Assembly: GCA_018669475.1 (NCBI GenBank)
Contig: JABHCC010000010.1
Span: 62,001 to 126,000 of the forward strand
Origin: Bacteroidota bacterium
GTDB lineage: Bacteria; Bacteroidota; Bacteroidia; Bacteroidales; UBA12481
Length of the DNA: 64,000 nt
Reading direction: 5' to 3'
The notes below the pieces were generated by a model that was given only the letters and a program-made list of their open reading frames with translations, had not been told where the DNA came from and searched no databases. How positions within the stretch are numbered: position 1 is the stretch's first letter; every line of letters begins with the position of its first letter. The translations under genes and the position numbers were made by a program. This document shows, in pieces, positions 1-64,000 of this stretch.

Positions 1-44
1 ATGAAGCTCAGAAACCGAAAGAAGTAATAATTAATCACAAATAA
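1..44 (+). CDS. rplM: 50S ribosomal protein L13, C-terminal end (partial)
   Basis: An open frame enters from the left edge and stops at TAA 42-44, five bases before the rpsI start. The visible residues EAQKPKEVIINHK fit the C-terminus of L13 in Bacteroidota, and rplM-rpsI is a near-universal gene pair. Only about 14 codons are visible, so the assignment rests mostly on position. Confidence 0.7.
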   Translation, partial: EAQKPKEVIINHK

Positions 45-49
45 ATCGC

Positions 50-436
50 ATGGAAGTAGTAAATGCCATTGGGAGAAGGAAGGCAGCGATTGCCCGTATT
101 TTTGTATCTGAAGGAAAAGGGCAGATCACCATCAACAAGAAAGATTACCAAGTGTACTTTCCGTTGGATCAGCTCCAATACATCGTGATGCAACCCCTAA
201 ATCTCCTGGAATTAGCAGACCGTTATGACATCAAGGTCAATTTGACCGGTGGTGGAATAAAAGGTCAGGCTGAGGCTCTTCGCTTAGCCATTTCTCGCGC
301 TATGGTTCAGATTGATCCTGAATCTAAAAAAGTATTGCGTGCAAATGGTTTTATGACAAGAGATCCCAGGGTGGTTGAGCGGAAAAAACCGGGTCGTCCA
401 AAAGCTCGTAAACGTTTCCAATTCTCAAAACGTTAG
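50..436 (+). CDS. rpsI: 30S ribosomal protein S9
   Basis: S9 is a 30S head protein whose basic C-terminal tail reaches toward the P-site tRNA. The 128-residue product has the family length and signatures: an N-terminal GRRKAAIARI segment, the central LTGGGIKGQAEALRLAISRA block, and the highly basic ending GRPKARKRFQFSKR. The ATG follows the L13 stop by five bases, so the two are co-transcribed. rpsB follows after 99 bases. Confidence 0.97.
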   Translation: MEVVNAIGRRKAAIARIFVSEGKGQITINKKDYQVYFPLDQLQYIVMQPLNLLELADRYDIKVNLTGGGIKGQAEALRLAISRAMVQIDPESKKVLRANGFMTRDPRVVERKKPGRPKARKRFQFSKR

Positions 437-460
437 AAAATTTTACTGTTAAACAGCTTA

Positions 461-475
461 GTTTAGGATCTAAAC
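461..475 (+). promoter_or_regulatory. Small hairpin in the rpsB leader
   Basis: In the 99-base rpsI-rpsB gap, GTTTAG and CTAAAC (461-466 and 470-475) form a perfect 6-bp stem with a 3-base loop. It could belong to an S2 autoregulatory leader, which is known in other bacteria, but no known motif was recognised here. It has no U-tract, so it is not a simple terminator. Confidence 0.3.
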
Positions 476-535
476 CATCAGGACTTCATGTGAACTACCT
501 GTTGGTTGCTTAAACAGAAGGTAAACTAAAAAATT

Positions 536-1375
536 ATGCCAAGAACGAATTTCAAAGAATTACTGGATGCCGGAGTACATTTTGGCCACTTAAAAAGAAA
601 GTGGAATCCTCAGATGGCTCCATACATTTTCATGGAAAGAAACGGGATTCATATCATTGACCTCCACAAGACGGTGGTAAAAATTGATGAATCAGCAGAA
701 GCCTTGAAAAGAATTGCCAAATCAGGAAGAAAAATCCTGTTTGTTGCTACAAAAAAGCAGGCAAAAGAAATTGTAGCTGAAAATGTTGCTGCAATTGGTA
801 TGCCTTATATTACTGAACGATGGTCAGGTGGTATGTTAACGAATTTCCCCACCATCCGGAAGGCCATTAAAAAAATGTCATCTATTGATAAGATGTCATC
901 AGACGGAACCTTTGACCACATGTCGAAAAGAGAACGTCTGCAGGTTACTCGCCAACGTGCCAAGTTGGAAAAACTTTTAGGAAGTATTAAAGATCTGACA
1001 CGTCTGCCTGCTGCCTTGTTTGTTGTTGATGTATCGAAAGAAAACATCGCGGTAAATGAAGCCAAAAAACTCAATATTCCGATTTTTGGGATGGTTGATA
1101 CTAATTCTGATCCCGGTGTAGTTGATTTTGCAATTCCTGCAAATGATGATGCTTCAAAATCTATTGCTCTGATTACTTCAATTATTTGTAAAGCTATTGA
1201 AGAAGGATTGGGCGAAAGGAAAGCAGAGAAGGAAAAAGAAGCTGTAACACAGAAAGCAGCCAAAGCCAAAGCGGCTGATCAGGATGAGAATAAACCTGCG
1301 AAAAAAACTCCTTCAAGAAAGACCCATGCTAAGAAAGTTGACATAAAAGAAGTGACTTCTGGCCAAAAGGAGTAA
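536..1375 (+). CDS. rpsB: 30S ribosomal protein S2
   Basis: S2 binds late to the 30S subunit at the head-body junction. The start matches the family (LLDAGVHFGHLKRKWNP), and further conserved blocks are GRKILFVATKKQAK, ERWSGGMLTNF and the VDTNSDPG loop near residue 190. At 279 residues it is longer than the roughly 240 of E. coli. The extra length is a Lys/Ala/Glu-rich tail from about residue 225, probably disordered, as in several Bacteroidota. tsf follows after 31 bases, the usual rpsB-tsf pairing. Confidence 0.97.
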   Translation: MPRTNFKELLDAGVHFGHLKRKWNPQMAPYIFMERNGIHIIDLHKTVVKIDESAEALKRIAKSGRKILFVATKKQAKEIVAENVAAIGMPYITERWSGGMLTNFPTIRKAIKKMSSIDKMSSDGTFDHMSKRERLQVTRQRAKLEKLLGSIKDLTRLPAALFVVDVSKENIAVNEAKKLNIPIFGMVDTNSDPGVVDFAIPANDDASKSIALITSIICKAIEEGLGERKAEKEKEAVTQKAAKAKAADQDENKPAKKTPSRKTHAKKVDIKEVTSGQKE

Positions 1376-1406
1376 ATCATTTTTAACTCAAATAATACTA
1401 GAGAAA

Positions 1407-2237
1407 ATGGCTGAAATAAAAGCTGCCGAAGTTGCTAAACTTCGGAAAATGACTGGTGCCGGAATGATGGATTGCAAAAAAGCTCTTGGTGAAACCAATG
1501 GTAATTTTGAAGAGGCAATAGATCTATTACGTAAAACAGGGCAGAAAATTGCTTCAAAACGTGCTGATCGTGAGGCTACTGAAGGTGCAGTAATTGCTGT
1601 AACTGCAGAAGATCATTCAAAAGGAGCATTGATCGCATTGAATTGTGAAACTGATTTTGTGGCTAAAAATGATTCTTTTGTAAAATTTGCAACAGATATC
1701 GCAACTACAGCACTTAATCAAGCACCTGCTGACCTTGATGCTCTTAAGGATATTGAGCTTGATGGTAAGAAAATCGGAGATGAAGTAATCAATCAAACTG
1801 GTGTAATCGGTGAGAAAATAGATTTAAGTTACTTCGGCAAACTTTCTGATCCCTATGTTATCAGTTATATTCATCCAGGTAATAAACTTGCTACTTTGGT
1901 TGGTTTTAATAAACCTGTTAAAGACCATCAGGTTGCACGAGATGTTGCAATGCAAGTAGCTGCCATGAGTCCTGTATCTGTTAATAAAGACTCTGTTCCT
2001 CAGAGTGTTATTGATAAGGAATTAGAAATTGGTCGTGAAATTGCTATTCAGGAAGGTAAACCAGCAAATATCATTGATAAAATTGCCGAGGGAAAATTGA
2101 ACAAATTTTTCAAGGAGAACACTTTACTGAGTCAGCAATTCATCAAAAATAACAAAATAAGTGTTGCTGAATATTTGCAACAAGAAGATAAAGAGCTAAC
2201 AGTTAATACATTTATTCGTATTACACTGAACATTTAG
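1407..2237 (+). CDS. tsf: Translation elongation factor Ts
   Basis: EF-Ts is the guanine nucleotide exchange factor that recycles EF-Tu. The N-terminal UBA-like domain (residues 3-55) carries the signature KLRKMTGAGMMDCKKAL, followed by the conserved CETDFVAKN at about 79-87 that begins the core domain. The 276-residue length is normal, and the C-terminal TLLSQQFIKN segment is also typical. A strong terminator follows at 2260-2295, closing the rplM-rpsI-rpsB-tsf unit. Confidence 0.97.
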   Translation: MAEIKAAEVAKLRKMTGAGMMDCKKALGETNGNFEEAIDLLRKTGQKIASKRADREATEGAVIAVTAEDHSKGALIALNCETDFVAKNDSFVKFATDIATTALNQAPADLDALKDIELDGKKIGDEVINQTGVIGEKIDLSYFGKLSDPYVISYIHPGNKLATLVGFNKPVKDHQVARDVAMQVAAMSPVSVNKDSVPQSVIDKELEIGREIAIQEGKPANIIDKIAEGKLNKFFKENTLLSQQFIKNNKISVAEYLQQEDKELTVNTFIRITLNI

Positions 2238-2259
2238 AACAAAATTTTTATTTATTTAA

Positions 2260-2295
2260 GAGGGTGTCATAAGTTATGGCACCCTCTTTTTTTTT
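2260..2295 (+). terminator. Rho-independent terminator after tsf
   Basis: An 11-bp stem (2260-2270 with 2276-2286, one G-U pair) closes a 5-base loop and is followed by a run of T (2287-2295). This is a classic intrinsic terminator. It overlaps the upstream in-frame ATG of the next frame at 2276, which argues that pyrH really starts at 2321. Confidence 0.9.
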
Positions 2296-2320
2296 ACCTT
2301 CGAAACCAAATAAGTACCAT

Positions 2321-3031
2321 ATGGTAAATTACTCTAGAATTTTACTCAAACTCAGTGGAGAATCACTTATGGGCAAACAATCTCATGGGATTGACAGCGC
2401 TCATCTGCAAAGCTATATTGAACAAATCATTGCTGTTAGAAAAACAGGTGTTCAGATTGGCATTGTCATTGGAGGCGGTAATATTTTCAGGGGTTTAGCC
2501 GGAGCACAGCAAGGCTTTGACCGAGTAAAAGGAGATTATATGGGTATGCTTGCCACGGTAGTAAATGGATTGGCTTTGCAATCAGCTTTTCAAGCAAAAA
2601 AAATACCAGCCCGGCTGTTTACTTCAATCAGAATGGAGCCTGTTGCTGATTTTTGGAATCGGGATCAGGTATTAGAAGCATTAGAAAATAATACTATTTG
2701 CATTTTCTCCGGAGGAACGGGAAACCCATACTTTACTACAGATACCACGGCAGCCCTTCGAGCTGTTGAAATCAAGGCCGATGTCTTATTAAAAGGCACA
2801 AGAGTTGACGGAGTATATTCAGCTGATCCGGAGAAAGATCCTGATGCCACCCGGTTTGATACTATCAGCTTTGATGAGGTTATTATGAAAAATCTCAGGA
2901 TAATGGATCAAACTGCCTTTACCCTGTGTCGTGAGAACCAACTTCCAATTCTGGTTTTCGATATGGACTCATATGGTAATCTTGAAAAACTGATTTCAGG
3001 ACATAGAATTGGAACATTGATTCAAAAATAA
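2321..3031 (+). CDS. pyrH: UMP kinase
   Basis: UMP kinase converts UMP and ATP to UDP in pyrimidine synthesis and forms cytosolic hexamers. The 236-residue product has the amino-acid-kinase motifs RILLKLSGESLMG near the start, IGIVIGGGNIFRG at about 45-57, and FSGGTGNPYFTTDTTAALRA in the UMP-binding region. An in-frame ATG at 2276 would add 15 residues, but it lies inside the tsf terminator hairpin, and family members begin about where ATG 2321 lies. frr follows, the standard tsf-pyrH-frr order. Confidence 0.95.
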   Translation: MVNYSRILLKLSGESLMGKQSHGIDSAHLQSYIEQIIAVRKTGVQIGIVIGGGNIFRGLAGAQQGFDRVKGDYMGMLATVVNGLALQSAFQAKKIPARLFTSIRMEPVADFWNRDQVLEALENNTICIFSGGTGNPYFTTDTTAALRAVEIKADVLLKGTRVDGVYSADPEKDPDATRFDTISFDEVIMKNLRIMDQTAFTLCRENQLPILVFDMDSYGNLEKLISGHRIGTLIQK

Positions 3032-3097
3032 ATATCTTTGGTTTTTTTAATAACACTGACAGCATTTGATTTGACCGCTTAGAATAATATTAATCTT

Positions 3098-3661
3098 ATG
3101 AACGACGAAGTAGAATTAATACTTGAAGACGCTGAAGAAAAAATGCAGCGGACAACGAACCATCTCGACACTGAGTTGCAGAATATACGTGCTGGTCGTG
3201 CCAGTGTGAACATGTTGGATGGCATTCAGGTTGATTACTATGGCTCCATGACTCCACTCAACCAGGTGGCTAATGTTAATACCCCTGATGCCAGAACACT
3301 GGCTATTCAGCCTTGGGAAAAAACAATGATCGACCCCATTGAGAAAGCAATTTTGGCGGCAAATATCGGATTAACACCTATGAATAATGGCGAGATTATC
3401 CGAATCAATATCCCCATGCTTACTGAGCAACGTCGTCAGGATCTGGTAAAACAGGTAAAAAATGAAGGAGAAAACTCCAAAGTTAGCGTGCGTAATATCC
3501 GCAGAGACGCTAACGAACATTTAAAAAAGTTGCTTAAAGAGGGTCTTTCTGAAGACCTGGAGAAAGATGCCGAATTATCAATTCAGGAATTGACTGATAA
3601 TTTCATCAAAGAAATTGAGGATAAAATTGTGATCAAAGAAAAGGATATAATGACTATCTAA
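3098..3661 (+). CDS. frr: Ribosome recycling factor
   Basis: With EF-G, RRF splits the post-termination ribosome. The product is 187 residues, within two of the usual length. It has the helical domain I pattern RAGRASVNMLDGIQVDYYG near residues 31-50, the domain II segment LAIQPWEK, and the long C-terminal helices (SKVSVRNIRRDANEHLKKL). The stop at 3659-3661 lies three bases from the stop of the convergent lipoprotein gene. Confidence 0.97.
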   Translation: MNDEVELILEDAEEKMQRTTNHLDTELQNIRAGRASVNMLDGIQVDYYGSMTPLNQVANVNTPDARTLAIQPWEKTMIDPIEKAILAANIGLTPMNNGEIIRINIPMLTEQRRQDLVKQVKNEGENSKVSVRNIRRDANEHLKKLLKEGLSEDLEKDAELSIQELTDNFIKEIEDKIVIKEKDIMTI

Positions 3662-3664
3662 TTT

Positions 3665-4663
3665 CTACTTCCCGATCAAATTAAAAAGTTCATCCAGCCG
3701 TGGAGTCAGAATTATTTCTGTTCTGCGGTTTTTTTGTTTCCCTTCACTTGTTTCGTTAGTCTCCACCGGAATATATTTACTTCTGCCAGCTGCAGTCAAG
3801 CGCCTGGGATCGATACTTGAATCAAGCAATATCCTAACAATTGAAGTGGCTCTTTTCACACTGAGATCCCAATTATCAATCATCAGGTCGGAGCTGCTGT
3901 TAACTGATACATTATCGGTGTGTCCTTCAATTAGGATTAATATCTCAGGATTTTGCTCTAATACTCCCGCCAGTTTTTTTATAGCATCAACACCTTTAGA
4001 ACCTACCTTGTAACTTCCTGATCCAAACAACAGTTTTTCTTCGAGTGAAACAAATACTTTCCCATTCTTCATCTCAACACTTAGTTCATCGGCACTAAAA
4101 GCATACAAAGCCTGTGCAACTTTAGCTCGAAGACCATTCATTATTGAATCTTTCTGTGACAACACACTTTCAAGCTCTGCCAGACGTGTGTTTTGAGTTT
4201 CAAAATCATCTTCGAGTTTTTCAAGATTCTTCCGTTTTATTTCAAGAGAAGCCTCAAGCTTTGTAAGGTTGTCTTCTTTCTCCATCAAACTTTGCTGTGT
4301 TAACTGAAGCTCCCGCAATATCCGGGAAGTTTCCCGGTCACTGCCTGATGCCAGCTCACTCTGAATTTTGAGAAGGTTTTGATACAATTCATCAGCTTTT
4401 CTGTACTTCTCCTTCATCCGGTTTAAATCACGCTTTGAATTCAGCACGTCAGCATCCATTCTTGAAATTTGTCTTTCCAATACACGTATTCTCGATGTCA
4501 GCTCGGTATTTGTGATGTTGAGATTTCGTAAATCATTATTCAATGAAGTAAGAGATACCGACTGGGCATTATGGTCTTGTTGCAGTTTCTTATATTGGCT
4601 CAAAGGAACACAACTACCTAAAAGAAAACTTAGTATCAATGGCAAAACAAACAGTTTCTTCAT
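3665..4663 (-). CDS. OmpA-family peptidoglycan-binding lipoprotein with a long coiled coil
   Basis: This 332-residue envelope lipoprotein probably tethers the outer membrane to peptidoglycan. The start chosen (4663) gives signal peptide MKKLFVLPLILSFLLGSC with lipobox LLGSC. An in-frame ATG 54 bases upstream would bury that signal. Residues about 25-200 are heptad-rich coiled coil. The C-terminal OmpA domain shows the peptidoglycan-binding features GHTDN and a final QKNRRTEIILTP stretch. It stands alone, convergent with frr. Its specific role is inferred from architecture only. Confidence 0.88.
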   Translation of the reverse strand: MKKLFVLPLILSFLLGSCVPLSQYKKLQQDHNAQSVSLTSLNNDLRNLNITNTELTSRIRVLERQISRMDADVLNSKRDLNRMKEKYRKADELYQNLLKIQSELASGSDRETSRILRELQLTQQSLMEKEDNLTKLEASLEIKRKNLEKLEDDFETQNTRLAELESVLSQKDSIMNGLRAKVAQALYAFSADELSVEMKNGKVFVSLEEKLLFGSGSYKVGSKGVDAIKKLAGVLEQNPEILILIEGHTDNVSVNSSSDLMIDNWDLSVKRATSIVRILLDSSIDPRRLTAAGRSKYIPVETNETSEGKQKNRRTEIILTPRLDELFNLIGK

Positions 4664-4693
4664 GGCTATAAAATTGGATGACAGAACCTGTGC

Positions 4694-4701
4694 CAAAGAT
4701 A
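4694..4701 (-). promoter_or_regulatory. Possible -7 element for the OmpA-like lipoprotein
   Basis: On the minus strand the sequence reads TATCTTTG, a perfect match to the Bacteroidota TANNTTTG -7 box, 31 bases before the chosen start. No TTG lies at the usual distance upstream (the nearest spacer is 13 bases), so support is partial. Confidence 0.4.
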
Positions 4702-4774
4702 CTAATTGAACTGACAAGGATGGAAACTAATTCTTCCAAAAATTATTACTTTAGCTCCGCTGTAGAATCACAAC

Positions 4775-6670
4775 ATGGAAGAAAAAAGTTACGCCCTTCT
4801 TGAGTCGATAAATTGCCCCGATGACCTGAAAAAGCTCAAGACAGATGATCTGATATCTGTATGTTCTGAGCTGCGTGATTTTATTATTGATGAAGTTTCA
4901 CATAATCCTGGACATTTTGGAGCCAGTTTGGGAGTTGTGGAATTGACTGTTGCCCTTCACTATGCTTTTAAAACTCCTTACGACAATTTGATATGGGATG
5001 TTGGTCATCAGGCATACGGACACAAAATCCTTACAGGCAGACGTGATCAATTCTATTCTAATCGTAAGTTTAAAGGGATTAGCGGGTTTCCAAAAATGTC
5101 AGAAAGCGAATATGATGCTTTTGGTACAGGTCACTCGTCCACTTCGATTTCGGCAGCCCTTGGAATGGCTGTGGCTGCCGATCGCAAAAATGAAACAGAC
5201 CGGCAAACAGTTGCCATTATTGGTGATGGAGCTTTAACAGGAGGTATGGCTTTTGAAGGCTTGAATAATGCCGGAATCGAAAGGTCTAATATTCTTGTTA
5301 TTCTTAATGACAACAACATGGCCATTGATCCAAGTCGCGGAGCCATTAAGGAATACCTGCTCGATATCACCACATCAAGATCATATAATCGTTTTAGAGA
5401 CGACACCTGGAAAATTCTGGGTAAACTAAGTAAAATTGGTCCTGGTACACGTCGCTTGGTTCAAACTTTGGAGAATGCCATCAAGCATATGATTCTCAAG
5501 CAGAGTAATCTCTTTGAATCTATGAATTTCAGGTATTTCGGACCTGTTGATGGTCATGATGTTATCCACCTTACAAAAATTCTGGCTGATTTAAAAAATA
5601 TCCGCGGACCAAAGCTCCTGCATGTTGTTACTAAAAAGGGTAAAGGATTCAAGCAGGCAGAAATTAATCAGACAGCTTTTCATGCACCTGGTTTGTTTGA
5701 CAAACGCACTGGTGAACTGATTAAATCAGAAAAAAAAGATGTCCCTCCAAAATTTCAGGATGTGTTTGGTTATACCCTCCTGGAGCTGGCTGAAAAAAAT
5801 GACAAAATTGTAGGTGTTACACCTGCTATGCCGTCTGGTTCTTCATTGAATATCATGATGAAGAAAATGCCTGAACGCACATTTGATGTTGGTATTGCAG
5901 AGCAGCATGCTGTAACTTTCTCAGCCGGAATGGCAGCTCAGGGCCTGATTCCATTCTGTAATATATACTCTTCTTTCATACAACGTGCATATGACCAGGT
6001 AATTCATGATGTTGCACTGCAAAAATTACCAGTAGTATTTTGCCTTGATCGTGCAGGACTGGTGGGATCTGATGGCCCTACACATCATGGAGCATTTGAT
6101 CTTTCATTTTTCAGGTTGGTTCCTAATCTCACTATAGCTTCTCCTATGGATGAAATTGAGTTACGGAACATGATGTTTACTGCCCAGCTACAAAACCAGG
6201 GTCCGTTCGTGATTCGATATCCGAGAGGAAATGGTATTCATCTTGACTGGAAGAAACCTTTCATGGAAATATCTGTTGGTAAAGGAAGATTATTGCGCGA
6301 AGGAAAAAAAATTGCTGTTTTATCCATAGGTACTACAGGCATTCTTGTGTCGACTGCACTAGACAAGCTTGCTGAAGAAAATATTCACCCGGCACATTAT
6401 GACTTGCGCTTTCTTAAACCCCTTGATGAAAAGCTTTTACAGGATATTTTTCAACAATACGATCATATTATTACAGTTGAAGACGCGAGCATTCTGGGTG
6501 GCTTTGGCAGTGCAGTAATTGAAGCTAAAGAGACTTTCAAAGCTAGCTGTACTGTGAAACGCATGGGTATCCCTGATGAATTCATCGAACACGGAACTCA
6601 AAATGAACTGTATGAGCTATGTGGATATAACAGTGAATCCATTGCAAATACAATCAGATCCCTGGTCTGA
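4775..6670 (+). CDS. dxs: 1-deoxy-D-xylulose-5-phosphate synthase
   Basis: DXS condenses pyruvate and glyceraldehyde-3-phosphate using thiamine diphosphate, the first step of the MEP isoprenoid pathway. The 631-residue length is typical. Visible features are WDVGHQAYGHKILTGR, GTGHSSTSISAALGMA, the ThDP/Mg motif GDGALTGG...NDNNMAID (about residues 150-187), the pyrimidine-domain block FDVGIAEQHAVTFSAGMA, and DRAGLVGSDGPTHHGAFD. A C-terminal transketolase domain with GGFGSAV follows. The nearest genes are unrelated in function. Confidence 0.97.
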   Translation: MEEKSYALLESINCPDDLKKLKTDDLISVCSELRDFIIDEVSHNPGHFGASLGVVELTVALHYAFKTPYDNLIWDVGHQAYGHKILTGRRDQFYSNRKFKGISGFPKMSESEYDAFGTGHSSTSISAALGMAVAADRKNETDRQTVAIIGDGALTGGMAFEGLNNAGIERSNILVILNDNNMAIDPSRGAIKEYLLDITTSRSYNRFRDDTWKILGKLSKIGPGTRRLVQTLENAIKHMILKQSNLFESMNFRYFGPVDGHDVIHLTKILADLKNIRGPKLLHVVTKKGKGFKQAEINQTAFHAPGLFDKRTGELIKSEKKDVPPKFQDVFGYTLLELAEKNDKIVGVTPAMPSGSSLNIMMKKMPERTFDVGIAEQHAVTFSAGMAAQGLIPFCNIYSSFIQRAYDQVIHDVALQKLPVVFCLDRAGLVGSDGPTHHGAFDLSFFRLVPNLTIASPMDEIELRNMMFTAQLQNQGPFVIRYPRGNGIHLDWKKPFMEISVGKGRLLREGKKIAVLSIGTTGILVSTALDKLAEENIHPAHYDLRFLKPLDEKLLQDIFQQYDHIITVEDASILGGFGSAVIEAKETFKASCTVKRMGIPDEFIEHGTQNELYELCGYNSESIANTIRSLV

Positions 6671-6742
6671 CCCAAATAACTAGATCTGGCATTCTCAAAA
6701 AAACCTAGTATATTTAAAGGTTGATTTCAAAATCCCTACGCT

Positions 6743-7504
6743 ATGGCAACATTAATTCAAGCAGTATTAGTTGACGATGAAGATAATAGCCTTGAGGCAC
6801 TTGAAATTCTATTGAACAGGTATTGTCCGGATGTTCAGATTATTGGCCGGGCACAATCCGTTGAAACCGCGGTGAATGTAATTAATGAAGTCAAGCCTGA
6901 ATTGCTGTTTCTGGATATAGCCCTGCCGGATGGCCAGGGATTCGAGGTTCTGGAAAATGTCGAATACACCGGTTTTGAAGTTGTATTTACTACGGCCTAT
7001 GATCAATACGCTTTGAAAGCATTCGAGTTTTCTGCAATTGATTATCTGCTCAAACCGATCAATGCTGAAAAGCTCAAGCAATCAGTTGAACGCTTTCAGG
7101 AAATTCGAGGCCAGGAAAACTTTGGAGAGCGTGTCAGGGTATTAAAAGACAGCCTCAACAACATGAATGAAAGGATTATTCTTTCATCCATGGATGGTTT
7201 TGAAGTTTACAAAATCGCTGATATTATCCGGTGTGAAGCTAACGGAAGCTACACCACTTTCTTTATTAAAGAAGACAGAAAAGTTGTTACATCAAAAACC
7301 CTGAACAATTTTGAAAAGCTCTTGTCTGACCTTCCTTTTGTTCGTGTTCACAGTAAGCATCTGGTCAATATAAACTACATTAAAAAATACATCAGTGGCC
7401 GCGGTGGTTATATTGTTTTTGAAGATGGATCACAGGTGGATGTTTCCGAGAGAAAGAAGAAAGAATTCATCCGTCTTATGAAAGTGCATGCACGCTCAAC
7501 GTAA
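6743..7504 (+). CDS. LytTR-family response regulator
   Basis: The N-terminal receiver domain (1-125) has the acidic pair DDE at 11-13, phospho-acceptor Asp58 in LLFLDIALPDG, and the conserved KP near residue 105. The C-terminal LytTR DNA-binding domain spans about 145-250, with EANGSYTTFF and FVRVHSKHLVNINYIKKY. Such regulators usually pair with a membrane kinase of the LytS/YehU type. None is encoded next to it, so it is an orphan here and its targets are unknown. Confidence 0.93.
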   Translation: MATLIQAVLVDDEDNSLEALEILLNRYCPDVQIIGRAQSVETAVNVINEVKPELLFLDIALPDGQGFEVLENVEYTGFEVVFTTAYDQYALKAFEFSAIDYLLKPINAEKLKQSVERFQEIRGQENFGERVRVLKDSLNNMNERIILSSMDGFEVYKIADIIRCEANGSYTTFFIKEDRKVVTSKTLNNFEKLLSDLPFVRVHSKHLVNINYIKKYISGRGGYIVFEDGSQVDVSERKKKEFIRLMKVHARST

Positions 7505-7661
7505 TTATTGATCGATTCGTTGCAGGCTATTATCTGTTTGACTCGTTTACAGCCAAGATTCCCCCATTTTTATTAGGTCAGGTTTAAAAAAAGTGGTAAT
7601 TTTTCACTCCCTAATTTCAGAGAGAAAAAATTGCTTGTAATAATAAATTAAACTCACGTCT

Positions 7662-9890
7662 ATGAAAAAATTTACACTACTTTTTGCTATTCTCTTGTGT
7701 TTTTCTGCCACCTATGCGCAGAAAATCAACTATAACAATGAAGCAAAGCCGGTGGATCGTGTTTTATACGATACTCCGCAGTTCATTGAGTCTTCATTCA
7801 AAACAGAAGGCGAAGTATTCTTTAGTGAAACTTTTGATTTCGGTGATCCTTCAGCTGAACGCGGCTGGACTCTCCCTGAAGGTTGGCAAATTGTTGACGA
7901 AGGGGATAATGGTACATATTGGGAATGGAGAGCTGGTACCGACAGTATCAAAGGTAATTACACCTTTGAACCCGGACATAAATTCTCCCTGACTCCGGAT
8001 GACGGTTATTTTGTTCTGCCAATGGATGAGTACAATCACGCAGATGGAGCAAGCAATGCTTTTGCAGGCCCCAACTGGTTTCAGATGCCTCCTATTGATT
8101 GCTCAGGTCACTCATCTGTAATAATGAAACTTCGTCAATATTTCAGAGCTTGTTGTGGATCTCCAAATGTTACAGTTAGTATCAGTATCGACCAAGGTGT
8201 TCACTGGGCCGATTACAATATGGCTTTTGGAACAACAACTAATGTTTTTTGCGAAAAACCTATTGTAGAAATTAATATCTCAGATGTTGCTGCCGGAATG
8301 AATGACGTTTGGGTTAAATTCGTATGGGGTGGTAACGATCATTATTTCTGGGTTGTAGATGACTTTGAGCTTTCTGAGGGTTATGCAAATGAACTTCAGC
8401 TCGAAGACACTTGGGTAATGATGTCTGACCTGGTTGCTGACGATAATAATGAAGGATACGCATTCATGACGCCACTTTCTCAAATTAATGATGTTGTTGG
8501 TGGATGGACTTTCAGAGGTGCTGTTGTAAACGTGGGCATGGAAGATGCTTATAGTGCACAATTGAATGGTGAGATTTGGAAAAATGGTGAATCTGTCTAC
8601 AACGAAACTTCTGAATCAACAGATGTTTGGGCCTTGGATCGTGACACATTTAATTTAACAACACCGTATTTCCCAGATGAATACGGCTCTTATGAGTTTA
8701 ATTTGACAGCACAGATGGAGCAAAGTGATGGTGTTCCTGGCAACAATGTGTATAAAGACTGGTTCCACGTAACTGATAGTATTTTCTCAATATCTGACTG
8801 GGACTTTGAAACTTATTCGAGTACTGCTTCCTGGAGTAATCAGGATGGTGACTTGCTGGGAGTTATTTTTGATGTAACCGAAGACTGTGAAGTAAATTCT
8901 ATTTCAACCATGATCATGCAAAGGGCTGAAAATCCTCAGGCGAGCACACAAGTCGGATATGGATACCAGGCCTGGGTTTACTATTGGGATGAGGATGATC
9001 AATTCTGGATTCCCCTGATTGCATCAGAATATTATGACGTTGAAGAAGAAACCCTGAACAATTGGATTACGATACCATTAGAAAAAGATGGTGAGTCTGA
9101 GTTTCTGATTGAAGGTGAATACATTGCTGCAATTCAGGGCTTCCACATGGGACCTTCAGGTGACAACAACACATGGAGATTTACACTGGGTTCAGATCTT
9201 GATCATAAATATAGTAACGGAAAAACTGTATGGAGTCGTGTTAATGAAGATACCTGGAACAACAATGGAACTGATTTATCGATGGTTCGTATGAACCTCG
9301 ACAAAACAGGTGCGCCAACAGAAGGAACTGTCGTTTTCAATGTTGACATGAATGTTCCTCTGGCTAATGGATACTTCCAAACCTGGGATTATGTTGATGT
9401 AGCCGGCAGCTTTAATGGCTGGGGTGCTTCTGCACCAATGGAAGATCCTGATGGTGATGGAATTTATACTCTTGAAGTTACAGGCTTCCCTGTTTTTGAA
9501 ACCATCGAGTATAAGTACAGAATCAACGGTAACTGGGATACTTCTGAGTTTCCCGCGGGCGGACCAAACCGTGTATACATGACTCATTACTATAATAATA
9601 CTGATGATGTATACAACGATGGTGTATCTCTCGGTGTATCTCCAACAGATCTTAGCACCAGCCTGAAGGTTTATCCAAACCCAAATTCTGGTGTATTCAC
9701 TCTCGATGTTCAAAGTTCAATCGTTTCTGATTTGAATATCACTGTAAGCAATATTCAGGGTAAAACTGTTTACCAGAATAATGTTAATTCAGTAATTAAC
9801 CACAACGAAACAATTGATCTCACCAGTTTTGCCAAGGGGATGTACTTCCTGAAAGTAAACAATCAGGTGACGAAGTTGCTGGTGAAATAA
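7662..9890 (+). CDS. T9SS-exported multidomain protein, paralogue 1
   Basis: A 742-residue surface or secreted protein. The signal peptide MKKFTLLFAILLCFSATYAQ is clear. The middle (about 50-240) is a Cys-containing beta-rich domain with a CSGHSS motif and FRACC. Residues about 545-645 read like a glycogen/starch-binding E-set (VDVAGSFNGWGASAPMEDPD). The last 80 residues are a type A T9SS sorting domain (VYPNPNSGVFTLDV ... GMYFLKVNNQVTKLLVK). It is followed directly by a paralogue of nearly the same length. No catalytic residues were recognised, so the substrate is unknown. Confidence 0.85.
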   Translation: MKKFTLLFAILLCFSATYAQKINYNNEAKPVDRVLYDTPQFIESSFKTEGEVFFSETFDFGDPSAERGWTLPEGWQIVDEGDNGTYWEWRAGTDSIKGNYTFEPGHKFSLTPDDGYFVLPMDEYNHADGASNAFAGPNWFQMPPIDCSGHSSVIMKLRQYFRACCGSPNVTVSISIDQGVHWADYNMAFGTTTNVFCEKPIVEINISDVAAGMNDVWVKFVWGGNDHYFWVVDDFELSEGYANELQLEDTWVMMSDLVADDNNEGYAFMTPLSQINDVVGGWTFRGAVVNVGMEDAYSAQLNGEIWKNGESVYNETSESTDVWALDRDTFNLTTPYFPDEYGSYEFNLTAQMEQSDGVPGNNVYKDWFHVTDSIFSISDWDFETYSSTASWSNQDGDLLGVIFDVTEDCEVNSISTMIMQRAENPQASTQVGYGYQAWVYYWDEDDQFWIPLIASEYYDVEEETLNNWITIPLEKDGESEFLIEGEYIAAIQGFHMGPSGDNNTWRFTLGSDLDHKYSNGKTVWSRVNEDTWNNNGTDLSMVRMNLDKTGAPTEGTVVFNVDMNVPLANGYFQTWDYVDVAGSFNGWGASAPMEDPDGDGIYTLEVTGFPVFETIEYKYRINGNWDTSEFPAGGPNRVYMTHYYNNTDDVYNDGVSLGVSPTDLSTSLKVYPNPNSGVFTLDVQSSIVSDLNITVSNIQGKTVYQNNVNSVINHNETIDLTSFAKGMYFLKVNNQVTKLLVK

Positions 9891-9912
9891 GTCCCCCCGG
9901 ACCTCCCTGAAA

Positions 9913-9929
9913 CCTCGTTTGGAACGAGG
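9913..9929 (+). other. Short hairpin between the T9SS paralogues
   Basis: CCTCGTT (9913-9919) and AACGAGG (9923-9929) form a 7-bp stem with a 3-base loop, just upstream of the stronger terminator hairpin. It may be part of the same 3' structure. Confidence 0.4.
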
Positions 9930-9949
9930 AGGAGAAACGATACTTCACG

Positions 9950-9980
9950 AACCCCTTCTTTCCATAGGAAGGGGTTTGTT
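9950..9980 (+). terminator. Terminator-like hairpin after T9SS paralogue 1
   Basis: AACCCCTTC (9950-9958) pairs perfectly with GAAGGGGTT (9968-9976), and a short T-rich stretch follows. It probably ends the first transcript, so the second paralogue may have its own promoter, although no consensus promoter was seen before 10043. Confidence 0.65.
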
Positions 9981-10042
9981 CGTTTGACAAAGAATGATGT
10001 GAATTACTTATTTCTATTTCAAAAAAAATACTAATCATAATT

Positions 10043-12283
10043 ATGATGAAAAAAATTATTCTATTACTTGGTGTGCTGATAATAAGCACCATGGCCTTTT
10101 CACAAAAGTTCAAAGTCAATCCCACTGTAAGTGAGGTTGATAGGGTGCTTTATAATCAGGAAATCATCAAAGCACCATCAATGAAATTTGAGGGTGAAGT
10201 GTTCTTCACTGAAACATTTGACTTTGCAGATCCCTCTGATGAAAGAGGATGGTCTCTACCCGAGGGTTGGCAGATATTCGATGAGAATGACATGGGCCAT
10301 TATTGGGAATGGCGTGCCGGAACCGACAGTATCCTGGGACGGTTTTCTTTCGAGCCAGGCCACAAATTCTCTCTTACTCCTGATGATGGCTATTTTGTGC
10401 TGCCCATGGACGAATACAATTATGTAGATGCCGTGAGTTCAAGTAATAACGGACACGCATGGTTCCAAATGGCACCAATCGATTGTTCAGGTCATGCCTC
10501 TGTAGTCATGAAAATGCGTCAGTATTTTCGCTCCTGTTGCTCTGGCTCACCAACTGTTACAGTTATGATCAGTAATGACCAGGGAGTACACTGGGCTGAA
10601 TACAACATGGCTTATGGCACACCAACAAATTCATTTTGCAAAAACCCATACGTAGAAGTCAATATTTCAGAAGTGGCTGCAGGAATGAACGATGTCTGGA
10701 TTCGCTTTCTATGGAATGATAATCGACGTTATTTCTGGTGTATAGATGATTTCGAACTGAGTGAAGGTTACAGCAATGAGCTTCAGATGGAAGATTCATG
10801 GGTAATGATGTCTGACCTGTCGGATGAAGACATTGATGAGGGTTATGTATTTATGACTCCACTTTCACAAATTAATGATGTACTTGGAGGCTGGACTTTC
10901 AGTGGAGCCTTTCTGAATGCAGGAAGCGATGACCAGTATGATTGTGAGCTTAATGCTGAGCTGTGGAAGAATGGCACCTCGGTGTACAACGAAACTTCTG
11001 AAGCTGGTGAAATCTGGAGTCTTGACAGAGACACCTTTAATGTCACCACTCCATACTTTCCGGATGACTACGGATCATATAAATTTAAGCTAACAGCACA
11101 GCAAGAGCAAGAAGATGGTGTTCCATCAAACAACACTTATGAAGACTGGTTTCATGTAACAGATAGTGTTTACTCATTTGCCGACTGGGATTTTGAGACT
11201 TATTCCAGTACAGCTTCATGGGGAAATAATGATGGTGACTTTCTTGGCGTAATGTATGATATAACCTCCGATACTGAAGTTAATTCCATGTCAGTATTTA
11301 TACAGCAACGTCCTGAAAACCCCCAGGCCAGCACACAAGTAGGATATAGCTTTCAGTACTTCGTTTTCTATTATGATGAAGATGCTGAAACCTGGATAGA
11401 TTTAATTGCATCGGAGTGGTGGGAAGTAGAAGAAGACATGATTAACAAATGGGTAACCCTTCCCTTCGAAAAAGACGGAGAATCTGAATTCCTATATGCT
11501 GGACAATACATTGCTGCTATTCAGGTATTTCACGGAGGAGGAGTAAGTCCTGATAATAATCTCTTCAGGTTTACTATCGGCTCTGATCTGGATCATAAAT
11601 ATCATCGTGCTAAAACTCTTTATCAGTTGAGTGGAGGTGATGGCACATGGTATATAAACTCAACCGATATGTCAATGATTCGTATGAACATCGACAAAAC
11701 CGGTGCCCCTACCGAAGGAAGTGTAGTATTCAATGTTGACATGAATGTTCCTTTGGCTAATGGTTACTTCCATACCTGGGACTATGTTGATGTAGCCGGT
11801 AGTTTTAATGGCTGGGGTGCTTCTGCACCAATGGAAGACCCTGATGGTGATGGAATTTATACTCTTGAAGTTTCAGGAATTCCCGTTTTTGAAAATATTG
11901 AGTATAAATACAGAATTAACGGAAACTGGGATACTTCTGAGTTCCCCGCGGGTGGACCAAACCGTGTATACATGACTCATTTCTATAATCAGACTGATGA
12001 TATATACAATGATGGTGTATCTCTGGGTGTATCTCCAACTGATCTTAGCACCAGCATGAAAGTGTATCCAAATCCAAATTCTGGTGTATTCACTCTTGAT
12101 ATTCAGAGCCCGATAGTTTCTGATTTGAATATCAGTGTAAGCAACATTCAGGGTAAAACTGTTTACCAGAATAATGTTAATTCAGTAATTCATCACAACG
12201 AAACAATAGATCTCACCAGTTTTGCCAAGGGAATGTACTTCCTGAAAGTAAACAATCAGGTGACAAAGTTGCTCGTGAAATAA
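10043..12283 (+). CDS. T9SS-exported multidomain protein, paralogue 2
   Basis: This 746-residue protein shares the whole architecture of the gene just upstream: signal peptide ending in FSQK, Cys-containing N-terminal beta domain (CSGHAS, FRSCC), central SQINDVLGGWTF segment, FNGWG E-set domain, and type A sorting domain ending GMYFLKVNNQVTKLLVK. The C-terminal 195 residues and their DNA are almost identical to the neighbour, while the N-terminal half is clearly more diverged. Two consecutive ATGs (10043, 10046) are possible starts. This is a tandem duplication of unknown function. Confidence 0.85.
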   Translation: MMKKIILLLGVLIISTMAFSQKFKVNPTVSEVDRVLYNQEIIKAPSMKFEGEVFFTETFDFADPSDERGWSLPEGWQIFDENDMGHYWEWRAGTDSILGRFSFEPGHKFSLTPDDGYFVLPMDEYNYVDAVSSSNNGHAWFQMAPIDCSGHASVVMKMRQYFRSCCSGSPTVTVMISNDQGVHWAEYNMAYGTPTNSFCKNPYVEVNISEVAAGMNDVWIRFLWNDNRRYFWCIDDFELSEGYSNELQMEDSWVMMSDLSDEDIDEGYVFMTPLSQINDVLGGWTFSGAFLNAGSDDQYDCELNAELWKNGTSVYNETSEAGEIWSLDRDTFNVTTPYFPDDYGSYKFKLTAQQEQEDGVPSNNTYEDWFHVTDSVYSFADWDFETYSSTASWGNNDGDFLGVMYDITSDTEVNSMSVFIQQRPENPQASTQVGYSFQYFVFYYDEDAETWIDLIASEWWEVEEDMINKWVTLPFEKDGESEFLYAGQYIAAIQVFHGGGVSPDNNLFRFTIGSDLDHKYHRAKTLYQLSGGDGTWYINSTDMSMIRMNIDKTGAPTEGSVVFNVDMNVPLANGYFHTWDYVDVAGSFNGWGASAPMEDPDGDGIYTLEVSGIPVFENIEYKYRINGNWDTSEFPAGGPNRVYMTHFYNQTDDIYNDGVSLGVSPTDLSTSMKVYPNPNSGVFTLDIQSPIVSDLNISVSNIQGKTVYQNNVNSVIHHNETIDLTSFAKGMYFLKVNNQVTKLLVK

Positions 12284-12298
12284 TTCGCCTCTTCCCCG

Positions 12299-12329
12299 CC
12301 CCCTCCCTCAAGGAGGGGGTTTTTTGTTT
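12299..12329 (+). terminator. Rho-independent terminator after T9SS paralogue 2
   Basis: An 8-bp GC-rich stem (CCCCCTCC 12299-12306 with GGAGGGGG 12312-12319) and a 5-base loop are followed by a T-run. This is a strong intrinsic terminator isolating the tRNA gene downstream. Confidence 0.88.
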
Positions 12330-12365
12330 TACAAAATATAAGTACCTTCGCAACGCAAAAATCAA

Positions 12366-12408
12366 ACACACACACACACACACTTCAACCACACCCACAC
12401 CCACACCC
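12366..12408. repeat. Simple repeats just upstream of tRNA-Leu
   Basis: Nine AC dinucleotides (12366-12383) are followed, after a short spacer, by three ACACCC units (12391-12408). The tract ends five bases before the mature tRNA. It is prone to slippage and lies where the tRNA promoter or 5' leader should be. Confidence 0.9.
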
Positions 12409-12412
12409 ATTT

Positions 12413-12499
12413 GCCCAGATGGCGGAATTGGTAGACGCGCTGGTCTCAAACACCAGTGAACGCAAGTTCGTGCCGGTTCGACCCCGGCTCTGGGTACCA
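12413..12499 (+). tRNA. tRNA-Leu (anticodon CAA)
   Basis: The sequence folds as a class II tRNA. The acceptor stem pairs 12413-12419 with 12489-12495 (the first pair is G-U), discriminator A is at 12496, and CCA is encoded at 12497-12499. The anticodon arm CTGGT-CTCAAAC-ACCAG gives anticodon CAA. A long variable arm with a TGAACGCAAGTTCG stem-loop is typical of leucine tRNAs, and the T-arm contains GGTTCGACC. Confidence 0.96.
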
Positions 12500-12685
12500 A
12501 AGAGAAGGCTTAAGGCTTAGTAAATAAGAGCTTTAAGTCTTTTTGTTTTATGGTGGGGGGGTGGAAATGATTAAATTGGATTGGATGAATTCACAGATGG
12601 GCGGTGCCGAAAAATTTCTCTGGAATAATCTAAGGGAAGTGTGGATTGGTGTATTACCTTTAGTCGAACCAATAAATCCAACTAC

Positions 12686-13876
12686 ATGTACAGAATCTTT
12701 CAAGCCATCTGTCTTGCCTTAACTCTTTCTGTTGCCCTTTCCTCATGCAATAACGAGAAAGTGGATACCGGTTCTCTTCCGGAAATTGATTTCGAAACTG
12801 CCTACAAAGAGCCTATTGGGCCACCTACAATGAGTGAATTTGTGAGTCGGGTCGAATACGTGAAGCTCGAGACAAAACCGGAATGCTTTGTTAAATCTAT
12901 GCAAGGAATAACATTCTCGAAAAACTTCATAGCGCTTTATGAATATCCATCAAAGCGAATCATGATTTTCACCAAAGAGGGTAAATATTTAAACGATATA
13001 GGAAGAGTTGGTCAAGGTCCGGGAGAATATAATCGCGCTCGCTCGATTATCATTTCGCCAGACGAGAAGTATGTAGCTTTTATGCAATCTGGGAATTTGG
13101 TTTATTTATATAATCTTGGTGGCACTTTTCGTGGAAGCACGTCGGGATCTTCAGAGCTGATCGATGCAATAGCTTTTGACCATGATGGAGCACTAGTTGT
13201 ATACCAGCAAAAACTCTACCTGCCTGATGAGGGCGGCTACATGATTCTCAAATACGATGAAAATCTCTCAATTGTTGACAGCCTGATGTTTCATAAACCT
13301 GATAAATCTGCACTGGGCGCAATGTATGTACAAGACCAACTGATTACCTATGAAGATGATTTGTATGTCAGACAGGTTTTTAACGACACAGTGTATAAGA
13401 TGACAACAACAGGAATGGTCGAACCCGCTTATATAATCAACCTGGGTGACATGAAGCTACCCTCCTTCAAACCAACGAGGCAAGAATCTTATCTTAAGTA
13501 CCTTTATGTAGTATCCATTCATCTTTCTGATCAGTATTTCCTCGTCCATCTTGAAGGTAAGGCCAGGAATCCAAAGCCTAATACCGGAACAGAGGAGTTT
13601 GTGTGGTATAATCGACAAACAATGGATGTTGTTGTCACACATCCATTCTACAAGAATGACATGGATGGGATTAATGAGCATCGGATGGCTTGGCCAGTCA
13701 AAAATGGCGGCTTCTGGGATTACGTAAATGTAGTTGATGCCAAACCAATTGTGGAAGAGGGCTCTGTGAAAGTTGAAGACCTTGCCACACCAGAGTACTA
13801 TGATGAGCTCAAAGAGCTTCTTGCTGAGTCAAACATCGAAGACAATCCCATCATCAGGATCTTTCACATGAAGTAG
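12686..13876 (+). CDS. 6-bladed beta-propeller lipoprotein
   Basis: A 396-residue predicted lipoprotein. ATG 12686 gives a signal peptide (MYRIFQAICLALTLSVALSSC) with lipobox ALSSC. An upstream in-frame ATG at 12641 would place 15 polar residues before it. The rest matches the Bacteroidota 6-bladed beta-propeller family (PF17170-like), with VEYVKLETKPECFV near residue 60 and GRVGQGPGEYNRARSI near 115. Such proteins are common in this phylum, often near nutrient-uptake loci, but their function is not established. A weak hairpin (13920-13935) lies downstream. Confidence 0.8.
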   Translation: MYRIFQAICLALTLSVALSSCNNEKVDTGSLPEIDFETAYKEPIGPPTMSEFVSRVEYVKLETKPECFVKSMQGITFSKNFIALYEYPSKRIMIFTKEGKYLNDIGRVGQGPGEYNRARSIIISPDEKYVAFMQSGNLVYLYNLGGTFRGSTSGSSELIDAIAFDHDGALVVYQQKLYLPDEGGYMILKYDENLSIVDSLMFHKPDKSALGAMYVQDQLITYEDDLYVRQVFNDTVYKMTTTGMVEPAYIINLGDMKLPSFKPTRQESYLKYLYVVSIHLSDQYFLVHLEGKARNPKPNTGTEEFVWYNRQTMDVVVTHPFYKNDMDGINEHRMAWPVKNGGFWDYVNVVDAKPIVEEGSVKVEDLATPEYYDELKELLAESNIEDNPIIRIFHMK

Positions 13877-13984
13877 ACGGGATATTTCACCCAAATCATG
13901 TAACATTAGGTGAGCAAACCTCACAAGACTGTGAGAAAGGCTATTCTTTGTCGATTTCCTTGTAATACTGACGCTGTTCAGTCC

Positions 13985-15364
13985 CTACTGAGGTCTCTTT
14001 TGTAACCATCTGTTGTATAGCCACATTGAAAATGCTGAAACAAAGCCGATTCCCATGAGGATAATCCAACCCATTGAATTCCAGAAAGGGTTCAATTCTA
14101 ACAAACCAGATTCAAGTTCAATCGCGTTTTTACACATGACTTCATGGAAAATAAATGCACCGGCCGGACCTCCAATAATAGCACCAATGGCCAGGGGTAG
14201 GTTAGCATATCCGAGAAATAATCCCTCTTGACCTTTTGGTGCCAGGGCTCCAACGTATTCATAGGTTCTTGCGGAGGTAAATAATTCACCAAAAGCAATC
14301 AAACCAACTGTTAGTGTGATGAATAGTGTTCCTAATGGAATGGCATCGCCAATGGTCAATGATCTTACACCGCCGTCCATGAAAATAGGAATAAGGTTGA
14401 TCATCATGGAGATTCCAATGATAACAATTCCAACGATAATCGATTTGATAGGCTTCATCTTACCAAACTTCTTTGTTATAAGAAGTTGAAAAAATACGAT
14501 AACGAAAGGATTGGCCATGGTTACCAGATCTACCGCAGGGTCTAGTTCTACAACTCTCTGAAGGTATAAGGGCAAAACATTGTAAACTTGAGAATAGACA
14601 ATGAAAAAGCCACTGGATACAATCATAAACAACGTAAACCTAAGATTACGCAGCACCAGAACCATATCGGCCAGAATCTTCCAGATTGATTTCTTAGGCT
14701 TTTTATCTTCTTCAGATTGGCCGAGCTCTACAGGTTCTGAATAAAATAGCAGAACAGCAAGAAAGGCAATAATGGAGAAGAAAACAGAGACGGCAAAGAT
14801 ATAACTGAGGTCAAATTCCTTCCTTATCACATAGCTCACTCCTCTACCTAATAAGGATCCGATATTGATAATCATATAAAAAATACCAAAGCCTAAGGTT
14901 GCTCTTGAACCAGCAGTCTTTTGTACAGTACCAGCAATGCAGGGTTTTATAATAGATCCGCCAATACCGATAATAATGATAGCACTAACGATAGGAAGTA
15001 AAACGCCTATTCCGGCGGTCATTCCATGTCCAATATCCTGATTTAATACATGACCTCCAAACCATACCGGATAGCCCATGATGAAATACCCGGCGGCCAG
15101 GAAACCAAAAGCAATTAACAAGGATTTTTTATACCCAATTTGATCCGCAATGCTACCTGAAAGAATAGGGAGGAAGAAGACTAATGCCCAAAGTATTCCG
15201 TTCAGGTTACTCGGCCAATAATCGCCCAGGCCTAGTTGTCCCAAATACAGAACCACAAAGCTGGCCATTGCATAGTAGGCGCTTCTTTCAAATAACTCTG
15301 TTAGATTGGCCGTCCAAAAACTTCTTGGAAAGCGATCATTTCTTGGCTGTTTTGAATTTTCCAT
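13985..15364 (-). CDS. POT/PTR-family proton-coupled oligopeptide transporter (MFS)
   Basis: A 459-residue inner-membrane protein with about 12 hydrophobic segments. The N-terminus carries FWTANLTELFERSAYYAM, which matches the POT signature ExxERxxYY in helix 1. The A-loop IADQIGYKKSLLIAFG is typical of MFS carriers. Members import di- and tripeptides with protons. Substrate specificity cannot be read here, and sugar- or siderophore-type MFS members cannot be fully excluded. It is transcribed alone toward the propeller lipoprotein gene. Confidence 0.82.
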   Translation of the reverse strand: MENSKQPRNDRFPRSFWTANLTELFERSAYYAMASFVVLYLGQLGLGDYWPSNLNGILWALVFFLPILSGSIADQIGYKKSLLIAFGFLAAGYFIMGYPVWFGGHVLNQDIGHGMTAGIGVLLPIVSAIIIIGIGGSIIKPCIAGTVQKTAGSRATLGFGIFYMIINIGSLLGRGVSYVIRKEFDLSYIFAVSVFFSIIAFLAVLLFYSEPVELGQSEEDKKPKKSIWKILADMVLVLRNLRFTLFMIVSSGFFIVYSQVYNVLPLYLQRVVELDPAVDLVTMANPFVIVFFQLLITKKFGKMKPIKSIIVGIVIIGISMMINLIPIFMDGGVRSLTIGDAIPLGTLFITLTVGLIAFGELFTSARTYEYVGALAPKGQEGLFLGYANLPLAIGAIIGGPAGAFIFHEVMCKNAIELESGLLELNPFWNSMGWIILMGIGFVSAFSMWLYNRWLQKRPQ

Positions 15365-15405
15365 AGTAAAAGATTAATTGCTTCTCGTAGTCAATTTAAT
15401 TCCCG

Positions 15406-15413
15406 CAAATGTA
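15406..15413 (-). promoter_or_regulatory. Possible -7 element of the POT transporter gene
   Basis: The minus strand reads TACATTTG, a perfect TANNTTTG match, 41 bases before the start codon at 15364. No exact TTG was found 17-23 bases upstream, so support is partial. Confidence 0.4.
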
Positions 15414-15451
15414 GCAAGGGATAAGAGATAATCAGGCAGGAAACTTTCCTT

Positions 15452-15619
15452 CTATGTTTTTTCAGTTTTCCTGGTTCGTCTATCTTCATGATTCCGTACC
15501 ATTATATTGGTATGCATTTCCAGTAACTCAACTTGCTCTGAGCTTGTTTCTGCACACAGAATAAGGCCTAATGGAATCTCCGTTTCGCTAATAAAATCTT
15601 CAAGCACCTTTGGAATCAC
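15452..15619 (-). pseudogene. Relic of a PDDEXK/DUF1016 (YhcG-type) nuclease, C-terminal piece
   Basis: On the minus strand a 55-codon open stretch reads ...FISETEIPLGLILCAETSSEQ and VELLEMHTNIMV, then stops. The pattern PLGLILCAxxxxExVELLxM resembles the C-terminal core of DUF1016 proteins, in which a short LCAE segment is followed by a residue run with ELLxL. Stops precede it in the same frame, and the usual N-terminal two thirds are absent, so it is a remnant. The family match is from memory and moderate. It sits in a gene-poor patch beside an AlkD-like gene. Confidence 0.45.
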
Positions 15620-15688
15620 GTTTTGCTTTTATCATACTCGGCTCATATTGTTAAATGTTCTATTGATTGTTTGTTGTGCCGTTGTGCT

Positions 15689-16405
15689 TTATTTCTTCTT
15701 TCTAAACTTCTTTCGATATTCTTTATCCATTTTCTCGGTGGCATACTGTATAATCAATCGACCACATTGGTCTTTCCATTTTAAAAGAAATTCTTCAATC
15801 TCGACAGGATAAGTTTTCCATAATCCACGCAAAAGTGTTCCAATTCCTTTTTGAACATACTTTGAATCATCCAACATTATTGGTTCAATCAAAGGTATAG
15901 CAGTTTCAGGTTTCAAATCCTCTGTAAGCAATTCAACAAGTGTTACAGGCACTGCCCTCCTTTTCCATTCCGAATTTGATTTTGTCCACTCTTTTAGTTT
16001 ATCAAACTCGATTATCCCGTCAATTAGAAAACTCGAAAGGACTAACATACAAAGCACATCCGTATTTGCCCAATTTGATATTCCAATATCAAACCAGTTA
16101 CCAATTCTATCAAATGTTGATACAGTATAGTTTTCTCTCTCGGATTTTAAAAAACTTATGGCAAAAGAAATTTCCTCGTATTTCCCAATTTCAATCAATT
16201 TATCTCCGAGTTCGAGGTATTTATCAATTGTCATTTCCTTTCTCCAGTCATCAATCCACAAGTCCCTTTTTGATTCATATACTTTTTGATCAATTCCATA
16301 TCCATCAAATCCATCCTTGAAGTATCTGGAATACTTGTCAATATTAGATTGCTTTGAGTTCTTAATGCAAAAATCTCGAATTTCAGTTAATTTTTCATCA
16401 ATCAT
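15689..16405 (-). CDS. AlkD-like DNA alkylation repair / HEAT-repeat protein
   Basis: A 238-residue all-helical protein resembling the AlkC/AlkD superfamily (PF08713-like), which excises or recognises alkylated bases through HEAT-like repeats. Visible matches are FDRIGNWFDIGISNWANTDVLC (with the W-x-D-x-L-C pattern), EWKRRAVPVTLVELL, and KYVQKGIGTLLRGLWKTYP near residue 190. The C-terminus is very basic (RKKFRKKK). It has no obvious operon partner and lies in an AT-rich, gene-poor stretch next to a nuclease relic, so recent gain is possible. Catalytic activity is not proven. Confidence 0.7.
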   Translation of the reverse strand: MIDEKLTEIRDFCIKNSKQSNIDKYSRYFKDGFDGYGIDQKVYESKRDLWIDDWRKEMTIDKYLELGDKLIEIGKYEEISFAISFLKSERENYTVSTFDRIGNWFDIGISNWANTDVLCMLVLSSFLIDGIIEFDKLKEWTKSNSEWKRRAVPVTLVELLTEDLKPETAIPLIEPIMLDDSKYVQKGIGTLLRGLWKTYPVEIEEFLLKWKDQCGRLIIQYATEKMDKEYRKKFRKKK

Positions 16406-16929
16406 AGCTTAATCTATCAGTTTGGTTGATTTCTTTTCATGAAGCATAAGAAGTCGCTAAACAGATTGTTCGCTTATTGATCATTCTATATAGAGCATCG
16501 CTTTTTCTGTTGATTATCAATGCAAAGCGGTTTATGCCAATGTACATATATTCATTGATTGTACCTCTGACATTTAACACCATAATTGCAAAAACCCACT
16601 TCGATTTAAAAGTTGACAGGAATGAGCATTATTCCCCTCAATATTCCTCCACAAAAACAAAGCCCTGCAAGGTGTTGTCTTACAGGGCATTTATGATTGA
16701 GGTAGCAGCCCCGGTAGGCATATCTAATTAGAAACCAGCTAGCCCAGTTCGGGTACATGCAATATCATTAAATAACTAATACAATACTTACTTTTCTATG
16801 CTTATTCAAGTTTATACTCGATTGGGGAAAACTTACTTTTTATCATTCTCTTCTATTGACCGGTGCTTACTATCGGATACACCTTACAGCATGTCCATAA
16901 GATTTATCAATCGACTTAGGGGTTTTTTG
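16406..16929. other. Gene-poor interval
   Basis: No convincing coding sequence on either strand. An 84-codon rightward frame (16477-16731) has no recognisable product, begins weakly, and covers a hairpin. The interval contains one terminator-like hairpin (16662-16688) and otherwise AT-rich sequence of unknown origin. Confidence 0.6.
16650..16688 (-). terminator. Terminator-like hairpin (leftward)
   Basis: GCCCTGCAAG (16662-16671) pairs with CTTACAGGGC (16679-16688) with one mismatch and a 7-base loop. On the minus strand the hairpin is followed by a T-rich run (complement of ACAAAAACAAA). It could end the FISUMP lipoprotein transcript, although that would leave a 3' untranslated region of about 240 bases. 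Confidence 0.45.
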
Positions 16930-18060
16930 TTATCTGATACAGCGAACTGACATTCCAAACATGTCGCTTTCCATCCATCGATTGACCCCATTGAAAGATG
17001 ATCCTACTGACCGATACCATAAGTCAACGAAACTTCCTTCATCACGCTGCTTTGTAGATGACAAGAATAAAGCACCAGTGCCAATACCTTTAAAAAATGA
17101 ATCGTAATAGCCCCCTGGGAGGGCATTGAATCCTGAGCTGTTCGAACCGTTTCCATTATTAGCCCATCCGGAAGTTGATTTAAGTTTATATCCTACATCG
17201 CCTGAACTCCTCTGACCAGTTTCATCAACTTCGTTACTATACATACCCAGCTGCTTTTCCAGGGATTTCCATTCATCATCTGAGGGAAGATGCCAGCCAG
17301 AAGGACAAGCGGCTTTCGCTGCATAATAATTATACAATGTACCGTAGGTTTGATAATTATAACTTGATGAGGCTTCCTGAAGATCAGTTCCCTCATAATC
17401 ATAAACATAATAACATGGAGCTATACCTGCAGCATCCATCCAGGTTGAGATCTTTGGCAAATAAGCCAAATTTTCCGCCATCCAGGTACGTCCGCCAATG
17501 ACCTCAGTTTTATACTTCTTCCCATCTCTGCTATCAGTATATGTATTACTGTTATCTGATGATTGTATGGCAGCATAACCAGAGAAATGATCGGTTTCGG
17601 CCAGAATGATTTTATCGTCAGCTAATACACTCGAGTTATCAAGATTTGTGATTGTATTTGCATTTGAATTATAGTAAACCGCTCCAATATCACTACCATC
17701 AACCGAAGAGATATGTGCATAAGATAATGATATAACTATTGGAGAATTAAAAGTGGTACCTGTCGGATTAAACTCAATGACAATTGCTTCGGGATGATCT
17801 GGAATACTAGTGTTTCTGTCGACACTCAATTGAATGCTAACGGCCTGACTAAGTGATCCTGCATCAATAAAAACACCACAGCCATATAAATCTGAATCCG
17901 GGTCAGTAACCAGGAGCTCTCCGCCCTGGGTGCCAATGATTCCGGTGTTGGTCTCGTAATATTGATAATCTTCAGGGTCATCAATATTGTAACAATCGGG
18001 GCAGCAAGTATAGCAGCTCACTACTGTTGCTATAAGCAAGATGGGTTTGAACAATTTCAT
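16930..18060 (-). CDS. FISUMP-domain lipoprotein with ZU5-like N-terminal region
   Basis: A 376-residue predicted surface lipoprotein. The N-terminal signal ends at VVSC (Cys16). Residues about 40-150 resemble a ZU5-type beta domain (GTQGGELLV..., DAGSLSQAVSIQLSV). The C-terminal half is the Fibrobacter succinogenes major paralogous domain (PF09603-like): DGKKYKTEVIGGRTWMAENL, YNYYAAKAACPSGWHLPSDD, and a final SVRCIR. FISUMP domains are widespread in Bacteroidota surface proteins, and their role is unknown. Transcription is leftward and monocistronic. Confidence 0.82.
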   Translation of the reverse strand: MKLFKPILLIATVVSCYTCCPDCYNIDDPEDYQYYETNTGIIGTQGGELLVTDPDSDLYGCGVFIDAGSLSQAVSIQLSVDRNTSIPDHPEAIVIEFNPTGTTFNSPIVISLSYAHISSVDGSDIGAVYYNSNANTITNLDNSSVLADDKIILAETDHFSGYAAIQSSDNSNTYTDSRDGKKYKTEVIGGRTWMAENLAYLPKISTWMDAAGIAPCYYVYDYEGTDLQEASSSYNYQTYGTLYNYYAAKAACPSGWHLPSDDEWKSLEKQLGMYSNEVDETGQRSSGDVGYKLKSTSGWANNGNGSNSSGFNALPGGYYDSFFKGIGTGALFLSSTKQRDEGSFVDLWYRSVGSSFNGVNRWMESDMFGMSVRCIR

Positions 18061-18216
18061 TATAAGAGTTTTAAACTACTCCAAGTTACAATATTATGTT
18101 GAATTTATGCCTGTAGCTTATTGCTTTAGGTCCTATGCCTCTTTGTCCAGACGAATAGCCAGCCACTGAACTTATATTGAAGGGATGTGTTCTACTTACA
18201 ATAAGCAAAACTTTGT

Positions 18217-18224
18217 TAGTTTTG
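18217..18224 (+). promoter_or_regulatory. Possible -7 element for the dCMP deaminase operon
   Basis: TAGTTTTG matches TANNTTTG exactly, 28 bases before the ATG at 18253. No TTG lies at the right distance upstream, so this is a partial match. Confidence 0.4.
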
Positions 18225-18252
18225 AATTCTGATATTTCTGATCTTTAGAAAC

Positions 18253-18696
18253 ATGAAACCCAGTATAAAATTACCATACGGAGAAAAACAAAATACCTTT
18301 GACCGGCAATACCTGCGTATGGCCAATATTTGGGCTGAAAACTCATATTGCGAACGTCGACAAGTTGGGGCTCTTATGGTGAAAGACAAGATGATTATTT
18401 CAGATGGCTACAATGGAACCCCTACCGGATTTGAAAATATTTGCGAAGATGAAAGCGGGAAAACCAAAGCGTATGTACTTCACGCTGAGGCTAATGCTAT
18501 TACTAAAGTAGCAAAGACCAATCAAAGCTCTAATGGAGCAACACTCTATATTACATCATCACCATGTATGGAGTGTGCAAAATTAATTATTCAGGCTGGG
18601 ATTGAACGGGTTGTTTATTCTGATAAATACAGATCAGAAGAGGGTATTCAACTATTGGAACGGGCTGGAATTTTAACTCATTACCTGGAAATCTGA
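18253..18696 (+). CDS. dCMP deaminase family protein
   Basis: A 147-residue zinc-dependent cytidine/deoxycytidylate deaminase. It has the N-terminal YLRMANIWAENSYCERRQVGA segment, the zinc ligand and catalytic Glu motif HAEANAI (about residues 77-83), and the second zinc motif PCMEC (about 98-102). Members deaminate dCMP to dUMP for thymidylate synthesis, and related ComEB proteins share the fold. The S41 protease gene starts five bases after its stop, so they form one transcript, a pairing often seen in Bacteroidota. Confidence 0.92.
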   Translation: MKPSIKLPYGEKQNTFDRQYLRMANIWAENSYCERRQVGALMVKDKMIISDGYNGTPTGFENICEDESGKTKAYVLHAEANAITKVAKTNQSSNGATLYITSSPCMECAKLIIQAGIERVVYSDKYRSEEGIQLLERAGILTHYLEI

Positions 18697-18701
18697 AACG
18701 G

Positions 18702-20300
18702 ATGAATATCAATAACTCAAAATTCAGTATTTGGCTACCTGTGATAATCGGATTATCTGTGGTGGGCGGAATCTTATTGGGAAACCTGGTGCAAAAAAAT
18801 GCCGCAAGTCAAATGCCCATGAGGGTTTTTTCACATCAGGATAAGATCAGTACAATTATGAATTTTGTTGAGAATAATTATGTTGATTCGATCAATCGCA
18901 CCAATATCAGCGAAGGACTAATTTCTGAAATCCTTAAAGACCTCGACCCACACTCCATATACCTCCCACCCAGAGACCTGGCAACAGCCAATGAAACATT
19001 GAGAGGCAATTTCGATGGAATTGGCGTGCAGTTCAATATGAATAAAGATACTATTCTGGTAATCCAGGCCATAAAAGGTGGCCCATCAGAAAAGGTTGGC
19101 ATAATAGCAGGCGACCGTATAATCTCAGTGAATGATTCAGTTGTTGCAGGAGTAAGGATGCCGGAAGACTCGATTGTGAGTATGTTACGAGGAGAAAGAG
19201 GCTCCAAAGTAAGAGTAGGCGTTTACAGAAAAACTGAAACTGAGCCACTTGAATTCACCATTACCCGGGGTAAAATACCCTTATTCAGCGTTGATGTTTC
19301 ATATATGATCGATGACAAAACAGGGTTTATGAAGATTACTACTTTTTCCCAAACAACCTTTGCGGAATTTGAGGATCATCTGGATAAGCTTGTCAAAGAG
19401 GGTTGTACAAAACTGATCCTTGATCTAAGAGATAACAGCGGAGGAATAATGGGTCCTGCCATTCAAATTGCTGATGCTTTCCTACCGGATAAAAGCCTGA
19501 TCGTATATACCGAAGGTCGTGCCCGTCCGCGTGAAAACTATTTTGCCGGTAGCCGTAATAAAAGAGAAGATCTTGAATTGGCTATTCTTATTGATGAAGG
19601 ATCAGCCTCGGCATCTGAAATCGTCGCTGGTGCAATTCAGGATAATGACCGTGGCTGGATAATTGGCCGCAGGTCCTTTGGTAAAGGACTGGTTCAGGAG
19701 CAAGCCACCCTTTCGGATGGCTCAGCAATCCGCCTTACAACAGCCAGATATTATTCTCCTACCGGCAGATGCATTCAAAAATCATATGAGAATGGTAAGG
19801 ATGACTACTATATGGATATATACCATCGCTTTCAACAGGGTGAATTCATGGAAAAAGATAGCATCCACCTCCCCGATTCATTGAAATTCACAACCAGGGG
19901 TGGACGGATAGTTTTTGGCGGTGGCGGTATTATGCCTGATTACTTTGTGCCTTACGATACTCTTGGAATCTCACCTTACCTGCGCCGAATTTCAAATCGT
20001 GGATTGATATATCGTTTTGCACTTATATATTCGGATGAGCACCGTAAGGAACTTAATGCCTTTGCTACCGGACTGGAAATCGATAAACATCTCCGAACAA
20101 AGAATCTTTTGGAGGAATTTCTTGTCTTTGCCAGAGAGGCAAAGGTTAGAGATAATCCTGAAGAAATCAAAACATCTGAAGAGGTCATTCTGACACAATT
20201 AAAGGCATATATTGCCCGGAACATATTGGATAATGATGGTTTTTATCCGATAATTTTACAAATCGATCGAACTCTGCAAGAGGCTATTAGCATACTCTAA
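18702..20300 (+). CDS. S41 carboxyl-terminal processing peptidase (CtpA/Prc-like)
   Basis: A 532-residue membrane-anchored periplasmic serine protease. A signal anchor (residues 10-30) leads to a helical region, then a PDZ domain (about 105-190, GIGVQFNMNK...IIAGDRIISVND). The catalytic core has LRDNSGGIMGPAIQIAD, GSASASEIVAGAIQD (nucleophile probably Ser303), and RRSFGKGLVQ (general base probably Lys328). The Ser-Lys spacing of 25 equals that of E. coli Prc. It is co-transcribed with the dCMP deaminase. Confidence 0.93.
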   Translation: MNINNSKFSIWLPVIIGLSVVGGILLGNLVQKNAASQMPMRVFSHQDKISTIMNFVENNYVDSINRTNISEGLISEILKDLDPHSIYLPPRDLATANETLRGNFDGIGVQFNMNKDTILVIQAIKGGPSEKVGIIAGDRIISVNDSVVAGVRMPEDSIVSMLRGERGSKVRVGVYRKTETEPLEFTITRGKIPLFSVDVSYMIDDKTGFMKITTFSQTTFAEFEDHLDKLVKEGCTKLILDLRDNSGGIMGPAIQIADAFLPDKSLIVYTEGRARPRENYFAGSRNKREDLELAILIDEGSASASEIVAGAIQDNDRGWIIGRRSFGKGLVQEQATLSDGSAIRLTTARYYSPTGRCIQKSYENGKDDYYMDIYHRFQQGEFMEKDSIHLPDSLKFTTRGGRIVFGGGGIMPDYFVPYDTLGISPYLRRISNRGLIYRFALIYSDEHRKELNAFATGLEIDKHLRTKNLLEEFLVFAREAKVRDNPEEIKTSEEVILTQLKAYIARNILDNDGFYPIILQIDRTLQEAISIL

Positions 20301-20393
20301 ACTCTTTTTCTCTGCTGTAATAAGTATTTTCTTTTTAAACCCTTAGTGTATTTTTACATCCAAAGGATAGTTAAACACAAAAGGAGAAATATT

Positions 20394-20987
20394 ATGAAAC
20401 TAAAAAGAAAATTATCCGGCTTAAGTATACTTGTCATACTATTAATGTTGTCAGGTTCAATATATGCTCAAAACGGAAGAAGGGGATCCAAGAGAGGTTC
20501 CGGAAATCAGGGAATGATGATGCAGCAACAACAACGGCCATTGGCTTCAATGCTGGATCTGACTGATGATCAGCAAGCGGATCTTGCTAAAATCAGAGCA
20601 AGTCATCAGGAAGGCATGCTTTATGCAAAAAACCAGTTGGCTGAGAAAACAGCACATCTTAAAACTCTGCTGAGTGCACCTGAAAGAGATTCGAAAGCAG
20701 TTGATGCTACCATTGATGAAATTACTTCAATGAAAGCTGATTTGCTTAAAAAACAAATCTCCAACAGAGATGAATTCAACACTGTTCTTACACCTGAGCA
20801 ACAACAAAAAATGACGGCTGTTAAACAGAGAATGGGACCACAAAACCAGCGTGGAATGCGCCAGGGAGGTGAATTTTCAAGAGGCTTTAACAGTAAAGGA
20901 ATGCGTTCGGGCAATCAAAGAGGTTTTCATGGTAAGGGTTTTGACCGTCCCTTCAACAAGCGGTCAGGTTTTGATTCAGGTTCATAA
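20394..20987 (+). CDS. Exported LTXXQ/Spy-like protein
   Basis: A 197-residue exported protein. ATG 20394 is preceded by AAGGAGAAATATT, a good ribosome-binding site and unusual for this phylum. It gives a signal peptide MKLKRKLSGLSILVILLMLSGSIYAQ, whereas an upstream in-frame ATG (20346) would not. The helical core (residues 55-150) contains two LTxxQ-like motifs, LDLTDDQQ and LTPEQQQ, as in Spy/CpxP periplasmic chaperones and metal-stress proteins. The tail is Gly/Arg/Phe-rich. A chaperone role is an inference from the family. Confidence 0.8.
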   Translation: MKLKRKLSGLSILVILLMLSGSIYAQNGRRGSKRGSGNQGMMMQQQQRPLASMLDLTDDQQADLAKIRASHQEGMLYAKNQLAEKTAHLKTLLSAPERDSKAVDATIDEITSMKADLLKKQISNRDEFNTVLTPEQQQKMTAVKQRMGPQNQRGMRQGGEFSRGFNSKGMRSGNQRGFHGKGFDRPFNKRSGFDSGS

Positions 20988-21011
20988 AACCTGCCAAATA
21001 ATGGCGATATG

Positions 21012-21064
21012 CCGGTCAGGAAAGTATTTTGTGAAAGCAAAAGAACTCCTGGCCGGTTTTTTTG
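21012..21064 (+). terminator. Rho-independent terminator after the LTXXQ gene
   Basis: CCGGTCAGGA (21012-21021) pairs with TCCTGGCCGG (21047-21056, one G-U pair) across a 25-base loop, followed directly by seven T. The loop is long, but the stem and T-tract are convincing. Confidence 0.75.
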
Positions 21065-21091
21065 TTTCTTTATCAGTAGAAATTCTTCATC

Positions 21092-22828
21092 ATGCAAAGG
21101 TTTATCGGTTTTATCGTATCATCTGTCCTGGTTTTATTAGCTAGCTCATGTCAACCAGTTGAAAAAAAGATTACAGTCCTGACAACAACTGATGTGCATG
21201 GCGCCTTTTTTCCTTCTGATGCAATCACAGGACAAACACTTCCAGGTTCATTAGCCCACATAAGCAAATATGTAAACGAACAAAGAGAGAAAACAGATCA
21301 TGAAGTGCTTCTTCTGGATAATGGTGATATCATCCAGGGAGATCCTTCAGTATACTACTATAATTTCGAAAATACTGAACAGGTTCATTTGTTTACAAGA
21401 GCGATGCACTACCTGGGCTATGACGCAGCTACAATTGGAAATCACGATATTGAAGCGGGCCATCCTGTTTATGACAGAATCAGGAATGGCATGCAAATAC
21501 CCTGGTTAGCTGCTAATTGCATAGATAAAGAAACTGGCAAGCCGTATTTTACACCTTACTCAATTATTCGCAAAGGAAAAATAAAGATTGCTGTTTTAGG
21601 TCTGATTACTCCCCGAATTCCAGACTGGTTGCCTGAGAATATTTGGTCGGGTATGCGTTTCGATGATATGATTCAATCAGCAGCTTACTGGGTCCCTTTT
21701 ATCCGGGAGGAGGAAAAACCTGATATCCTGATTGGTCTTTTTCATGCTGGCCTTGATTATACTTATAACCAACAGGATGAAACCACCTTGAAAAATGAAA
21801 ATGCTGTACGCCTTGTAGCCAGGCAAGTACACGGATTTGACATTATTTTTGCCGGACACGATCATAAGACCTGGAATGAATATGAAATTGATCCTGAGGG
21901 AGATTCAGTATTGATTTTAGGATCATCATCCAAGGCAAAAGAACTGGCTCAGGCTTCTATTATTTTGCAAAAACATGGTCGGAAATGGGATGTAAAAAAG
22001 CGCAGTGGCACAATTATCAGCATGAAAGAAATTGAGCCGGATCAAGCTTTTGTTGACCATTTTTCAGAAGACATTCAAGAAATAAAATCCTATGTAAATC
22101 TTGACCTTGGTCATCTGAGCACTCCCCTCTCAACTTCAGAAGCCTTCTTTGGGCCCTCAGCTTTTATGAGCTTTATTCACCAGGTTCAGCTTGATCTGTC
22201 AGGCGCTGATCTGTCCTTTGCTGCACCCCTGTCATTTAATACCCATATGGAGCCTGGTGTTATAAAAATGAATGATCTTTTTGACTTGTATCGCTTTGAA
22301 AACCTGCTCTATACTATGAAGCTCAGCGGACAGGAAATATTGGATTACCTTAATTATTCGTACGGACTATGGTTCAACCATATGCAAAACCCTTCAGATC
22401 ATTTACTACAGCTTGTACAAAACCAGAATGGTCGTTTCAGCACAGCATCAGCCTATTATAATTTTGACTCTGCTCAGGGTATTGATTATCGGGTTGATAT
22501 CTCCAAACCAATTGGCAATATGCTTAGCATTGAGCAATTCACGAGTGGAGAGCCTTTTGATGTTGATAGCGAATATATGGTAGCCATTAATTCGTATCGG
22601 GGCAACGGGGGCGGTGGACACCTTGTTCGGGGGGCCGGGATCAGCGAATCAGAACTAAGCACCAGATTAGTGAAATCAACAGATAAAGATCTGCGATTTT
22701 ATATGAAAAAATGGATTACTGATCGGGGAAACATTGAGATTACCACCATTGAAAACTGGAAAGTAGTCCCTGAAAACCTGGCCAGGGCGGGTGCCACAAA
22801 AGATTACAATATCCTATTTAAAAACTGA
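21092..22828 (+). CDS. 5'-nucleotidase / metallophosphoesterase lipoprotein (UshA-like)
   Basis: A 578-residue periplasmic or surface lipoprotein with signal MQRFIGFIVSSVLVLLASSC (lipobox LASSC). The N-terminal calcineurin-like domain has the di-metal ligands TTTDVHGAF (D-x-H), LDNGDIIQGD, GNHDIEAG and IFAGHDHKTW. The C-terminal 5'-nucleotidase domain (about 340-550) includes NSYRGNGGGGHLVRGAG. Family enzymes dephosphorylate nucleotides or 2',3'-cyclic nucleotides outside the cytoplasm, and the exact substrate is open. The end overlaps the convergent hydrolase gene by 25 bases. Confidence 0.92.
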   Translation: MQRFIGFIVSSVLVLLASSCQPVEKKITVLTTTDVHGAFFPSDAITGQTLPGSLAHISKYVNEQREKTDHEVLLLDNGDIIQGDPSVYYYNFENTEQVHLFTRAMHYLGYDAATIGNHDIEAGHPVYDRIRNGMQIPWLAANCIDKETGKPYFTPYSIIRKGKIKIAVLGLITPRIPDWLPENIWSGMRFDDMIQSAAYWVPFIREEEKPDILIGLFHAGLDYTYNQQDETTLKNENAVRLVARQVHGFDIIFAGHDHKTWNEYEIDPEGDSVLILGSSSKAKELAQASIILQKHGRKWDVKKRSGTIISMKEIEPDQAFVDHFSEDIQEIKSYVNLDLGHLSTPLSTSEAFFGPSAFMSFIHQVQLDLSGADLSFAAPLSFNTHMEPGVIKMNDLFDLYRFENLLYTMKLSGQEILDYLNYSYGLWFNHMQNPSDHLLQLVQNQNGRFSTASAYYNFDSAQGIDYRVDISKPIGNMLSIEQFTSGEPFDVDSEYMVAINSYRGNGGGGHLVRGAGISESELSTRLVKSTDKDLRFYMKKWITDRGNIEITTIENWKVVPENLARAGATKDYNILFKN

Positions 22829-23601
22829 CGAATACCAGCCAGAGCATTCTCAGAATCCTCATAGAAGCCCATGTGACCTGCATTTTCCAATATCAGCCGA
22901 TCTGACCCTAATGGTAATTCAGTTGCCATAGCTACCTTTTCAAAGTCAATAAAATTATCCTTCCTACCAATAATATTAAGGCAGGGAACGGCAGCATTCC
23001 TGAGCAATTCAGAGCGCTCGGGTCGGGATCTTAATCCACGGATGGCAGCAATAACGGCCTGATCATCCATTTTCTTTGCCAAATTCTGACAGAGCTTCAG
23101 CTCATTATCAAACACACTCAGGGTATCGCTTGCAAACATATTCGGAATACTCTGAACAACCAGTAGTTTCCTCTGCCCCTTTTCAATTATTTTAATCTCC
23201 CGATCCCGCTTCTTTTTTACCTCCTCGCTGTCTGCCAAGGTATGACTATGAAAAAGAACAATGGCTTTAAACACCTCCGGATGAGCCCCGAGCAAAGCCA
23301 GTGCAGCATAGCCTCCCATGGAATGACCAAAAATAACAGCGGAGTCAATTCTAAGATGATCAAGTACTTTCTTAACAACATCGGCCATCAACTCCATACT
23401 GGATATTTCTGATGGCAAACCACTCTCACCATGTCCGGGCATATCGATACAAATCACCCTGTAATCATGGGAAAGCTCACTAGTAAAATCGAGCCATACA
23501 TCTAAAGAAAGTAAATAGCCATGCAGGAAAACCAATGGAACACCTTCTCCTTTAGCACTATAGCGAATCGAAGTTTTATTATAGTCAATAGTCTGTATCA
23601 T
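22804..23601 (-). CDS. Alpha/beta-hydrolase fold protein
   Basis: A 265-residue soluble hydrolase. Features are the oxyanion-side motif FLHGYLLSLDVW, DMPGHGES, the nucleophile elbow GHSMGG with Ser94, a probable acid in RKDNFIDFE, and the catalytic His in ENAGHMGFYED near the end. A helical cap occupies about residues 120-190. Substrate is unknown; esterase, epoxide hydrolase or thioesterase-type activities are all possible. It converges on the nucleotidase gene with a 25-base overlap. Confidence 0.9.
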   Translation of the reverse strand: MIQTIDYNKTSIRYSAKGEGVPLVFLHGYLLSLDVWLDFTSELSHDYRVICIDMPGHGESGLPSEISSMELMADVVKKVLDHLRIDSAVIFGHSMGGYAALALLGAHPEVFKAIVLFHSHTLADSEEVKKKRDREIKIIEKGQRKLLVVQSIPNMFASDTLSVFDNELKLCQNLAKKMDDQAVIAAIRGLRSRPERSELLRNAAVPCLNIIGRKDNFIDFEKVAMATELPLGSDRLILENAGHMGFYEDSENALAGIRQFLNRIL

Positions 23602-23640
23602 GGTAGTAGTTTATCAAGGGCAGATATAATAATTCGAGTA

Positions 23641-23648
23641 CAAAAGTA
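23641..23648 (-). promoter_or_regulatory. Possible -7 element for the alpha/beta hydrolase
   Basis: The minus strand reads TACTTTTG, an exact TANNTTTG match, 40 bases upstream of the start at 23601. There is no clear TTG partner, as the repeat units begin there. Confidence 0.35.
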
Positions 23649-23653
23649 CAATA

Positions 23654-23820
23654 TCTTATCCACCTGGCTCCTCTCAGGATAATGTATACTGGAACAAAAA
23701 TAGCCCGTGCGCAGCACCTACTTTTTTGTGGAAGCATGTCTTATCCTCCGGGATTCTCTCAGGATAATATATGCTGGAGCAAAAATAGCCCGTGCGCAGC
23801 ACCTACTTTTTTTGTGGAAG
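23654..23820. repeat. Two tandem ~82-bp repeat units upstream of sdhC
   Basis: Units at 23654-23734 and 23739-23820 repeat with an 85-base period and few differences. They share TCTTATCC at the start, CTCTCAGGATAAT, an identical AGCCCGTGCGCAGCACCTAC core, and GTGGAAG at the end. A reverse copy of the edge (CCTGAGAGG, 23831-23839) follows, giving an inverted boundary with CCTCTCAGG at 23670-23678. No coding potential is seen. It could be an intergenic repeat family, a small RNA pair, or a regulatory duplication. Confidence 0.9.
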
Positions 23821-23881
23821 TATATATTTTCCTGAGAGGTAGTGAAAAATCAATGTAGATTGGTTATAAATTTTGGTTCTG

Positions 23882-23914
23882 TTGACTAATTCAGTCTGTA
23901 AAATTTTAACTTTG
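23882..23914 (+). promoter_or_regulatory. Promoter of sdhCAB
   Basis: TTG (23882-23884), a 22-base spacer, and TAACTTTG (23907-23914) match the Bacteroidota sigma-ABfr consensus TTG-N17-23-TANNTTTG. The start of transcription would be near 23920, giving a leader of roughly 17 bases before the sdhC ATG. Confidence 0.6.
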
Positions 23915-23936
23915 TCAGACACCATAACCTAATAGC

Positions 23937-24620
23937 ATGTCGAGTTTTTTAAATTCATCAATTGGAAAGAAATTTTTGATGAGCTTGTCGGGCCTTTTTC
24001 TACTTTCATTTCTGCTCGTCCATCTCATATTAAACTCTTTCATCCTGTTTGATAATACCGGAGAGTTATTCAATCAGGCAGCACATTTTATGGCCGCCAA
24101 TCCGATCATTAAAGTCGTTGAGCCGGTTCTGGCCATTGGATTCATTTTACACATCCTTTATGCCATCATCCTAACCCTTCATAACCTGACCACCAGGCCT
24201 GTAGGGTATAACAAACAAAAACAGGCCCATGCAAGTAGCTGGTCGTCAAGAAATATGTTTGTTTTGGGTCTTGTGGTATTGACTTTTCTCGTCATTCATG
24301 TAGCAAATTTTTTCTGGAAGATCAAGTTCACAGGTCATGAATTACTTGAGCACGGAATGGTAGGTGAAGTAGAAAACACTTACTTGCTCGTTACAACTTT
24401 CTTTATTGACTGGTGGTGGATTGTCGCAGTTTATGTAATTGGATCTGTTGCCCTGGGTCTGCATTTATACCATTCTATTTGGGCTGCATTTCAAACACTG
24501 GGATTGAGTAATCAGTTGTGGAGAAGGAGACTGAATCGTTTTGGATTACTTGTCTCAATTCTGATTGCCGGAGGATTTGCCGTGATACCCTTATGGGTAA
24601 AAATCTCATCTCTGCTGTAA
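23937..24620 (+). CDS. sdhC: Succinate dehydrogenase / fumarate reductase cytochrome b subunit
   Basis: A 227-residue five-helix membrane anchor of the b558 (Bacillus/Wolinella) type, which normally holds two haems and the menaquinone site. The N-terminus SSIGKKFLMSLSGLFLLSFLLVHLILN is the family hallmark. Conserved His residues in helices (HLILN, HILYAI, VIHVANFFW, GLHLYHSIWAAFQTLG) are plausible haem ligands. It heads the sdhCAB operon, followed by sdhA after 31 bases. Confidence 0.94.
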   Translation: MSSFLNSSIGKKFLMSLSGLFLLSFLLVHLILNSFILFDNTGELFNQAAHFMAANPIIKVVEPVLAIGFILHILYAIILTLHNLTTRPVGYNKQKQAHASSWSSRNMFVLGLVVLTFLVIHVANFFWKIKFTGHELLEHGMVGEVENTYLLVTTFFIDWWWIVAVYVIGSVALGLHLYHSIWAAFQTLGLSNQLWRRRLNRFGLLVSILIAGGFAVIPLWVKISSLL

Positions 24621-24651
24621 ATATCCAATGAACTTTATTAATTAAAGCGCA

Positions 24652-26595
24652 ATGAGCACAACTTTAAATTCTAAAATACCAGCCGGAAAAGTCGCTGAGA
24701 AGTGGACCAAATATAAGGCTGAACAAAACCTCGTTAACCCCGCCAATAAAAGAAAACTGGATATTATTGTAGTTGGTACCGGTTTGGGCGGTGCTGCTGC
24801 TGCAGCCTCACTCGGAGAGCTGGGTTTCAAGGTAAAAAACTTTTGTTATTCCGATAGTCCACGCAGAGCGCATAGTATTGCTGCTCAGGGTGGTATTAAC
24901 GCTGCCAAAAATTACCAGAACGACGGAGATAGTATATATAGATTGTTCTATGATACTGTAAAAGGAGGTGACTACCGTGCCAGAGAGGCCAATGTTTATC
25001 GTCTTGCCGAAGTTAGTAATGATATAATTGATCAATGTGTTTCACAGGGGGTGCCCTTTGCAAGGGATTATGGAGGATATCTCGACAATCGCTCCTTTGG
25101 GGGAGCTTTGGTATCGCGTACATTCTATGCCCGTGGACAAACCGGTCAACAACTATTGTTAGGGGCCTATGGCTCACTAAATCGTCAGATTGCAGCAGGA
25201 AATGTCACTATGCATGTCCGTACTGAAATGATGGATTTGGTTATTGTTGATGGAAAAGCCCGGGGGATTGTAACCAGAGATCTTGTCAGTGGAGAACTGA
25301 ACACCCATTTTGGACACGCCGTAGTTCTTGCAACAGGAGGGTATGGAAACGTGTACTTCCTTTCAACTAATGCAATGGGATCAAATGGTAGCGCAGCAGT
25401 AAAGGCATATAAAAAGGGTGCTGTGATGGCCAACCCTGCATTCGTACAAATTCACCCAACATGTATTCCCGTTCATGGAGAGTCGCAGTCAAAACTGACC
25501 TTAATGTCAGAAAGTTTGCGAAATGATGGAAGAATCTGGGTGCCGAGTGAAAAAGAGGATGCAGAAAAAATCCGTAAGGGACAATTGAAACCAACCGACC
25601 TCCCCGAGGAGAAAAGGGATTACTACCTTGAAAGAAGATACCCGGCCTTTGGAAACCTTGTGCCTCGTGATGTAGCTTCAAGAGCAGCCAAGGAAAGATG
25701 TGATGCTGGCTTTGGAGTAGGTACCGGACAAGCTGTATATCTCGATTTTAAACATGCCATTGAACGCCTGGGTCAATCAACTATTAAAGCCCGTTATGGC
25801 AATCTGTTTCAGATGTATGAGAAGATAGTTGATGAAAACCCATATGAAACACCGATGATGATTTATCCGGCCATACATTATACCATGGGTGGAACCTGGG
25901 TGGATTATGAATTACAAACTTCTATTCCCGGATTGTTCTCTATCGGTGAAGCCAACTTCTCTGATCATGGAGCCAATCGTCTTGGGGCATCAGCACTTAT
26001 GCAGGGTTTAGCAGATGGCTATTTTGTATTGCCTTTTACTATCCAGAATTATCTGGCCGACCAAATTGGAGTTGCCAGAATGAATCCAGACGAAGTATTG
26101 GAATTCAAAAAAGTCAAGGAAGACACTAAAGCTTTGATTGATAAGCTATTTGCCATAAAAGGAAAACGTAGCGTTGACTCCTTTCATAAAGAACTTGGGC
26201 TCATAATGTGGGACCACGTTGGAATGGGCCGCACGGCTGAAGGATTGAAAGAAGGGATAGTAAAAATTAAGAAATTAAGAGAAGAGTTTTGGAAAGATGT
26301 TCGAATTCCGGGCAGAGATGACATGATTAATCCTGAATTGGAAAAGGCCTGTCGTCTGGCTGATTTTCTTGAACTAGGGGAGCTGATGGCTCAGGATGCT
26401 TTGCATCGTAATGAGTCATGTGGAGGTCACTTCAGAGAAGAATATAAAACTCCTGAGGGTGAAGCCCTGCGTGATGATGAAAATTTCATGTATGTAGCAG
26501 CCTGGGAATATCAGGGAACTGAGAAGCCCGCCAAACTCAACAAAGAGTCACTGAATTACGAAGCAATTGAAGTTAAGACGAGAAACTATAAATAA
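24652..26595 (+). CDS. sdhA: Succinate dehydrogenase / fumarate reductase flavoprotein subunit
   Basis: A 647-residue catalytic subunit with covalently bound FAD. Features are the Rossmann motif [19 protein letters not shown] near residues 41-59; the flavinylation segment [15 protein letters not shown], whose His is the FAD attachment site; substrate-site [31 protein letters not shown]; and an [13 protein letters not shown] ending region. Its direction (succinate oxidation or fumarate reduction) cannot be decided from sequence. It is encoded between sdhC and sdhB. Confidence 0.97.
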
Positions 26596-26603
26596 AAAGG
26601 ATT

Positions 26604-27347
26604 ATGGATCTCACACTTAAAGTATGGCGGCAGGATAATGCCAAAGCCAAAGGAAGATTTGAAAATTATCAGATAAAGAATATTAGCCCGGACAGCTCAT
26701 TTCTTGAAATGATTGACGAACTGAATGAACAACTCATACAAGAAGATAAAGAGCCGGTAGCTTTTGATCACGACTGTAGAGAAGGTATCTGCGGTATGTG
26801 CAGTCTGTTCATTAATGGACGAGCTCATGGCCCGGATGAGGAGATTACTACTTGCCAACTCCACATGCGAAAATTCAAAGATGGCGATACCATAGTAATT
26901 GAACCCTGGAGAGCCAATGGCTTTCCGGTGATTAAAGACCTAATGGTTGATCGGCAGGCTTTCGATAAAATTTTGCAATCAGGTGGCTTCATTTCTGCTA
27001 ATACAGGAAATGCTCCTGATGCCAACGCTATTCCGATTGGAAAAGATAAAGCAGAAGAATCAATGGATGCAGCCGCATGCATTGGTTGTGGTGCATGTGT
27101 CGCCACCTGCAAGAACTCATCAGCAATGCTGTTTGTATCGTCAAAGGTAAGCCAACTGGCTTTGTTGCCTCAGGGTAAACATGAAGCTGTCAGACGTGCC
27201 AAAGCAATGGTTGATAAAATGGATGAGTTGGGATTTGGACACTGCACTAATACAGGAGCCTGTGAAGTTGAATGTCCGAAAGGAATTTCTCTGGATCACA
27301 TATCCAGACTTAACAGAGAGTTTCTGCTTGCAAATTTGAAACCATAA
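26604..27347 (+). CDS. sdhB: Succinate dehydrogenase / fumarate reductase iron-sulfur subunit
   Basis: A 247-residue subunit passing electrons from FAD to the quinone. The N-terminal 2Fe-2S ferredoxin domain has [16 protein letters not shown], with a further Cys at TTCQLH. The C-terminal domain has [15 protein letters not shown] and [15 protein letters not shown] for the 4Fe-4S and 3Fe-4S centres. It starts eight bases after sdhA and ends the operon before a bidirectional terminator. Confidence 0.97.
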
Positions 27348-27381
27348 TTTTAGTTTTCGGATGTAGCTCACTTAACGAAAT

Positions 27382-27418
27382 AAAACCATCCCTGTGTTTA
27401 GGGATGGTTTTATTTTTT
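27382..27418. terminator. Bidirectional terminator between sdhB and the aminopeptidase gene
   Basis: A perfect 12-bp stem (27382-27393 with 27400-27411) with a 6-base loop has T-runs on the plus side and A-runs on the other. It can terminate both the sdhCAB and the convergent leftward transcript. Confidence 0.9.
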
Positions 27419-27422
27419 GTCA

Positions 27423-28811
27423 TTATCGCTTCATTGTATCTTCTATTTCCTGTACAGTTTTTGGTATGGGTTTTCCCAGCAGGCGCCATCCATCCTTGGT
27501 TACCAGGATGTCATCTTCAATACGAATACCACCGAAATCCATGTAGCTTTCGACTTTATCGTAATTAATGAATTCTGCGAATTTTTTCTCCGCTTTCCAC
27601 TGATTAATGAGATCAGGAATAAAGTAACATCCCGGTTCAACGGTCATAACAAATCCAGGTTCGAGCCTGCGACCCATCCGGAGGAAAGCAAGACCAAATT
27701 GCTTTGCCCGCTGAATTTCATCATTATAACCGACATAATTCTCTCCTAATCCTTCCATATCATGTACATCAAGACCCATCTGATGTCCGAGACCATGTGG
27801 GAAAAATAAGGCATGTGCTCCCTGAGCCACAGCCTCGTCAACATTACCCTTCATCAGGCCCAGATCTTTGAGACCCTGCGCTGTGATCTTTGCTGCCAAT
27901 AGATGACAATCGCGAAATAAAACTCCTGGTTTCATTGCTTCAGTAGCCTTAATATTGGCCTCTAAAACAATGTTATAGATATCTCTCTGACGATTGTCAA
28001 ATTTGCCCCCAACCGGAACTGTACGTGTTATATCTGATGCATAGTGCAGGTTGGTCTCAGCACCTGCATCGGTAACCATCATCCGGCCCTTTTCCAAAGT
28101 ATTGCCATGATAATGATTGTGCAGAGTTTGCCCGTTAACACTTAGAATAATAGGAAAAGAAACAGCTGCACCATGAGCAATAGCTATCCCCTCAATTGTA
28201 CCAGCTATCTCCTGCTCCACAATACCTGGCATGGCCATTTTCATAGAGGTGGTGTGCATAAGATAGGCCATGTCAACAGCCTTTTCAATTTCAGCAATTT
28301 CGAATTCGTCCTTAACAGAACGGAGTTCAACAACCGCTTTAATGAAATTCTCGCATACCATTTTTGAGACCTCATGGCTATTCACTCCACTCAGGCGTTC
28401 CAATTCCATTTTTGTTTCACCCCGGTAAGGTGGTAGAATGTCGATACTACGGCCGGCATCAAGTCCCCTTTTCAGATATGTCTCTAATTCTTTGTAAGGG
28501 GCTGTGTTAGATACTCCTATTTTAATAGCCCGGTCTTTGAGTAAAGGCTGTTTTCCCATCCAGATGATATCATCGATATCAACATCATTACCAAAAATCC
28601 AGTCTTCGCCTGTCTCCATATCAATAACACCGGCCAGATCAGGATGATCCAGACCAAAGAAATACAAGAAATTACTGTCTTGTCTGAAATGGTATGTGTT
28701 TGCCGGATAATTAAACGAAGCTTCTGTATTGCCAGGGAGTAATAAAATCCCGGAATTCATCTTCTTCCGCAGATTATCACGCCTTCTTTTGTAAACTGAT
28801 GAATCAAACAT
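27423..28811 (-). CDS. Aminopeptidase P family protein (M24 Xaa-Pro peptidase)
   Basis: A 462-residue metallopeptidase of the pita-bread fold. The N-terminal creatinase-like domain (1-170) contains YPANTYHFRQDSNFLYFFGLD and FGNDVDIDDIIWMG. The C-terminal catalytic domain has metal ligands in VTDAGAETNLHYASDITRT (the D...D pair), FPHGLGHQMGLDVHD (His), TVEPGCYFI (Glu) and GGIRIEDDILVT (Glu). Start 28811 (MFDSSVYKRRRDN) matches the family better than the ATG eight codons upstream. It removes N-terminal residues preceding proline. Confidence 0.93.
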   Translation of the reverse strand: MFDSSVYKRRRDNLRKKMNSGILLLPGNTEASFNYPANTYHFRQDSNFLYFFGLDHPDLAGVIDMETGEDWIFGNDVDIDDIIWMGKQPLLKDRAIKIGVSNTAPYKELETYLKRGLDAGRSIDILPPYRGETKMELERLSGVNSHEVSKMVCENFIKAVVELRSVKDEFEIAEIEKAVDMAYLMHTTSMKMAMPGIVEQEIAGTIEGIAIAHGAAVSFPIILSVNGQTLHNHYHGNTLEKGRMMVTDAGAETNLHYASDITRTVPVGGKFDNRQRDIYNIVLEANIKATEAMKPGVLFRDCHLLAAKITAQGLKDLGLMKGNVDEAVAQGAHALFFPHGLGHQMGLDVHDMEGLGENYVGYNDEIQRAKQFGLAFLRMGRRLEPGFVMTVEPGCYFIPDLINQWKAEKKFAEFINYDKVESYMDFGGIRIEDDILVTKDGWRLLGKPIPKTVQEIEDTMKR

Positions 28812-28943
28812 TTTATTGAATATTAAGGTTATCAATTAAGAACTACGAATTTAAATTAAAGATTTAAGGCAAACACATTTTTTAAAGGTTTTTTATCACT
28901 TTGTAATTTGGTATATTGGTCTCACTTTTTAAGGGAGGGAAGT

Positions 28944-29639
28944 TTGCCGTATAGAAGATTACCAACAACTGATGCAGCCCGGATGCGGGCTCTGCAATCA
29001 GCGATTGAACGCGCTGATAAACTTGAATTGGGTGAACTTGCCTTTACCACCCGCTATATTCATCCCCTCAGGAATTTCCTTCAGCAATTACAAACGGTCA
29101 AATTCCAACAAGATCAATCCTGGAAACAGCTTGTTGATCAGAACAAAGAACACCATAAAAAGGCCTACAAAGCCCGTCTTTACCTGGGACATTTCACTCA
29201 GGTACTGAATATGTGTATCATGCGTGATGAGTTTCCGGCTGAAACCCGACGACTATACGGTCTGGACATCGAAAGTAACCGGGTACCATCAATGCTTTCT
29301 GAAAAGCAAATTCTCAAGTGGGGACAGTTACTAATTGATGGAGAAACGAAAAGAATTCGAATGGGCGGGGCACCTATCATGAATCCAAGCATGGGAAAGG
29401 TGCGGGTATGGTATGAGCGTTTTAAAGATAGTCATCACTCCCAGCAAACAGCTCACAAATCCTATCAAAGATCCACCCGGCAATTGTCTGATATGCGCCG
29501 AAAGATAGATGCACTGATCCAGGCTGTATGGAATGAAGTGGAGGATTCATTTACCAGCCTGCCGGATGCTGAAAAGCGGGAAAATTGCTCCGAATACGGA
29601 GTTGTTTATGTTTTTCGTAAATCCGAAAAAAAAATTTAG
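28944..29639 (+). CDS. Conserved hypothetical protein (Bacteroidota)
   Basis: A protein of 231 residues that I recognise only as a conserved hypothetical of Bacteroidota. TTG 28944 is chosen because family members begin MPYRRLP and a purine-rich AAGGGAGGGAAG lies just upstream. An alternative TTG start at 28908 adds 12 residues. It is mostly helical, without a signal peptide or membrane helix, and has conserved-looking ETRRLYGLD and VRVWYERFKDS segments. It ends with a 4-base convergent overlap with the TlpA-like gene. Function unknown. Confidence 0.75.
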   Translation: MPYRRLPTTDAARMRALQSAIERADKLELGELAFTTRYIHPLRNFLQQLQTVKFQQDQSWKQLVDQNKEHHKKAYKARLYLGHFTQVLNMCIMRDEFPAETRRLYGLDIESNRVPSMLSEKQILKWGQLLIDGETKRIRMGGAPIMNPSMGKVRVWYERFKDSHHSQQTAHKSYQRSTRQLSDMRRKIDALIQAVWNEVEDSFTSLPDAEKRENCSEYGVVYVFRKSEKKI

Positions 29640-30145
29640 TCAAGCTGCTCAGCCAGATTTTTTTTCATTTCTTCAAATTCCTTTTCATTGAATCCCCTGG
29701 ATTGATATATCAGTTTGCCCTTGCTATTGAAGAGGTAGTTTCTAGGAATGAATTTATGTGCAAACTGTTTATAACAACTACGGTCGATATCACCATAAAA
29801 TGGCATCGTATAGTCATTATCCTTTATAAATGGCACAATTTTTTTGCTGTCTTCTTCACGACCAATGATCAACAAAAGAAAATCATCCCGATCTTTATAC
29901 TTCTTCCAGATATCAGACTCAACATGAGGCAACTCTTTGCGACAAGGACCACACCAAGTTGCGAAAAAATTAATTAGTACAGTTTTCCCTTTCAATTCAG
30001 CTGACTGAACAGTTTTTCCATCCATTGTAGAAATCTTGAAGTTTGGCATCTGCTGTCCATTCATCAGGATATTTGATGTATCTACCTGAGCTTGAGACAC
30101 CCACCCAAAACAGATGGCAAGTGAAATAAAAAGTAATTTTTTCAT
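29636..30145 (-). CDS. TlpA-like thioredoxin-fold protein
   Basis: A 169-residue periplasmic thiol-disulfide protein. ATG 30145 gives signal peptide MKKLLFISLAICFGWVSQAQ. The thioredoxin fold follows with active site FFATWCGPCRKELPHVE at about residues 62-78 and a cis-Pro region near FIPRNYLFNSKGK. It likely reduces or isomerises disulfides outside the cytoplasm. It lies ten bases downstream of the CPBP protease gene, in the same leftward unit. Confidence 0.9.
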   Translation of the reverse strand: MKKLLFISLAICFGWVSQAQVDTSNILMNGQQMPNFKISTMDGKTVQSAELKGKTVLINFFATWCGPCRKELPHVESDIWKKYKDRDDFLLLIIGREEDSKKIVPFIKDNDYTMPFYGDIDRSCYKQFAHKFIPRNYLFNSKGKLIYQSRGFNEKEFEEMKKNLAEQLD

Positions 30146-30155
30146 GTTACATAGA

Positions 30156-31079
30156 TTATTGTTTGACATTGAGTTTCATTGTTGTGTCCCTGAAACGCAT
30201 GCACAGAAGTACCAGAAAGCCTGCGCCAATAAGAGCGTAAATCCAGGCTGTGGGGCTGGTGACAATCGAATCGACCGTAGTCTCGGTCAATTCTCCTGAG
30301 TACACGTAATAGGCTACTACAGGTATAGTATTATGGACTAAATGGGCCAGGATAGGAAACCACAAATTTCCAGACCACACAAATATGTATCCGAAGAGAA
30401 TTCCCAGAAGGAATCGGGGAAGAAAGCCATAAAATTGCATGTGCAGGGCAGAGAAGAGGAAGGCGGTTACAATGATTGCTATGTGCACATTCTTAAACCA
30501 CTTAGTAAAAATGGCTTGTATCATCCCTCTGAAAAACAGCTCTTCTCCAATACCTGGAATAATCGCAACCATCAGGATATTTACTGCCAAGCCTCCAAAT
30601 GTGTTAACCTCAAGAAAAGCTTCAGTCAGCCCCATGGCTTTGTCTTCCATGTTTTTCATCCAGCCTTCAACTCCTGATAAAAAATCCGGGAGGTGCATGT
30701 TTTGATTCAGCACTCCTGAATAAGCTACCAATGGCTGCATGGCAATGATTATTAAAAGAAGCCACCCTACTGATAACCAACTAATTTTGTTGTTAAATCC
30801 CAACCATTGAAGTGGTTTGGAGGAGGCCAAAACGCCTATCACCAGAGCTGGAACAATGAACAATCCGATCGAGTTCAGAATCTGAACAAATTTCAATAAG
30901 GGAATATTATCTGAACCTGAGCTGAACACATCGCTTAGTTCAGAAAAGGGAATATCGAAGAAAAGAACAGCCCCGAGAATTGCCAGAATATTGAATACCA
31001 AAAAAAAGACCACAGCCACCAATGCAAGCAGGATAATCTGCAAATACGGTCGCAAACGAGAATAAAAGCGAACATCCAT
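30156..31079 (-). CDS. CPBP-family intramembrane metalloprotease (Abi/Rce1-like)
   Basis: An inner-membrane protein of about 307 residues and eight helices. The family motifs are present: EELFFRGMIQ (EExxxR), FLFSALHMQFYGFLPRFLLGILFGYIF (FxxxH), and AHLVHNT (HxxxN). Homologues process peptides, act in bacteriocin immunity, or have unknown roles. A start three codons upstream (31088) is equally open. It is separated from the PspC cluster by a terminator hairpin and followed by the TlpA-like gene. Confidence 0.9.
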   Translation of the reverse strand: MDVRFYSRLRPYLQIILLALVAVVFFLVFNILAILGAVLFFDIPFSELSDVFSSGSDNIPLLKFVQILNSIGLFIVPALVIGVLASSKPLQWLGFNNKISWLSVGWLLLIIIAMQPLVAYSGVLNQNMHLPDFLSGVEGWMKNMEDKAMGLTEAFLEVNTFGGLAVNILMVAIIPGIGEELFFRGMIQAIFTKWFKNVHIAIIVTAFLFSALHMQFYGFLPRFLLGILFGYIFVWSGNLWFPILAHLVHNTIPVVAYYVYSGELTETTVDSIVTSPTAWIYALIGAGFLVLLCMRFRDTTMKLNVKQ

Positions 31080-31084
31080 AGCCC

Positions 31085-31145
31085 ACAAAAATAAGAAAAT
31101 TGTTCAAGCCGGAAGGATGGCGAACCATCCTGTCCGGCAGGAACA
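31085..31145 (-). terminator. Strong hairpin ending the PspC-PadR cluster
   Basis: GCCGGA (31108-31113) and AGGATGG (31114-31120) pair with CCATCCT (31125-31131) and TCCGGC (31133-31138) around a 4-base loop with one bulge, flanked by TGTTC/GAACA. On the minus strand a T-rich run follows. It is likely the terminator after the long PspC gene. Confidence 0.8.
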
Positions 31146-31175
31146 ATAAAATTAATAACGGATTACCTTTATTAA

Positions 31176-32771
31176 TTAATCCGTATCCTTGTCGACCCTC
31201 GTCAGGCCTCTGTCTTCCATCGTCCAGGCATAGCCAACCATGTGCTCCGACCATAGGTCTTCCTGGTTGTCAACACCCTGGAGGTATTCCCGTGTGCTTT
31301 CATCCAGAAAAATCCGGTAGCCAACAGGAAGGCTGATAGTAAGTTCAAGTTCCTGATCTCTCCATTTTTCATCTTTACCAAGTCGAAAAAACGGATCAAT
31401 AATCAGTAATGAATCTCGAATCGTGTAATTAAATTGTATTTGCTGAGCATTTCTGAGCGCCACATTATCGTTCACCCCACGTGATTCTCGCTTTATCGCA
31501 AGCTCTGGTATAGAATCGTAGCTTTTAACAATATCCAGAGTAGGCATTCCCAGGAGGACAAGGTTATCGCCTTGTTCTGACACTCTCATCTCATGACGAT
31601 ATCCGAAGTGCATTTGCATTTGCTTAGGATAATTATATTCTGTTTCAGCCACCATGAGGTAGAGATTCTTTTCAGGAAATTCCATATCTACTTTCTGAAT
31701 CACCCTTTCAGATTCATTATATTTCATTGCCTCCGATGCACCAAATATGGCTACGAAAACCAGGGCAACTATCCACACTCCCAAACTTCCCAGGCCAATA
31801 GCTTTGTCATGTGCCCGAAAAGGGAACAATAGTTTCACACCACCATAGATCAGAGCAAGAACAGGAATTCCAATGATAATAAGGAGGCAGATTACTGCCA
31901 GTACAGCGACTGATTCATCTAAAAATAAACCCATAACATCAGGCACACTGAATTGCTGCCAATCCCACAAGTCGCCCATAAACCATGTTTGTCCTGCTAC
32001 CAGTCCTCCGATTATCGCTACAAGCAGTGCAATTCCAGCTATCACAAAAGAGACACCAATAATTGCACCGATCACTTTAAAAAAGACCACAAATACATGA
32101 CCTATTCCATGTCCAACATTGCTAACTCCTCGTTGTGCTCTTCTATAGCCTTCTGATTGAGGAATATTCTTTAGGTTGTCTTTTACCTCATGATACTCTT
32201 TACGAATAGATTTCTCAATGTTACTGATATTGATATTTTCACCTTTCATTTCAAGCTTTTCAGCTGTCGTACGAGCTTCTGGGATTGCAATCCACAAAAG
32301 GATATATATTAGCAAACCAGCACCCCAGGCAAGAAAGAAAACCACGAACAATATGCGTACAATTATAGGATCGATACCAAAATACTCTCCAATACCGCTA
32401 CATACTCCCCCTAAAACTTTACTGTCGTTATCACGATAGAGCTTTCTGCGCGAACCACTATAATGCCTTTCCTGTTGAGATTCTTCATATACTTTTTCTT
32501 CATCATCAACATCAGCAAAATCTTCAGGCTCACCAAGTATTCCAATTGCCTCTTCTACATCTTCCAGAACAATAGATTCCTTATCATCACCAGTTCTGGT
32601 TTGAAAGATTTCAGCAATACGTGCTTCAATATCAGCCAGTATTTCTTGCTCCCCGGGTGTTCCACGAAAGCGCATTTTAAGCTTATCCAAATATTTGCTG
32701 AGCCGTTCATATGCGTCCTCATCAATATGAAAAACTTGTCCGCTTATATTAATTTTTATTGTTTTTTTCAT
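31176..32771 (-). CDS. Long PspC-domain membrane protein
   Basis: A 531-residue membrane protein. Residues 1-90 share the VFHIDEDAY-type cytoplasmic domain with the short PspC gene of this cluster. The PspC domain lies at 108-168 (KLYRDNDSKVLGGVCSGIGEYFGIDPIIVRILFV). Further membrane helices follow in about 215-250, 280-310 and 325-345, then a soluble extracytoplasmic beta-rich tail. The family is tied to envelope stress, with its role in Bacteroidota not defined. It is last in the PspC-DUF2807-PadR-PspC operon, six bases after padR. Confidence 0.87.
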   Translation of the reverse strand: MKKTIKINISGQVFHIDEDAYERLSKYLDKLKMRFRGTPGEQEILADIEARIAEIFQTRTGDDKESIVLEDVEEAIGILGEPEDFADVDDEEKVYEESQQERHYSGSRRKLYRDNDSKVLGGVCSGIGEYFGIDPIIVRILFVVFFLAWGAGLLIYILLWIAIPEARTTAEKLEMKGENINISNIEKSIRKEYHEVKDNLKNIPQSEGYRRAQRGVSNVGHGIGHVFVVFFKVIGAIIGVSFVIAGIALLVAIIGGLVAGQTWFMGDLWDWQQFSVPDVMGLFLDESVAVLAVICLLIIIGIPVLALIYGGVKLLFPFRAHDKAIGLGSLGVWIVALVFVAIFGASEAMKYNESERVIQKVDMEFPEKNLYLMVAETEYNYPKQMQMHFGYRHEMRVSEQGDNLVLLGMPTLDIVKSYDSIPELAIKRESRGVNDNVALRNAQQIQFNYTIRDSLLIIDPFFRLGKDEKWRDQELELTISLPVGYRIFLDESTREYLQGVDNQEDLWSEHMVGYAWTMEDRGLTRVDKDTD

Positions 32772-32777
32772 GGCAGA

Positions 32778-33107
32778 TTAAGCTTGTTCGTTAATAGATT
32801 TAACAGCCTGAACCAGATCATCCCATGATGTATCCAACTCTTTCAAAAAGTCCTGGCCTTCATCCGTCAGGCGATAGTATTTTCTTGGGGGTCCCTGTGT
32901 TGATTCCTCCCAGCGGTAACTCAGCAAACCAGCATTCTTCTGCCGGGTAAGCAATGGGTAAAGGGTGCCTTCCACTACAATCAGTTTTGATTCTTTCATC
33001 TTCTTAATGATGTCAGATGCATAGCGGTCATTTTGTTGCAGTATGGTAAGAATACAGTATTCCAGTACACCTTTTCGCATTTGAGCTTTTGCATTCTCAA
33101 TATTCAT
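32778..33107 (-). CDS. PadR-family transcriptional regulator
   Basis: A 109-residue winged-helix repressor. It has the typical start KAQMRKGVLEYCILTILQQNDRYASDIIKKMKE, the wing segment VVEGTLYPLLTRQKNAGLLSYRWEES, and GPPRKYYRLTDEGQDFL. PadR proteins sense small molecules or envelope stress and usually repress their own operon. The 3' helix is short, so the dimerisation region is minimal. It is encoded in the cluster it probably controls, and a dyad overlapping the cluster promoter (34464-34488) is a candidate operator. Confidence 0.93.
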   Translation of the reverse strand: MNIENAKAQMRKGVLEYCILTILQQNDRYASDIIKKMKESKLIVVEGTLYPLLTRQKNAGLLSYRWEESTQGPPRKYYRLTDEGQDFLKELDTSWDDLVQAVKSINEQA

Positions 33108-33124
33108 AAGCAGTTTATTAATGT

Positions 33125-33835
33125 TTAATATTTTCTTAATGATCCAATCCCGGAAATATTTCTTCGGATGTCAGGATCGCCTTTATATTTTACAGATCCT
33201 GCTCCTGATATCTCAACGTCAAGCATATCAGTAGCAAAAACTCTGGCAGAGGCTGCTCCGCTCATATCGATGTTTACGTCTTCGGCCCGTAATCCAAATG
33301 CATTGAAATCACCAGCTCCTGAAATATTGAGGGAGACATCTTTCACACGACCATTTAAATCACAATCCGCGGCTCCACTTACATCAAGACGCAATCGCTC
33401 GGCGATCACATCTATGTTCAAATCAATTGCCCCGCTGCAATCAATAAGCAGAGACTTAACCTCAATTGGAGTTTCACCATTAACATCCAGAGCACCACTT
33501 AGTTCAATTCTTTGCAGATCAGTGTATTTAATGTGTAAGTCCTTCTTTTTAGCACGAAAAATATTGCGCTTGCTTTCTATCTCAAGTTTATTCCCAACCT
33601 GACGAACTTCAATATATTCAAGCAAATTCTCATCTGCTTCAATTTTAAGCCCCGGGCGATCACTTTGTGTCAGAAAAACTTTGAAGTTGCCGTCAATTTC
33701 CAAACGATCGAAATCATCAATCGATTCTATTCTGACTTCAACATCTCCATTTCCACTTATTCCATTGATACAGGAAGTTGTGAACATCAAACCAGCAATT
33801 ACAAGGCCTGATAATAATATTTTGTAAGCTTTCAT
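33125..33835 (-). CDS. DUF2807 (GIN domain) exported protein
   Basis: A 236-residue exported protein. The signal peptide MKAYKILLSGLVIAGLMFTTSC has a lipobox-like TTSC end. The head GIN domain follows (IDDFDRLEIDGNFKVFLTQS), then repeated beta-helix-type turns with SGAxDxN / SGAGDxN motifs (residues 110-230), ending in a Gly-rich SGIGSLRKY. DUF2807 proteins are described as putative auto-transporter adhesins and are frequently clustered with PspC and PadR in Bacteroidota. The role is likely envelope-related; no catalytic feature is seen. Confidence 0.88.
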   Translation of the reverse strand: MKAYKILLSGLVIAGLMFTTSCINGISGNGDVEVRIESIDDFDRLEIDGNFKVFLTQSDRPGLKIEADENLLEYIEVRQVGNKLEIESKRNIFRAKKKDLHIKYTDLQRIELSGALDVNGETPIEVKSLLIDCSGAIDLNIDVIAERLRLDVSGAADCDLNGRVKDVSLNISGAGDFNAFGLRAEDVNIDMSGAASARVFATDMLDVEISGAGSVKYKGDPDIRRNISGIGSLRKY

Positions 33836-33851
33836 TTTTATACCCTCCCTT

Positions 33852-34391
33852 TTAAAAGAAATATGAACCTGATCTCATTTCAGATATTTGCTCTGGCGTT
33901 TGAGCCAGTGGCAGTGCTATCCATAGTACGATATAGGCTAGAAAACCGAATCCTATAAAGAGTGCTATTACAAATAATATGCGAATCAACAGGGGATCAG
34001 TATTAAAGTAATAACCCAGGCCACTACATACTCCACCAATGGGTTTGTCATTAGAATCACGATACATTCTACGATACCGTTTGCCTTCATGACGATTTCT
34101 TGATCCACTCCATGAATGATCAGATCTGTTGCCACCCATATCTTCAGGTGTTCCTAAAGTATTGAGTACATCTTTTACATCATCAGATGAAATTGATTTA
34201 CGATGTGGCTTTAATTTCTCACCAAATAACTCGGCCATTCTTGCTTCCAGATCTTTTATTACATCAGAACCTTCAGCTGAATGTCCGAATTGTCGCTCTA
34301 TCCTGTTAAGATAGTCCCGCAGTATTTCATATGCATCTTCGTCTATATGAAAAACGACACCTGCCAGATTTATTTGAATTGCTTTTTTCAT
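33852..34391 (-). CDS. Short PspC-domain protein
   Basis: A 179-residue protein, first in the leftward cluster. The N-terminal domain (1-85) parallels that of the long PspC gene (INLAGVVFHIDEDAYEILRDYL), and the PspC domain follows at about 108-170 with YRDSNDKPIGGVCSGLGYYFNTDPLLIRILFV and one or two membrane helices. The two genes bracket DUF2807 and PadR and probably arose by duplication. Confidence 0.9.
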   Translation of the reverse strand: MKKAIQINLAGVVFHIDEDAYEILRDYLNRIERQFGHSAEGSDVIKDLEARMAELFGEKLKPHRKSISSDDVKDVLNTLGTPEDMGGNRSDHSWSGSRNRHEGKRYRRMYRDSNDKPIGGVCSGLGYYFNTDPLLIRILFVIALFIGFGFLAYIVLWIALPLAQTPEQISEMRSGSYFF

Positions 34392-34444
34392 TTTTTATTA
34401 ATTTTATTGTCAGAATACCTTCTATAACATTATTGTTTCCATTG

Positions 34445-34488
34445 CAAAGATATGTCATTTTTTTAGTATTTTGCAATACATAGTACTA
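34445..34488 (-). promoter_or_regulatory. Promoter and candidate PadR operator of the PspC cluster
   Basis: On the minus strand TTG (34476-34474), 21 bases, and TATCTTTG (34452-34445) fit the Bacteroidota promoter consensus, 54 bases before the start. The dyad GTATT-TTGC-AATAC (34466-34479) and palindrome TAGTACTA (34481-34488) overlap or abut the -33 box, and ATTGCAAA occurs in both orientations. This suggests that PadR binding would block transcription. Operator identity is inferred. Confidence 0.6.
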
Positions 34489-34543
34489 ATTTTTTTCTCA
34501 TTCACATTCTTACCATCTGTTTATCAGCGTATTTAATTTTTAC

Positions 34544-34551
34544 TATTTTTG
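34544..34551 (+). promoter_or_regulatory. Possible -7 element for the DUF2797 gene
   Basis: TATTTTTG matches TANNTTTG, ending 19 bases before the ATG at 34571. No TTG at the proper distance was seen. Confidence 0.4.
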
Positions 34552-34570
34552 ACCTTAAAGACAAACTTCA

Positions 34571-35368
34571 ATGGAAATAAGCGGAAATCTGATAAAACTA
34601 GAGAGCCAACCAGACGAAATAGTGCAATATTTTGCTAAGCTGGGTGGCGAAAAAGTCTTGCTAAACGAGCTAATAGGTAAAACTGTTAGTCTGAAATACC
34701 TGCATGAGATTAATTGTATAGCCTGCGGAGCAAAAACTAAAAGTTCTTTCTTTCAGGGCTATTGTTTTCCCTGTTTCAGTACTCTTCCTGAAACCGATAC
34801 CTGCATCATGCAACCAGAAACCTGCAGGGCTCATGAAGGAATCAGCCGTGATATGTCCTGGTCAGAAAGTCATTGTCTGACTTCTCACATCGTTTATCTG
34901 GCTCTCACAAGCACCACAAAAATCGGAGTAACACGCGAATCTCAGATTCCAACAAGGTGGATTGATCAGGGGGCCTGGAAAGCAATCAAGCTGGCACGCA
35001 CACCAAATCGCCATACGGCCGGATTAATTGAAGTTGCCCTCAAGCCATACTTCACTGATAAAACTTCATGGCAAAAAATGCTCAAAGATATACGAGCTCA
35101 AGATATCGACCTGGTGGATGAGAAAGATAAGGCCTGGGAGCTTCTACCAGAAGAATTGGAAGCTTATTGCATAGATGAAGATGAGATAAGAGAAATAAAT
35201 TATCCGGTAGACCAATACCCTGAGAAAGTTAAAAGTTTAAGCTTCGACAAAACTGATATTGTAGAAGGCAAGCTATCTGGCATAAGAGGCCAATACCTGA
35301 TATTCGAAAACATGCACGTATTCAACATAAGACGCCACAACGGATACAAAATAAAGCTAAAATTCTAA
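34571..35368 (+). CDS. DUF2797 domain protein with zinc-ribbon-like cysteines
   Basis: A 265-residue soluble protein of the DUF2797 family. Cys pairs CIACGAK and YCFPC (about residues 51-74) look like a zinc ribbon, and later Cys residues occur in CIMQPETCRAHEG. A central segment HIVYLALTSTTKIGVTRESQIPTRW resembles the first strands of a GIY-YIG-type fold, followed by a conserved Glu (LIEVAL). That resemblance is suggestive only, and no activity is established. Transcribed divergently from the PspC cluster. Confidence 0.82.
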   Translation: MEISGNLIKLESQPDEIVQYFAKLGGEKVLLNELIGKTVSLKYLHEINCIACGAKTKSSFFQGYCFPCFSTLPETDTCIMQPETCRAHEGISRDMSWSESHCLTSHIVYLALTSTTKIGVTRESQIPTRWIDQGAWKAIKLARTPNRHTAGLIEVALKPYFTDKTSWQKMLKDIRAQDIDLVDEKDKAWELLPEELEAYCIDEDEIREINYPVDQYPEKVKSLSFDKTDIVEGKLSGIRGQYLIFENMHVFNIRRHNGYKIKLKF

Positions 35369-35452
35369 AAACCCTTACCCCTTAAACTTAAACCCTACAA
35401 CTTCCCTTAACCCGTCCTAACCCTTATCCCTTATGCCTTAACCTTTCCTATG
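35369..35452. repeat. Degenerate CCCTTA-like short repeats
   Basis: The gap between the DUF2797 gene and ilvE is a pyrimidine-rich tract of irregular AACCCTTA/CCCTTATC-type units (about ten partial copies). It looks like a decayed microsatellite. Both flanking genes end here, and no clear terminator hairpin is present. Confidence 0.75.
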
Positions 35453-35454
35453 CC

Positions 35455-36471
35455 CTATATCACTTCCACCCATCCGAAAGGATCGGGTTCGTCGCCATTC
35501 TGTATAGCAACTAACTTGTCGTACAGTTTCTGAGAGATTGGACCCGGCTTACCATCTTTTGAATACACAATACTTTCACCGGTAATATCATTTACAATCT
35601 TTTTAATCGGACTGATAACGGCGGCGGTTCCACAGGCACCTGCCTCCTCGAAACTTGATAATTCCTCAAGCGGAACCTGACGTACCTCCACTTTCATACC
35701 CAGGAGTTCGGCAATATCCTGAAGAGCACGATTGGTAATACTTGGCAGAATGGAAGGCGACTTAGGTGTGATATAAGTATTGTCCTTTATTCCAAAGAAA
35801 TTGGCCGGGCCAGCTTCATCAATATATTTTTTCTCCTTGGCATCAAGAAAAAGAGCTGATGCAAATCCTTTCTGATGAGCCATATCCAGAGCACGCATAG
35901 AAGCAGAATAATTACCTCCAACTTTCAGATGTCCGGTTCCTAATGGAGCTGCCCTGTCATAATCAGGGGTAACCAAAATATCTACCGGACTAAAACCTTC
36001 TTTGAAATATGGCCCTACCGGAGTTACAAAAACCATGAACATATATTCTTCTGCCGGTTTTACACCAACCTGAGGTCCTGATCCTATTAGTAGTGGTCGC
36101 AGATAAAGAGATGCTCCTGTTCCATATGGTGGCACGAAACGCCTATTCATTTGAACAGCTTTTACAATAGCCTGATGAAACAACTCATCCGGAACTTCAG
36201 CCATCATAATTCCCTCAGCTGAAGCCTGCATTCTTTTTGCATTGTCTGCCCAGCGAAAAAGTCTTACATCACCATCTTTTCCCATGAAAGCTTTCATACC
36301 TTCAAATGATTCCTGGCCATAATGAAGAGCCGTAGCGGCAATATGCATTGGAATATATTCTGATGAACTCACTTCAAGCTCACCCCATTTCCCATTACGG
36401 TAATAGCATCTGATATTATAGTCGGTTTTTATATAACCAAATGGCAGGTTTTTCCAATCTAATTGTTCCAT
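35455..36471 (-). CDS. ilvE: Branched-chain amino-acid aminotransferase
   Basis: A 338-residue class IV PLP aminotransferase that interconverts Leu/Ile/Val and their 2-oxo acids. Visible are the fold signatures YGQESFEGMKAFMGKDG, YLRPLLIGSGPQVG, the likely PLP-lysine region GTGHLKVGGNYSAS, the ILPSITNRALQDIAELLG substrate-binding loop, and GTAAVISPIKKI. Length and order match the type II (eukaryotic-like) BCAT found in Bacteroidota. A good promoter lies upstream on the minus strand. Confidence 0.95.
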   Translation of the reverse strand: MEQLDWKNLPFGYIKTDYNIRCYYRNGKWGELEVSSSEYIPMHIAATALHYGQESFEGMKAFMGKDGDVRLFRWADNAKRMQASAEGIMMAEVPDELFHQAIVKAVQMNRRFVPPYGTGASLYLRPLLIGSGPQVGVKPAEEYMFMVFVTPVGPYFKEGFSPVDILVTPDYDRAAPLGTGHLKVGGNYSASMRALDMAHQKGFASALFLDAKEKKYIDEAGPANFFGIKDNTYITPKSPSILPSITNRALQDIAELLGMKVEVRQVPLEELSSFEEAGACGTAAVISPIKKIVNDITGESIVYSKDGKPGPISQKLYDKLVAIQNGDEPDPFGWVEVI

Positions 36472-36504
36472 ATCTAAAGTTTCATTATTATTGGTTCAAC
36501 CTTT

Positions 36505-36534
36505 CAAATTTAAAAAAAAGAACCCGTTCAACAA
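36505..36534 (-). promoter_or_regulatory. Promoter of ilvE
   Basis: Minus-strand TTG (36534-36532), a 19-base spacer and TAAATTTG (36512-36505) match the TTG-N17-23-TANNTTTG consensus, 34 bases before the ilvE start codon. Confidence 0.6.
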
Positions 36535-36579
36535 GTGCTGAAAAAGCTGTAACTTCCGCACCTTAACATGAATTTTGTC

Positions 36580-37164
36580 ATGAAAAACAAGCTCATTTTT
36601 GCAACGAATAATCAACATAAACTACGCGAAATCAACGAGATACTATCTCGAGACTTTGATGTGGTGAGTCTTAGCGACATGAACATCCGGGAGGAAATAC
36701 CAGAAACAGCCGACACTATTGAAGGAAATGCCCTCCAAAAGGCCCGATATATTTATTCGAAGACTGGCCTGAATTGCTTTGCTGATGATACCGGTTTGGA
36801 GGTAAATGCTCTTGGTGGAGTGCCTGGTGTTTATTCTGCCCGGTATGCTGGTGAAGCTGCCAGCTTTGATGATAACATGGACAAATTATTGGCAGCCCTG
36901 GAGGGAAAAAATAATCGCAAGGCTTGTTTCAGAACAGCAATTGCCCTGATTTATGAAAAAAAGGAATACCTTTTCGAGGGTAGGGTCGATGGCACCATCA
37001 TGCATGAAAAAACGGGTGAAGGAGGTTTTGGTTATGATCCTGTTTTCCTGCCGGATGGCTTTTCTGAAAATTTTGCTCAAATGCCAGCTAAAATAAAAAA
37101 CGAGATCAGTCATCGGGGAAGAGCTGTAAAAAAACTGATCGGATTTTTAAATGATCATCATTAA
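36580..37164 (+). CDS. rdgB: Non-canonical purine NTP pyrophosphatase (RdgB/HAM1)
   Basis: A 194-residue house-cleaning enzyme hydrolysing dITP, XTP and related nucleotides to monophosphates. It has the family N-terminus [15 protein letters not shown], the catalytic block [26 protein letters not shown] (about 66-91), [21 protein letters not shown], and [14 protein letters not shown] near the end. ATG 36580 is preferred because homologues begin MK(N)KLIFATNN; another in-frame ATG lies four codons upstream. Confidence 0.95.
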
Positions 37165-37194
37165 TTGAGTAGAAAGTATTCAGATTAAAATAAA

Positions 37195-39570
37195 TTGCTC
37201 AATTTTAAGTTATATTCAAAAACTATAATGCCAGGAGGGGTGATACGATATTTCGGAGTAGTTGCTTTCATATTTATATGTCAGTTGTCTTGGGGGCAAT
37301 CAACTATAGGACAATGGAATGAACATTTGCCTTATGGAAATGCAACCAAGGTTACCAAAGCTGATGATGTTATCTATTGCGCCACACGTAGTGGATTGTT
37401 TGAATATGATACAGAAAGTTTTTTAATTAAAGAGTGGTCAAAGGTTAATGGCTTGAATGGTGTAGATATTGCCACCATGGAGTATAGTGACGACCACCGG
37501 ATGCTGATCATTGCATATGCAAACTCAAATATTGATTTACTCATGGATCGAAGCGAGGTGATCAATATTCCGGATGTTAAACAAAAGCAGATTATCGGGA
37601 GTAAACGAATCAACAGTATACAAATCTATCAGGATGAAGCATTCATTTCCTGTGGGTTTGGGATCATTGTGCTCAACCTGATCAAAGGAGAGATTTCCTC
37701 AACATATTATATTGGAGAAGAAGGTGAACACCTGGAGGTTTTTGAAACTGAAATTTATCATTACGATTCAATTTTTGCAGCCACAGCCAAGGGTATTAGA
37801 AAAGCTTTTGTTCGTCATCCCAATCTTGAAAATTACATATTTTGGGAAGATGTTGCCGGGCTGCCTCATCCAAATGACAGTTGGAATCACATGGCCTATA
37901 ATGATGGGCTGCTTTTCGCCTCTCATCAAAGTCCGACTGATTATCTTGACTCTATTTACACTTATAATGGCCATCATTGGGAACCATATACCTGGGCTTA
38001 TAAAGATATTCGTAAAATGGAATTCTGCAATGATAAATTATGGACGGTCAGTGAGTTTCAGCTCAATCAAATGCAGGAGGATGGTAAACGACTTTTACAC
38101 CTGAACACATACGGATTCGATTATTTACGAGCACAGGATGCACTGGCCGATGAAAACGGGGTGTTGTGGATTGCAGACCAGTTATACGGTTTGATGAAAA
38201 CCACCGATTTTGAAAATTTCGCCCAAATTCGTCCGAATGGCCCCTGGGATCGCTCATCATTTGATCTGGCAGTAGCCGGAAATGATCTTTGGGTTGCAGG
38301 AGGAGGATATGACGGAGCCTGGAATAATGTATGGATTATCTCTGGTGTGTCAGCCTCAATTAACGGCACCTGGAAAAGCTTCAATCCTATGACATTAGAT
38401 GAATTGAAGCCCGTGCGTGATGTTGTACGCCTGGTGGTTGACCCACATAATTCCAGCCACGTCTATGCTGCTTCATGGCATTCAGGGATTCTGGAATTTC
38501 AGGATGGCGAATTTATAGAGCTGCATAACGACAGCAATACAAACGGTGCTCTTCAGAGTATCATTCCCGGAAGCCCATATATCCGAATTGGGGGTATGGC
38601 ATTTGATTCAGACAACAATCTATGGGTCACCAACAGTAGTGTTCCCAATCCTGTGTCTGTAAGAAAACCGGATGGCAGCTGGCAGAGTTTTCCTTATGGC
38701 ATTTTTTTAGGTGAAGCTTTTACCGGTGAGATAGTTATTACCCCGGGTGATATAAAGTGGATTCAGCTTCCTAAAGGCAATGGATTATTTGCTTTCAGTA
38801 ATGGTAACGATCTCGATGATGTGAGTGATGATCAATATCAGAAGATCACAGTAAAAACACGCTGGCCCAACATTAAAGTCATAAATAATATTCATGCCAT
38901 TGCGGTTGATCTTGAAGGACGATTATGGATAGGTACCTCCAACGGTGTTGGTGTATTTCATGCTCCCAGTCAGGTTTTTAACAACCCCGATAATTTTTTC
39001 GTGTCACAACCCAGTGTTGATTTGGGTGATTTATATTACCATGCCCTTCTCGAAACTGAAACAGTTACAGCCATTGCAGTTGACGGAGCCAACAGAAAAT
39101 GGTTCGGCACCCGTAATTCAGGTGTTTTTCTGACTAATCCGGATGGTACTAAACTTGTTCGTTCATTTAATACCTTGAATTCCCCTTTGCTTTCAGATAA
39201 TATCTTCTCTATCGCAATTGATCACCAAACCGGAGAGGTATATTTTGGTACTGAAGCGGGAATTGTAAGTTACCGGGGTGATGCCATTCGTGACGACAAA
39301 TATGATGGTCCGGTGTATGCCTTTCCCAATCCGGTGCGACCTGATTACGCAGGCCCTATCACCATACGCGGGCTTGCAGCTGAATCTATTGTAAAAGTGA
39401 CAGATATTAATGGCAACCTGGTTTTCGAAACTGAAAGTCTGGGCGGTCAGGCAATCTGGAATGGAAATGACTTCACGGGTAATCGTGTTCAATCTGGCGT
39501 TTATATGGTGTTTTCAGCAAGTGCTGATGCCCAAAGAAAATCTGTTACAAAAATCCTTTTTGTGCGCTGA
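37195..39570 (+). CDS. porZ: T9SS accessory protein PorZ-like (two beta-propellers)
   Basis: A protein of 791 residues, or 780 from ATG 37228, which puts the signal peptide (VVAFIFICQLSWGQ) closer to the N-terminus. It resembles PorZ of Porphyromonas, which delivers anionic LPS to the T9SS attachment complex. The start of the mature part, GQWNEHLPYGNATKVTKADDVIYCATRSGLFEYD, is typical. Two regulator-type propellers follow (GRLWIGTSNGVGVF, RKWFGTRNSGVFL), then a C-terminal sorting-like beta domain (VYAFPNPVRPDYAGPITI). recO starts two bases later, a frequent neighbour. Confidence 0.87.
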   Translation: MLNFKLYSKTIMPGGVIRYFGVVAFIFICQLSWGQSTIGQWNEHLPYGNATKVTKADDVIYCATRSGLFEYDTESFLIKEWSKVNGLNGVDIATMEYSDDHRMLIIAYANSNIDLLMDRSEVINIPDVKQKQIIGSKRINSIQIYQDEAFISCGFGIIVLNLIKGEISSTYYIGEEGEHLEVFETEIYHYDSIFAATAKGIRKAFVRHPNLENYIFWEDVAGLPHPNDSWNHMAYNDGLLFASHQSPTDYLDSIYTYNGHHWEPYTWAYKDIRKMEFCNDKLWTVSEFQLNQMQEDGKRLLHLNTYGFDYLRAQDALADENGVLWIADQLYGLMKTTDFENFAQIRPNGPWDRSSFDLAVAGNDLWVAGGGYDGAWNNVWIISGVSASINGTWKSFNPMTLDELKPVRDVVRLVVDPHNSSHVYAASWHSGILEFQDGEFIELHNDSNTNGALQSIIPGSPYIRIGGMAFDSDNNLWVTNSSVPNPVSVRKPDGSWQSFPYGIFLGEAFTGEIVITPGDIKWIQLPKGNGLFAFSNGNDLDDVSDDQYQKITVKTRWPNIKVINNIHAIAVDLEGRLWIGTSNGVGVFHAPSQVFNNPDNFFVSQPSVDLGDLYYHALLETETVTAIAVDGANRKWFGTRNSGVFLTNPDGTKLVRSFNTLNSPLLSDNIFSIAIDHQTGEVYFGTEAGIVSYRGDAIRDDKYDGPVYAFPNPVRPDYAGPITIRGLAAESIVKVTDINGNLVFETESLGGQAIWNGNDFTGNRVQSGVYMVFSASADAQRKSVTKILFVR

Positions 39571-39572
39571 TC

Positions 39573-40298
39573 ATGATTCACAAGATAAGAGCCATAGTGC
39601 TGCATCACCTTAATTATGGAGATACCAGTATTATTGCCCACCTCTACACCGATAAGTTTGGTCGGCAATCGGTAATGATAAAGGGGGCCAGAGGTCAGCG
39701 AAAAAACAGAAAAATCAGCTTGTATCATCCTTTAGCATTACTGGAGATTGAACTTTATTATAAAGAGAACAGAGATTTGCAGCAGATTAGAGAGGCAAGG
39801 CCTATTGTTCCTCTTCAGGGCCTGATGGTTGATCCCCTTAAAAACACAGTAGCTCTATTCCTTGCAGAGGTGTTTTACCGCACCATGCGTGAAAGTGAAC
39901 CCAATCCCGAATTATTCGACTATCTGTCAAGTTCAATACAGTATTATGACCTGATGGAAGATGGGATTTCACTTTTTCACTTGCACATAATGGCTCATCT
40001 TACACGCTTTTTGGGATTCAAACCCAACCTGAACCGTCAGGATGAAAATGATTGGTTCGACTTATATACCGGCTCATTCAGCTCCTGCTCTCCAATACAC
40101 AATTACCGACTTGAACCAGGCTTGTCAAACAAATTACACCAAATACTCACCAGTTCTCTGGATCAAATCCAACATATAAATATCGGTCGGAATGAGCGAA
40201 CTCTGCTTATTGAAAAGCTCATCGATTATTATCAGCTTCACCTTGATGGAATGGGTGAAATAAAATCCTATCCTGTTTTAAAAACTGTTTTTCAATAG
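39573..40298 (+). CDS. recO: DNA repair protein RecO
   Basis: RecO mediates RecA loading onto SSB-coated DNA with RecR. The 241-residue protein has the N-terminal OB-fold start (RAIVLHHLNYGDTSIIAHLYTDKFGRQSVMIKGARG) and an all-helical C-terminal half with FLGFKPNLN. The zinc-finger cysteines of some RecO proteins are missing, as often in Bacteroidota. It is nearly fused to porZ (2-base gap). Confidence 0.93.
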   Translation: MIHKIRAIVLHHLNYGDTSIIAHLYTDKFGRQSVMIKGARGQRKNRKISLYHPLALLEIELYYKENRDLQQIREARPIVPLQGLMVDPLKNTVALFLAEVFYRTMRESEPNPELFDYLSSSIQYYDLMEDGISLFHLHIMAHLTRFLGFKPNLNRQDENDWFDLYTGSFSSCSPIHNYRLEPGLSNKLHQILTSSLDQIQHINIGRNERTLLIEKLIDYYQLHLDGMGEIKSYPVLKTVFQ

Positions 40299-40361
40299 CT
40301 TCAACAAATTTCTCTGTGCTGAATATTTCTTAACTTGCGTGTACAAACAAATTCTCAAGCT

Positions 40362-42884
40362 ATGACTATTCTGAAAACCTCCCGAATTATGGCCGTTTTA
40401 ATGGCTCTGATCTTACTTATAATCATTCCTTCACAACGTGATAATGAGCAAGATAACCAAGAACGCTACACGCCAAATGACTGGCTTCTGGCCCAACATG
40501 TATTCCCTTACAATCATCTTAATCCTGATGCATATGAGGCTTCACGCGACCAGACAATTCTGGCACATGAGCAGCTAAAACAAATGAAATCAGGTGGTGA
40601 AACATGGGAATTTGCCGGTCCGACAAACGTTGGTGGTCGAATCTCTGATGTGGAAATGCATCATTCTGATCCGAACACAATTTTTGCCTGCGCTGCATCC
40701 GGAGGAATATATAAAACTACCGATCAGGGTAAAATTTGGAAGCAGATTTTTGATGGCTATCATACCCTTTCAATCGGTGATATGGCTATAGCAAAAACAG
40801 ATAAACGAATTCTCTATGTGGGTACTGGTGAACCAAACGGGGGAAATGGATCGATCACATATGATGGTTATGGGGTTTATAAATCAACTGATGAGGGGGA
40901 AAGTTTTACTCATGTAGGTCTTGAAAACGCTGGTGGAATTGGCAAAGTTCAGATTGATCCTACTGATCCCGACAGGGTTTTTGTTGCCTGTATGGGGAAT
41001 CTCTTTTCAAATAACCCTGAGCGTGGTATTTACCGTACTACAGATGGTGGTGAAAGCTGGGAAAATGTATTATACATATCAGATTCTACTGGTGGAATAG
41101 ATCTTATTATTCACCCAAGCAATCCAAACATCGTTTATGCTACCATGTGGGAAAGAGTGCGCTATGCAACGCATCGGTCATATGGGGGCCCCACCAGTGG
41201 CCTTTATCGCAGTACAGATGGTGGTGATACCTGGGAGCAGCTTACAAACGGCTTGCCAACAGGCAATATCAGCCGTATTGGTATAGGAATGTGCTTATCT
41301 CAGCCTGACATCATCTACGCTCATTATTCTGATAACAACCGCAACTGGATCGACCTCTTTAAAACTACTGATGGAGGTGACAGCTGGGCTGCAAGCAATT
41401 CGGATATTCAGGGAAATTACTGGGAAGGGAAAGTACATGTTGATCCCACCGATCCTGATATTCTCTGGTCGATGGGTGTTTACATGTGGTATTCAAATGA
41501 CGGGGCTCAATCCTGGTCAACTGTCAGTAATATGTGGGTAGACCAACATGGGGTATATGTTCATCCCGCAGATAATCAGCTTGTTGTTATTGGTAATGAC
41601 GGAGGAGTGTACATTTCGCATGATGGCACTGAAAACATGGCTAAAGTAATGACTTTGCCTATCACACAATTCTACACCTGCGAGGTCAATTTTCATGATC
41701 CGGCCGACATAATGGGTGGTACACAGGACAGAGGAACACAACGTTCTGCGGATGGTGACTTCATGGGATGGGAAAGCATTAATGGAGGTGATGGTTTTAT
41801 TGTAAGAGTTGATCCAAGTGATCCAAAATACATGTACGCGGCTTCTCAGCGGGGAGGATTCAGGCGTTCAACTAACGGGGGCAGCAGTTTCTCATCTGCG
41901 CGTCCGGCCAGCGGTGACCGCTATAATTGGAAAACCCCTTATGTGATTGATCCAAGTGATCCTAATAATCTATACCTGGGGTCGCACCGGGTTTATCGCT
42001 CAACAAACCGGGCCAGATCCTGGACCAGGATAAGTAATGATCTCACAAACGGAGATCAGCCACCATGGAATTATGGTACTATAAGCACCCTTGCTGTGTC
42101 TCCGGTAAACAGTAAAATAATTTATGCCGGAACCGATGATGGAAATGTATGGGTCAATCCTGAAGGTACCGGCTCGGCTAACTGGAATAAAATATCGGAT
42201 GAGCTGCCAATTCGCTGGGTTAGCTGTGTGGCTGCCGATCCTTTTGAAGAACATACTGCTTATGTAACATTCACAGGTATCCGCTACTACGATTACCTGC
42301 CCCATGTGTTTAAGACCACTGATATGGGTGCCAGCTGGATTGATATTTCAGGTAACCTGCCGGATTTTCCCGTTAACAATATCCAGATTGATCCGGATAT
42401 ACAGAACACCTACTACATCGCAACAGATGGTGGTGTATATGTAACTTATAACGGAGGCGATCAGTGGGATCTTATGGCTACCGGAATGCCAATTGCTCCG
42501 GTACTCGACCTGAATATTCACAGGTCAACACGTACCCTTCTGGCAGCTACTTTCGGACGTTCAATGTGGCGTATAAATCTTGCTTCAACTACCGATATTC
42601 ATGAGGAAACATTCTCAGTAAGTAATATGAAGGCTTATCCGAATCCATCGAGCGCTCAGGTGAACTTCAGTGTCAATCTTGACAGTGATCAGGAAGGACA
42701 ATTACTGGTGTTTGATATGAGTGGCAGGATGCTCAGAAAAGTATATGATGGTCAGCTTATCAAAGGAGAACAAAATGTCACATGGGATGGATTAACAAAT
42801 GGTCACAACAGAATTCCAGGCATTTATATTTGTCGATTGGTAACTAATAAAACGACGCAGGCAGTCCGGGTTCAGATACAATAG
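40362..42884 (+). CDS. T9SS-exported sortilin/BNR-type beta-propeller protein
   Basis: An exported protein of 840 residues; ATG 40362 is preferred because it opens the hydrophobic signal (IMAVLMALILLIII). The body is a VPS10/sortilin- and BNR-like propeller with many YxTTDGGxSWE repeats (for example KTTDQGKIWK, YRSTDGGDTWEQL, KTTDMGASWIDIS) and recurring DPSDP linkers. The last 85 residues form a T9SS type A sorting domain (KAYPNPSSAQVNFSV ... GIYICRLVTN). Such proteins are sometimes annotated as glycosyl hydrolases, but no active site was identified. Confidence 0.87.
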   Translation: MTILKTSRIMAVLMALILLIIIPSQRDNEQDNQERYTPNDWLLAQHVFPYNHLNPDAYEASRDQTILAHEQLKQMKSGGETWEFAGPTNVGGRISDVEMHHSDPNTIFACAASGGIYKTTDQGKIWKQIFDGYHTLSIGDMAIAKTDKRILYVGTGEPNGGNGSITYDGYGVYKSTDEGESFTHVGLENAGGIGKVQIDPTDPDRVFVACMGNLFSNNPERGIYRTTDGGESWENVLYISDSTGGIDLIIHPSNPNIVYATMWERVRYATHRSYGGPTSGLYRSTDGGDTWEQLTNGLPTGNISRIGIGMCLSQPDIIYAHYSDNNRNWIDLFKTTDGGDSWAASNSDIQGNYWEGKVHVDPTDPDILWSMGVYMWYSNDGAQSWSTVSNMWVDQHGVYVHPADNQLVVIGNDGGVYISHDGTENMAKVMTLPITQFYTCEVNFHDPADIMGGTQDRGTQRSADGDFMGWESINGGDGFIVRVDPSDPKYMYAASQRGGFRRSTNGGSSFSSARPASGDRYNWKTPYVIDPSDPNNLYLGSHRVYRSTNRARSWTRISNDLTNGDQPPWNYGTISTLAVSPVNSKIIYAGTDDGNVWVNPEGTGSANWNKISDELPIRWVSCVAADPFEEHTAYVTFTGIRYYDYLPHVFKTTDMGASWIDISGNLPDFPVNNIQIDPDIQNTYYIATDGGVYVTYNGGDQWDLMATGMPIAPVLDLNIHRSTRTLLAATFGRSMWRINLASTTDIHEETFSVSNMKAYPNPSSAQVNFSVNLDSDQEGQLLVFDMSGRMLRKVYDGQLIKGEQNVTWDGLTNGHNRIPGIYICRLVTNKTTQAVRVQIQ

Positions 42885-42960
42885 TAGCTTAAAACAAGTT
42901 TTTTTATACAAAGTCAACTATAATTAGACCTTTTATAATCCTCTTTTCAACCCCTTATTA

Positions 42961-42992
42961 TTTCACGGGTAGGATAGGTGTGTCTAGATTTG
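42961..42992 (+). promoter_or_regulatory. Candidate promoter for the 43029 gene pair
   Basis: TAGATTTG (42985-42992) is an exact TANNTTTG box. TTTC (42961-42964) lies 20 bases upstream in the -33 position, one mismatch from TTTG. The ATG at 43029 follows with a 36-base leader region. Confidence 0.45.
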
Positions 42993-43028
42993 TTTTTGAC
43001 GTTTCTAGTACAAATTAAATCTCAAATA

Positions 43029-43502
43029 ATGAAAAAATCAATCAAAAACACAATTAGTCTAGTTGCAGTATTATTCGCCTTTTCAAGCTTTTGCTTTGCT
43101 CAGGAAGAATTGTCACTTGCTCGTTCATGGAGTTTAAGCTTCGACAATGAATCTGAAAAGGCTGAAGTTAAAGTAAAAATGACAGATGAATATAATTACA
43201 TGAAATTCATTGTTAATAGTTCATTCACAAAAGGCAAGATGCTTGTTGAGCTAATTGATCCGAACGGAAAAAAACAAGGTAATTTTACCGTAAAAGCTGA
43301 TGGAGAAATAAAAAAGGGTAAGAATACCAACAGTAAGTCAAGGGTGGCTGGGAATATGCAAAAGGCATTTAAACATCCCCTGATCGGTACCTGGATTATT
43401 AGAGCAATCCCATCTTCTGCCACTGGCGAACTGCAAATCAATGTCCAACAGCAATTTCTTCCTAAAATTGATTATGTTGAAATCAAAGATTCTCAGGAAT
43501 AA
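43029..43502 (+). CDS. Small exported protein of unknown function
   Basis: A 157-residue exported protein. ATG 43029 gives signal peptide MKKSIKNTISLVAVLFAFSSFCFAQ; the ATG 17 codons upstream would not. The mature part looks like a single beta-sandwich with a Gly/Lys-rich loop (PNGKKQGNFTVKADGEIKKGKN) and the segment HPLIGTWIIRAIPSSATGELQI, resembling P-domain-like jelly rolls only vaguely. Its last 29 bases overlap the next gene, a membrane-tethered regulator, suggesting a functional pair. I do not recognise the family. Confidence 0.75.
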   Translation: MKKSIKNTISLVAVLFAFSSFCFAQEELSLARSWSLSFDNESEKAEVKVKMTDEYNYMKFIVNSSFTKGKMLVELIDPNGKKQGNFTVKADGEIKKGKNTNSKSRVAGNMQKAFKHPLIGTWIIRAIPSSATGELQINVQQQFLPKIDYVEIKDSQE

Positions 43503-44532
43503 GAAGTTTTTTGGTGTATTGCTTCTGTTTGGGCTTTCCGTTTTAGTGATTGCCCAAACAGATTCTATGCAATCTGACTCTTCTCACCAGCCAGTGATCC
43601 GGGGCCATATTGAGCTAGACAGTTCTTTATGGTCACCAGTTGCTTATCTGTCTATTATTCCTGATTTCACTCAAACTTACTACATTTCCTACGAAACCAT
43701 TATTGAACGTGCTGATATTGATGATAATGGTGACTTCAGTTTCCAAACTGATTTTTTATCCGGAGAGGATCATTTTTATCGAATCCATTTTTCAAAAAAA
43801 GATGATCCCCCAGCTTCCTTAACCATAGGAGGGAAAGAAGAAAATCATTTTTTTCTGATCGCTAATAATCGTTCAGTAGTTGAGATTGTTACAGAGCCAG
43901 GCTATAATCTGATTAATCACCTATCTTTTTCGGGATATTCACCAAATCATGCTCTTCAGGAAATTAATGAAATAGTCAGCTTTCTGGATACTCTTGATTA
44001 TTACGGTTCGAATCTGAACCGCCAATTTATTAGTGGGGCAGTCAACGAAAAATTATTGCAGTATGCTGACACATGCATTCACCCATTAGTCTCATTGTAT
44101 GCTCTGTACAAAAGCAATCTGGATCAGGGATTCCAGGACAATCCTGAATTTTATAAAAGATATCTTCGGAAATGGAAACATGAGCAATCAGACTATTTCT
44201 CAGTCTTCAAAGCACAAATTCCATGGGAAAGTTCCAACAACAAATCTGTGCTTATCATTCTGCTCTTTATTACAATTATTACAATAAGCATTGTAAGTTT
44301 TAGTATTTACATCTTCAAATCACGACGGAAAACAAATAATAGCTTATACACCTCACTAACTGTTCAGGAGAGAAAAATTTTCAGCCTCTTAAAGGAAGGA
44401 AAATCTAACAAAGAAATATCTGAATTATGCTCAATTAGTTTGAGTACAGTCAAGTCTCATATCAACAATATCTATACAAAACTCGATATCAGTTCCAGAA
44501 AAGAGGTAATGGATTATATGGAATCTACGTGA
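43474..44532 (+). CDS. Membrane-tethered LuxR-type transcriptional regulator
   Basis: A 352-residue protein with an unusual order. The N-terminal signal is FFGVLLLFGLSVLVIAQ, and an exported beta-rich domain (about 25-250) with HPVIRGHIELDSS-like start and SLTIGGKEENHFFLI follows. Then come one membrane helix (IILLFITIITISIVSFSIYIF, about 258-281) and a cytoplasmic LuxR/GerE helix-turn-helix (LTVQERKIFSLLKEGKSNKEISE, then STVKSHINNIYTKL). This topology would let an extracytoplasmic signal act directly on DNA binding. It overlaps the small exported protein gene by 29 bases. An ATG at 43441 is a less likely start. Confidence 0.82.
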   Translation: MLKSKILRNKKFFGVLLLFGLSVLVIAQTDSMQSDSSHQPVIRGHIELDSSLWSPVAYLSIIPDFTQTYYISYETIIERADIDDNGDFSFQTDFLSGEDHFYRIHFSKKDDPPASLTIGGKEENHFFLIANNRSVVEIVTEPGYNLINHLSFSGYSPNHALQEINEIVSFLDTLDYYGSNLNRQFISGAVNEKLLQYADTCIHPLVSLYALYKSNLDQGFQDNPEFYKRYLRKWKHEQSDYFSVFKAQIPWESSNNKSVLIILLFITIITISIVSFSIYIFKSRRKTNNSLYTSLTVQERKIFSLLKEGKSNKEISELCSISLSTVKSHINNIYTKLDISSRKEVMDYMEST

Positions 44533-44623
44533 AGTTACACCTGTTTATCAAAAAAAATTTGACATGTAAATTGCAACGTTCTTGGGCTGAAAAATCAAGC
44601 CCTGAGTATTATAGAATAAACCT

Positions 44624-46066
44624 ATGCAAATGTTGCAAAACATTTTGAATAACATCGATGATCGTGTATTAGCTTTTGACACCAATCTCAAGTTAATCGC
44701 GATAAATAGAAACATGTACGATGATTATCTAACTGCGTTTGGCGTTAAGTTAGTGCCCGGTGTATCTGTTCTGGAAAAGACACCCGAACCGATCTTTTCC
44801 ATGTGGAATGAACGTTACCAAAGGGTACTTAAAGGTGAATTCATTGATATTAATGAGGAATTTGGAATTGTTGGGGTACCTATACATTCTTCAATTAGAC
44901 TCAGTCCACTGATTGTGAATAATTCGATTATTGGAGGTACACTTCATTCGAGAGACACAAGTTTACAGAGGCTAGCCGAACAAAAAAACAAGGAAAATGA
45001 ACAGCATCTGTATGCTCAGATAAATAATACTCAAGAAAGTCTTTGGTCGGTAGACACAGATTGTCGTATTCTGACAATCAATCAAGTTTTTCAGAATGAT
45101 TTTAATACGGTTTTTGGTCACAAACTTATAAAGGGCGATTGTGTATTAGATTATCTCAAAGGAGACTTACGGGCAGAATGGAAAGAAAGATATGACCTTG
45201 CATTTTCAGGTCAAAAGTTCACTAAAACAGACAAGTTCGAGTTCGATAATTTTCTCCTACATGCAGAAGTTTCATTCAATCCTATTGTTGTTAATGGCGA
45301 AGTTGTTGGAGCAACAGGCTTTACGCGAGACATTACTGAAAATGTTTTAAAACAACAGGAATTAGAGAAAGCATTAGAAAAAGCAAAAGAATCTGATTAC
45401 TTGAAATCAGCTTTTATTGCTAACATCTCGCATGAGATACGATCTCCCTTAAATTCTGTTCTTGGATTCGCTGAGCTAGCCTTCGATGATGATTATGATC
45501 ACTCAAAAAAAGAAAAGTTCAGAAAAAACATGCTGATGAGTGGTTCACATTTATTGGATGTTATTAATGGTATCATTGACATATCATTGATTGAATCAGG
45601 TCAGATGGAAGTTCATTCAGAGCCTTTTGAAATAAATCAATTGTTACAGAATTGTGTTGTCCAGATTCAGGCAGCTCAGAAATCAACAGACCCGGAAATA
45701 GTTTTTAAAAATGCTCCGGCCCACATAATACTGTCTGATAAAAAACATGTTAAGCAAATCCTGCTTAATCTGCTTACTAATGCAAATAAATTTACTTTGA
45801 AGGGACAGATAACTGTTTCTTCATCAATTGAGAACAAACGTATAATAATCAGTGTTCAGGATACCGGTGTAGGAATTCCTAAGAATATTGGAGATCGATT
45901 ATTTGATCGCTTTTACCGCACAAAAGAGTCAATAGAGTTAACAGCAGGAACAGGATTAGGTTTGTCTATTTCCAAAGCCCTTGTAGAAAAACTCGGCGGT
46001 GAAATCTGGTACGAATCAGAAGTTGGTGTTGGCACTACTTTCAACTTCTCCCTGCCATTGAAATAG
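44624..46066 (+). CDS. Soluble PAS-domain sensor histidine kinase
   Basis: A 480-residue kinase without membrane helices. Two PAS-like domains (about 5-115 and 130-240; the second ends GATGFTRDITE) precede the HisKA domain with phospho-acceptor His270 in FIANISHEIRSPLNSVLGFAEL. The HATPase domain has N-box LLNLLTNANKFT, G1 VQDTGVGIP, and G2 GTGLGLSISKALVEKLGG. No receiver gene is adjacent, so the partner is unknown. A small 5-bp hairpin precedes the gene (44584-44602). Confidence 0.93.
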   Translation: MQMLQNILNNIDDRVLAFDTNLKLIAINRNMYDDYLTAFGVKLVPGVSVLEKTPEPIFSMWNERYQRVLKGEFIDINEEFGIVGVPIHSSIRLSPLIVNNSIIGGTLHSRDTSLQRLAEQKNKENEQHLYAQINNTQESLWSVDTDCRILTINQVFQNDFNTVFGHKLIKGDCVLDYLKGDLRAEWKERYDLAFSGQKFTKTDKFEFDNFLLHAEVSFNPIVVNGEVVGATGFTRDITENVLKQQELEKALEKAKESDYLKSAFIANISHEIRSPLNSVLGFAELAFDDDYDHSKKEKFRKNMLMSGSHLLDVINGIIDISLIESGQMEVHSEPFEINQLLQNCVVQIQAAQKSTDPEIVFKNAPAHIILSDKKHVKQILLNLLTNANKFTLKGQITVSSSIENKRIIISVQDTGVGIPKNIGDRLFDRFYRTKESIELTAGTGLGLSISKALVEKLGGEIWYESEVGVGTTFNFSLPLK

Positions 46067-46145
46067 GAATCAAATTTTTGTTCTCCTGATTTGCTTTCTC
46101 TATATTTACTACCAACAAGGTCCCCCCTTATTTAATAAGCAAATC

Positions 46146-47417
46146 ATGGATTTAAAATCTCTCTTCGTAGCCATTATGCTATTGGCCGGGACAAGTAGCT
46201 TTTCACAAAATCTGGTATCGGGAAAAATAATTGACGAAAGTTCAGGTAATCCTGTTATTGATGCACACATACAGCTAGCCAGTGGTTTTACAACAAGTTC
46301 AGACAGTTTGGGCAAATTTCATTTGACGATTAGCAAATTTCCCGCTGTCATTAGAATTACTCATGTCTCTTATGGCCAATCTGATGTTACAATAGACAAT
46401 TGGCCTGAACAAATCCTAATCATCAGAATTCAGAAAATGGTCAGTTACGTGGGCGAAGTACAGGTTACGGCTAAGCGCTTGGATATTCTAACTGAGAAAG
46501 ATGATTTTTCATTGCAGGATTTTGCGTTTGATGATCAGAATTTGTGGATGATTGGCTATTTGAACAATCAGGCCAATAAGGGCAGGCTGTGGCTGGCGAA
46601 TTCTTTCGGCGACACTATTTGCTCGATTTCGGTACATCATCCGGAAGGACTATATAAGGATGTTTTTGGTAATGTCCATTTGCTTGGTCAGGATAGTGTT
46701 TTCCAGCTATTTGCACACAAGGATACGATTCATCGATTATATCCGGCAGGAAAAGCTGAATTTTTTGCACTTATGGCTCCGATCAGGTCTGCTTTTAATG
46801 GCAAGCTGGTTTACAGCGAGTATCTTCCACAAACTGAAGGATTACATATTTACTACAGAACAAGTAGAACCGATACTCTTTTTTTACTGAATATCATGCG
46901 GGATTCACTGGAGGAATTACAACAAGAAGATGACTACGTTGGCTATTCCTGGAGTGCGGGTCAGGATTTTCGAGCAAACCAGAGAATGGGTCAAAGAAAG
47001 CTAAACAAGCACCGGCTAATCAACCGCAAAGTTAAAGCGCCATTGTTCAGTCTTAACGACAGTTTATGGATATTTAATTTGTACAAAGACTCTCTGCTCG
47101 GGTATGATTCGTTTGGCAAGCTGCATAAATCTATCCCCATTGATTTCCACAGAAAGAAGTATTATTCAGGAAGCGATTACTTCAGTTTCAAAATACTTAC
47201 TGATGAGCTGGTGAATAAAGCCTATTGCCTGCTCCGTAACAATATGGAATGGCAAATCTCTGAAATTGATCTGAAGACAGGTAAGCTCCTACCGGATGTC
47301 CCCCTGCCCAACTTCCCCGGCATGGATAGAATTACTGTATTCAGAAATGCCATATACTTTCTATATCCTGAAAAAAAATATCCTTTCTACAGCAGGCTGT
47401 ATCGTTTTCAGCTTTAG
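46146..47417 (+). CDS. Exported carboxypeptidase-regulatory-like / propeller protein
   Basis: A 423-residue exported protein. Signal peptide (IMLLAGTSSFSQ) is followed by a CarboxypepD_reg-like beta domain (residues 22-105; SGKIIDESSGNPVIDAHIQLAS, TSSDSLGKFHLTI), as found at the N-terminus of TonB-dependent receptors but here without a plug or barrel. The remainder (115-420) has repeating strands consistent with a 6-bladed propeller. Function unknown. It converges on the small PLDc_N gene. Confidence 0.78.
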   Translation: MDLKSLFVAIMLLAGTSSFSQNLVSGKIIDESSGNPVIDAHIQLASGFTTSSDSLGKFHLTISKFPAVIRITHVSYGQSDVTIDNWPEQILIIRIQKMVSYVGEVQVTAKRLDILTEKDDFSLQDFAFDDQNLWMIGYLNNQANKGRLWLANSFGDTICSISVHHPEGLYKDVFGNVHLLGQDSVFQLFAHKDTIHRLYPAGKAEFFALMAPIRSAFNGKLVYSEYLPQTEGLHIYYRTSRTDTLFLLNIMRDSLEELQQEDDYVGYSWSAGQDFRANQRMGQRKLNKHRLINRKVKAPLFSLNDSLWIFNLYKDSLLGYDSFGKLHKSIPIDFHRKKYYSGSDYFSFKILTDELVNKAYCLLRNNMEWQISEIDLKTGKLLPDVPLPNFPGMDRITVFRNAIYFLYPEKKYPFYSRLYRFQL

Positions 47418-47430
47418 GAAAAATTCAGTT

Positions 47431-47649
47431 TTATCTTCTCCGATCTTGACTTCTGCCAAACAGGAAATACAATATTGATCCCATATAAGGCAGAAATATT
47501 ATTACTATAATCCAAATCAGTTTATTGTTACCATCGAAATCATGTCTGACAATACTAATCAGGGCAATGATGGGAAGTAAAAAGAAAAGTATTCCCATAA
47601 TAAAGAGCACCAGTAAGCTCACTCCACCAAGAAATCCTGCAATAATCAT
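47431..47649 (-). CDS. PLDc_N-type small membrane protein
   Basis: A 72-residue protein with two membrane helices. The second half, SIVRHDFDGNNKLIWIIVIIFLPYMGSILYFLFGR, is the phospholipase D nuclease N-terminal (PLDc_N) motif, in which a PxxGxxxYxxxGR ending is typical. Stand-alone versions are common in Bacteroidota, and no enzymatic domain is attached. Function unknown. Confidence 0.83.
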   Translation of the reverse strand: MIIAGFLGGVSLLVLFIMGILFFLLPIIALISIVRHDFDGNNKLIWIIVIIFLPYMGSILYFLFGRSQDRRR

Positions 47650-47820
47650 ATGATATTTTTAGTGTTGTATTGTTATTGTGATAAGATAGCAAAAGAAATG
47701 GGAATTTTTTCTGTATCCAAGTCTTATAGATACATGAGAACATTGAAGAAATAACCTCCACCAAAAAATAGTGCTATTTGTGACAATATACTAAGCAGTA
47801 TATCAAGAGCTTACAGGTAC

Positions 47821-47951
47821 TGTTGAATTTTACAACAGGTGTGTAACAATTCAACACCCCTTATTAAGGCGCTGAATGAAAGGTCATTGTACGGTTTTCA
47901 ATCGACTGGTGTTTAAGAATTCAACAGTCCTACTTGATGATTTATTCAACA
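47821..47951 (+). promoter_or_regulatory. Four 17-bp TGT-N11-ACA-type dyads upstream of the redox operon
   Basis: Sites at 47821-47837, 47840-47856, 47910-47926 and 47935-47951 each read TGNNN-N7-CAACA. The first is a perfect dyad TGTTG-AATTTTA-CAACA; the second (TGTGT) and third (TGTTT) keep TGT...ACA; the fourth is TGATG...CAACA. Start spacings are 19, 70 and 25 bases. They lie about 55-190 bases before a sigma-54-like promoter and resemble upstream activator sites of NtrC/NifA-type proteins. The operon itself encodes such an activator. Confidence 0.65.
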
Positions 47952-48003
47952 ACACTTTTGCTATCATCTTGATCTTCTGAACATTAAGTCTGGTATTTTG
48001 TGT

Positions 48004-48020
48004 TTGGCATTAGATTTGAA
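48004..48020 (+). promoter_or_regulatory. Sigma-54-like promoter of the redox operon
   Basis: TTGGCATT-N4-TTGAA matches the -24/-12 consensus TTGGCACG-N4-TTGCW well at -24 and with correct 12-base GG-to-G spacing, but has A in place of the conserved C of the -12 GC. The same bases (TAGATTTG, 48011-48018) also match the housekeeping TANNTTTG box, although no TTG lies 17-23 bases upstream. The start would be near 48030, 40 bases before the ATG at 48072. Confidence 0.5.
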
Positions 48021-48071
48021 TTAATGAGAAGCAATATGCAGCACAGTCAAACGAAATTAAAATTAATCATC

Positions 48072-49772
48072 ATGAAAACACTATGCATTATTCTCTTCGG
48101 CTTTTTACTTCCATTGTGCGGCAGTTCACAGGTCATTCTCAATGACGAAACTGTTCCACAAAATTCACCTCTTATTAAGGGGAAAATTAACATCTTGAGT
48201 ACCCCGGATTTGCTCGATATAACAACAATATGGGCAAATAAATATGCCAGTTTAAATTCTCAATTAAAAATCACCGTATTAAGTTCGGCAATGAATAAAC
48301 CAGAGAAATTACTTCCTGCCGGCACTGACATTAGGATTATCTCAAGTGAAGATGAGGCTTTCCGATCTGATAAGAATTTGAGGAAAATTATAGTTGGGCG
48401 TGATATAATAGTACCGCTTATTAATTCGGAAAACCCATTTCTGGAAGCCATATACAAACAGGGTATATCAGCCGAAGAAATAGCCAGGGTCCTTTCCAAT
48501 CCAGATAAACAGACATGGGGAATGCTTTTGGGAAATGATGAACCAGCTCGTGTCAATTTATTTATAATTGATAATGAATCTGTGAGCTCCGATGTTGCGA
48601 ATTTCCTTAATACAGATAAGCTAAATGATGAGGGAATAAATGTGAAGTCAGGTCAGGAAATGATTGATGTGCTTCAGGGTGATCCGTATGCCCTGGGGTT
48701 TTGTAGAATGACAAATGTCCTGGACAATACAAAAAACAGCTTTCTTGATAAAATTACTCTTTTGCCTATTGATAAAAATGGGAATGGTATCATTGATTAT
48801 CCGGAAAAAATTTTCAGTAATTATGATACTTTCACCCGTGGTGTTTGGATAGGTAAATATCCTAAAACATTGTATCGTAACATTTATTCCTATTCTCAAG
48901 AGAATAAATCTAAGGAGGCTGTTGTTGCCTTTTTAAGATGGATTGTAACAAGTGGACAAGCGAGCCTGGCTTCATATGGTTATGACGATCTGGTTTACAG
49001 TGAGAGACTGGCTAATATTGATGCTCTGTTAATTAGTGGGGTCGATCCAAAATCACCAAACAGTATTTTCGCCGGCCAAAAATTATTAGCACTAATTATT
49101 GGACTATTCATCGTTACGGGGCTGGTAGTAAATATAATAGCAAGATTTGTGGCAAATAAGCAGGCTTCTGTTCAGTACGCCAGCTCTCTCTCGCAATCTG
49201 TTTTTGACCAAAATTCAGTAAAAATTTTGAATGGTCTGTATTTTGACAAAACCCATACATGGGCATTCATGGATCAAAACGGGGGTGTGAAGATTGGGAT
49301 TGACGATTTTCTCCAACATGTTACCGGACCAATTACACGTGTTAAAATGAAAATACCAGGTGAGAGAATAAATAAGGGAGATAAAATTATGTCTATCACT
49401 CAAAAGGGCAAGCAACTAAACATTTACTCCCCCATTTCCGGAATCATCAGGGAGCAAAACACGGCACTTAATAGTGATTCATCTGCTATGAATTCATCTC
49501 CTTACTCTGATGGTTGGGTGTACGTATTAGAGCCAACAAATTGGATAAAAGAGACTCAGCAATTAATCATGGCTAACAATTACAAAACCTGGCTTAAAAA
49601 TGAATTCTCACGCTTAAAAGATTTTCTTTCCGCCTCTCTGGGAAATAGAAATCCGGAGCATGGCCATCTTGTTCTCCAGGATGGTGGTGAACTTCAGGAT
49701 TGGGTTTTGGAAAAATGTGGACCTGAAGTTTGGGAGGATTTTCAAATCAACTTCATAGACACAAACAAATAA
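48072..49772 (+). CDS. Phosphate-binding-like periplasmic domain fused to a membrane helix and GcvH-like domain
   Basis: A 566-residue hybrid. Signal peptide at 1-20 (ATG 48072 chosen for this). Residues about 33-315 resemble a PstS/PBP-like-2 binding protein (KGKINILSTPDLLDITTIWANKY, GINVKSGQEMIDVLQGDPYALGF, KEAVVAFLRWIVTSGQASL) with a DKNGNGIID calcium-loop-like insert. A membrane helix (338-357) leads to a GcvH-like domain (about 388-490; LYFDKTHTWAF, IGIDDFLQHVTG, IYSPISG). At the lipoyl position the sequence is QKGKQL, so Gly446 replaces the usual Lys and Lys447 is shifted by one. A tail with LQDGGEL and VWEDFQ is shared with the gene at 51896. Substrate unknown. Confidence 0.82.
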   Translation: MKTLCIILFGFLLPLCGSSQVILNDETVPQNSPLIKGKINILSTPDLLDITTIWANKYASLNSQLKITVLSSAMNKPEKLLPAGTDIRIISSEDEAFRSDKNLRKIIVGRDIIVPLINSENPFLEAIYKQGISAEEIARVLSNPDKQTWGMLLGNDEPARVNLFIIDNESVSSDVANFLNTDKLNDEGINVKSGQEMIDVLQGDPYALGFCRMTNVLDNTKNSFLDKITLLPIDKNGNGIIDYPEKIFSNYDTFTRGVWIGKYPKTLYRNIYSYSQENKSKEAVVAFLRWIVTSGQASLASYGYDDLVYSERLANIDALLISGVDPKSPNSIFAGQKLLALIIGLFIVTGLVVNIIARFVANKQASVQYASSLSQSVFDQNSVKILNGLYFDKTHTWAFMDQNGGVKIGIDDFLQHVTGPITRVKMKIPGERINKGDKIMSITQKGKQLNIYSPISGIIREQNTALNSDSSAMNSSPYSDGWVYVLEPTNWIKETQQLIMANNYKTWLKNEFSRLKDFLSASLGNRNPEHGHLVLQDGGELQDWVLEKCGPEVWEDFQINFIDTNK

Positions 49773-49788
49773 AATCAAAAAGAATATT

Positions 49789-50661
49789 ATGAGCTTAGTT
49801 AGACGAGACTTCTTGAAAACACTCGGGCTGATAGGTGCTTCACTTACTGTGGGCAAAAGCCTTGGTGCCACAACGAAAAAGAAAAACAAAACAGAATTTT
49901 ATGGTGTGCTTATTGACACAACACGATGTGTAGGTTGCAGGGCATGTGAATGGTCATGTGCAGAGGCAAATGGACTGCCTGAACCTACAGAAGATGAAGG
50001 TGTAAAAATCAGAAAAACATCTGTAAGCAGATGGACAGCGGTTAGTGAATATGGAACAGAAGATAATCCTATTTATGTCAAGAAGCAGTGCATGCAATGT
50101 ATGCAGCCTGCTTGTGCATCTGCCTGTTTAACAAAAGCCATGAATAAAACAGATGAAGGACCTATTGTTTGGCGCGAGGATAAATGTATGGGATGCAGAT
50201 CATGTATGATTTCTTGCCCGTTCGATGTCCCTAAATTTGAATACGATAGCCCCAATCCAAAAATTCAAAAGTGTCAAATGTGCTTTGAAAGACTTGAAGA
50301 AGGCGGAGTTCCAGCTTGCGTGGAAAATTGTGGTGGAGATGCACTTCTTTTTGGTAAAAGAAAAGATCTCCTTGAAGTTGCCAGATCACGGATTTATAAT
50401 AATCCGGATGATTATTACCATCATGTTTATGGGGAGCATGAGGTTGGGGGAACCGGTGTACTTTATCTTTCGTCAGTTCCATTCGAACAATTAGGATTTA
50501 GAGAAGACCTGGGTACAACAGCTTATCCGGAATATAACAAGAATTTCCTCTATTCGGTTCCTGTTGTTCTGATTCTTTGGCCTGTTTTTTTACTCGGACT
50601 AAATAATTCCACTAAAGAAAATAAGAAGCTAAACGAGAAAAAAACGGATAACCATGGATAA
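49789..50661 (+). CDS. Tat-exported 4x[4Fe-4S] ferredoxin subunit (HybA/DmsB/NrfC-like)
   Basis: A 290-residue electron-transfer protein. The twin-arginine signal MSLVRRDFLKTLGLIGASL places it in the periplasm. Sixteen Cys residues form four clusters: C47-50-53-57, C101-104-109-113, C133-136-139-143, and C162-165-177-181. A C-terminal helix (SVPVVLILWPVFLLGL) anchors it to the membrane. In related complexes it shuttles electrons between a catalytic subunit and an NrfD-type quinone subunit. The NrfD gene overlaps its end by 8 bases, but no catalytic subunit is encoded nearby. Confidence 0.93.
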   Translation: MSLVRRDFLKTLGLIGASLTVGKSLGATTKKKNKTEFYGVLIDTTRCVGCRACEWSCAEANGLPEPTEDEGVKIRKTSVSRWTAVSEYGTEDNPIYVKKQCMQCMQPACASACLTKAMNKTDEGPIVWREDKCMGCRSCMISCPFDVPKFEYDSPNPKIQKCQMCFERLEEGGVPACVENCGGDALLFGKRKDLLEVARSRIYNNPDDYYHHVYGEHEVGGTGVLYLSSVPFEQLGFREDLGTTAYPEYNKNFLYSVPVVLILWPVFLLGLNNSTKENKKLNEKKTDNHG

Positions 50662-51877
50662 TACACGCGAAACAAGTTTTCTGAAATTCTTTCTCCAAGA
50701 ATTAAAACCAAAGGGGAAAATAATAACCCCTTTTAATGTCATCACGGTTATTATTGTCATTATTAGTGCAGTAATTCTGTTCTTTAGATTTACTAAAGGC
50801 TTAGGGTCTGTAATGGACGCGTCTCAAACCCGTCCCTGGGGCCTGTGGATTAATTTCAACGTAATAACAGGGGTAGCATTTGCAGGAGGGGCTTATGTGG
50901 TCACATTCATGGTTTATATTCTTGGTCTTGAGAAATATCGACCAATCGTGCGTCCGACAGTGCTATATGGTTTACTGGCCTACATGTTTTATGCTGGCGC
51001 TCTTTTGCTTGATTTAGGTCGCCCATGGAAAGTCATCAATCCGATAATTGGAAATTCTTTTGGATTAAGTTCAGTGCTTTTTCTGGTAGCATGGCATTTC
51101 ATTCTATACATGATAGCTGAGGTTATTGAGTTTGTTCCAACAATTGCAGAGTGGGCAAAATGGAAACGATTAAGAAAAATATTCCTGTCACTAAACCTGG
51201 CGGCAGTAATTTTTGGTATTGCACTATCCACTTTGCACCAATCCGGGCTTGGATCCCTTTTTTTAATGGCAAAAGCAAAAATTCATCCCTTATGGTATTC
51301 TGAGTTTATTCCAATTCTATTCTTTGTATCCAGTATTTTTGCAGGGCTTTCATTAGTTATAGTATCAGAATCCATTAGCCAGAAAGTATTTAAAAATATC
51401 ATGTCAACCTTGCATGTAAAATCTCACAAGAATATCATTATAAGTTTGGGTAAAATATGCGCAATAGCATTATTTGTATATTTCTCTCTTACTATTCTCG
51501 TTTTCATCCATGGGAAAAACTATTCATACCTTAATACACCCTGGGGGTATTGGTATCTTGTGGAAATAATAGGATTTGTTGTGACACCCTGTATGGTTTT
51601 CCTATTCGGATTCAGGTTAAACAATATCAGATTAGTTAGAATTGCTGCAATAATGAGCATAATAGGCATTATTTTAAATAGAATGAATATTTCAACCATT
51701 GCCTACCAATGGTATGAAAATTCACTGCATTTTCCATCCTGGATGGAACTTATAGTAAGTATAGCTGTAATTCTTGTACAGATCATGGTATTCAGGTGGA
51801 TTGCCAGAAGAATGCCTGTATTTAACGAGTCTCCAGCATGGGTAAAAGTAAAAAAAGGCATAAAACTAGTTGCTTAA
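50654..51877 (+). CDS. NrfD/HybB-family quinone-interacting membrane subunit
   Basis: A 407-residue inner-membrane protein with about ten hydrophobic helices. Family marks are PWGLWINFNVITGVAFAGGAYVV near residue 56, RPTVLYGLLAYMFYAGALLLDLGRPWKV, and STLHQSGLGSLFLMA near 195, as in HybB. Such subunits exchange electrons and protons with menaquinone for the ferredoxin partner. The ATG lies 8 bases inside the end of the ferredoxin gene, so translation is probably coupled. Confidence 0.93.
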   Translation: MDNTRETSFLKFFLQELKPKGKIITPFNVITVIIVIISAVILFFRFTKGLGSVMDASQTRPWGLWINFNVITGVAFAGGAYVVTFMVYILGLEKYRPIVRPTVLYGLLAYMFYAGALLLDLGRPWKVINPIIGNSFGLSSVLFLVAWHFILYMIAEVIEFVPTIAEWAKWKRLRKIFLSLNLAAVIFGIALSTLHQSGLGSLFLMAKAKIHPLWYSEFIPILFFVSSIFAGLSLVIVSESISQKVFKNIMSTLHVKSHKNIIISLGKICAIALFVYFSLTILVFIHGKNYSYLNTPWGYWYLVEIIGFVVTPCMVFLFGFRLNNIRLVRIAAIMSIIGIILNRMNISTIAYQWYENSLHFPSWMELIVSIAVILVQIMVFRWIARRMPVFNESPAWVKVKKGIKLVA

Positions 51878-51895
51878 CAATTAAAAACATATAAA

Positions 51896-52612
51896 ATGGA
51901 AAGTTTTAGCACTATCGATATTTTTGACACAAAAGGAATAGAGTATTTATTTATTATTGGATATTTATTTCTACTGATCGCATTCTGGAGGTTTGCGATA
52001 AAACCTGTTCGAATTACCAGCCAGATTAAAAAGGTGATAGGTATACTTACTGAAAGTGTCTTGCAAATCCCTCAAGGTTTGTTTTACAGTAAAAATCACA
52101 CATGGACTCATATGGAACCGTCTGGAGTAGCAAATGTAGGCTTGGATGATCTACTGCACCATATTACCGGAGACATAAAATTCCATAAGCTTATTGAGCC
52201 TGGTGGCGAAATTCATAAAGGTGAATTACTGACAGAAATTTATCATCAAGGCAAAATGCTGAAAATATCAGCTCCAATATCTGGTCAAATTATCCAAGTC
52301 AATCCTTTACTTAATGATAATCAGCTAATAGGAAGTGAGGATACATACGGAAAATTCTGGGTCTACAAAATCAAACCAAATAATTGGATTGCTGAAACCA
52401 GTTCCTATTATTTCGCTGATGATGCAACAACATGGATTAATAAGGAATTAAGCAGATTTAAAGACTTTCTTGCTAAGTCAATCCCTAAACACTCACCACA
52501 AACTTCACTGTTTGCTCTTCAGGATGGTGGTGAACTTAGAGATAACACTTTGTCAGAACTACCAGACGGTGTATGGACTGATTTTCAGCAAGATTTTCTA
52601 AATGATATTTGA
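51896..52612 (+). CDS. Membrane-anchored GcvH-like protein
   Basis: A 238-residue paralogue of the C-terminal half of the 48072 product. One N-terminal helix (17-36) anchors a GcvH-like domain (about 58-163; GLFYSKNHTWTHM, NVGLDDLLHHITGDI, ISAPISGQIIQVN). In glycine cleavage H protein the lipoyl Lys lies 8 residues before the Pro of APVSG. Here that place is Gly119 and Lys120 is one residue later, as in the paralogue. The tail (183-238) repeats the RxKDFL...LQDGGEL...VWxDFQ pattern. The domain may be a carrier with altered modification, or a structural domain only. Confidence 0.85.
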   Translation: MESFSTIDIFDTKGIEYLFIIGYLFLLIAFWRFAIKPVRITSQIKKVIGILTESVLQIPQGLFYSKNHTWTHMEPSGVANVGLDDLLHHITGDIKFHKLIEPGGEIHKGELLTEIYHQGKMLKISAPISGQIIQVNPLLNDNQLIGSEDTYGKFWVYKIKPNNWIAETSSYYFADDATTWINKELSRFKDFLAKSIPKHSPQTSLFALQDGGELRDNTLSELPDGVWTDFQQDFLNDI

Positions 52613-52706
52613 AAAACCCAACGGCAGGACATATTCTTTGTTTTTCATAACTTGGCGAAAACAAAAAGCTACCTTGTGTTATAAAACATGAGTAAATAAA
52701 CAATAA

Positions 52707-54383
52707 ATGGCTGATTCTGAAGATAAGACACTAAACCACAGAAATGAGGGCTCATTTCGCAGTAAACTTTATAAGTTCCAGTCTTCAATATATGGACATG
52801 TAGTTTTCATTATAAGCGCCTTGTCTATTATTCTTTTTCTGTCGTTTGGTGTTATATTCAGATCAGTAAATGAGAGACATTTGGATACCATTATCCGGCA
52901 AAACGGAAATAATATTGGTTCAATTGTTGAGGGAGCCTTGTATTATTCCATGCTCAAAAACGACAGAAGCTCATTACAAAACACACTGGATGTGATTAAT
53001 ACGATGCCTGGCATCCTGGATGTAAACATGTATGATCCACAAGATAAGCTTGTTTATTCATCTTTTTCTTCTGACACAAGCGGGCACAACAATCCGCATT
53101 GCAAAGACTGTCATCTGGATATTGATACCATGTTTCCAAGAAAAGAGAGATCTTTTAGAATCATAAATATGGATAGTGATCTTAATATGAGTCTGAATAA
53201 TTTTGATAACCGGCTACTATTAATCAGATCGCCTATCCTGAATGAACCATCATGCTATACAAGCTCTTGTCATGCACATAGTCAAGATGATGAAGTGCTT
53301 GGTTCTCTGAATATTAGGATGCCTCTTAAGGAGATTGATGATGCAGTCCTTGAGTCTTCTACAGATTTTTTCCTAATGGCCACATTATCAACTATACTAT
53401 TTGTATTAATTCTGGTGTTTTTTACAAGAAGAAAAATTAATAAACCATTAAATGCTATAATTAAAGCCAGTGAAGCTGTTTCGAAAGGTGATAAAAAGAT
53501 GCGATTGGAGATAAAGCCCAAACAGCTGTATGATATCAGGATGGTTTCCTCTGCTTTTAATGAAATGCTGGATAACATTCAGTCTGCAACAAACGAATTG
53601 CAAAACTGGTCACAACAACTTGAATATAAGGTCCAGAAAAAATCAGAGGAATTATCAGAAATGCAGAATGAGATAATACATATCGAACGAATAGCTTCAC
53701 TTGGTAAATTATCCTCTTCTGTCGCTCATGAAATAAACAATCCTTTATCGGGAGTTTTGACTTATACAAAACTGGTTCAAAAATTATTGAGTAAGCCTGA
53801 ATTAAGTAATACTTCCAAGGTATCGATGATGAAATATTTGGAGGTGATTGAAGCAGAAACGAAACGATGTGGAGATATAGTGAAGGGCTTATTAGATTTT
53901 TCGAGAAAAGATCAGCTGGATTTTAGAACCAAGCATTTGCATAAAATTTTAGGTGATGCATTTTCCTTGATGGAACACCAAATGAAAATAGCAAACATTA
54001 ATTTCTCTGCTGATTTTTCTGCAAATTCAGATCTAATTTTTTGCAGTGAGAACCAAATAAAGCAGGCATGTATAGCGATATTGCTAAATGCCTGTGAAGC
54101 TGTTACAGAAAATGGAGAAATTATAATGAAAACCAGCAATCCGGATATGGCCAACATAAAACTTGAAATATCCGATAACGGTGTTGGTATTGCCCCGGAA
54201 GACATTCCTCACGTTTTTGAACCATTTTTCTCAGCAAAACAGAAAGTAGCAGGTACAGGTTTAGGCCTTGCTGTTGTGCATGGTATAGTTCAAAGCCATA
54301 AAGGCAAAGTAGAGGCTGTGTCTGAGTTTGAGGCCCACACATGTATTTCCATAACATTACCATTGAACAATAATGAATCATAA
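52707..54383 (+). CDS. Histidine kinase with haem-type periplasmic sensor, copy 1
   Basis: A 558-residue membrane sensor kinase. Helices at about 31-52 and 222-240 bracket a periplasmic domain containing CKDCH (Cys132, Cys135, His136; CxxCH) and CYTSSCH (Cys183, Cys188, His189; Cx4CH), which suggests covalent c-type haem, with the second motif non-standard. HAMP (241-295), HisKA with His341 in SSVAHEINNPLSGV, and HATPase (DNGVGIAPEDIPHVFEPFF, GTGLGLAVVHGIVQ) follow, the NtrB-like class. Its stop overlaps the start of the next, paralogous kinase by 11 bases. Confidence 0.9.
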   Translation: MADSEDKTLNHRNEGSFRSKLYKFQSSIYGHVVFIISALSIILFLSFGVIFRSVNERHLDTIIRQNGNNIGSIVEGALYYSMLKNDRSSLQNTLDVINTMPGILDVNMYDPQDKLVYSSFSSDTSGHNNPHCKDCHLDIDTMFPRKERSFRIINMDSDLNMSLNNFDNRLLLIRSPILNEPSCYTSSCHAHSQDDEVLGSLNIRMPLKEIDDAVLESSTDFFLMATLSTILFVLILVFFTRRKINKPLNAIIKASEAVSKGDKKMRLEIKPKQLYDIRMVSSAFNEMLDNIQSATNELQNWSQQLEYKVQKKSEELSEMQNEIIHIERIASLGKLSSSVAHEINNPLSGVLTYTKLVQKLLSKPELSNTSKVSMMKYLEVIEAETKRCGDIVKGLLDFSRKDQLDFRTKHLHKILGDAFSLMEHQMKIANINFSADFSANSDLIFCSENQIKQACIAILLNACEAVTENGEIIMKTSNPDMANIKLEISDNGVGIAPEDIPHVFEPFFSAKQKVAGTGLGLAVVHGIVQSHKGKVEAVSEFEAHTCISITLPLNNNES

Positions 54384-56007
54384 TGCAATTTTCTCCACAT
54401 TACTGAAACATTTAAAATTCAGATCATCGATATATAGTCAGGTCGTTATTATTATTGCTATTCTGTGTATTTTTCTGTTATTAACATTTGGAGCCATATT
54501 CGAATCTGTTAATAAGGAATACATGGAAAGCAATATTCAGCAGAGTGGTAACAACGTGGGTTTACTTGTGGAGGGAGCCTTGTATCAACACATGCTTGAA
54601 AATGATAAAACTGCAATTAATAATACGCTGCAGATAATTAACACCATGCCTGGAATTTTAGATGTAAATATGTATGATCACGCGGATAATCTTGTTTATT
54701 CATCATTTCCTGTGGACACAAACCTGCAAAACAATCCAAATTGTAAAGAGTGCCATACGAATATTGATATCATGTTCCCAGGAAAAGAAAAGACTTTCAG
54801 AATCATAAATATGGATAGTAAATGCAATATGAGTCTGAAAAATTATGATAATCGTGTTCTTTTAATCAGGGCTCCAATTCTGAACGAACCATCCTGCTAT
54901 ACCAGCGCCTGTCATGCACATAAGGAAACTGATGAAGTACTTGGCTCTTTTGTAATTAGAATCCCATTGGAAGAACTTGACAAGAATCTTAAAAAGTCTG
55001 TCCTGTTAGCAATATTCACTACGCTTATACTTATGAGTTTTTTAATGATTTTCACAAGAAGAAAAATTAAAAAGCCACTAAATGCAATTCTTGCAGCCAG
55101 TGAAGCTGTATCAAAAGGTGATATTAGGTCAAGGTTAGAAATAAAACCGAATCAATTAAGTGATGTGAGAGTGGTTTCTTCTGCATTTAATGAAATGCTG
55201 GATAATCTTCAATTAGCCACAAACGAACTTCAAAACTGGTCACAACAGCTTGAATATAAAGTCCAGAAGAAGTCAGAGGAGATCTCAGAAATGCAAAATG
55301 AATTAATCCATGTTGAACGAATAGCCTCACTTGGTAAATTATCATCTTCCGTTGCTCATGAAATCAATAATCCTTTATCGGGGGTTTTGACCTATACCAA
55401 GCTAGTCCAAAAGAAATTACGCAGACATATGTCTGATAACCCTGCAAAAGAGTCGATGTTAGAGTATTTGAAAGTTATAGAAATAGAAACGAAGCGATGT
55501 GGCGATATAGTTAAAGGCTTGTTGGAGTTCTCAATAAAGGACCAACAGGATTTTGAAGAACTGAATTTGCATATAATATTAGAAAAAGCATATTCCCTTT
55601 TGGCCCATCAGATGAAAATGTTGAACATTAGTTTTCAAGCTGACTTTTCTGCTAAATCAGATTTAATATTCTGCAGTGAGAATCAGATAAAACAGGCGTG
55701 TATTGCCATTCTTTTAAATGCATCTGAAGCAGTAATAGAAAACGGCGATATTATGATGAGAACAAGTAACCCTGGAAAAGATACTATTAAGCTTGAGATA
55801 ATAGATAATGGGCAAGGAATTTCCCCCGAAGATATTCCGCATATTTTTGAACCCTTTTTCTCGGCCAAACAAAAAGTAAGTGGTACTGGGTTGGGATTGG
55901 CAATTGTACACGGCATCGTTCAAAGCCACAAGGGAAAAGTTGATGTAGAATCTACATTGGGGGAGAGCACAATCATTTCTTTAACCTTACCTTTAGTGAA
56001 GAATTAG
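54373..56007 (+). CDS. Histidine kinase with haem-type periplasmic sensor, copy 2
   Basis: A 544-residue paralogue of the preceding kinase with the same layout. Helices lie at about 22-43 and 209-227. Periplasmic CKECH (Cys124, Cys127, His128) and CYTSACH (Cys175, Cys180, His181) are conserved. HAMP, His329 in SSVAHEINNPLSG, and an ATPase domain with GTGLGLAIVHGIVQ follow. It starts 11 bases inside copy 1. Both cytoplasmic halves are very similar, so they may heterodimerise or compete for the same response regulator encoded 24 bases downstream. Confidence 0.9.
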   Translation: MNHNAIFSTLLKHLKFRSSIYSQVVIIIAILCIFLLLTFGAIFESVNKEYMESNIQQSGNNVGLLVEGALYQHMLENDKTAINNTLQIINTMPGILDVNMYDHADNLVYSSFPVDTNLQNNPNCKECHTNIDIMFPGKEKTFRIINMDSKCNMSLKNYDNRVLLIRAPILNEPSCYTSACHAHKETDEVLGSFVIRIPLEELDKNLKKSVLLAIFTTLILMSFLMIFTRRKIKKPLNAILAASEAVSKGDIRSRLEIKPNQLSDVRVVSSAFNEMLDNLQLATNELQNWSQQLEYKVQKKSEEISEMQNELIHVERIASLGKLSSSVAHEINNPLSGVLTYTKLVQKKLRRHMSDNPAKESMLEYLKVIEIETKRCGDIVKGLLEFSIKDQQDFEELNLHIILEKAYSLLAHQMKMLNISFQADFSAKSDLIFCSENQIKQACIAILLNASEAVIENGDIMMRTSNPGKDTIKLEIIDNGQGISPEDIPHIFEPFFSAKQKVSGTGLGLAIVHGIVQSHKGKVDVESTLGESTIISLTLPLVKN

Positions 56008-56031
56008 GATATAAAAACAAGAGAACGTATT

Positions 56032-57372
56032 ATGCTAAGCTCCGTTTCAATATTAATCGTTGACGATGAAGAATCCGTACGAGATTCTTTATATAACTGG
56101 TTCATCGATGATGGATACCAAGTTGACTGTGCTGAAAACGCAAAACAGGCACTTACAATTCTGGAATCTAAGAATTATGACATTATTCTGGCAGATATTA
56201 AGATGCCCGGTATGGATGGACTGGAAATGCATCAAAGGATAAAATCATTAAATAATGACTCAATTGTCATTATTATGACAGCATTTGCCTCTGTGTCAAC
56301 GGCCGTTCAGGCTTTAAAAGACGGGGCATATGATTATATAACGAAACCCTTTGATCCTGACGATCTTTCACATTTGATAAGAAATGCAGCTAGCCAAATT
56401 TCTTTAAAAGCTGAAAATGAAGCCCTTAGGGACAAAGTTGTTACTCTGGAAAATGTGGAAAACATCATCGGTAGCAGTAAGGCAATGCTGAAGGTTCTCA
56501 AAGAAGTTGAAAAAGTGGCTCAATCTAATTCCCCTGTTATCATAACTGGAGAAAGTGGCACTGGTAAAGAGCTTGTTGCCAAGGCAATACATTCAAACTC
56601 CCATCGTAAGTTCTTCCCTTTAGTTAGTGTGCATTGCGGAGCTTTGACTGAAAGTCTACTGGAAAGCGAGTTATTCGGTCACGAAAAGGGTGCTTTTACC
56701 GGTGCAATGTTTAACCGGAAAGGACGGTTTGAAATGGCAGATGGCGGAACAATATTTCTTGATGAAATCGCCACTATTTCTTTGAAAATGCAGATAGAAT
56801 TGCTCCGTGTGCTACAAACAAAAACTTTTATAAGGGTTGGTGGTAATAAGGAAATCACTTCCGACTTCAGGGTTATTTGTGCCACAAACAAAGATCTGAT
56901 GCAAATGGTGGAAATGGGAGCTTTTCGAGAAGACCTGTACTACCGGTTGAATGTTGTAAATATTACTGTTCCACCACTTCGCGAAAGAAATGATGATATT
57001 CCATTGCTAGTCGAGCATTTCATTGATAAATATTGTACTTCAATGAGCAGGGATACTATTCCAATTAATCCTCGAGCAATGAAACAGCTAAAAGAAAGCT
57101 ATTTCCCCGGGAATGTTCGTGAGCTTGAAAACATAATTGAGCGGGCAATTGTAATAGGCAACGATAAGGAAATATGCGTAAAAGACCTACCTTATCAGAA
57201 AGAAACTATCAGCAGTTCAATTGAAAGCCTGGAAGACCTCGAAAAAACACACCTACTCCAAATACTTAATAAATACAATTGGAATATTTCCCGATCAGCA
57301 AAAGCACTCAAAATAGACAGAGTAACCCTATACAATAAAATAAAGAAATACAAATTAAAAACTTCAAATTAA
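56032..57372 (+). CDS. NtrC-family sigma-54-dependent response regulator
   Basis: A 446-residue activator with three domains. The receiver (1-120) has DDEE (11-14), Asp55 and Lys105. The AAA+ domain has Walker A GESGTGKE (173-180), the sigma-54 contact loop GAFTGA (220-225), and Walker B IFLDEI (241-246). A Fis-type helix-turn-helix lies at about 415-445 (NWNISRSAKALKIDRVTLYNKIKKY). It probably receives phosphate from one or both haem-motif kinases encoded immediately upstream and activates the operon from the dyads at 47821-47951. Confidence 0.95.
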   Translation: MLSSVSILIVDDEESVRDSLYNWFIDDGYQVDCAENAKQALTILESKNYDIILADIKMPGMDGLEMHQRIKSLNNDSIVIIMTAFASVSTAVQALKDGAYDYITKPFDPDDLSHLIRNAASQISLKAENEALRDKVVTLENVENIIGSSKAMLKVLKEVEKVAQSNSPVIITGESGTGKELVAKAIHSNSHRKFFPLVSVHCGALTESLLESELFGHEKGAFTGAMFNRKGRFEMADGGTIFLDEIATISLKMQIELLRVLQTKTFIRVGGNKEITSDFRVICATNKDLMQMVEMGAFREDLYYRLNVVNITVPPLRERNDDIPLLVEHFIDKYCTSMSRDTIPINPRAMKQLKESYFPGNVRELENIIERAIVIGNDKEICVKDLPYQKETISSSIESLEDLEKTHLLQILNKYNWNISRSAKALKIDRVTLYNKIKKYKLKTSN

Positions 57373-57404
57373 TACGAATCTGGTAATCATAAAGCATATT
57401 TAAT

Positions 57405-57938
57405 TTGAATAAGCAAAGTATATTATTAATTTCTCATGGAAATTTCGAGAAGGTGTTTCTTGAAAAGATAGCTAAAGATATATCACACGAATTTCTTTAT
57501 CCGGTTTACCTCGAAGAAAGTAGTATAGACATAAGTGATTTTTATGATCCAATGCGGAGGCAATACGATGGCAACAGGCTATTGATTGAAATAAATTCTT
57601 TCACCTCACCAGGATTTACTAAAAAAGTCGGATTATTCCGGGTAGATTTATTTATTCCCATACTAACATATATTTTTGGACAAGCCACTTTCAAAGGAAG
57701 TTCCGGGCTTGCATCCCTCTACAGACTTAGAAACGAACAATATGGCATGCCAAAGGATGACATTGTGCTCCTTAATCGTTTTAAAAAAGTAATTATCCAT
57801 GAGCTGGGTCATACCCTGGGATTAATACACTGTCATATTCCAAGCTGTGTAATGAGGTCAAGTACATACGTTGAAGATATTGATCAAAAAAGCCACAATC
57901 TGTGTATCAACTGTCGAACTAAGATAGGAATGGTTTAG
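57405..57938 (+). CDS. Archaemetzincin-family zinc metalloprotease
   Basis: A 177-residue metzincin. The extended zinc site HELGHTLGLIH (132-142) is followed by Cys143, Cys148, a Met in SCVM, and a final CxxC (167-170), the archaemetzincin (AmzA) pattern with a structural second zinc. The start is TTG 57405 (MNKQSILLISHGNF), since no ATG is suitably placed. The open frame follows the NtrC gene by 32 bases and appears to close the operon. Family substrates are mostly unknown, and a redox-operon context is unusual. Confidence 0.88.
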   Translation: MNKQSILLISHGNFEKVFLEKIAKDISHEFLYPVYLEESSIDISDFYDPMRRQYDGNRLLIEINSFTSPGFTKKVGLFRVDLFIPILTYIFGQATFKGSSGLASLYRLRNEQYGMPKDDIVLLNRFKKVIIHELGHTLGLIHCHIPSCVMRSSTYVEDIDQKSHNLCINCRTKIGMV

Positions 57939-57974
57939 ATTGTGATGTTCTTTTCAAACCCCCTGCAGATCAGC

Positions 57975-58005
57975 TTGGTGGTACTAGTGTTTTGTTGTAA
58001 CTTTA
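57975..58005 (+). promoter_or_regulatory. Candidate promoter for the 58031 lipoprotein
   Basis: TTG (57975-57977), 20 bases, then TAACTTTA (57998-58005) fits the Bacteroidota consensus with one mismatch (final A for G), 25 bases before the ATG at 58031. Confidence 0.45.
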
Positions 58006-58030
58006 GTTGTTAATCTTAAAAACAAACACT

Positions 58031-58588
58031 ATGAAATCTATTGTAGGATTATTCTGCCTGATTTTGATGATATGCGCTTGTGGGGATTTAACGAAAAAAG
58101 ACGCAGATGATTTGTTGGAAGGTTGCGAGACCTATGAGCAAGAGTTTATTTGGAACAAAGCTGCAGCTGTTGAGGAAATGAATACATATACCTACTTTCT
58201 GGCTGCTTCGGGCATGCGCTATTTTGCCCGTAAATTTCGGGTTGAGGATATTTGTTATTCGGATATTGAGATCAAAATTAACATTGACCTACCTGATTGG
58301 CCATCAGGGGTAGAATGGGGATATACTGATCAGCCACCTCATTATGCGGGTATGTTTCTATATGACATAGATTGTGATTCCAGAAATTGTATTTCAACAA
58401 TTTATTTAGCCAGGGGGTCAGAAATTTTCAATGTATTCACTGAGGGTACTGATGAAATTAACCTTGAGTTTTATTTAGTTGCTTCGTTCTATGCCGGCGA
58501 TCAAAATATTGATAATGATTTGTATTGGCTCAGGAAAAACCTTGATTCTCTGACAGTAACTTTAAAGATGGACAAAAGGATGAATTAA
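58031..58588 (+). CDS. Lipoprotein of unknown function
   Basis: A 185-residue predicted lipoprotein. ATG 58031 gives MKSIVGLFCLILMICAC, with Cys in the lipobox position. The ATG eight codons upstream is less likely. The mature part is acidic, with WGYTDQPPHYAGMFLYDIDCDSRN in the middle and paired cysteines (CETYEQE, EDICYSDI, DCDSRNC). No family recognised. Confidence 0.7.
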   Translation: MKSIVGLFCLILMICACGDLTKKDADDLLEGCETYEQEFIWNKAAAVEEMNTYTYFLAASGMRYFARKFRVEDICYSDIEIKINIDLPDWPSGVEWGYTDQPPHYAGMFLYDIDCDSRNCISTIYLARGSEIFNVFTEGTDEINLEFYLVASFYAGDQNIDNDLYWLRKNLDSLTVTLKMDKRMN

Positions 58589-58653
58589 TCTTTTTAGAAC
58601 GTAAAAGTTCGCCATCTGGTCGGCATTATTTTCCAGCAGTAGATAAGGGAAAA

Positions 58654-58683
58654 GGAGATTCCTACATACAAGGAGGAATCTCT
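58654..58683. other. Hairpin of unknown role before the phosphatase gene
   Basis: GGAGATTCCT (58654-58663) pairs with AGGAATCTCT (58674-58683, one G-U pair) around a 10-base loop. There is no T-run, so it is probably not a terminator. It sits about 55 bases before the start at 58739. Confidence 0.5.
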
Positions 58684-58738
58684 GAGCAAACTTTATGAGA
58701 CTTAGAGTGTTTATGGGATAAAGCATCAAAAAGTCACA

Positions 58739-58933
58739 ATGACATTTTTTCTCATCCTTTTTATTGCAATCAGTTTTGGCCTCGGGTTCTGGATAGGAAA
58801 TCTAAAAAATCCTGCTGTAAGCTACAGGAGAAAAAAGGTAAAGAAGCAGAGTAAGGACATCAATTTATTGAATGAACAATTCAAGATTCAAACAGCTGCG
58901 ATGGAATCATTATTACTGATATCAAAGGGGTAA
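58739..58933 (+). pseudogene. N-terminal fragment of a frameshifted PAS-SpoIIE phosphatase gene
   Basis: A 64-codon frame encodes a membrane helix (FFLILFIAISFGLGFWIG), a short coiled coil (INLLNEQFKIQTAA), then stops. From about 58876 the PAS sequence continues in the -1 frame (CDGIIITDIKGVIQWVTPAF and onward), the same frame as the phosphatase that ends at 60336. PAS domains start with just such a DGIIITD segment, so one base has been lost (or two gained) near 58890-58905. An alternative is -1 slippage at A-AAG-GGG directly before the TAA (58931-58933). It probably belongs with the 59050 gene. Confidence 0.75.
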
Positions 58934-59049
58934 TACAATGGGTAACCCCAGCTTTCCATAAACTCACCGGTTATTCGTCAGAAGAATCAATAGGAACATC
59001 TTTAAAGTTCCTTAATTCAGGTGTACATAATAAAGAATTCTTTAAGACG

Positions 59050-60336
59050 ATGTGGAATCAGATAAAGAATTTTGTTGCAATCAAACAAGATATTTCTGAA
59101 CGGAAACGCTTAGAAGAAATATCCAGAACTGAGAAGAAGAGAATGGAAACTGAATTGGATGTTGCCCGTGATATCCAAATGAGTATGCTGAAGAAAAACT
59201 CTCAGGTACTTAAAAATCAAAATGATGTTGATATTTTTGCCAAAATTATTCCTGCCCGGGAAGTTGGAGGTGATTTTTACGACTATTTCTGGCTGGATGA
59301 AGAAAGGCTATGTTTCTTCATCGGTGATGTATCAGGCAAGGGAGTTCCTGCAGCCTTGATGATGGCTGTTACAAAAACATTGCTAAAATCCGCGATTGGA
59401 AGCATGAAATCTGTTAGTCGGGCTCTTACTCAAATTAATAATGAGATAAGCAAAGACAATGAGAATTACATGTTTATTACGGTTTTCGTGGGAATCCTGA
59501 ACACAACGACTGGTTACATGGCATACTCAAATGCCGGACACAATCCTACTTACGTTATTGATAAGCAGAATAGTAAAATAAAGTCTCTGAATGAATTGCA
59601 TGGTGTGGTGATTGGAGCCATGGAAAATATAGAGTATGGCGAGACTGTATTAAGAATAAACCGGGGCGATTCGATTTTTATTTACACTGATGGAATCACA
59701 GAGGCGAGAAACAAAGAAAACCATTTATTTTCTGATGATCGCTTGGTGGAATACTTGAATAAAAGTTTCCACTTCAATCCTGAGGTTCTGTTGAACGGCA
59801 TCATTGCAGAAGTGAAAAAACATGAAGATGGAGCTGAACAGGCAGATGATATAATCATTCTACACGTCAACTTTATGGAGCAAACAGAAGATTCAATAGT
59901 TGATTACTTATTCAGGAACCTTCAGAACAATCTGGAGTCTATCCAGATCTTCTCAATTGAATTTGAAGAATTTGCAAAGAAACATTCAGTTGAACAAGAA
60001 GCTATTCAGCAAATTAAAATTGTATTTGATGAGCTCCTGAGTAATGTAGTAAAATATGCATATGATAATGATGAAAATCACGAGATTGAAGTAAAAGTCA
60101 GATTTTACGAAGAGAAACTTACCGTTACCATCATGGATGATGGCCGACCTTACAATCCCTTTGAGTCTGATGAAACGGATACTACTCTGGAATTACAAGA
60201 ACGTGAAATAGGGGGTCTTGGAATTCATCTCGTAAAATTTCTGGTTGATGATTATCATTATGAGTACAAGGATCAGATTAAGAAGAATTCAACCCATTTT
60301 ACAAAACAAATTAATTCAGAATTGAATGAAAATTGA
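59050..60336 (+). CDS. SpoIIE/RsbU-type PP2C phosphatase with fused RsbW-like kinase domain
   Basis: An open frame extends back to 58876, but its first ATG is 59050 (428 residues). The upstream part is a PAS domain missing its last third: WNQI runs straight into KNFVAIKQDISERK, the end of a PAC motif, implying an in-frame deletion of roughly 30 codons. The PP2C domain shows EVGGDFYDYFWLD, FIGDVSGKGVPAALMMA and DGITEARN. A C-terminal HATPase domain (DELLSNVVKYAY, MDDGRPYNPFE) resembles anti-sigma kinase RsbW. With the STAS gene it forms a partner-switching unit, whose sigma target is not visible. Confidence 0.85.
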   Translation: MWNQIKNFVAIKQDISERKRLEEISRTEKKRMETELDVARDIQMSMLKKNSQVLKNQNDVDIFAKIIPAREVGGDFYDYFWLDEERLCFFIGDVSGKGVPAALMMAVTKTLLKSAIGSMKSVSRALTQINNEISKDNENYMFITVFVGILNTTTGYMAYSNAGHNPTYVIDKQNSKIKSLNELHGVVIGAMENIEYGETVLRINRGDSIFIYTDGITEARNKENHLFSDDRLVEYLNKSFHFNPEVLLNGIIAEVKKHEDGAEQADDIIILHVNFMEQTEDSIVDYLFRNLQNNLESIQIFSIEFEEFAKKHSVEQEAIQQIKIVFDELLSNVVKYAYDNDENHEIEVKVRFYEEKLTVTIMDDGRPYNPFESDETDTTLELQEREIGGLGIHLVKFLVDDYHYEYKDQIKKNSTHFTKQINSELNEN

Positions 60337-60658
60337 AACCGGTTCATCAGGAGACATTGAGATTGTCAGGATTATTGGCATTGTTGACACAACAACCGCT
60401 CCTCAGGCTGAAAGCAAAATACAAGATCTCCTGGATAATAGCTGCAAGAAAATGGTCATAGATTTGAGTGAAACTGAGTATATGAGTAGCTCAGGATTAA
60501 GAGTACTTTTATCAACCGCTAAGAAACTATGGGCAAAAGATGGTTTATTGAGAATTTGTCAACCAAACAAAGTAGTTAAAGACATCCTAGACACGAGTGG
60601 TTTTAGTGTAATTATGGATGTTAGAGATACTGAAGCAGAGGCTTTGAAGGATTTCTAG
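60326..60658 (+). CDS. STAS-domain anti-sigma factor antagonist (RsbV/SpoIIAA-like)
   Basis: A 110-residue single STAS domain. The phosphorylatable-Ser motif is MVIDLSETEYMSSSGLRVLLSTAKKL, and GTVDTTTA-like N-terminal strands (GIVDTTTAPQAESKI) are present. Its ATG lies 11 bases inside the end of the phosphatase/kinase gene, implying translational coupling. It would be dephosphorylated by the PP2C domain and phosphorylated by the RsbW-like domain of its neighbour. Confidence 0.93.
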   Translation: MKIETGSSGDIEIVRIIGIVDTTTAPQAESKIQDLLDNSCKKMVIDLSETEYMSSSGLRVLLSTAKKLWAKDGLLRICQPNKVVKDILDTSGFSVIMDVRDTEAEALKDF

Positions 60659-60664
60659 GAGCCT

Positions 60665-61258
60665 TCATTCTTTCTTAAGCCTGGTCTTTAAGCTACCAAG
60701 GGTTTCAATTACCTTCCTCAGCCAATTAAAGTATAATGCCAGGTAAAGCATTACTGACATCAATATGATAATCATGACATTAAATGAGTAAGTAGAGATG
60801 GAATAATTTCCCACCCATTTTTGTGGAGCATAGAAGTGTGCTCTGCCTATTTTAGTTTGAGCCTTCTGATATATCGATCCAGATCTAATCTGTAAGCGAC
60901 CATTTCCAATTCTTACACGATCACTAATGGCATCATTCCTTAATAATAATCTCAGGGCATTATTCTCATGATTCTTTTTCAGTTGAAGCAATCCCTTCTT
61001 CCCTCTATCATCCATTAGCGAAGTGCTTAAGTTATCTTTATAGTTCTCAACGCTAGAATACAATCTATTGTACAATAAACTTAATTCTGTAAGATGTGCC
61101 CTGGCACTATCAGCAATTGTTCGGTTGAAGTCACCATCATGAATGCTGTTCAGATATATAAAACCATCTTTTAATTCATCGGCATCCAGATTACCTATCT
61201 CAGTTGCGATTATCTCAAGGTAATTTTTGGTCTTTATAGCTTCCAGTCCTGTACCCAT
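60665..61258 (-). CDS. C-terminal fragment of an ABC-transporter ATPase/permease
   Basis: A 197-residue frame. The end, KIGRAHFYAPQKWVGNYSISTYSFNVMIIILMSVMLYLALYFNWLRKVIETLG, matches from memory the C-terminus of long Bacteroidota ABC-2-type fused ATPase/permease proteins (one membrane helix). The ATP-binding region and other helices are missing. Its ATG lies inside the 3' end of the adhesin-like gene (25-base overlap), so it appears to be a 5'-truncated gene joined by deletion. Whether it is still translated is unclear. Confidence 0.6.
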   Translation of the reverse strand: MGTGLEAIKTKNYLEIIATEIGNLDADELKDGFIYLNSIHDGDFNRTIADSARAHLTELSLLYNRLYSSVENYKDNLSTSLMDDRGKKGLLQLKKNHENNALRLLLRNDAISDRVRIGNGRLQIRSGSIYQKAQTKIGRAHFYAPQKWVGNYSISTYSFNVMIIILMSVMLYLALYFNWLRKVIETLGSLKTRLKKE

Positions 61259-62349
61259 ATATCAACAGAATGCGATGTAGAAACAAGCGGAACAGACTCT
61301 CCGTCAATGTCTGTTGCCGTGGCGCTGGCCATATTGAGTAGAGTGGCAGGATCATCTGACTTTATCCGATAACTTGAAGCGTAAGTCCAAATTTCACCAT
61401 ACTCAAGCACAGCATCACCATCGTCTCCATCCACATATGAAGTCTCTTCACCTAAACTACTCACAAGCTCAAGACCAATAATGTCAGAATAATCACCCGC
61501 AGGATCATGACTTACAGTATAACTAAACTCGGCCCTCTGACCATAATAGGCTGTAAATGGACCCTCCACATTAAGAGTCAATAATGGTGTGGCATTAATT
61601 GTAAAGCTATAGTCAATCGATGCCGTATAACTTGTACCTGCAATTTCAGCAGTAGTAAAACTTAAGCTTCCATTATAGGGTGATACATCACTCTTCTTTA
61701 CAAGGTAGATTAGACTGTAATGCCAATCTTCACTAGTCTGCAATAGTCCATCACCGTTACTATCCCCAATGAGATAAGCAATGTCTGAATTATTACTGTC
61801 AATAATTTGCATATCATTCAGGATAGTTTCAAATCCCTCAACTGAATTGGACAAGGAAAAAACAAAACTGGCATATTCACCCGCCGAAAGAGTAGTCGCA
61901 GGTGAGGAAATTTGCACCAGCTGTAAGTCTGGTACTGGACATACGTTCGACTGAGAATTAGCGATGACCTCCTGAACATTTCCTTTTGGAAGTGTAAGAC
62001 GCCATTTTACCCGATCGTTACCTTCAAGCTCACGCTCAACGACAAAAGTGTGCGTTCCAGTCTGAAATTCATTTATGGCATCCCACTTTTGCTGGCTTCC
62101 ATTGTAGACCAACACACTTTTTGAAGATGGTACCTTGTAATAGTCGCCAGGATTATTGTATCCAAAGAAGGCTTTGAATTTCCCATTTTCAAGCGGTTTG
62201 ACACACTCTACCCAAATTTTTATGTCGGGTGCCTGAGCAAAAGAACTTAGAGAAAAAAAAGATATAAATATGAAAACAAGTGAAATCTGTTTGAATAGAT
62301 GAACGGGCTTTTCAGTGAAGAAAATCCCAGACAAGAGTATTTTTTTCAT
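61234..62349 (-). CDS. Exported DUF11/CARDB-like repeat protein, probably 3'-truncated
   Basis: A 371-residue exported protein. Signal peptide (ISLVFIFISFFSLSSFAQ) starts about residue 20 after a polar stretch. Residues 35-130 form a beta domain (DIKIWVECVKPLENGKFKAFFGYNNP) often found before DUF11-type repeats. Two such repeats follow, each with DSNNSDIAYLIGDSNGDGLLQ or YVDGDDGDAVLEYGEIWTY patterns. The last repeat breaks off at HSVDIWVQDWKL without any further repeat or T9SS domain, consistent with a deletion joining it to the ABC fragment downstream. Confidence 0.75.
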   Translation of the reverse strand: MKKILLSGIFFTEKPVHLFKQISLVFIFISFFSLSSFAQAPDIKIWVECVKPLENGKFKAFFGYNNPGDYYKVPSSKSVLVYNGSQQKWDAINEFQTGTHTFVVERELEGNDRVKWRLTLPKGNVQEVIANSQSNVCPVPDLQLVQISSPATTLSAGEYASFVFSLSNSVEGFETILNDMQIIDSNNSDIAYLIGDSNGDGLLQTSEDWHYSLIYLVKKSDVSPYNGSLSFTTAEIAGTSYTASIDYSFTINATPLLTLNVEGPFTAYYGQRAEFSYTVSHDPAGDYSDIIGLELVSSLGEETSYVDGDDGDAVLEYGEIWTYASSYRIKSDDPATLLNMASATATDIDGESVPLVSTSHSVDIWVQDWKL

Positions 62350-62598
62350 GACAATGATTTATAACTTCAACCCTAGGAATTCAGAACATAAAGAATCCTT
62401 TAGATTGATAGTGTAGTTCAGAAAGAAAATTATTAATATTTACTGATTGCCAGTGACTTATGTAGACTAAATCTATTCTGAAATAATTTACACCAAGAAT
62501 CCCCTTTTTTTTAGACTAATATGCAATCTATTGAATAGTAATTTAAAGTCTTTCTAAATAGCGACAAGGTTTTCAAAGCCGACAAAAGCTTTTTTAGT

Positions 62599-62627
62599 CA
62601 AATGTAAATCTGTTAATTACATAACAA
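62599..62627 (-). promoter_or_regulatory. Candidate promoter for the adhesin-like gene
   Basis: Minus strand TTG (62627-62625), 18 bases, TACATTTG (62606-62599) match the consensus. It would leave a leader of about 240 bases before the start at 62349, so it is uncertain. Confidence 0.4.
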
Positions 62628-62647
62628 TGTCAATTCCTTAATTTATT

Positions 62648-62655
62648 TAGCTTTG
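62648..62655 (+). promoter_or_regulatory. -7 element immediately before ltaE
   Basis: TAGCTTTG matches TANNTTTG exactly and ends three bases before the ATG at 62659. If used, transcription would start at or near the initiation codon, giving a leaderless message. No TTG partner was found. Confidence 0.35.
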
Positions 62656-62658
62656 TGT

Positions 62659-63672
62659 ATGATCGATTTAAGAAGTGATACCATAACCCAACCCACACCG
62701 GAGATGCTGGATGCCATGATGCATGCAAAAGTTGGGGATGATGTACTTGGAGATGACCCATCGGTAATTAAACTGCAGGATATAGCAGCCAATATGTTTG
62801 GCATGGAAGCAGCTCTATTTTGTCCGTCTGGAACTATGACAAATCAGCTTGCTATCAATGTACATACCCAACCTGGTGATGAAGTCATATGCCATAAACA
62901 TTCGCATGTATATTACTACGAAGGAGGTGCGATGATGAGGAACTCTGGAGTTTCAGTTTGCTTACTGGATGGACCTAAAGGTAAAATAACAGAAAATGAA
63001 GTTATTCGAAATATTAATCCTGATGATGATCATCGCCCTGTTACCTCTCTGGTTTCTATAGAGAATACAACCAATAAAGGAGGAGGAGCAATCTACTTAT
63101 TAGAGGAGGTCAGAGATATTTCAGATGCTTGCAGGAACAATGGCTTAAAACTTCATCTTGATGGTGCAAGATTATTCAACGCTCTGGTGGAAACCGGCGA
63201 CAAGCCTAAAGATTATGGTAAGCTAACTGATTCGATCTCTATTTGTCTCTCAAAAGGCCTTGGAGCACCAGTGGGTTCGTTACTACTCGGAAATAATGTA
63301 TTTATCAAACGAGCTAAAAGAGTGCGAAAGTCCTTTGGTGGCGCCATGAGACAGGCGGGCTATTTGGCTGCTGCAGGAATTTATGCACTTGCAAACAACA
63401 TCTCCAGACTAAAAGATGACAATTCCAGAGCCAAACATATAGGATTCATATTATCAGACCTGGATTGGGTAAAAGAAGTTCTTCTAACAGAAAGTAATAT
63501 CCTCATATTCAAGCTAAAAGAACCAAATTCATTACAAATAATCTTGAAAGAACTCAGTAATAAAGGAATTAAAGCACTAGCCCTCGATCATGAAACATTA
63601 AGATTTGTAACACATTTACATATTAATGATCAGATGATCTCAGAACTTGAGGGGATTCTATTAAAACTTTAG
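62659..63672 (+). CDS. ltaE: Low-specificity L-threonine aldolase
   Basis: A 337-residue PLP enzyme cleaving threonine/allo-threonine to glycine and acetaldehyde. The family start [20 protein letters not shown] fixes ATG 62659; a TTG two codons upstream is not needed. Further marks are [36 protein letters not shown], and the PLP-Lys motif [14 protein letters not shown] at about residues 194-207. The gene ends into a decayed antisense fucosidase. Confidence 0.95.
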
Positions 63673-64000
63673 TTTTAACTCCTTTGAGGATTACTTGTCC
63701 GTTGGCATCACCATTAACGAAGAGATAAAGAATTGTTTTGTCTTGTGAAAGAGCAGTCGCTCCATAATAGTGGTCGTACGGAATTTCCTTTTCTACCATA
63801 CATGGCTTCCCGATGTTTGCTTGTCCATTTACCCAGTTCCCTTACTTATACAATCAACATAGATGTCAATAATCTGCTGTGGTGTTTTATAATTCTTATC
63901 ATCATGCTGGAAGCCCCGGAATCATTTATGGTAAGGCATAATTCCCCAGTGGATAAAGATTCCCAATTTGGCATCCTTAAACCACTCCACTTTTGAGTGG
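63673..64000 (-). pseudogene. Decayed GH29 alpha-L-fucosidase
   Basis: On the minus strand, fragments of a GH29 enzyme lie in correct order but in different frames: VEWFKDAKLGIFIHWG (near 63990), TINDS and GFQHDDKNYKTPQQIID (near 63900), SKG, then ELGKWTSKHREAMYGR (near 63840-63785), and YYGATALSQDKTILYLF with [14 protein letters not shown] (to 63660). Several frameshifts and stops break it, and the catalytic middle between the HWG motif and TINDS is deleted. The gene continues leftward-transcribed from beyond the window edge, and its relic 3' end runs into ltaE. Confidence 0.85.

What the first reader, a model, noticed from the sequence alone, without database searches (positions are those of the whole stretch)
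49379..52330. GcvH-like domains whose lipoyl lysine is replaced or shifted
Both carrier-like domains keep the H-protein frame (HTW, VGLDD/IGIDD, PISG) but have Gly where the lipoyl Lys should be (446 and 119), with Lys one residue later (447 and 120). The shared pattern G-K-x-L-x-I-x-[SA]-P-I-S-G in two paralogues argues for selection, not decay. They may carry a different cofactor, be lipoylated at a shifted site, or act as structural docking domains.
Basis: partly seen in the sequence, partly recalled or inferred. Interest (0 to 1): 0.7.

Follow-up and report, generated by a model that had tools for sequence, protein, structure and literature searches.

The report
Unlipoylated H-protein domains in redox-sensing operon
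Two copies of a protein domain that normally carries the cofactor lipoic acid have lost the attachment site throughout a large bacterial family and now belong to a conserved membrane electron-transfer and signalling operon, where they most likely act as docking or signal-passing parts rather than as cofactor carriers.

Summary
Two ORFs (48072-49772, 51896-52612) end in GcvH-fold domains with Gly where H-protein has its lipoyl Lys, and Lys one residue later. All 31 true GcvHs aligned have Lys there and Glu three residues before. In orthologues the site is Gly in 69/75 and 58/77, followed by Lys (66/75, 60/77) or Arg; G446-K447 is invariant in 50/50 upstream orthologues. Predicted models put a two-residue turn at the site, with Lys opening the return strand. 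Published lipoyl domains with a lysine one place off are not lipoylated there (PMC6270654).

The domains belong to a six-gene operon conserved in anaerobic Bacteroidales and several other phyla: PstS-like/TM/GcvH-like, HmcB-like, HmcC-like, TM/GcvH-like, diheme-motif kinase(s), sigma-54 regulator. It has a conserved sigma-54 promoter and palindromic upstream sites, hence probably autoregulated. In variant loci the same domain is fused to an intact receiver. Best reading: non-lipoylated docking/relay domains tying an Hmc-like electron-transfer module to a two-component system. Shifted lipoylation is unlikely but untested. Docking and electron flow are inferred. No description was found in the literature searched.

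The parts
47821..47951 (.). four 17-bp palindromes TGTTGAAnnnTTCAACA (starts 47821, 47840, 47910, 47935; 1-2 mismatches each), putative enhancer sites of the operon's NtrC-type regulator
   Evidence: half-sites occur 102 times upstream of 50/57 orthologous operons against about 9 expected; the only cluster of such sites in the window
48005..48020 (+). putative sigma-54 promoter TGGCATTAGATTTGAA
   Evidence: exact match to TGGCAYN5TTGM; 50/57 orthologous upstream regions within 2 mismatches, about 5 expected
48072..49772 (+). protein A (566 aa): signal peptide, PstS-like periplasmic domain, one TM helix (338-356), GcvH-like domain, C-terminal extension with DGG motif
48771..48806 (+). EF-hand-like loop DKNGNGIIDYPE (residues 234-245) in the PstS-like domain; D234, N236 and E245 invariant in 50 orthologues
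49236..49601 (+). GcvH-like domain A
   Evidence: Pfam GCV_H 81 bits; Foldseek 1onl
49407..49412 (+). Gly446-Lys447: Gly at the canonical lipoyl-lysine position, Lys one residue later
49789..50661 (+). HmcB/HybA-like 4Fe-4S protein with Tat signal (RRDFLK) and C-terminal membrane anchor
   Evidence: NCBIfam HmcB 326 bits, cut-off 420; anchor residues 253-271
50654..51877 (+). HmcC/HybB/NrfD-like membrane protein
   Evidence: NCBIfam HmcC 379 bits, cut-off 550; Pfam NrfD; only copy of this subfamily in the genome
51896..52612 (+). protein B (238 aa): N-terminal TM helix, GcvH-like domain, DGG extension
52082..52387 (+). GcvH-like domain B
   Evidence: Pfam GCV_H 60 bits
52250..52255 (+). Gly119-Lys120: Gly at the canonical lipoyl-lysine position, Lys one residue later
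52707..54383 (+). sensor histidine kinase 1; the periplasmic region holds CxxCH (C132-H136) and CX4CH (C183-H189) heme-attachment motifs
   Evidence: CxxCH in 91/91 and CX4CH in 87/91 homologues
54373..56007 (+). sensor histidine kinase 2, paralogue of kinase 1 with the same two motifs
56032..57372 (+). NtrC-type sigma-54-dependent response regulator (receiver, AAA+ with GAFTGA, Fis-type HTH)

Best explanation
The two domains are H-protein folds that no longer carry lipoate. They are dedicated cytoplasmic parts of a conserved operon that joins an Hmc-like electron-transfer pair to a two-component system. Predicted layout: the PstS-like domain, the Tat-exported HmcB-like 4Fe-4S protein and the kinases' diheme domains lie in the periplasm; HmcC spans the membrane; the two GcvH-like domains, the kinase cores and the regulator lie in the cytoplasm. 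Proposed working: HmcC/HmcB exchange electrons with the quinone pool; the kinase hemes read that flow; the GcvH-like domains, through their rigid tight-turn face with a basic residue, dock HmcC to the signalling proteins; the phosphorylated regulator turns on the operon at its sigma-54 promoter. Shown here: fold, loss of the lipoyl Lys, conservation, operon membership, heme motifs, promoter motifs, receiver-GcvH fusions in related loci. Inferred: absence of lipoate, topology, docking, electron route, autoregulation.
For: Canonical Lys position: K in 31/31 true GcvHs, G in both window domains and in most orthologues, with Lys or Arg next. The Glu at -3 is in 31/31 true GcvHs and absent in the window domains. 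True GcvHs form one side of a 0.98-supported split, and the genome has its own true GcvH. The models place a two-residue turn at 445-446 and 118-119. Moved-lysine lipoyl domains are not lipoylated (PMC6270654). Among loci with enough flank, GcvH-like genes lie upstream of HmcBC in 66/68 and downstream in 74/74, the diheme-motif kinase in 52/54, the regulator in 53/54. Pfam confirms Response_reg + GCV_H in single proteins of related loci. Palindromes and sigma-54 promoter are conserved.
Against: K447 is strictly invariant in 50 Bacteroidales-type orthologues, so a modification of that Lys in this clade is not excluded. A few relatives have Lys at the canonical position (e.g. L046, L058, L066). 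No complex was modelled, so docking to HmcC or the kinase is a guess from gene order and fusions. Electron flow from HmcB to the kinase hemes is not shown. The module could be an ordinary respiratory complex with its regulator beside it.
Confidence: 0.6

Rival explanations
1. The domains are lipoylated (or octanoylated) at the shifted lysine K447/K120 and act as redox or acyl swinging arms for the HmcBC module, like LbpA in sulfur oxidation.
For: K447 invariant in 50/50 orthologues; fold closest to H-protein; LbpA is a precedent for GcvH-like carriers in redox pathways (PMC6067878).
Against: Arg or other residues replace the +1 Lys in other clades; lysines moved by one are not lipoylated (PMC6270654); Glu at -3 missing; predicted turn has no lysine at the tip position; no lipoate ligase near the locus, whereas LbpA has a linked ligase, a strictly conserved Lys and usually two conserved Cys.
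Confidence: 0.06
2. HmcB-HmcC with the GcvH-like subunits is simply a respiratory electron-transfer complex; the kinase and regulator only control its expression, and the GcvH-like domains are structural subunits without signalling role.
For: HmcBC and HybAB-type pairs are known respiratory modules (PMC10924467); palindromes and sigma-54 promoter point to control of the operon itself.
Against: Receiver domains are fused to the GcvH-like domain in variant loci. No catalytic subunit or multiheme cytochrome was seen among the window operon genes, although neighbours outside the reference set were not annotated in the relatives.
Confidence: 0.27
3. The domains are decaying GcvH copies with no function.
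For: Loss of the one residue essential to GcvH function.
Against: Intact frames, invariant residues and fixed gene order across about 75 species; conserved C-terminal extension beyond the GcvH domain.
Confidence: 0.02

Closest known systems
Glycine cleavage H-protein (GcvH; Pfam PF01597, NCBIfam TIGR00527)
   Same: Fold, HxW, P-x-S-G and PYxxGW frame; Foldseek top hits
   Different: No Lys at the hairpin tip, no Glu at -3; membrane-anchored; extra about 75-residue C-terminal extension with DGG; below the gcvH equivalog cut-off (72 and 58 bits vs 115.85); separate clade
LbpA lipoate-binding proteins of Hdr-like sulfur oxidation (PMC6067878)
   Same: GcvH-like domain recruited to a redox system
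   Different: LbpA keeps a strictly conserved lipoyl Lys, usually two conserved Cys, and a linked ligase; here none of these
Hmc complex of Desulfovibrio (HmcB, HmcC)
   Same: HmcB-like tail-anchored Fe-S protein next to HmcC-like NrfD-family protein; these NCBIfam models score best
   Different: Scores below the equivalog cut-offs; no HmcA, E or F gene among the window operon genes; GcvH-like proteins, diheme-motif kinases and NtrC-type regulator instead
Non-lipoylated barrel-sandwich domains of redox complexes (NqrA N-terminal domain)
   Same: Barrel-sandwich hybrid fold in a redox complex; weak Pfam NQRA_N match in receiver-GcvH fusions
   Different: Match is below cut-off; the H-protein fold is clearly closer

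Membership tests
Glycine cleavage H-protein | GcvH fold | tested here: met
Glycine cleavage H-protein | lipoyl Lys at the hairpin tip | tested here: not met
   Gly in both window domains, Lys in 31/31 true GcvHs
Glycine cleavage H-protein | passes the NCBIfam gcvH cut-off | tested here: not met
   72 and 58 bits vs 115.85
Glycine cleavage H-protein | lipoylated and shuttles the methylamine group between GcvP, GcvT and the dehydrogenase | not testable with these tools
   needs protein chemistry; the genome has a separate true GcvH
LbpA | strictly conserved lipoyl Lys | tested here: not met
   definition from PMC6067878
LbpA | linked lipoate-protein ligase | tested here: not met
   LplA/LipB-type hits only on contigs C53 and C142; the window is on C214
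Hmc complex | HmcB and HmcC subunits over the equivalog cut-off | tested here: not met
   326 of 420 and 379 of 550 bits: related, not equivalog
Hmc complex | HmcA 16-heme cytochrome in the operon | tested here: not met
   no such ORF among the operon genes 48072-57372
Two-component system with c-heme sensor | HisKA/HATPase core, periplasmic heme-attachment motifs, partner regulator | tested here: met
   (motifs only; heme binding not shown)

The most novel reading that the evidence does not exclude
The unlipoylated GcvH fold is a new kind of signalling output and coupling domain: in its membrane-anchored and receiver-fused forms it acts as a clutch on the HmcC quinone protein, so that a two-component system reads and gates transmembrane electron flow directly at the protein level as well as through transcription.
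Probability: 0.22. Interest if true: 0.8.

Novelty: new variant of a known kind. Interest (0 to 1): 0.6.

Why it matters
Proteins of this family match Pfam as glycine cleavage H-proteins, which can mislead metabolic reconstruction of anaerobic Bacteroidales. If the reading is right, a classical cofactor carrier has been turned into a cofactor-free protein-protein module and tied to a widespread redox-sensing operon for which I found no description, and it also appears fused to response-regulator receivers. The autoregulatory promoter and the sharply defined GK motif make the idea directly testable.

Tried and rejected
Viral-contig scan with HmcC: no relatives. A genome scan with the diverse GcvH-like alignment failed for lack of conserved stretches, so HmcC was used instead. 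Pseudogene or decay reading rejected on conservation. Dedicated nearby lipoate ligase: none. Other regulon targets of the palindrome in the genome: 64 sites against 24 for the control pattern, no second cluster among the places listed (the list was cut). Literature searches found no description of this operon or of receiver-GcvH fusions; most subscription papers are not in the library. The attempt to pull out the genome's own GcvH read the wrong strand; it was redone. Laying the whole genome in the script box was not available.

Full report
OBSERVATION. The window holds two ORFs that end in GcvH-fold domains. Protein B is 51896-52612, 238 aa. Pfam GCV_H scores 81 and 60 bits against a cut-off of 22. 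In ungapped PDB alignments of B the lipoyl Lys of 1onl and 3a8i stands opposite Gly119.

MORE THAN CHANCE. The only named-genome scan (query: the HmcC-like protein of this locus) gave 80 loci. In 75 upstream (A) and 77 downstream (B) orthologous domains the canonical site is Gly in 69 and 58; the next residue is Lys in 66 and 60, Arg in 7 and 8. In 50 PstS-fused A orthologues G446 and K447 are invariant at 43% mean column identity. More distant members have G, N or D at the site and R, K, N or G after it; Lys at the canonical site is rare. What is conserved across the family is a tight turn with, usually, a basic residue after it, not a lysine as such.

STRUCTURE. AlphaFold models (mean pLDDT 87.9 for B, 83.2 for A; about 95 around the B hairpin) end one strand at 117 or 444 and begin the next at 120 or 447, leaving a two-residue turn at 118-119 or 445-446. 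Lys is the first residue of the return strand, not the tip. Foldseek best matches are H-proteins (1onl, TM 0.88-0.91 by target length) and, for the N-terminal part of A, PstS-type binding proteins; a profile search agrees. A review of lipoyl-domain mutants reports that only the correctly placed Lys is lipoylated: an added Lys at the next position was not modified, and a Lys moved one position back with the original removed was not modified (PMC6270654). By analogy the window lysines should not be lipoylated; this was not tested.

CONTEXT. Between the two genes lie an HmcB/HybA-like Tat-exported 4Fe-4S protein with a C-terminal anchor and an HmcC/NrfD-like membrane protein; after them come two paralogous sensor kinases and an NtrC-type regulator with GAFTGA. 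The kinase sensor regions carry CxxCH (91/91 homologues) and CX4CH (87/91). In named loci with enough flanking sequence, a GcvH-like gene is upstream of HmcBC in 66/68 and downstream in 74/74, a diheme-motif kinase is present in 52/54 and the regulator in 53/54. The records are mostly MAGs titled Bacteroidales or Bacteroidetes, with Prolixibacteraceae, Draconibacterium and Marinilabiliales, and also Gemmatimonadota, Krumholzibacteriia, Deltaproteobacteria, Lentisphaerae and a Solirubrobacteraceae MAG. That most are anaerobes is my inference from these groups. A phylum-wide draw of genomes shows the same operon in more distant relatives. About a third of good genomes in the window's order hold a protein matching A at 1e-20, though some of these matches cover only its binding-protein part.

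RECEIVER FUSIONS. In variant loci (L049, L053, L055-L058) HmcBC is followed by a kinase and by proteins that join a receiver domain to the GcvH-like domain: Response_reg 79-109 bits and GCV_H 52-75 bits in one chain for the five proteins scanned. The receivers keep the DD, D and K residues as read by eye. Some have the same kind of N-terminal TM anchor as A and B, so the receiver sits between anchor and GcvH-like domain. In several other loci the downstream GcvH-like protein is soluble and has an N-terminal Cys motif CxWM[DE]AGVxxYKLCDxxFxCExCxFD.

PROMOTER. Upstream of protein A lie four palindromes TGTTGAAnnnTTCAACA (47821-47951) and a sigma-54-like site TGGCATTAGATTTGAA (48005-48020). Half-sites occur 102 times in 50 of 57 upstream regions (the window's included) against about 9 expected; half-site spacing 3 dominates. 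Sigma-54-like sites within two mismatches occur in 50/57 against about 5 expected. No second cluster was seen in the window or among the listed genome places. Autoregulation by the adjacent regulator is the simplest inference.

MECHANISM. Predicted topology puts the PstS-like domain, HmcB and the heme region outside, and the GcvH-like domains, kinase cores and regulator inside. I propose that HmcC/HmcB exchange electrons with the quinone pool, the kinase hemes read this, and the GcvH-like domains dock the electron-transfer pair to the signalling proteins. The fusions support a signalling link; docking itself and the electron route are inferred. A plain respiratory complex with its own regulator is the main rival.

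NOVELTY. The parts are known; the combination, the loss of the lipoyl site across a whole clade, and the use of the domain with receivers were not found in the literature searches of an open-access library, which cannot prove novelty. LbpA (PMC6067878) is the closest precedent and differs in the cofactor-related features tested. I file this as a new variant of a known kind.

Noticed in passing
48771-48806: The PstS-like domain of protein A holds an EF-hand-like loop (DKNGNGIIDYPE) whose D234, N236 and E245 are invariant in 50 orthologues; the PstS phosphate-binding loops I remember (GSG, SGT) are not evident, so the ligand may not be phosphate.
   Followed up: partly
L049:15628-17652, L053:13037-15044, L056, L057, L058: Receiver domains fused to GcvH-like domains, in pairs, next to HmcBC-like genes and a heme-motif kinase.
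   Followed up: partly
L041:6535-7401, L042:6552-7403, L052:12493-13353: Soluble GcvH-like proteins downstream of HmcC with a conserved N-terminal Cys-rich motif that could bind a metal or Fe-S cluster.
   Followed up: no
52707-56007; L061, L062, L063: The window and its three closest named relatives have two paralogous diheme-motif kinases in tandem; most other loci have one.
   Followed up: no
57405-57938: Archaemetzincin-type metalloprotease gene directly after the regulator (NCBIfam 146 bits, just over the cut-off).
   Followed up: no
L064:1-15395: One Deltaproteobacteria MAG locus carries a second, opposite-strand HmcB/HmcC/GcvH-like/RR set beside the main one; its HmcC ORF is long (809 aa) and has three CxxCH motifs.
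   Followed up: no
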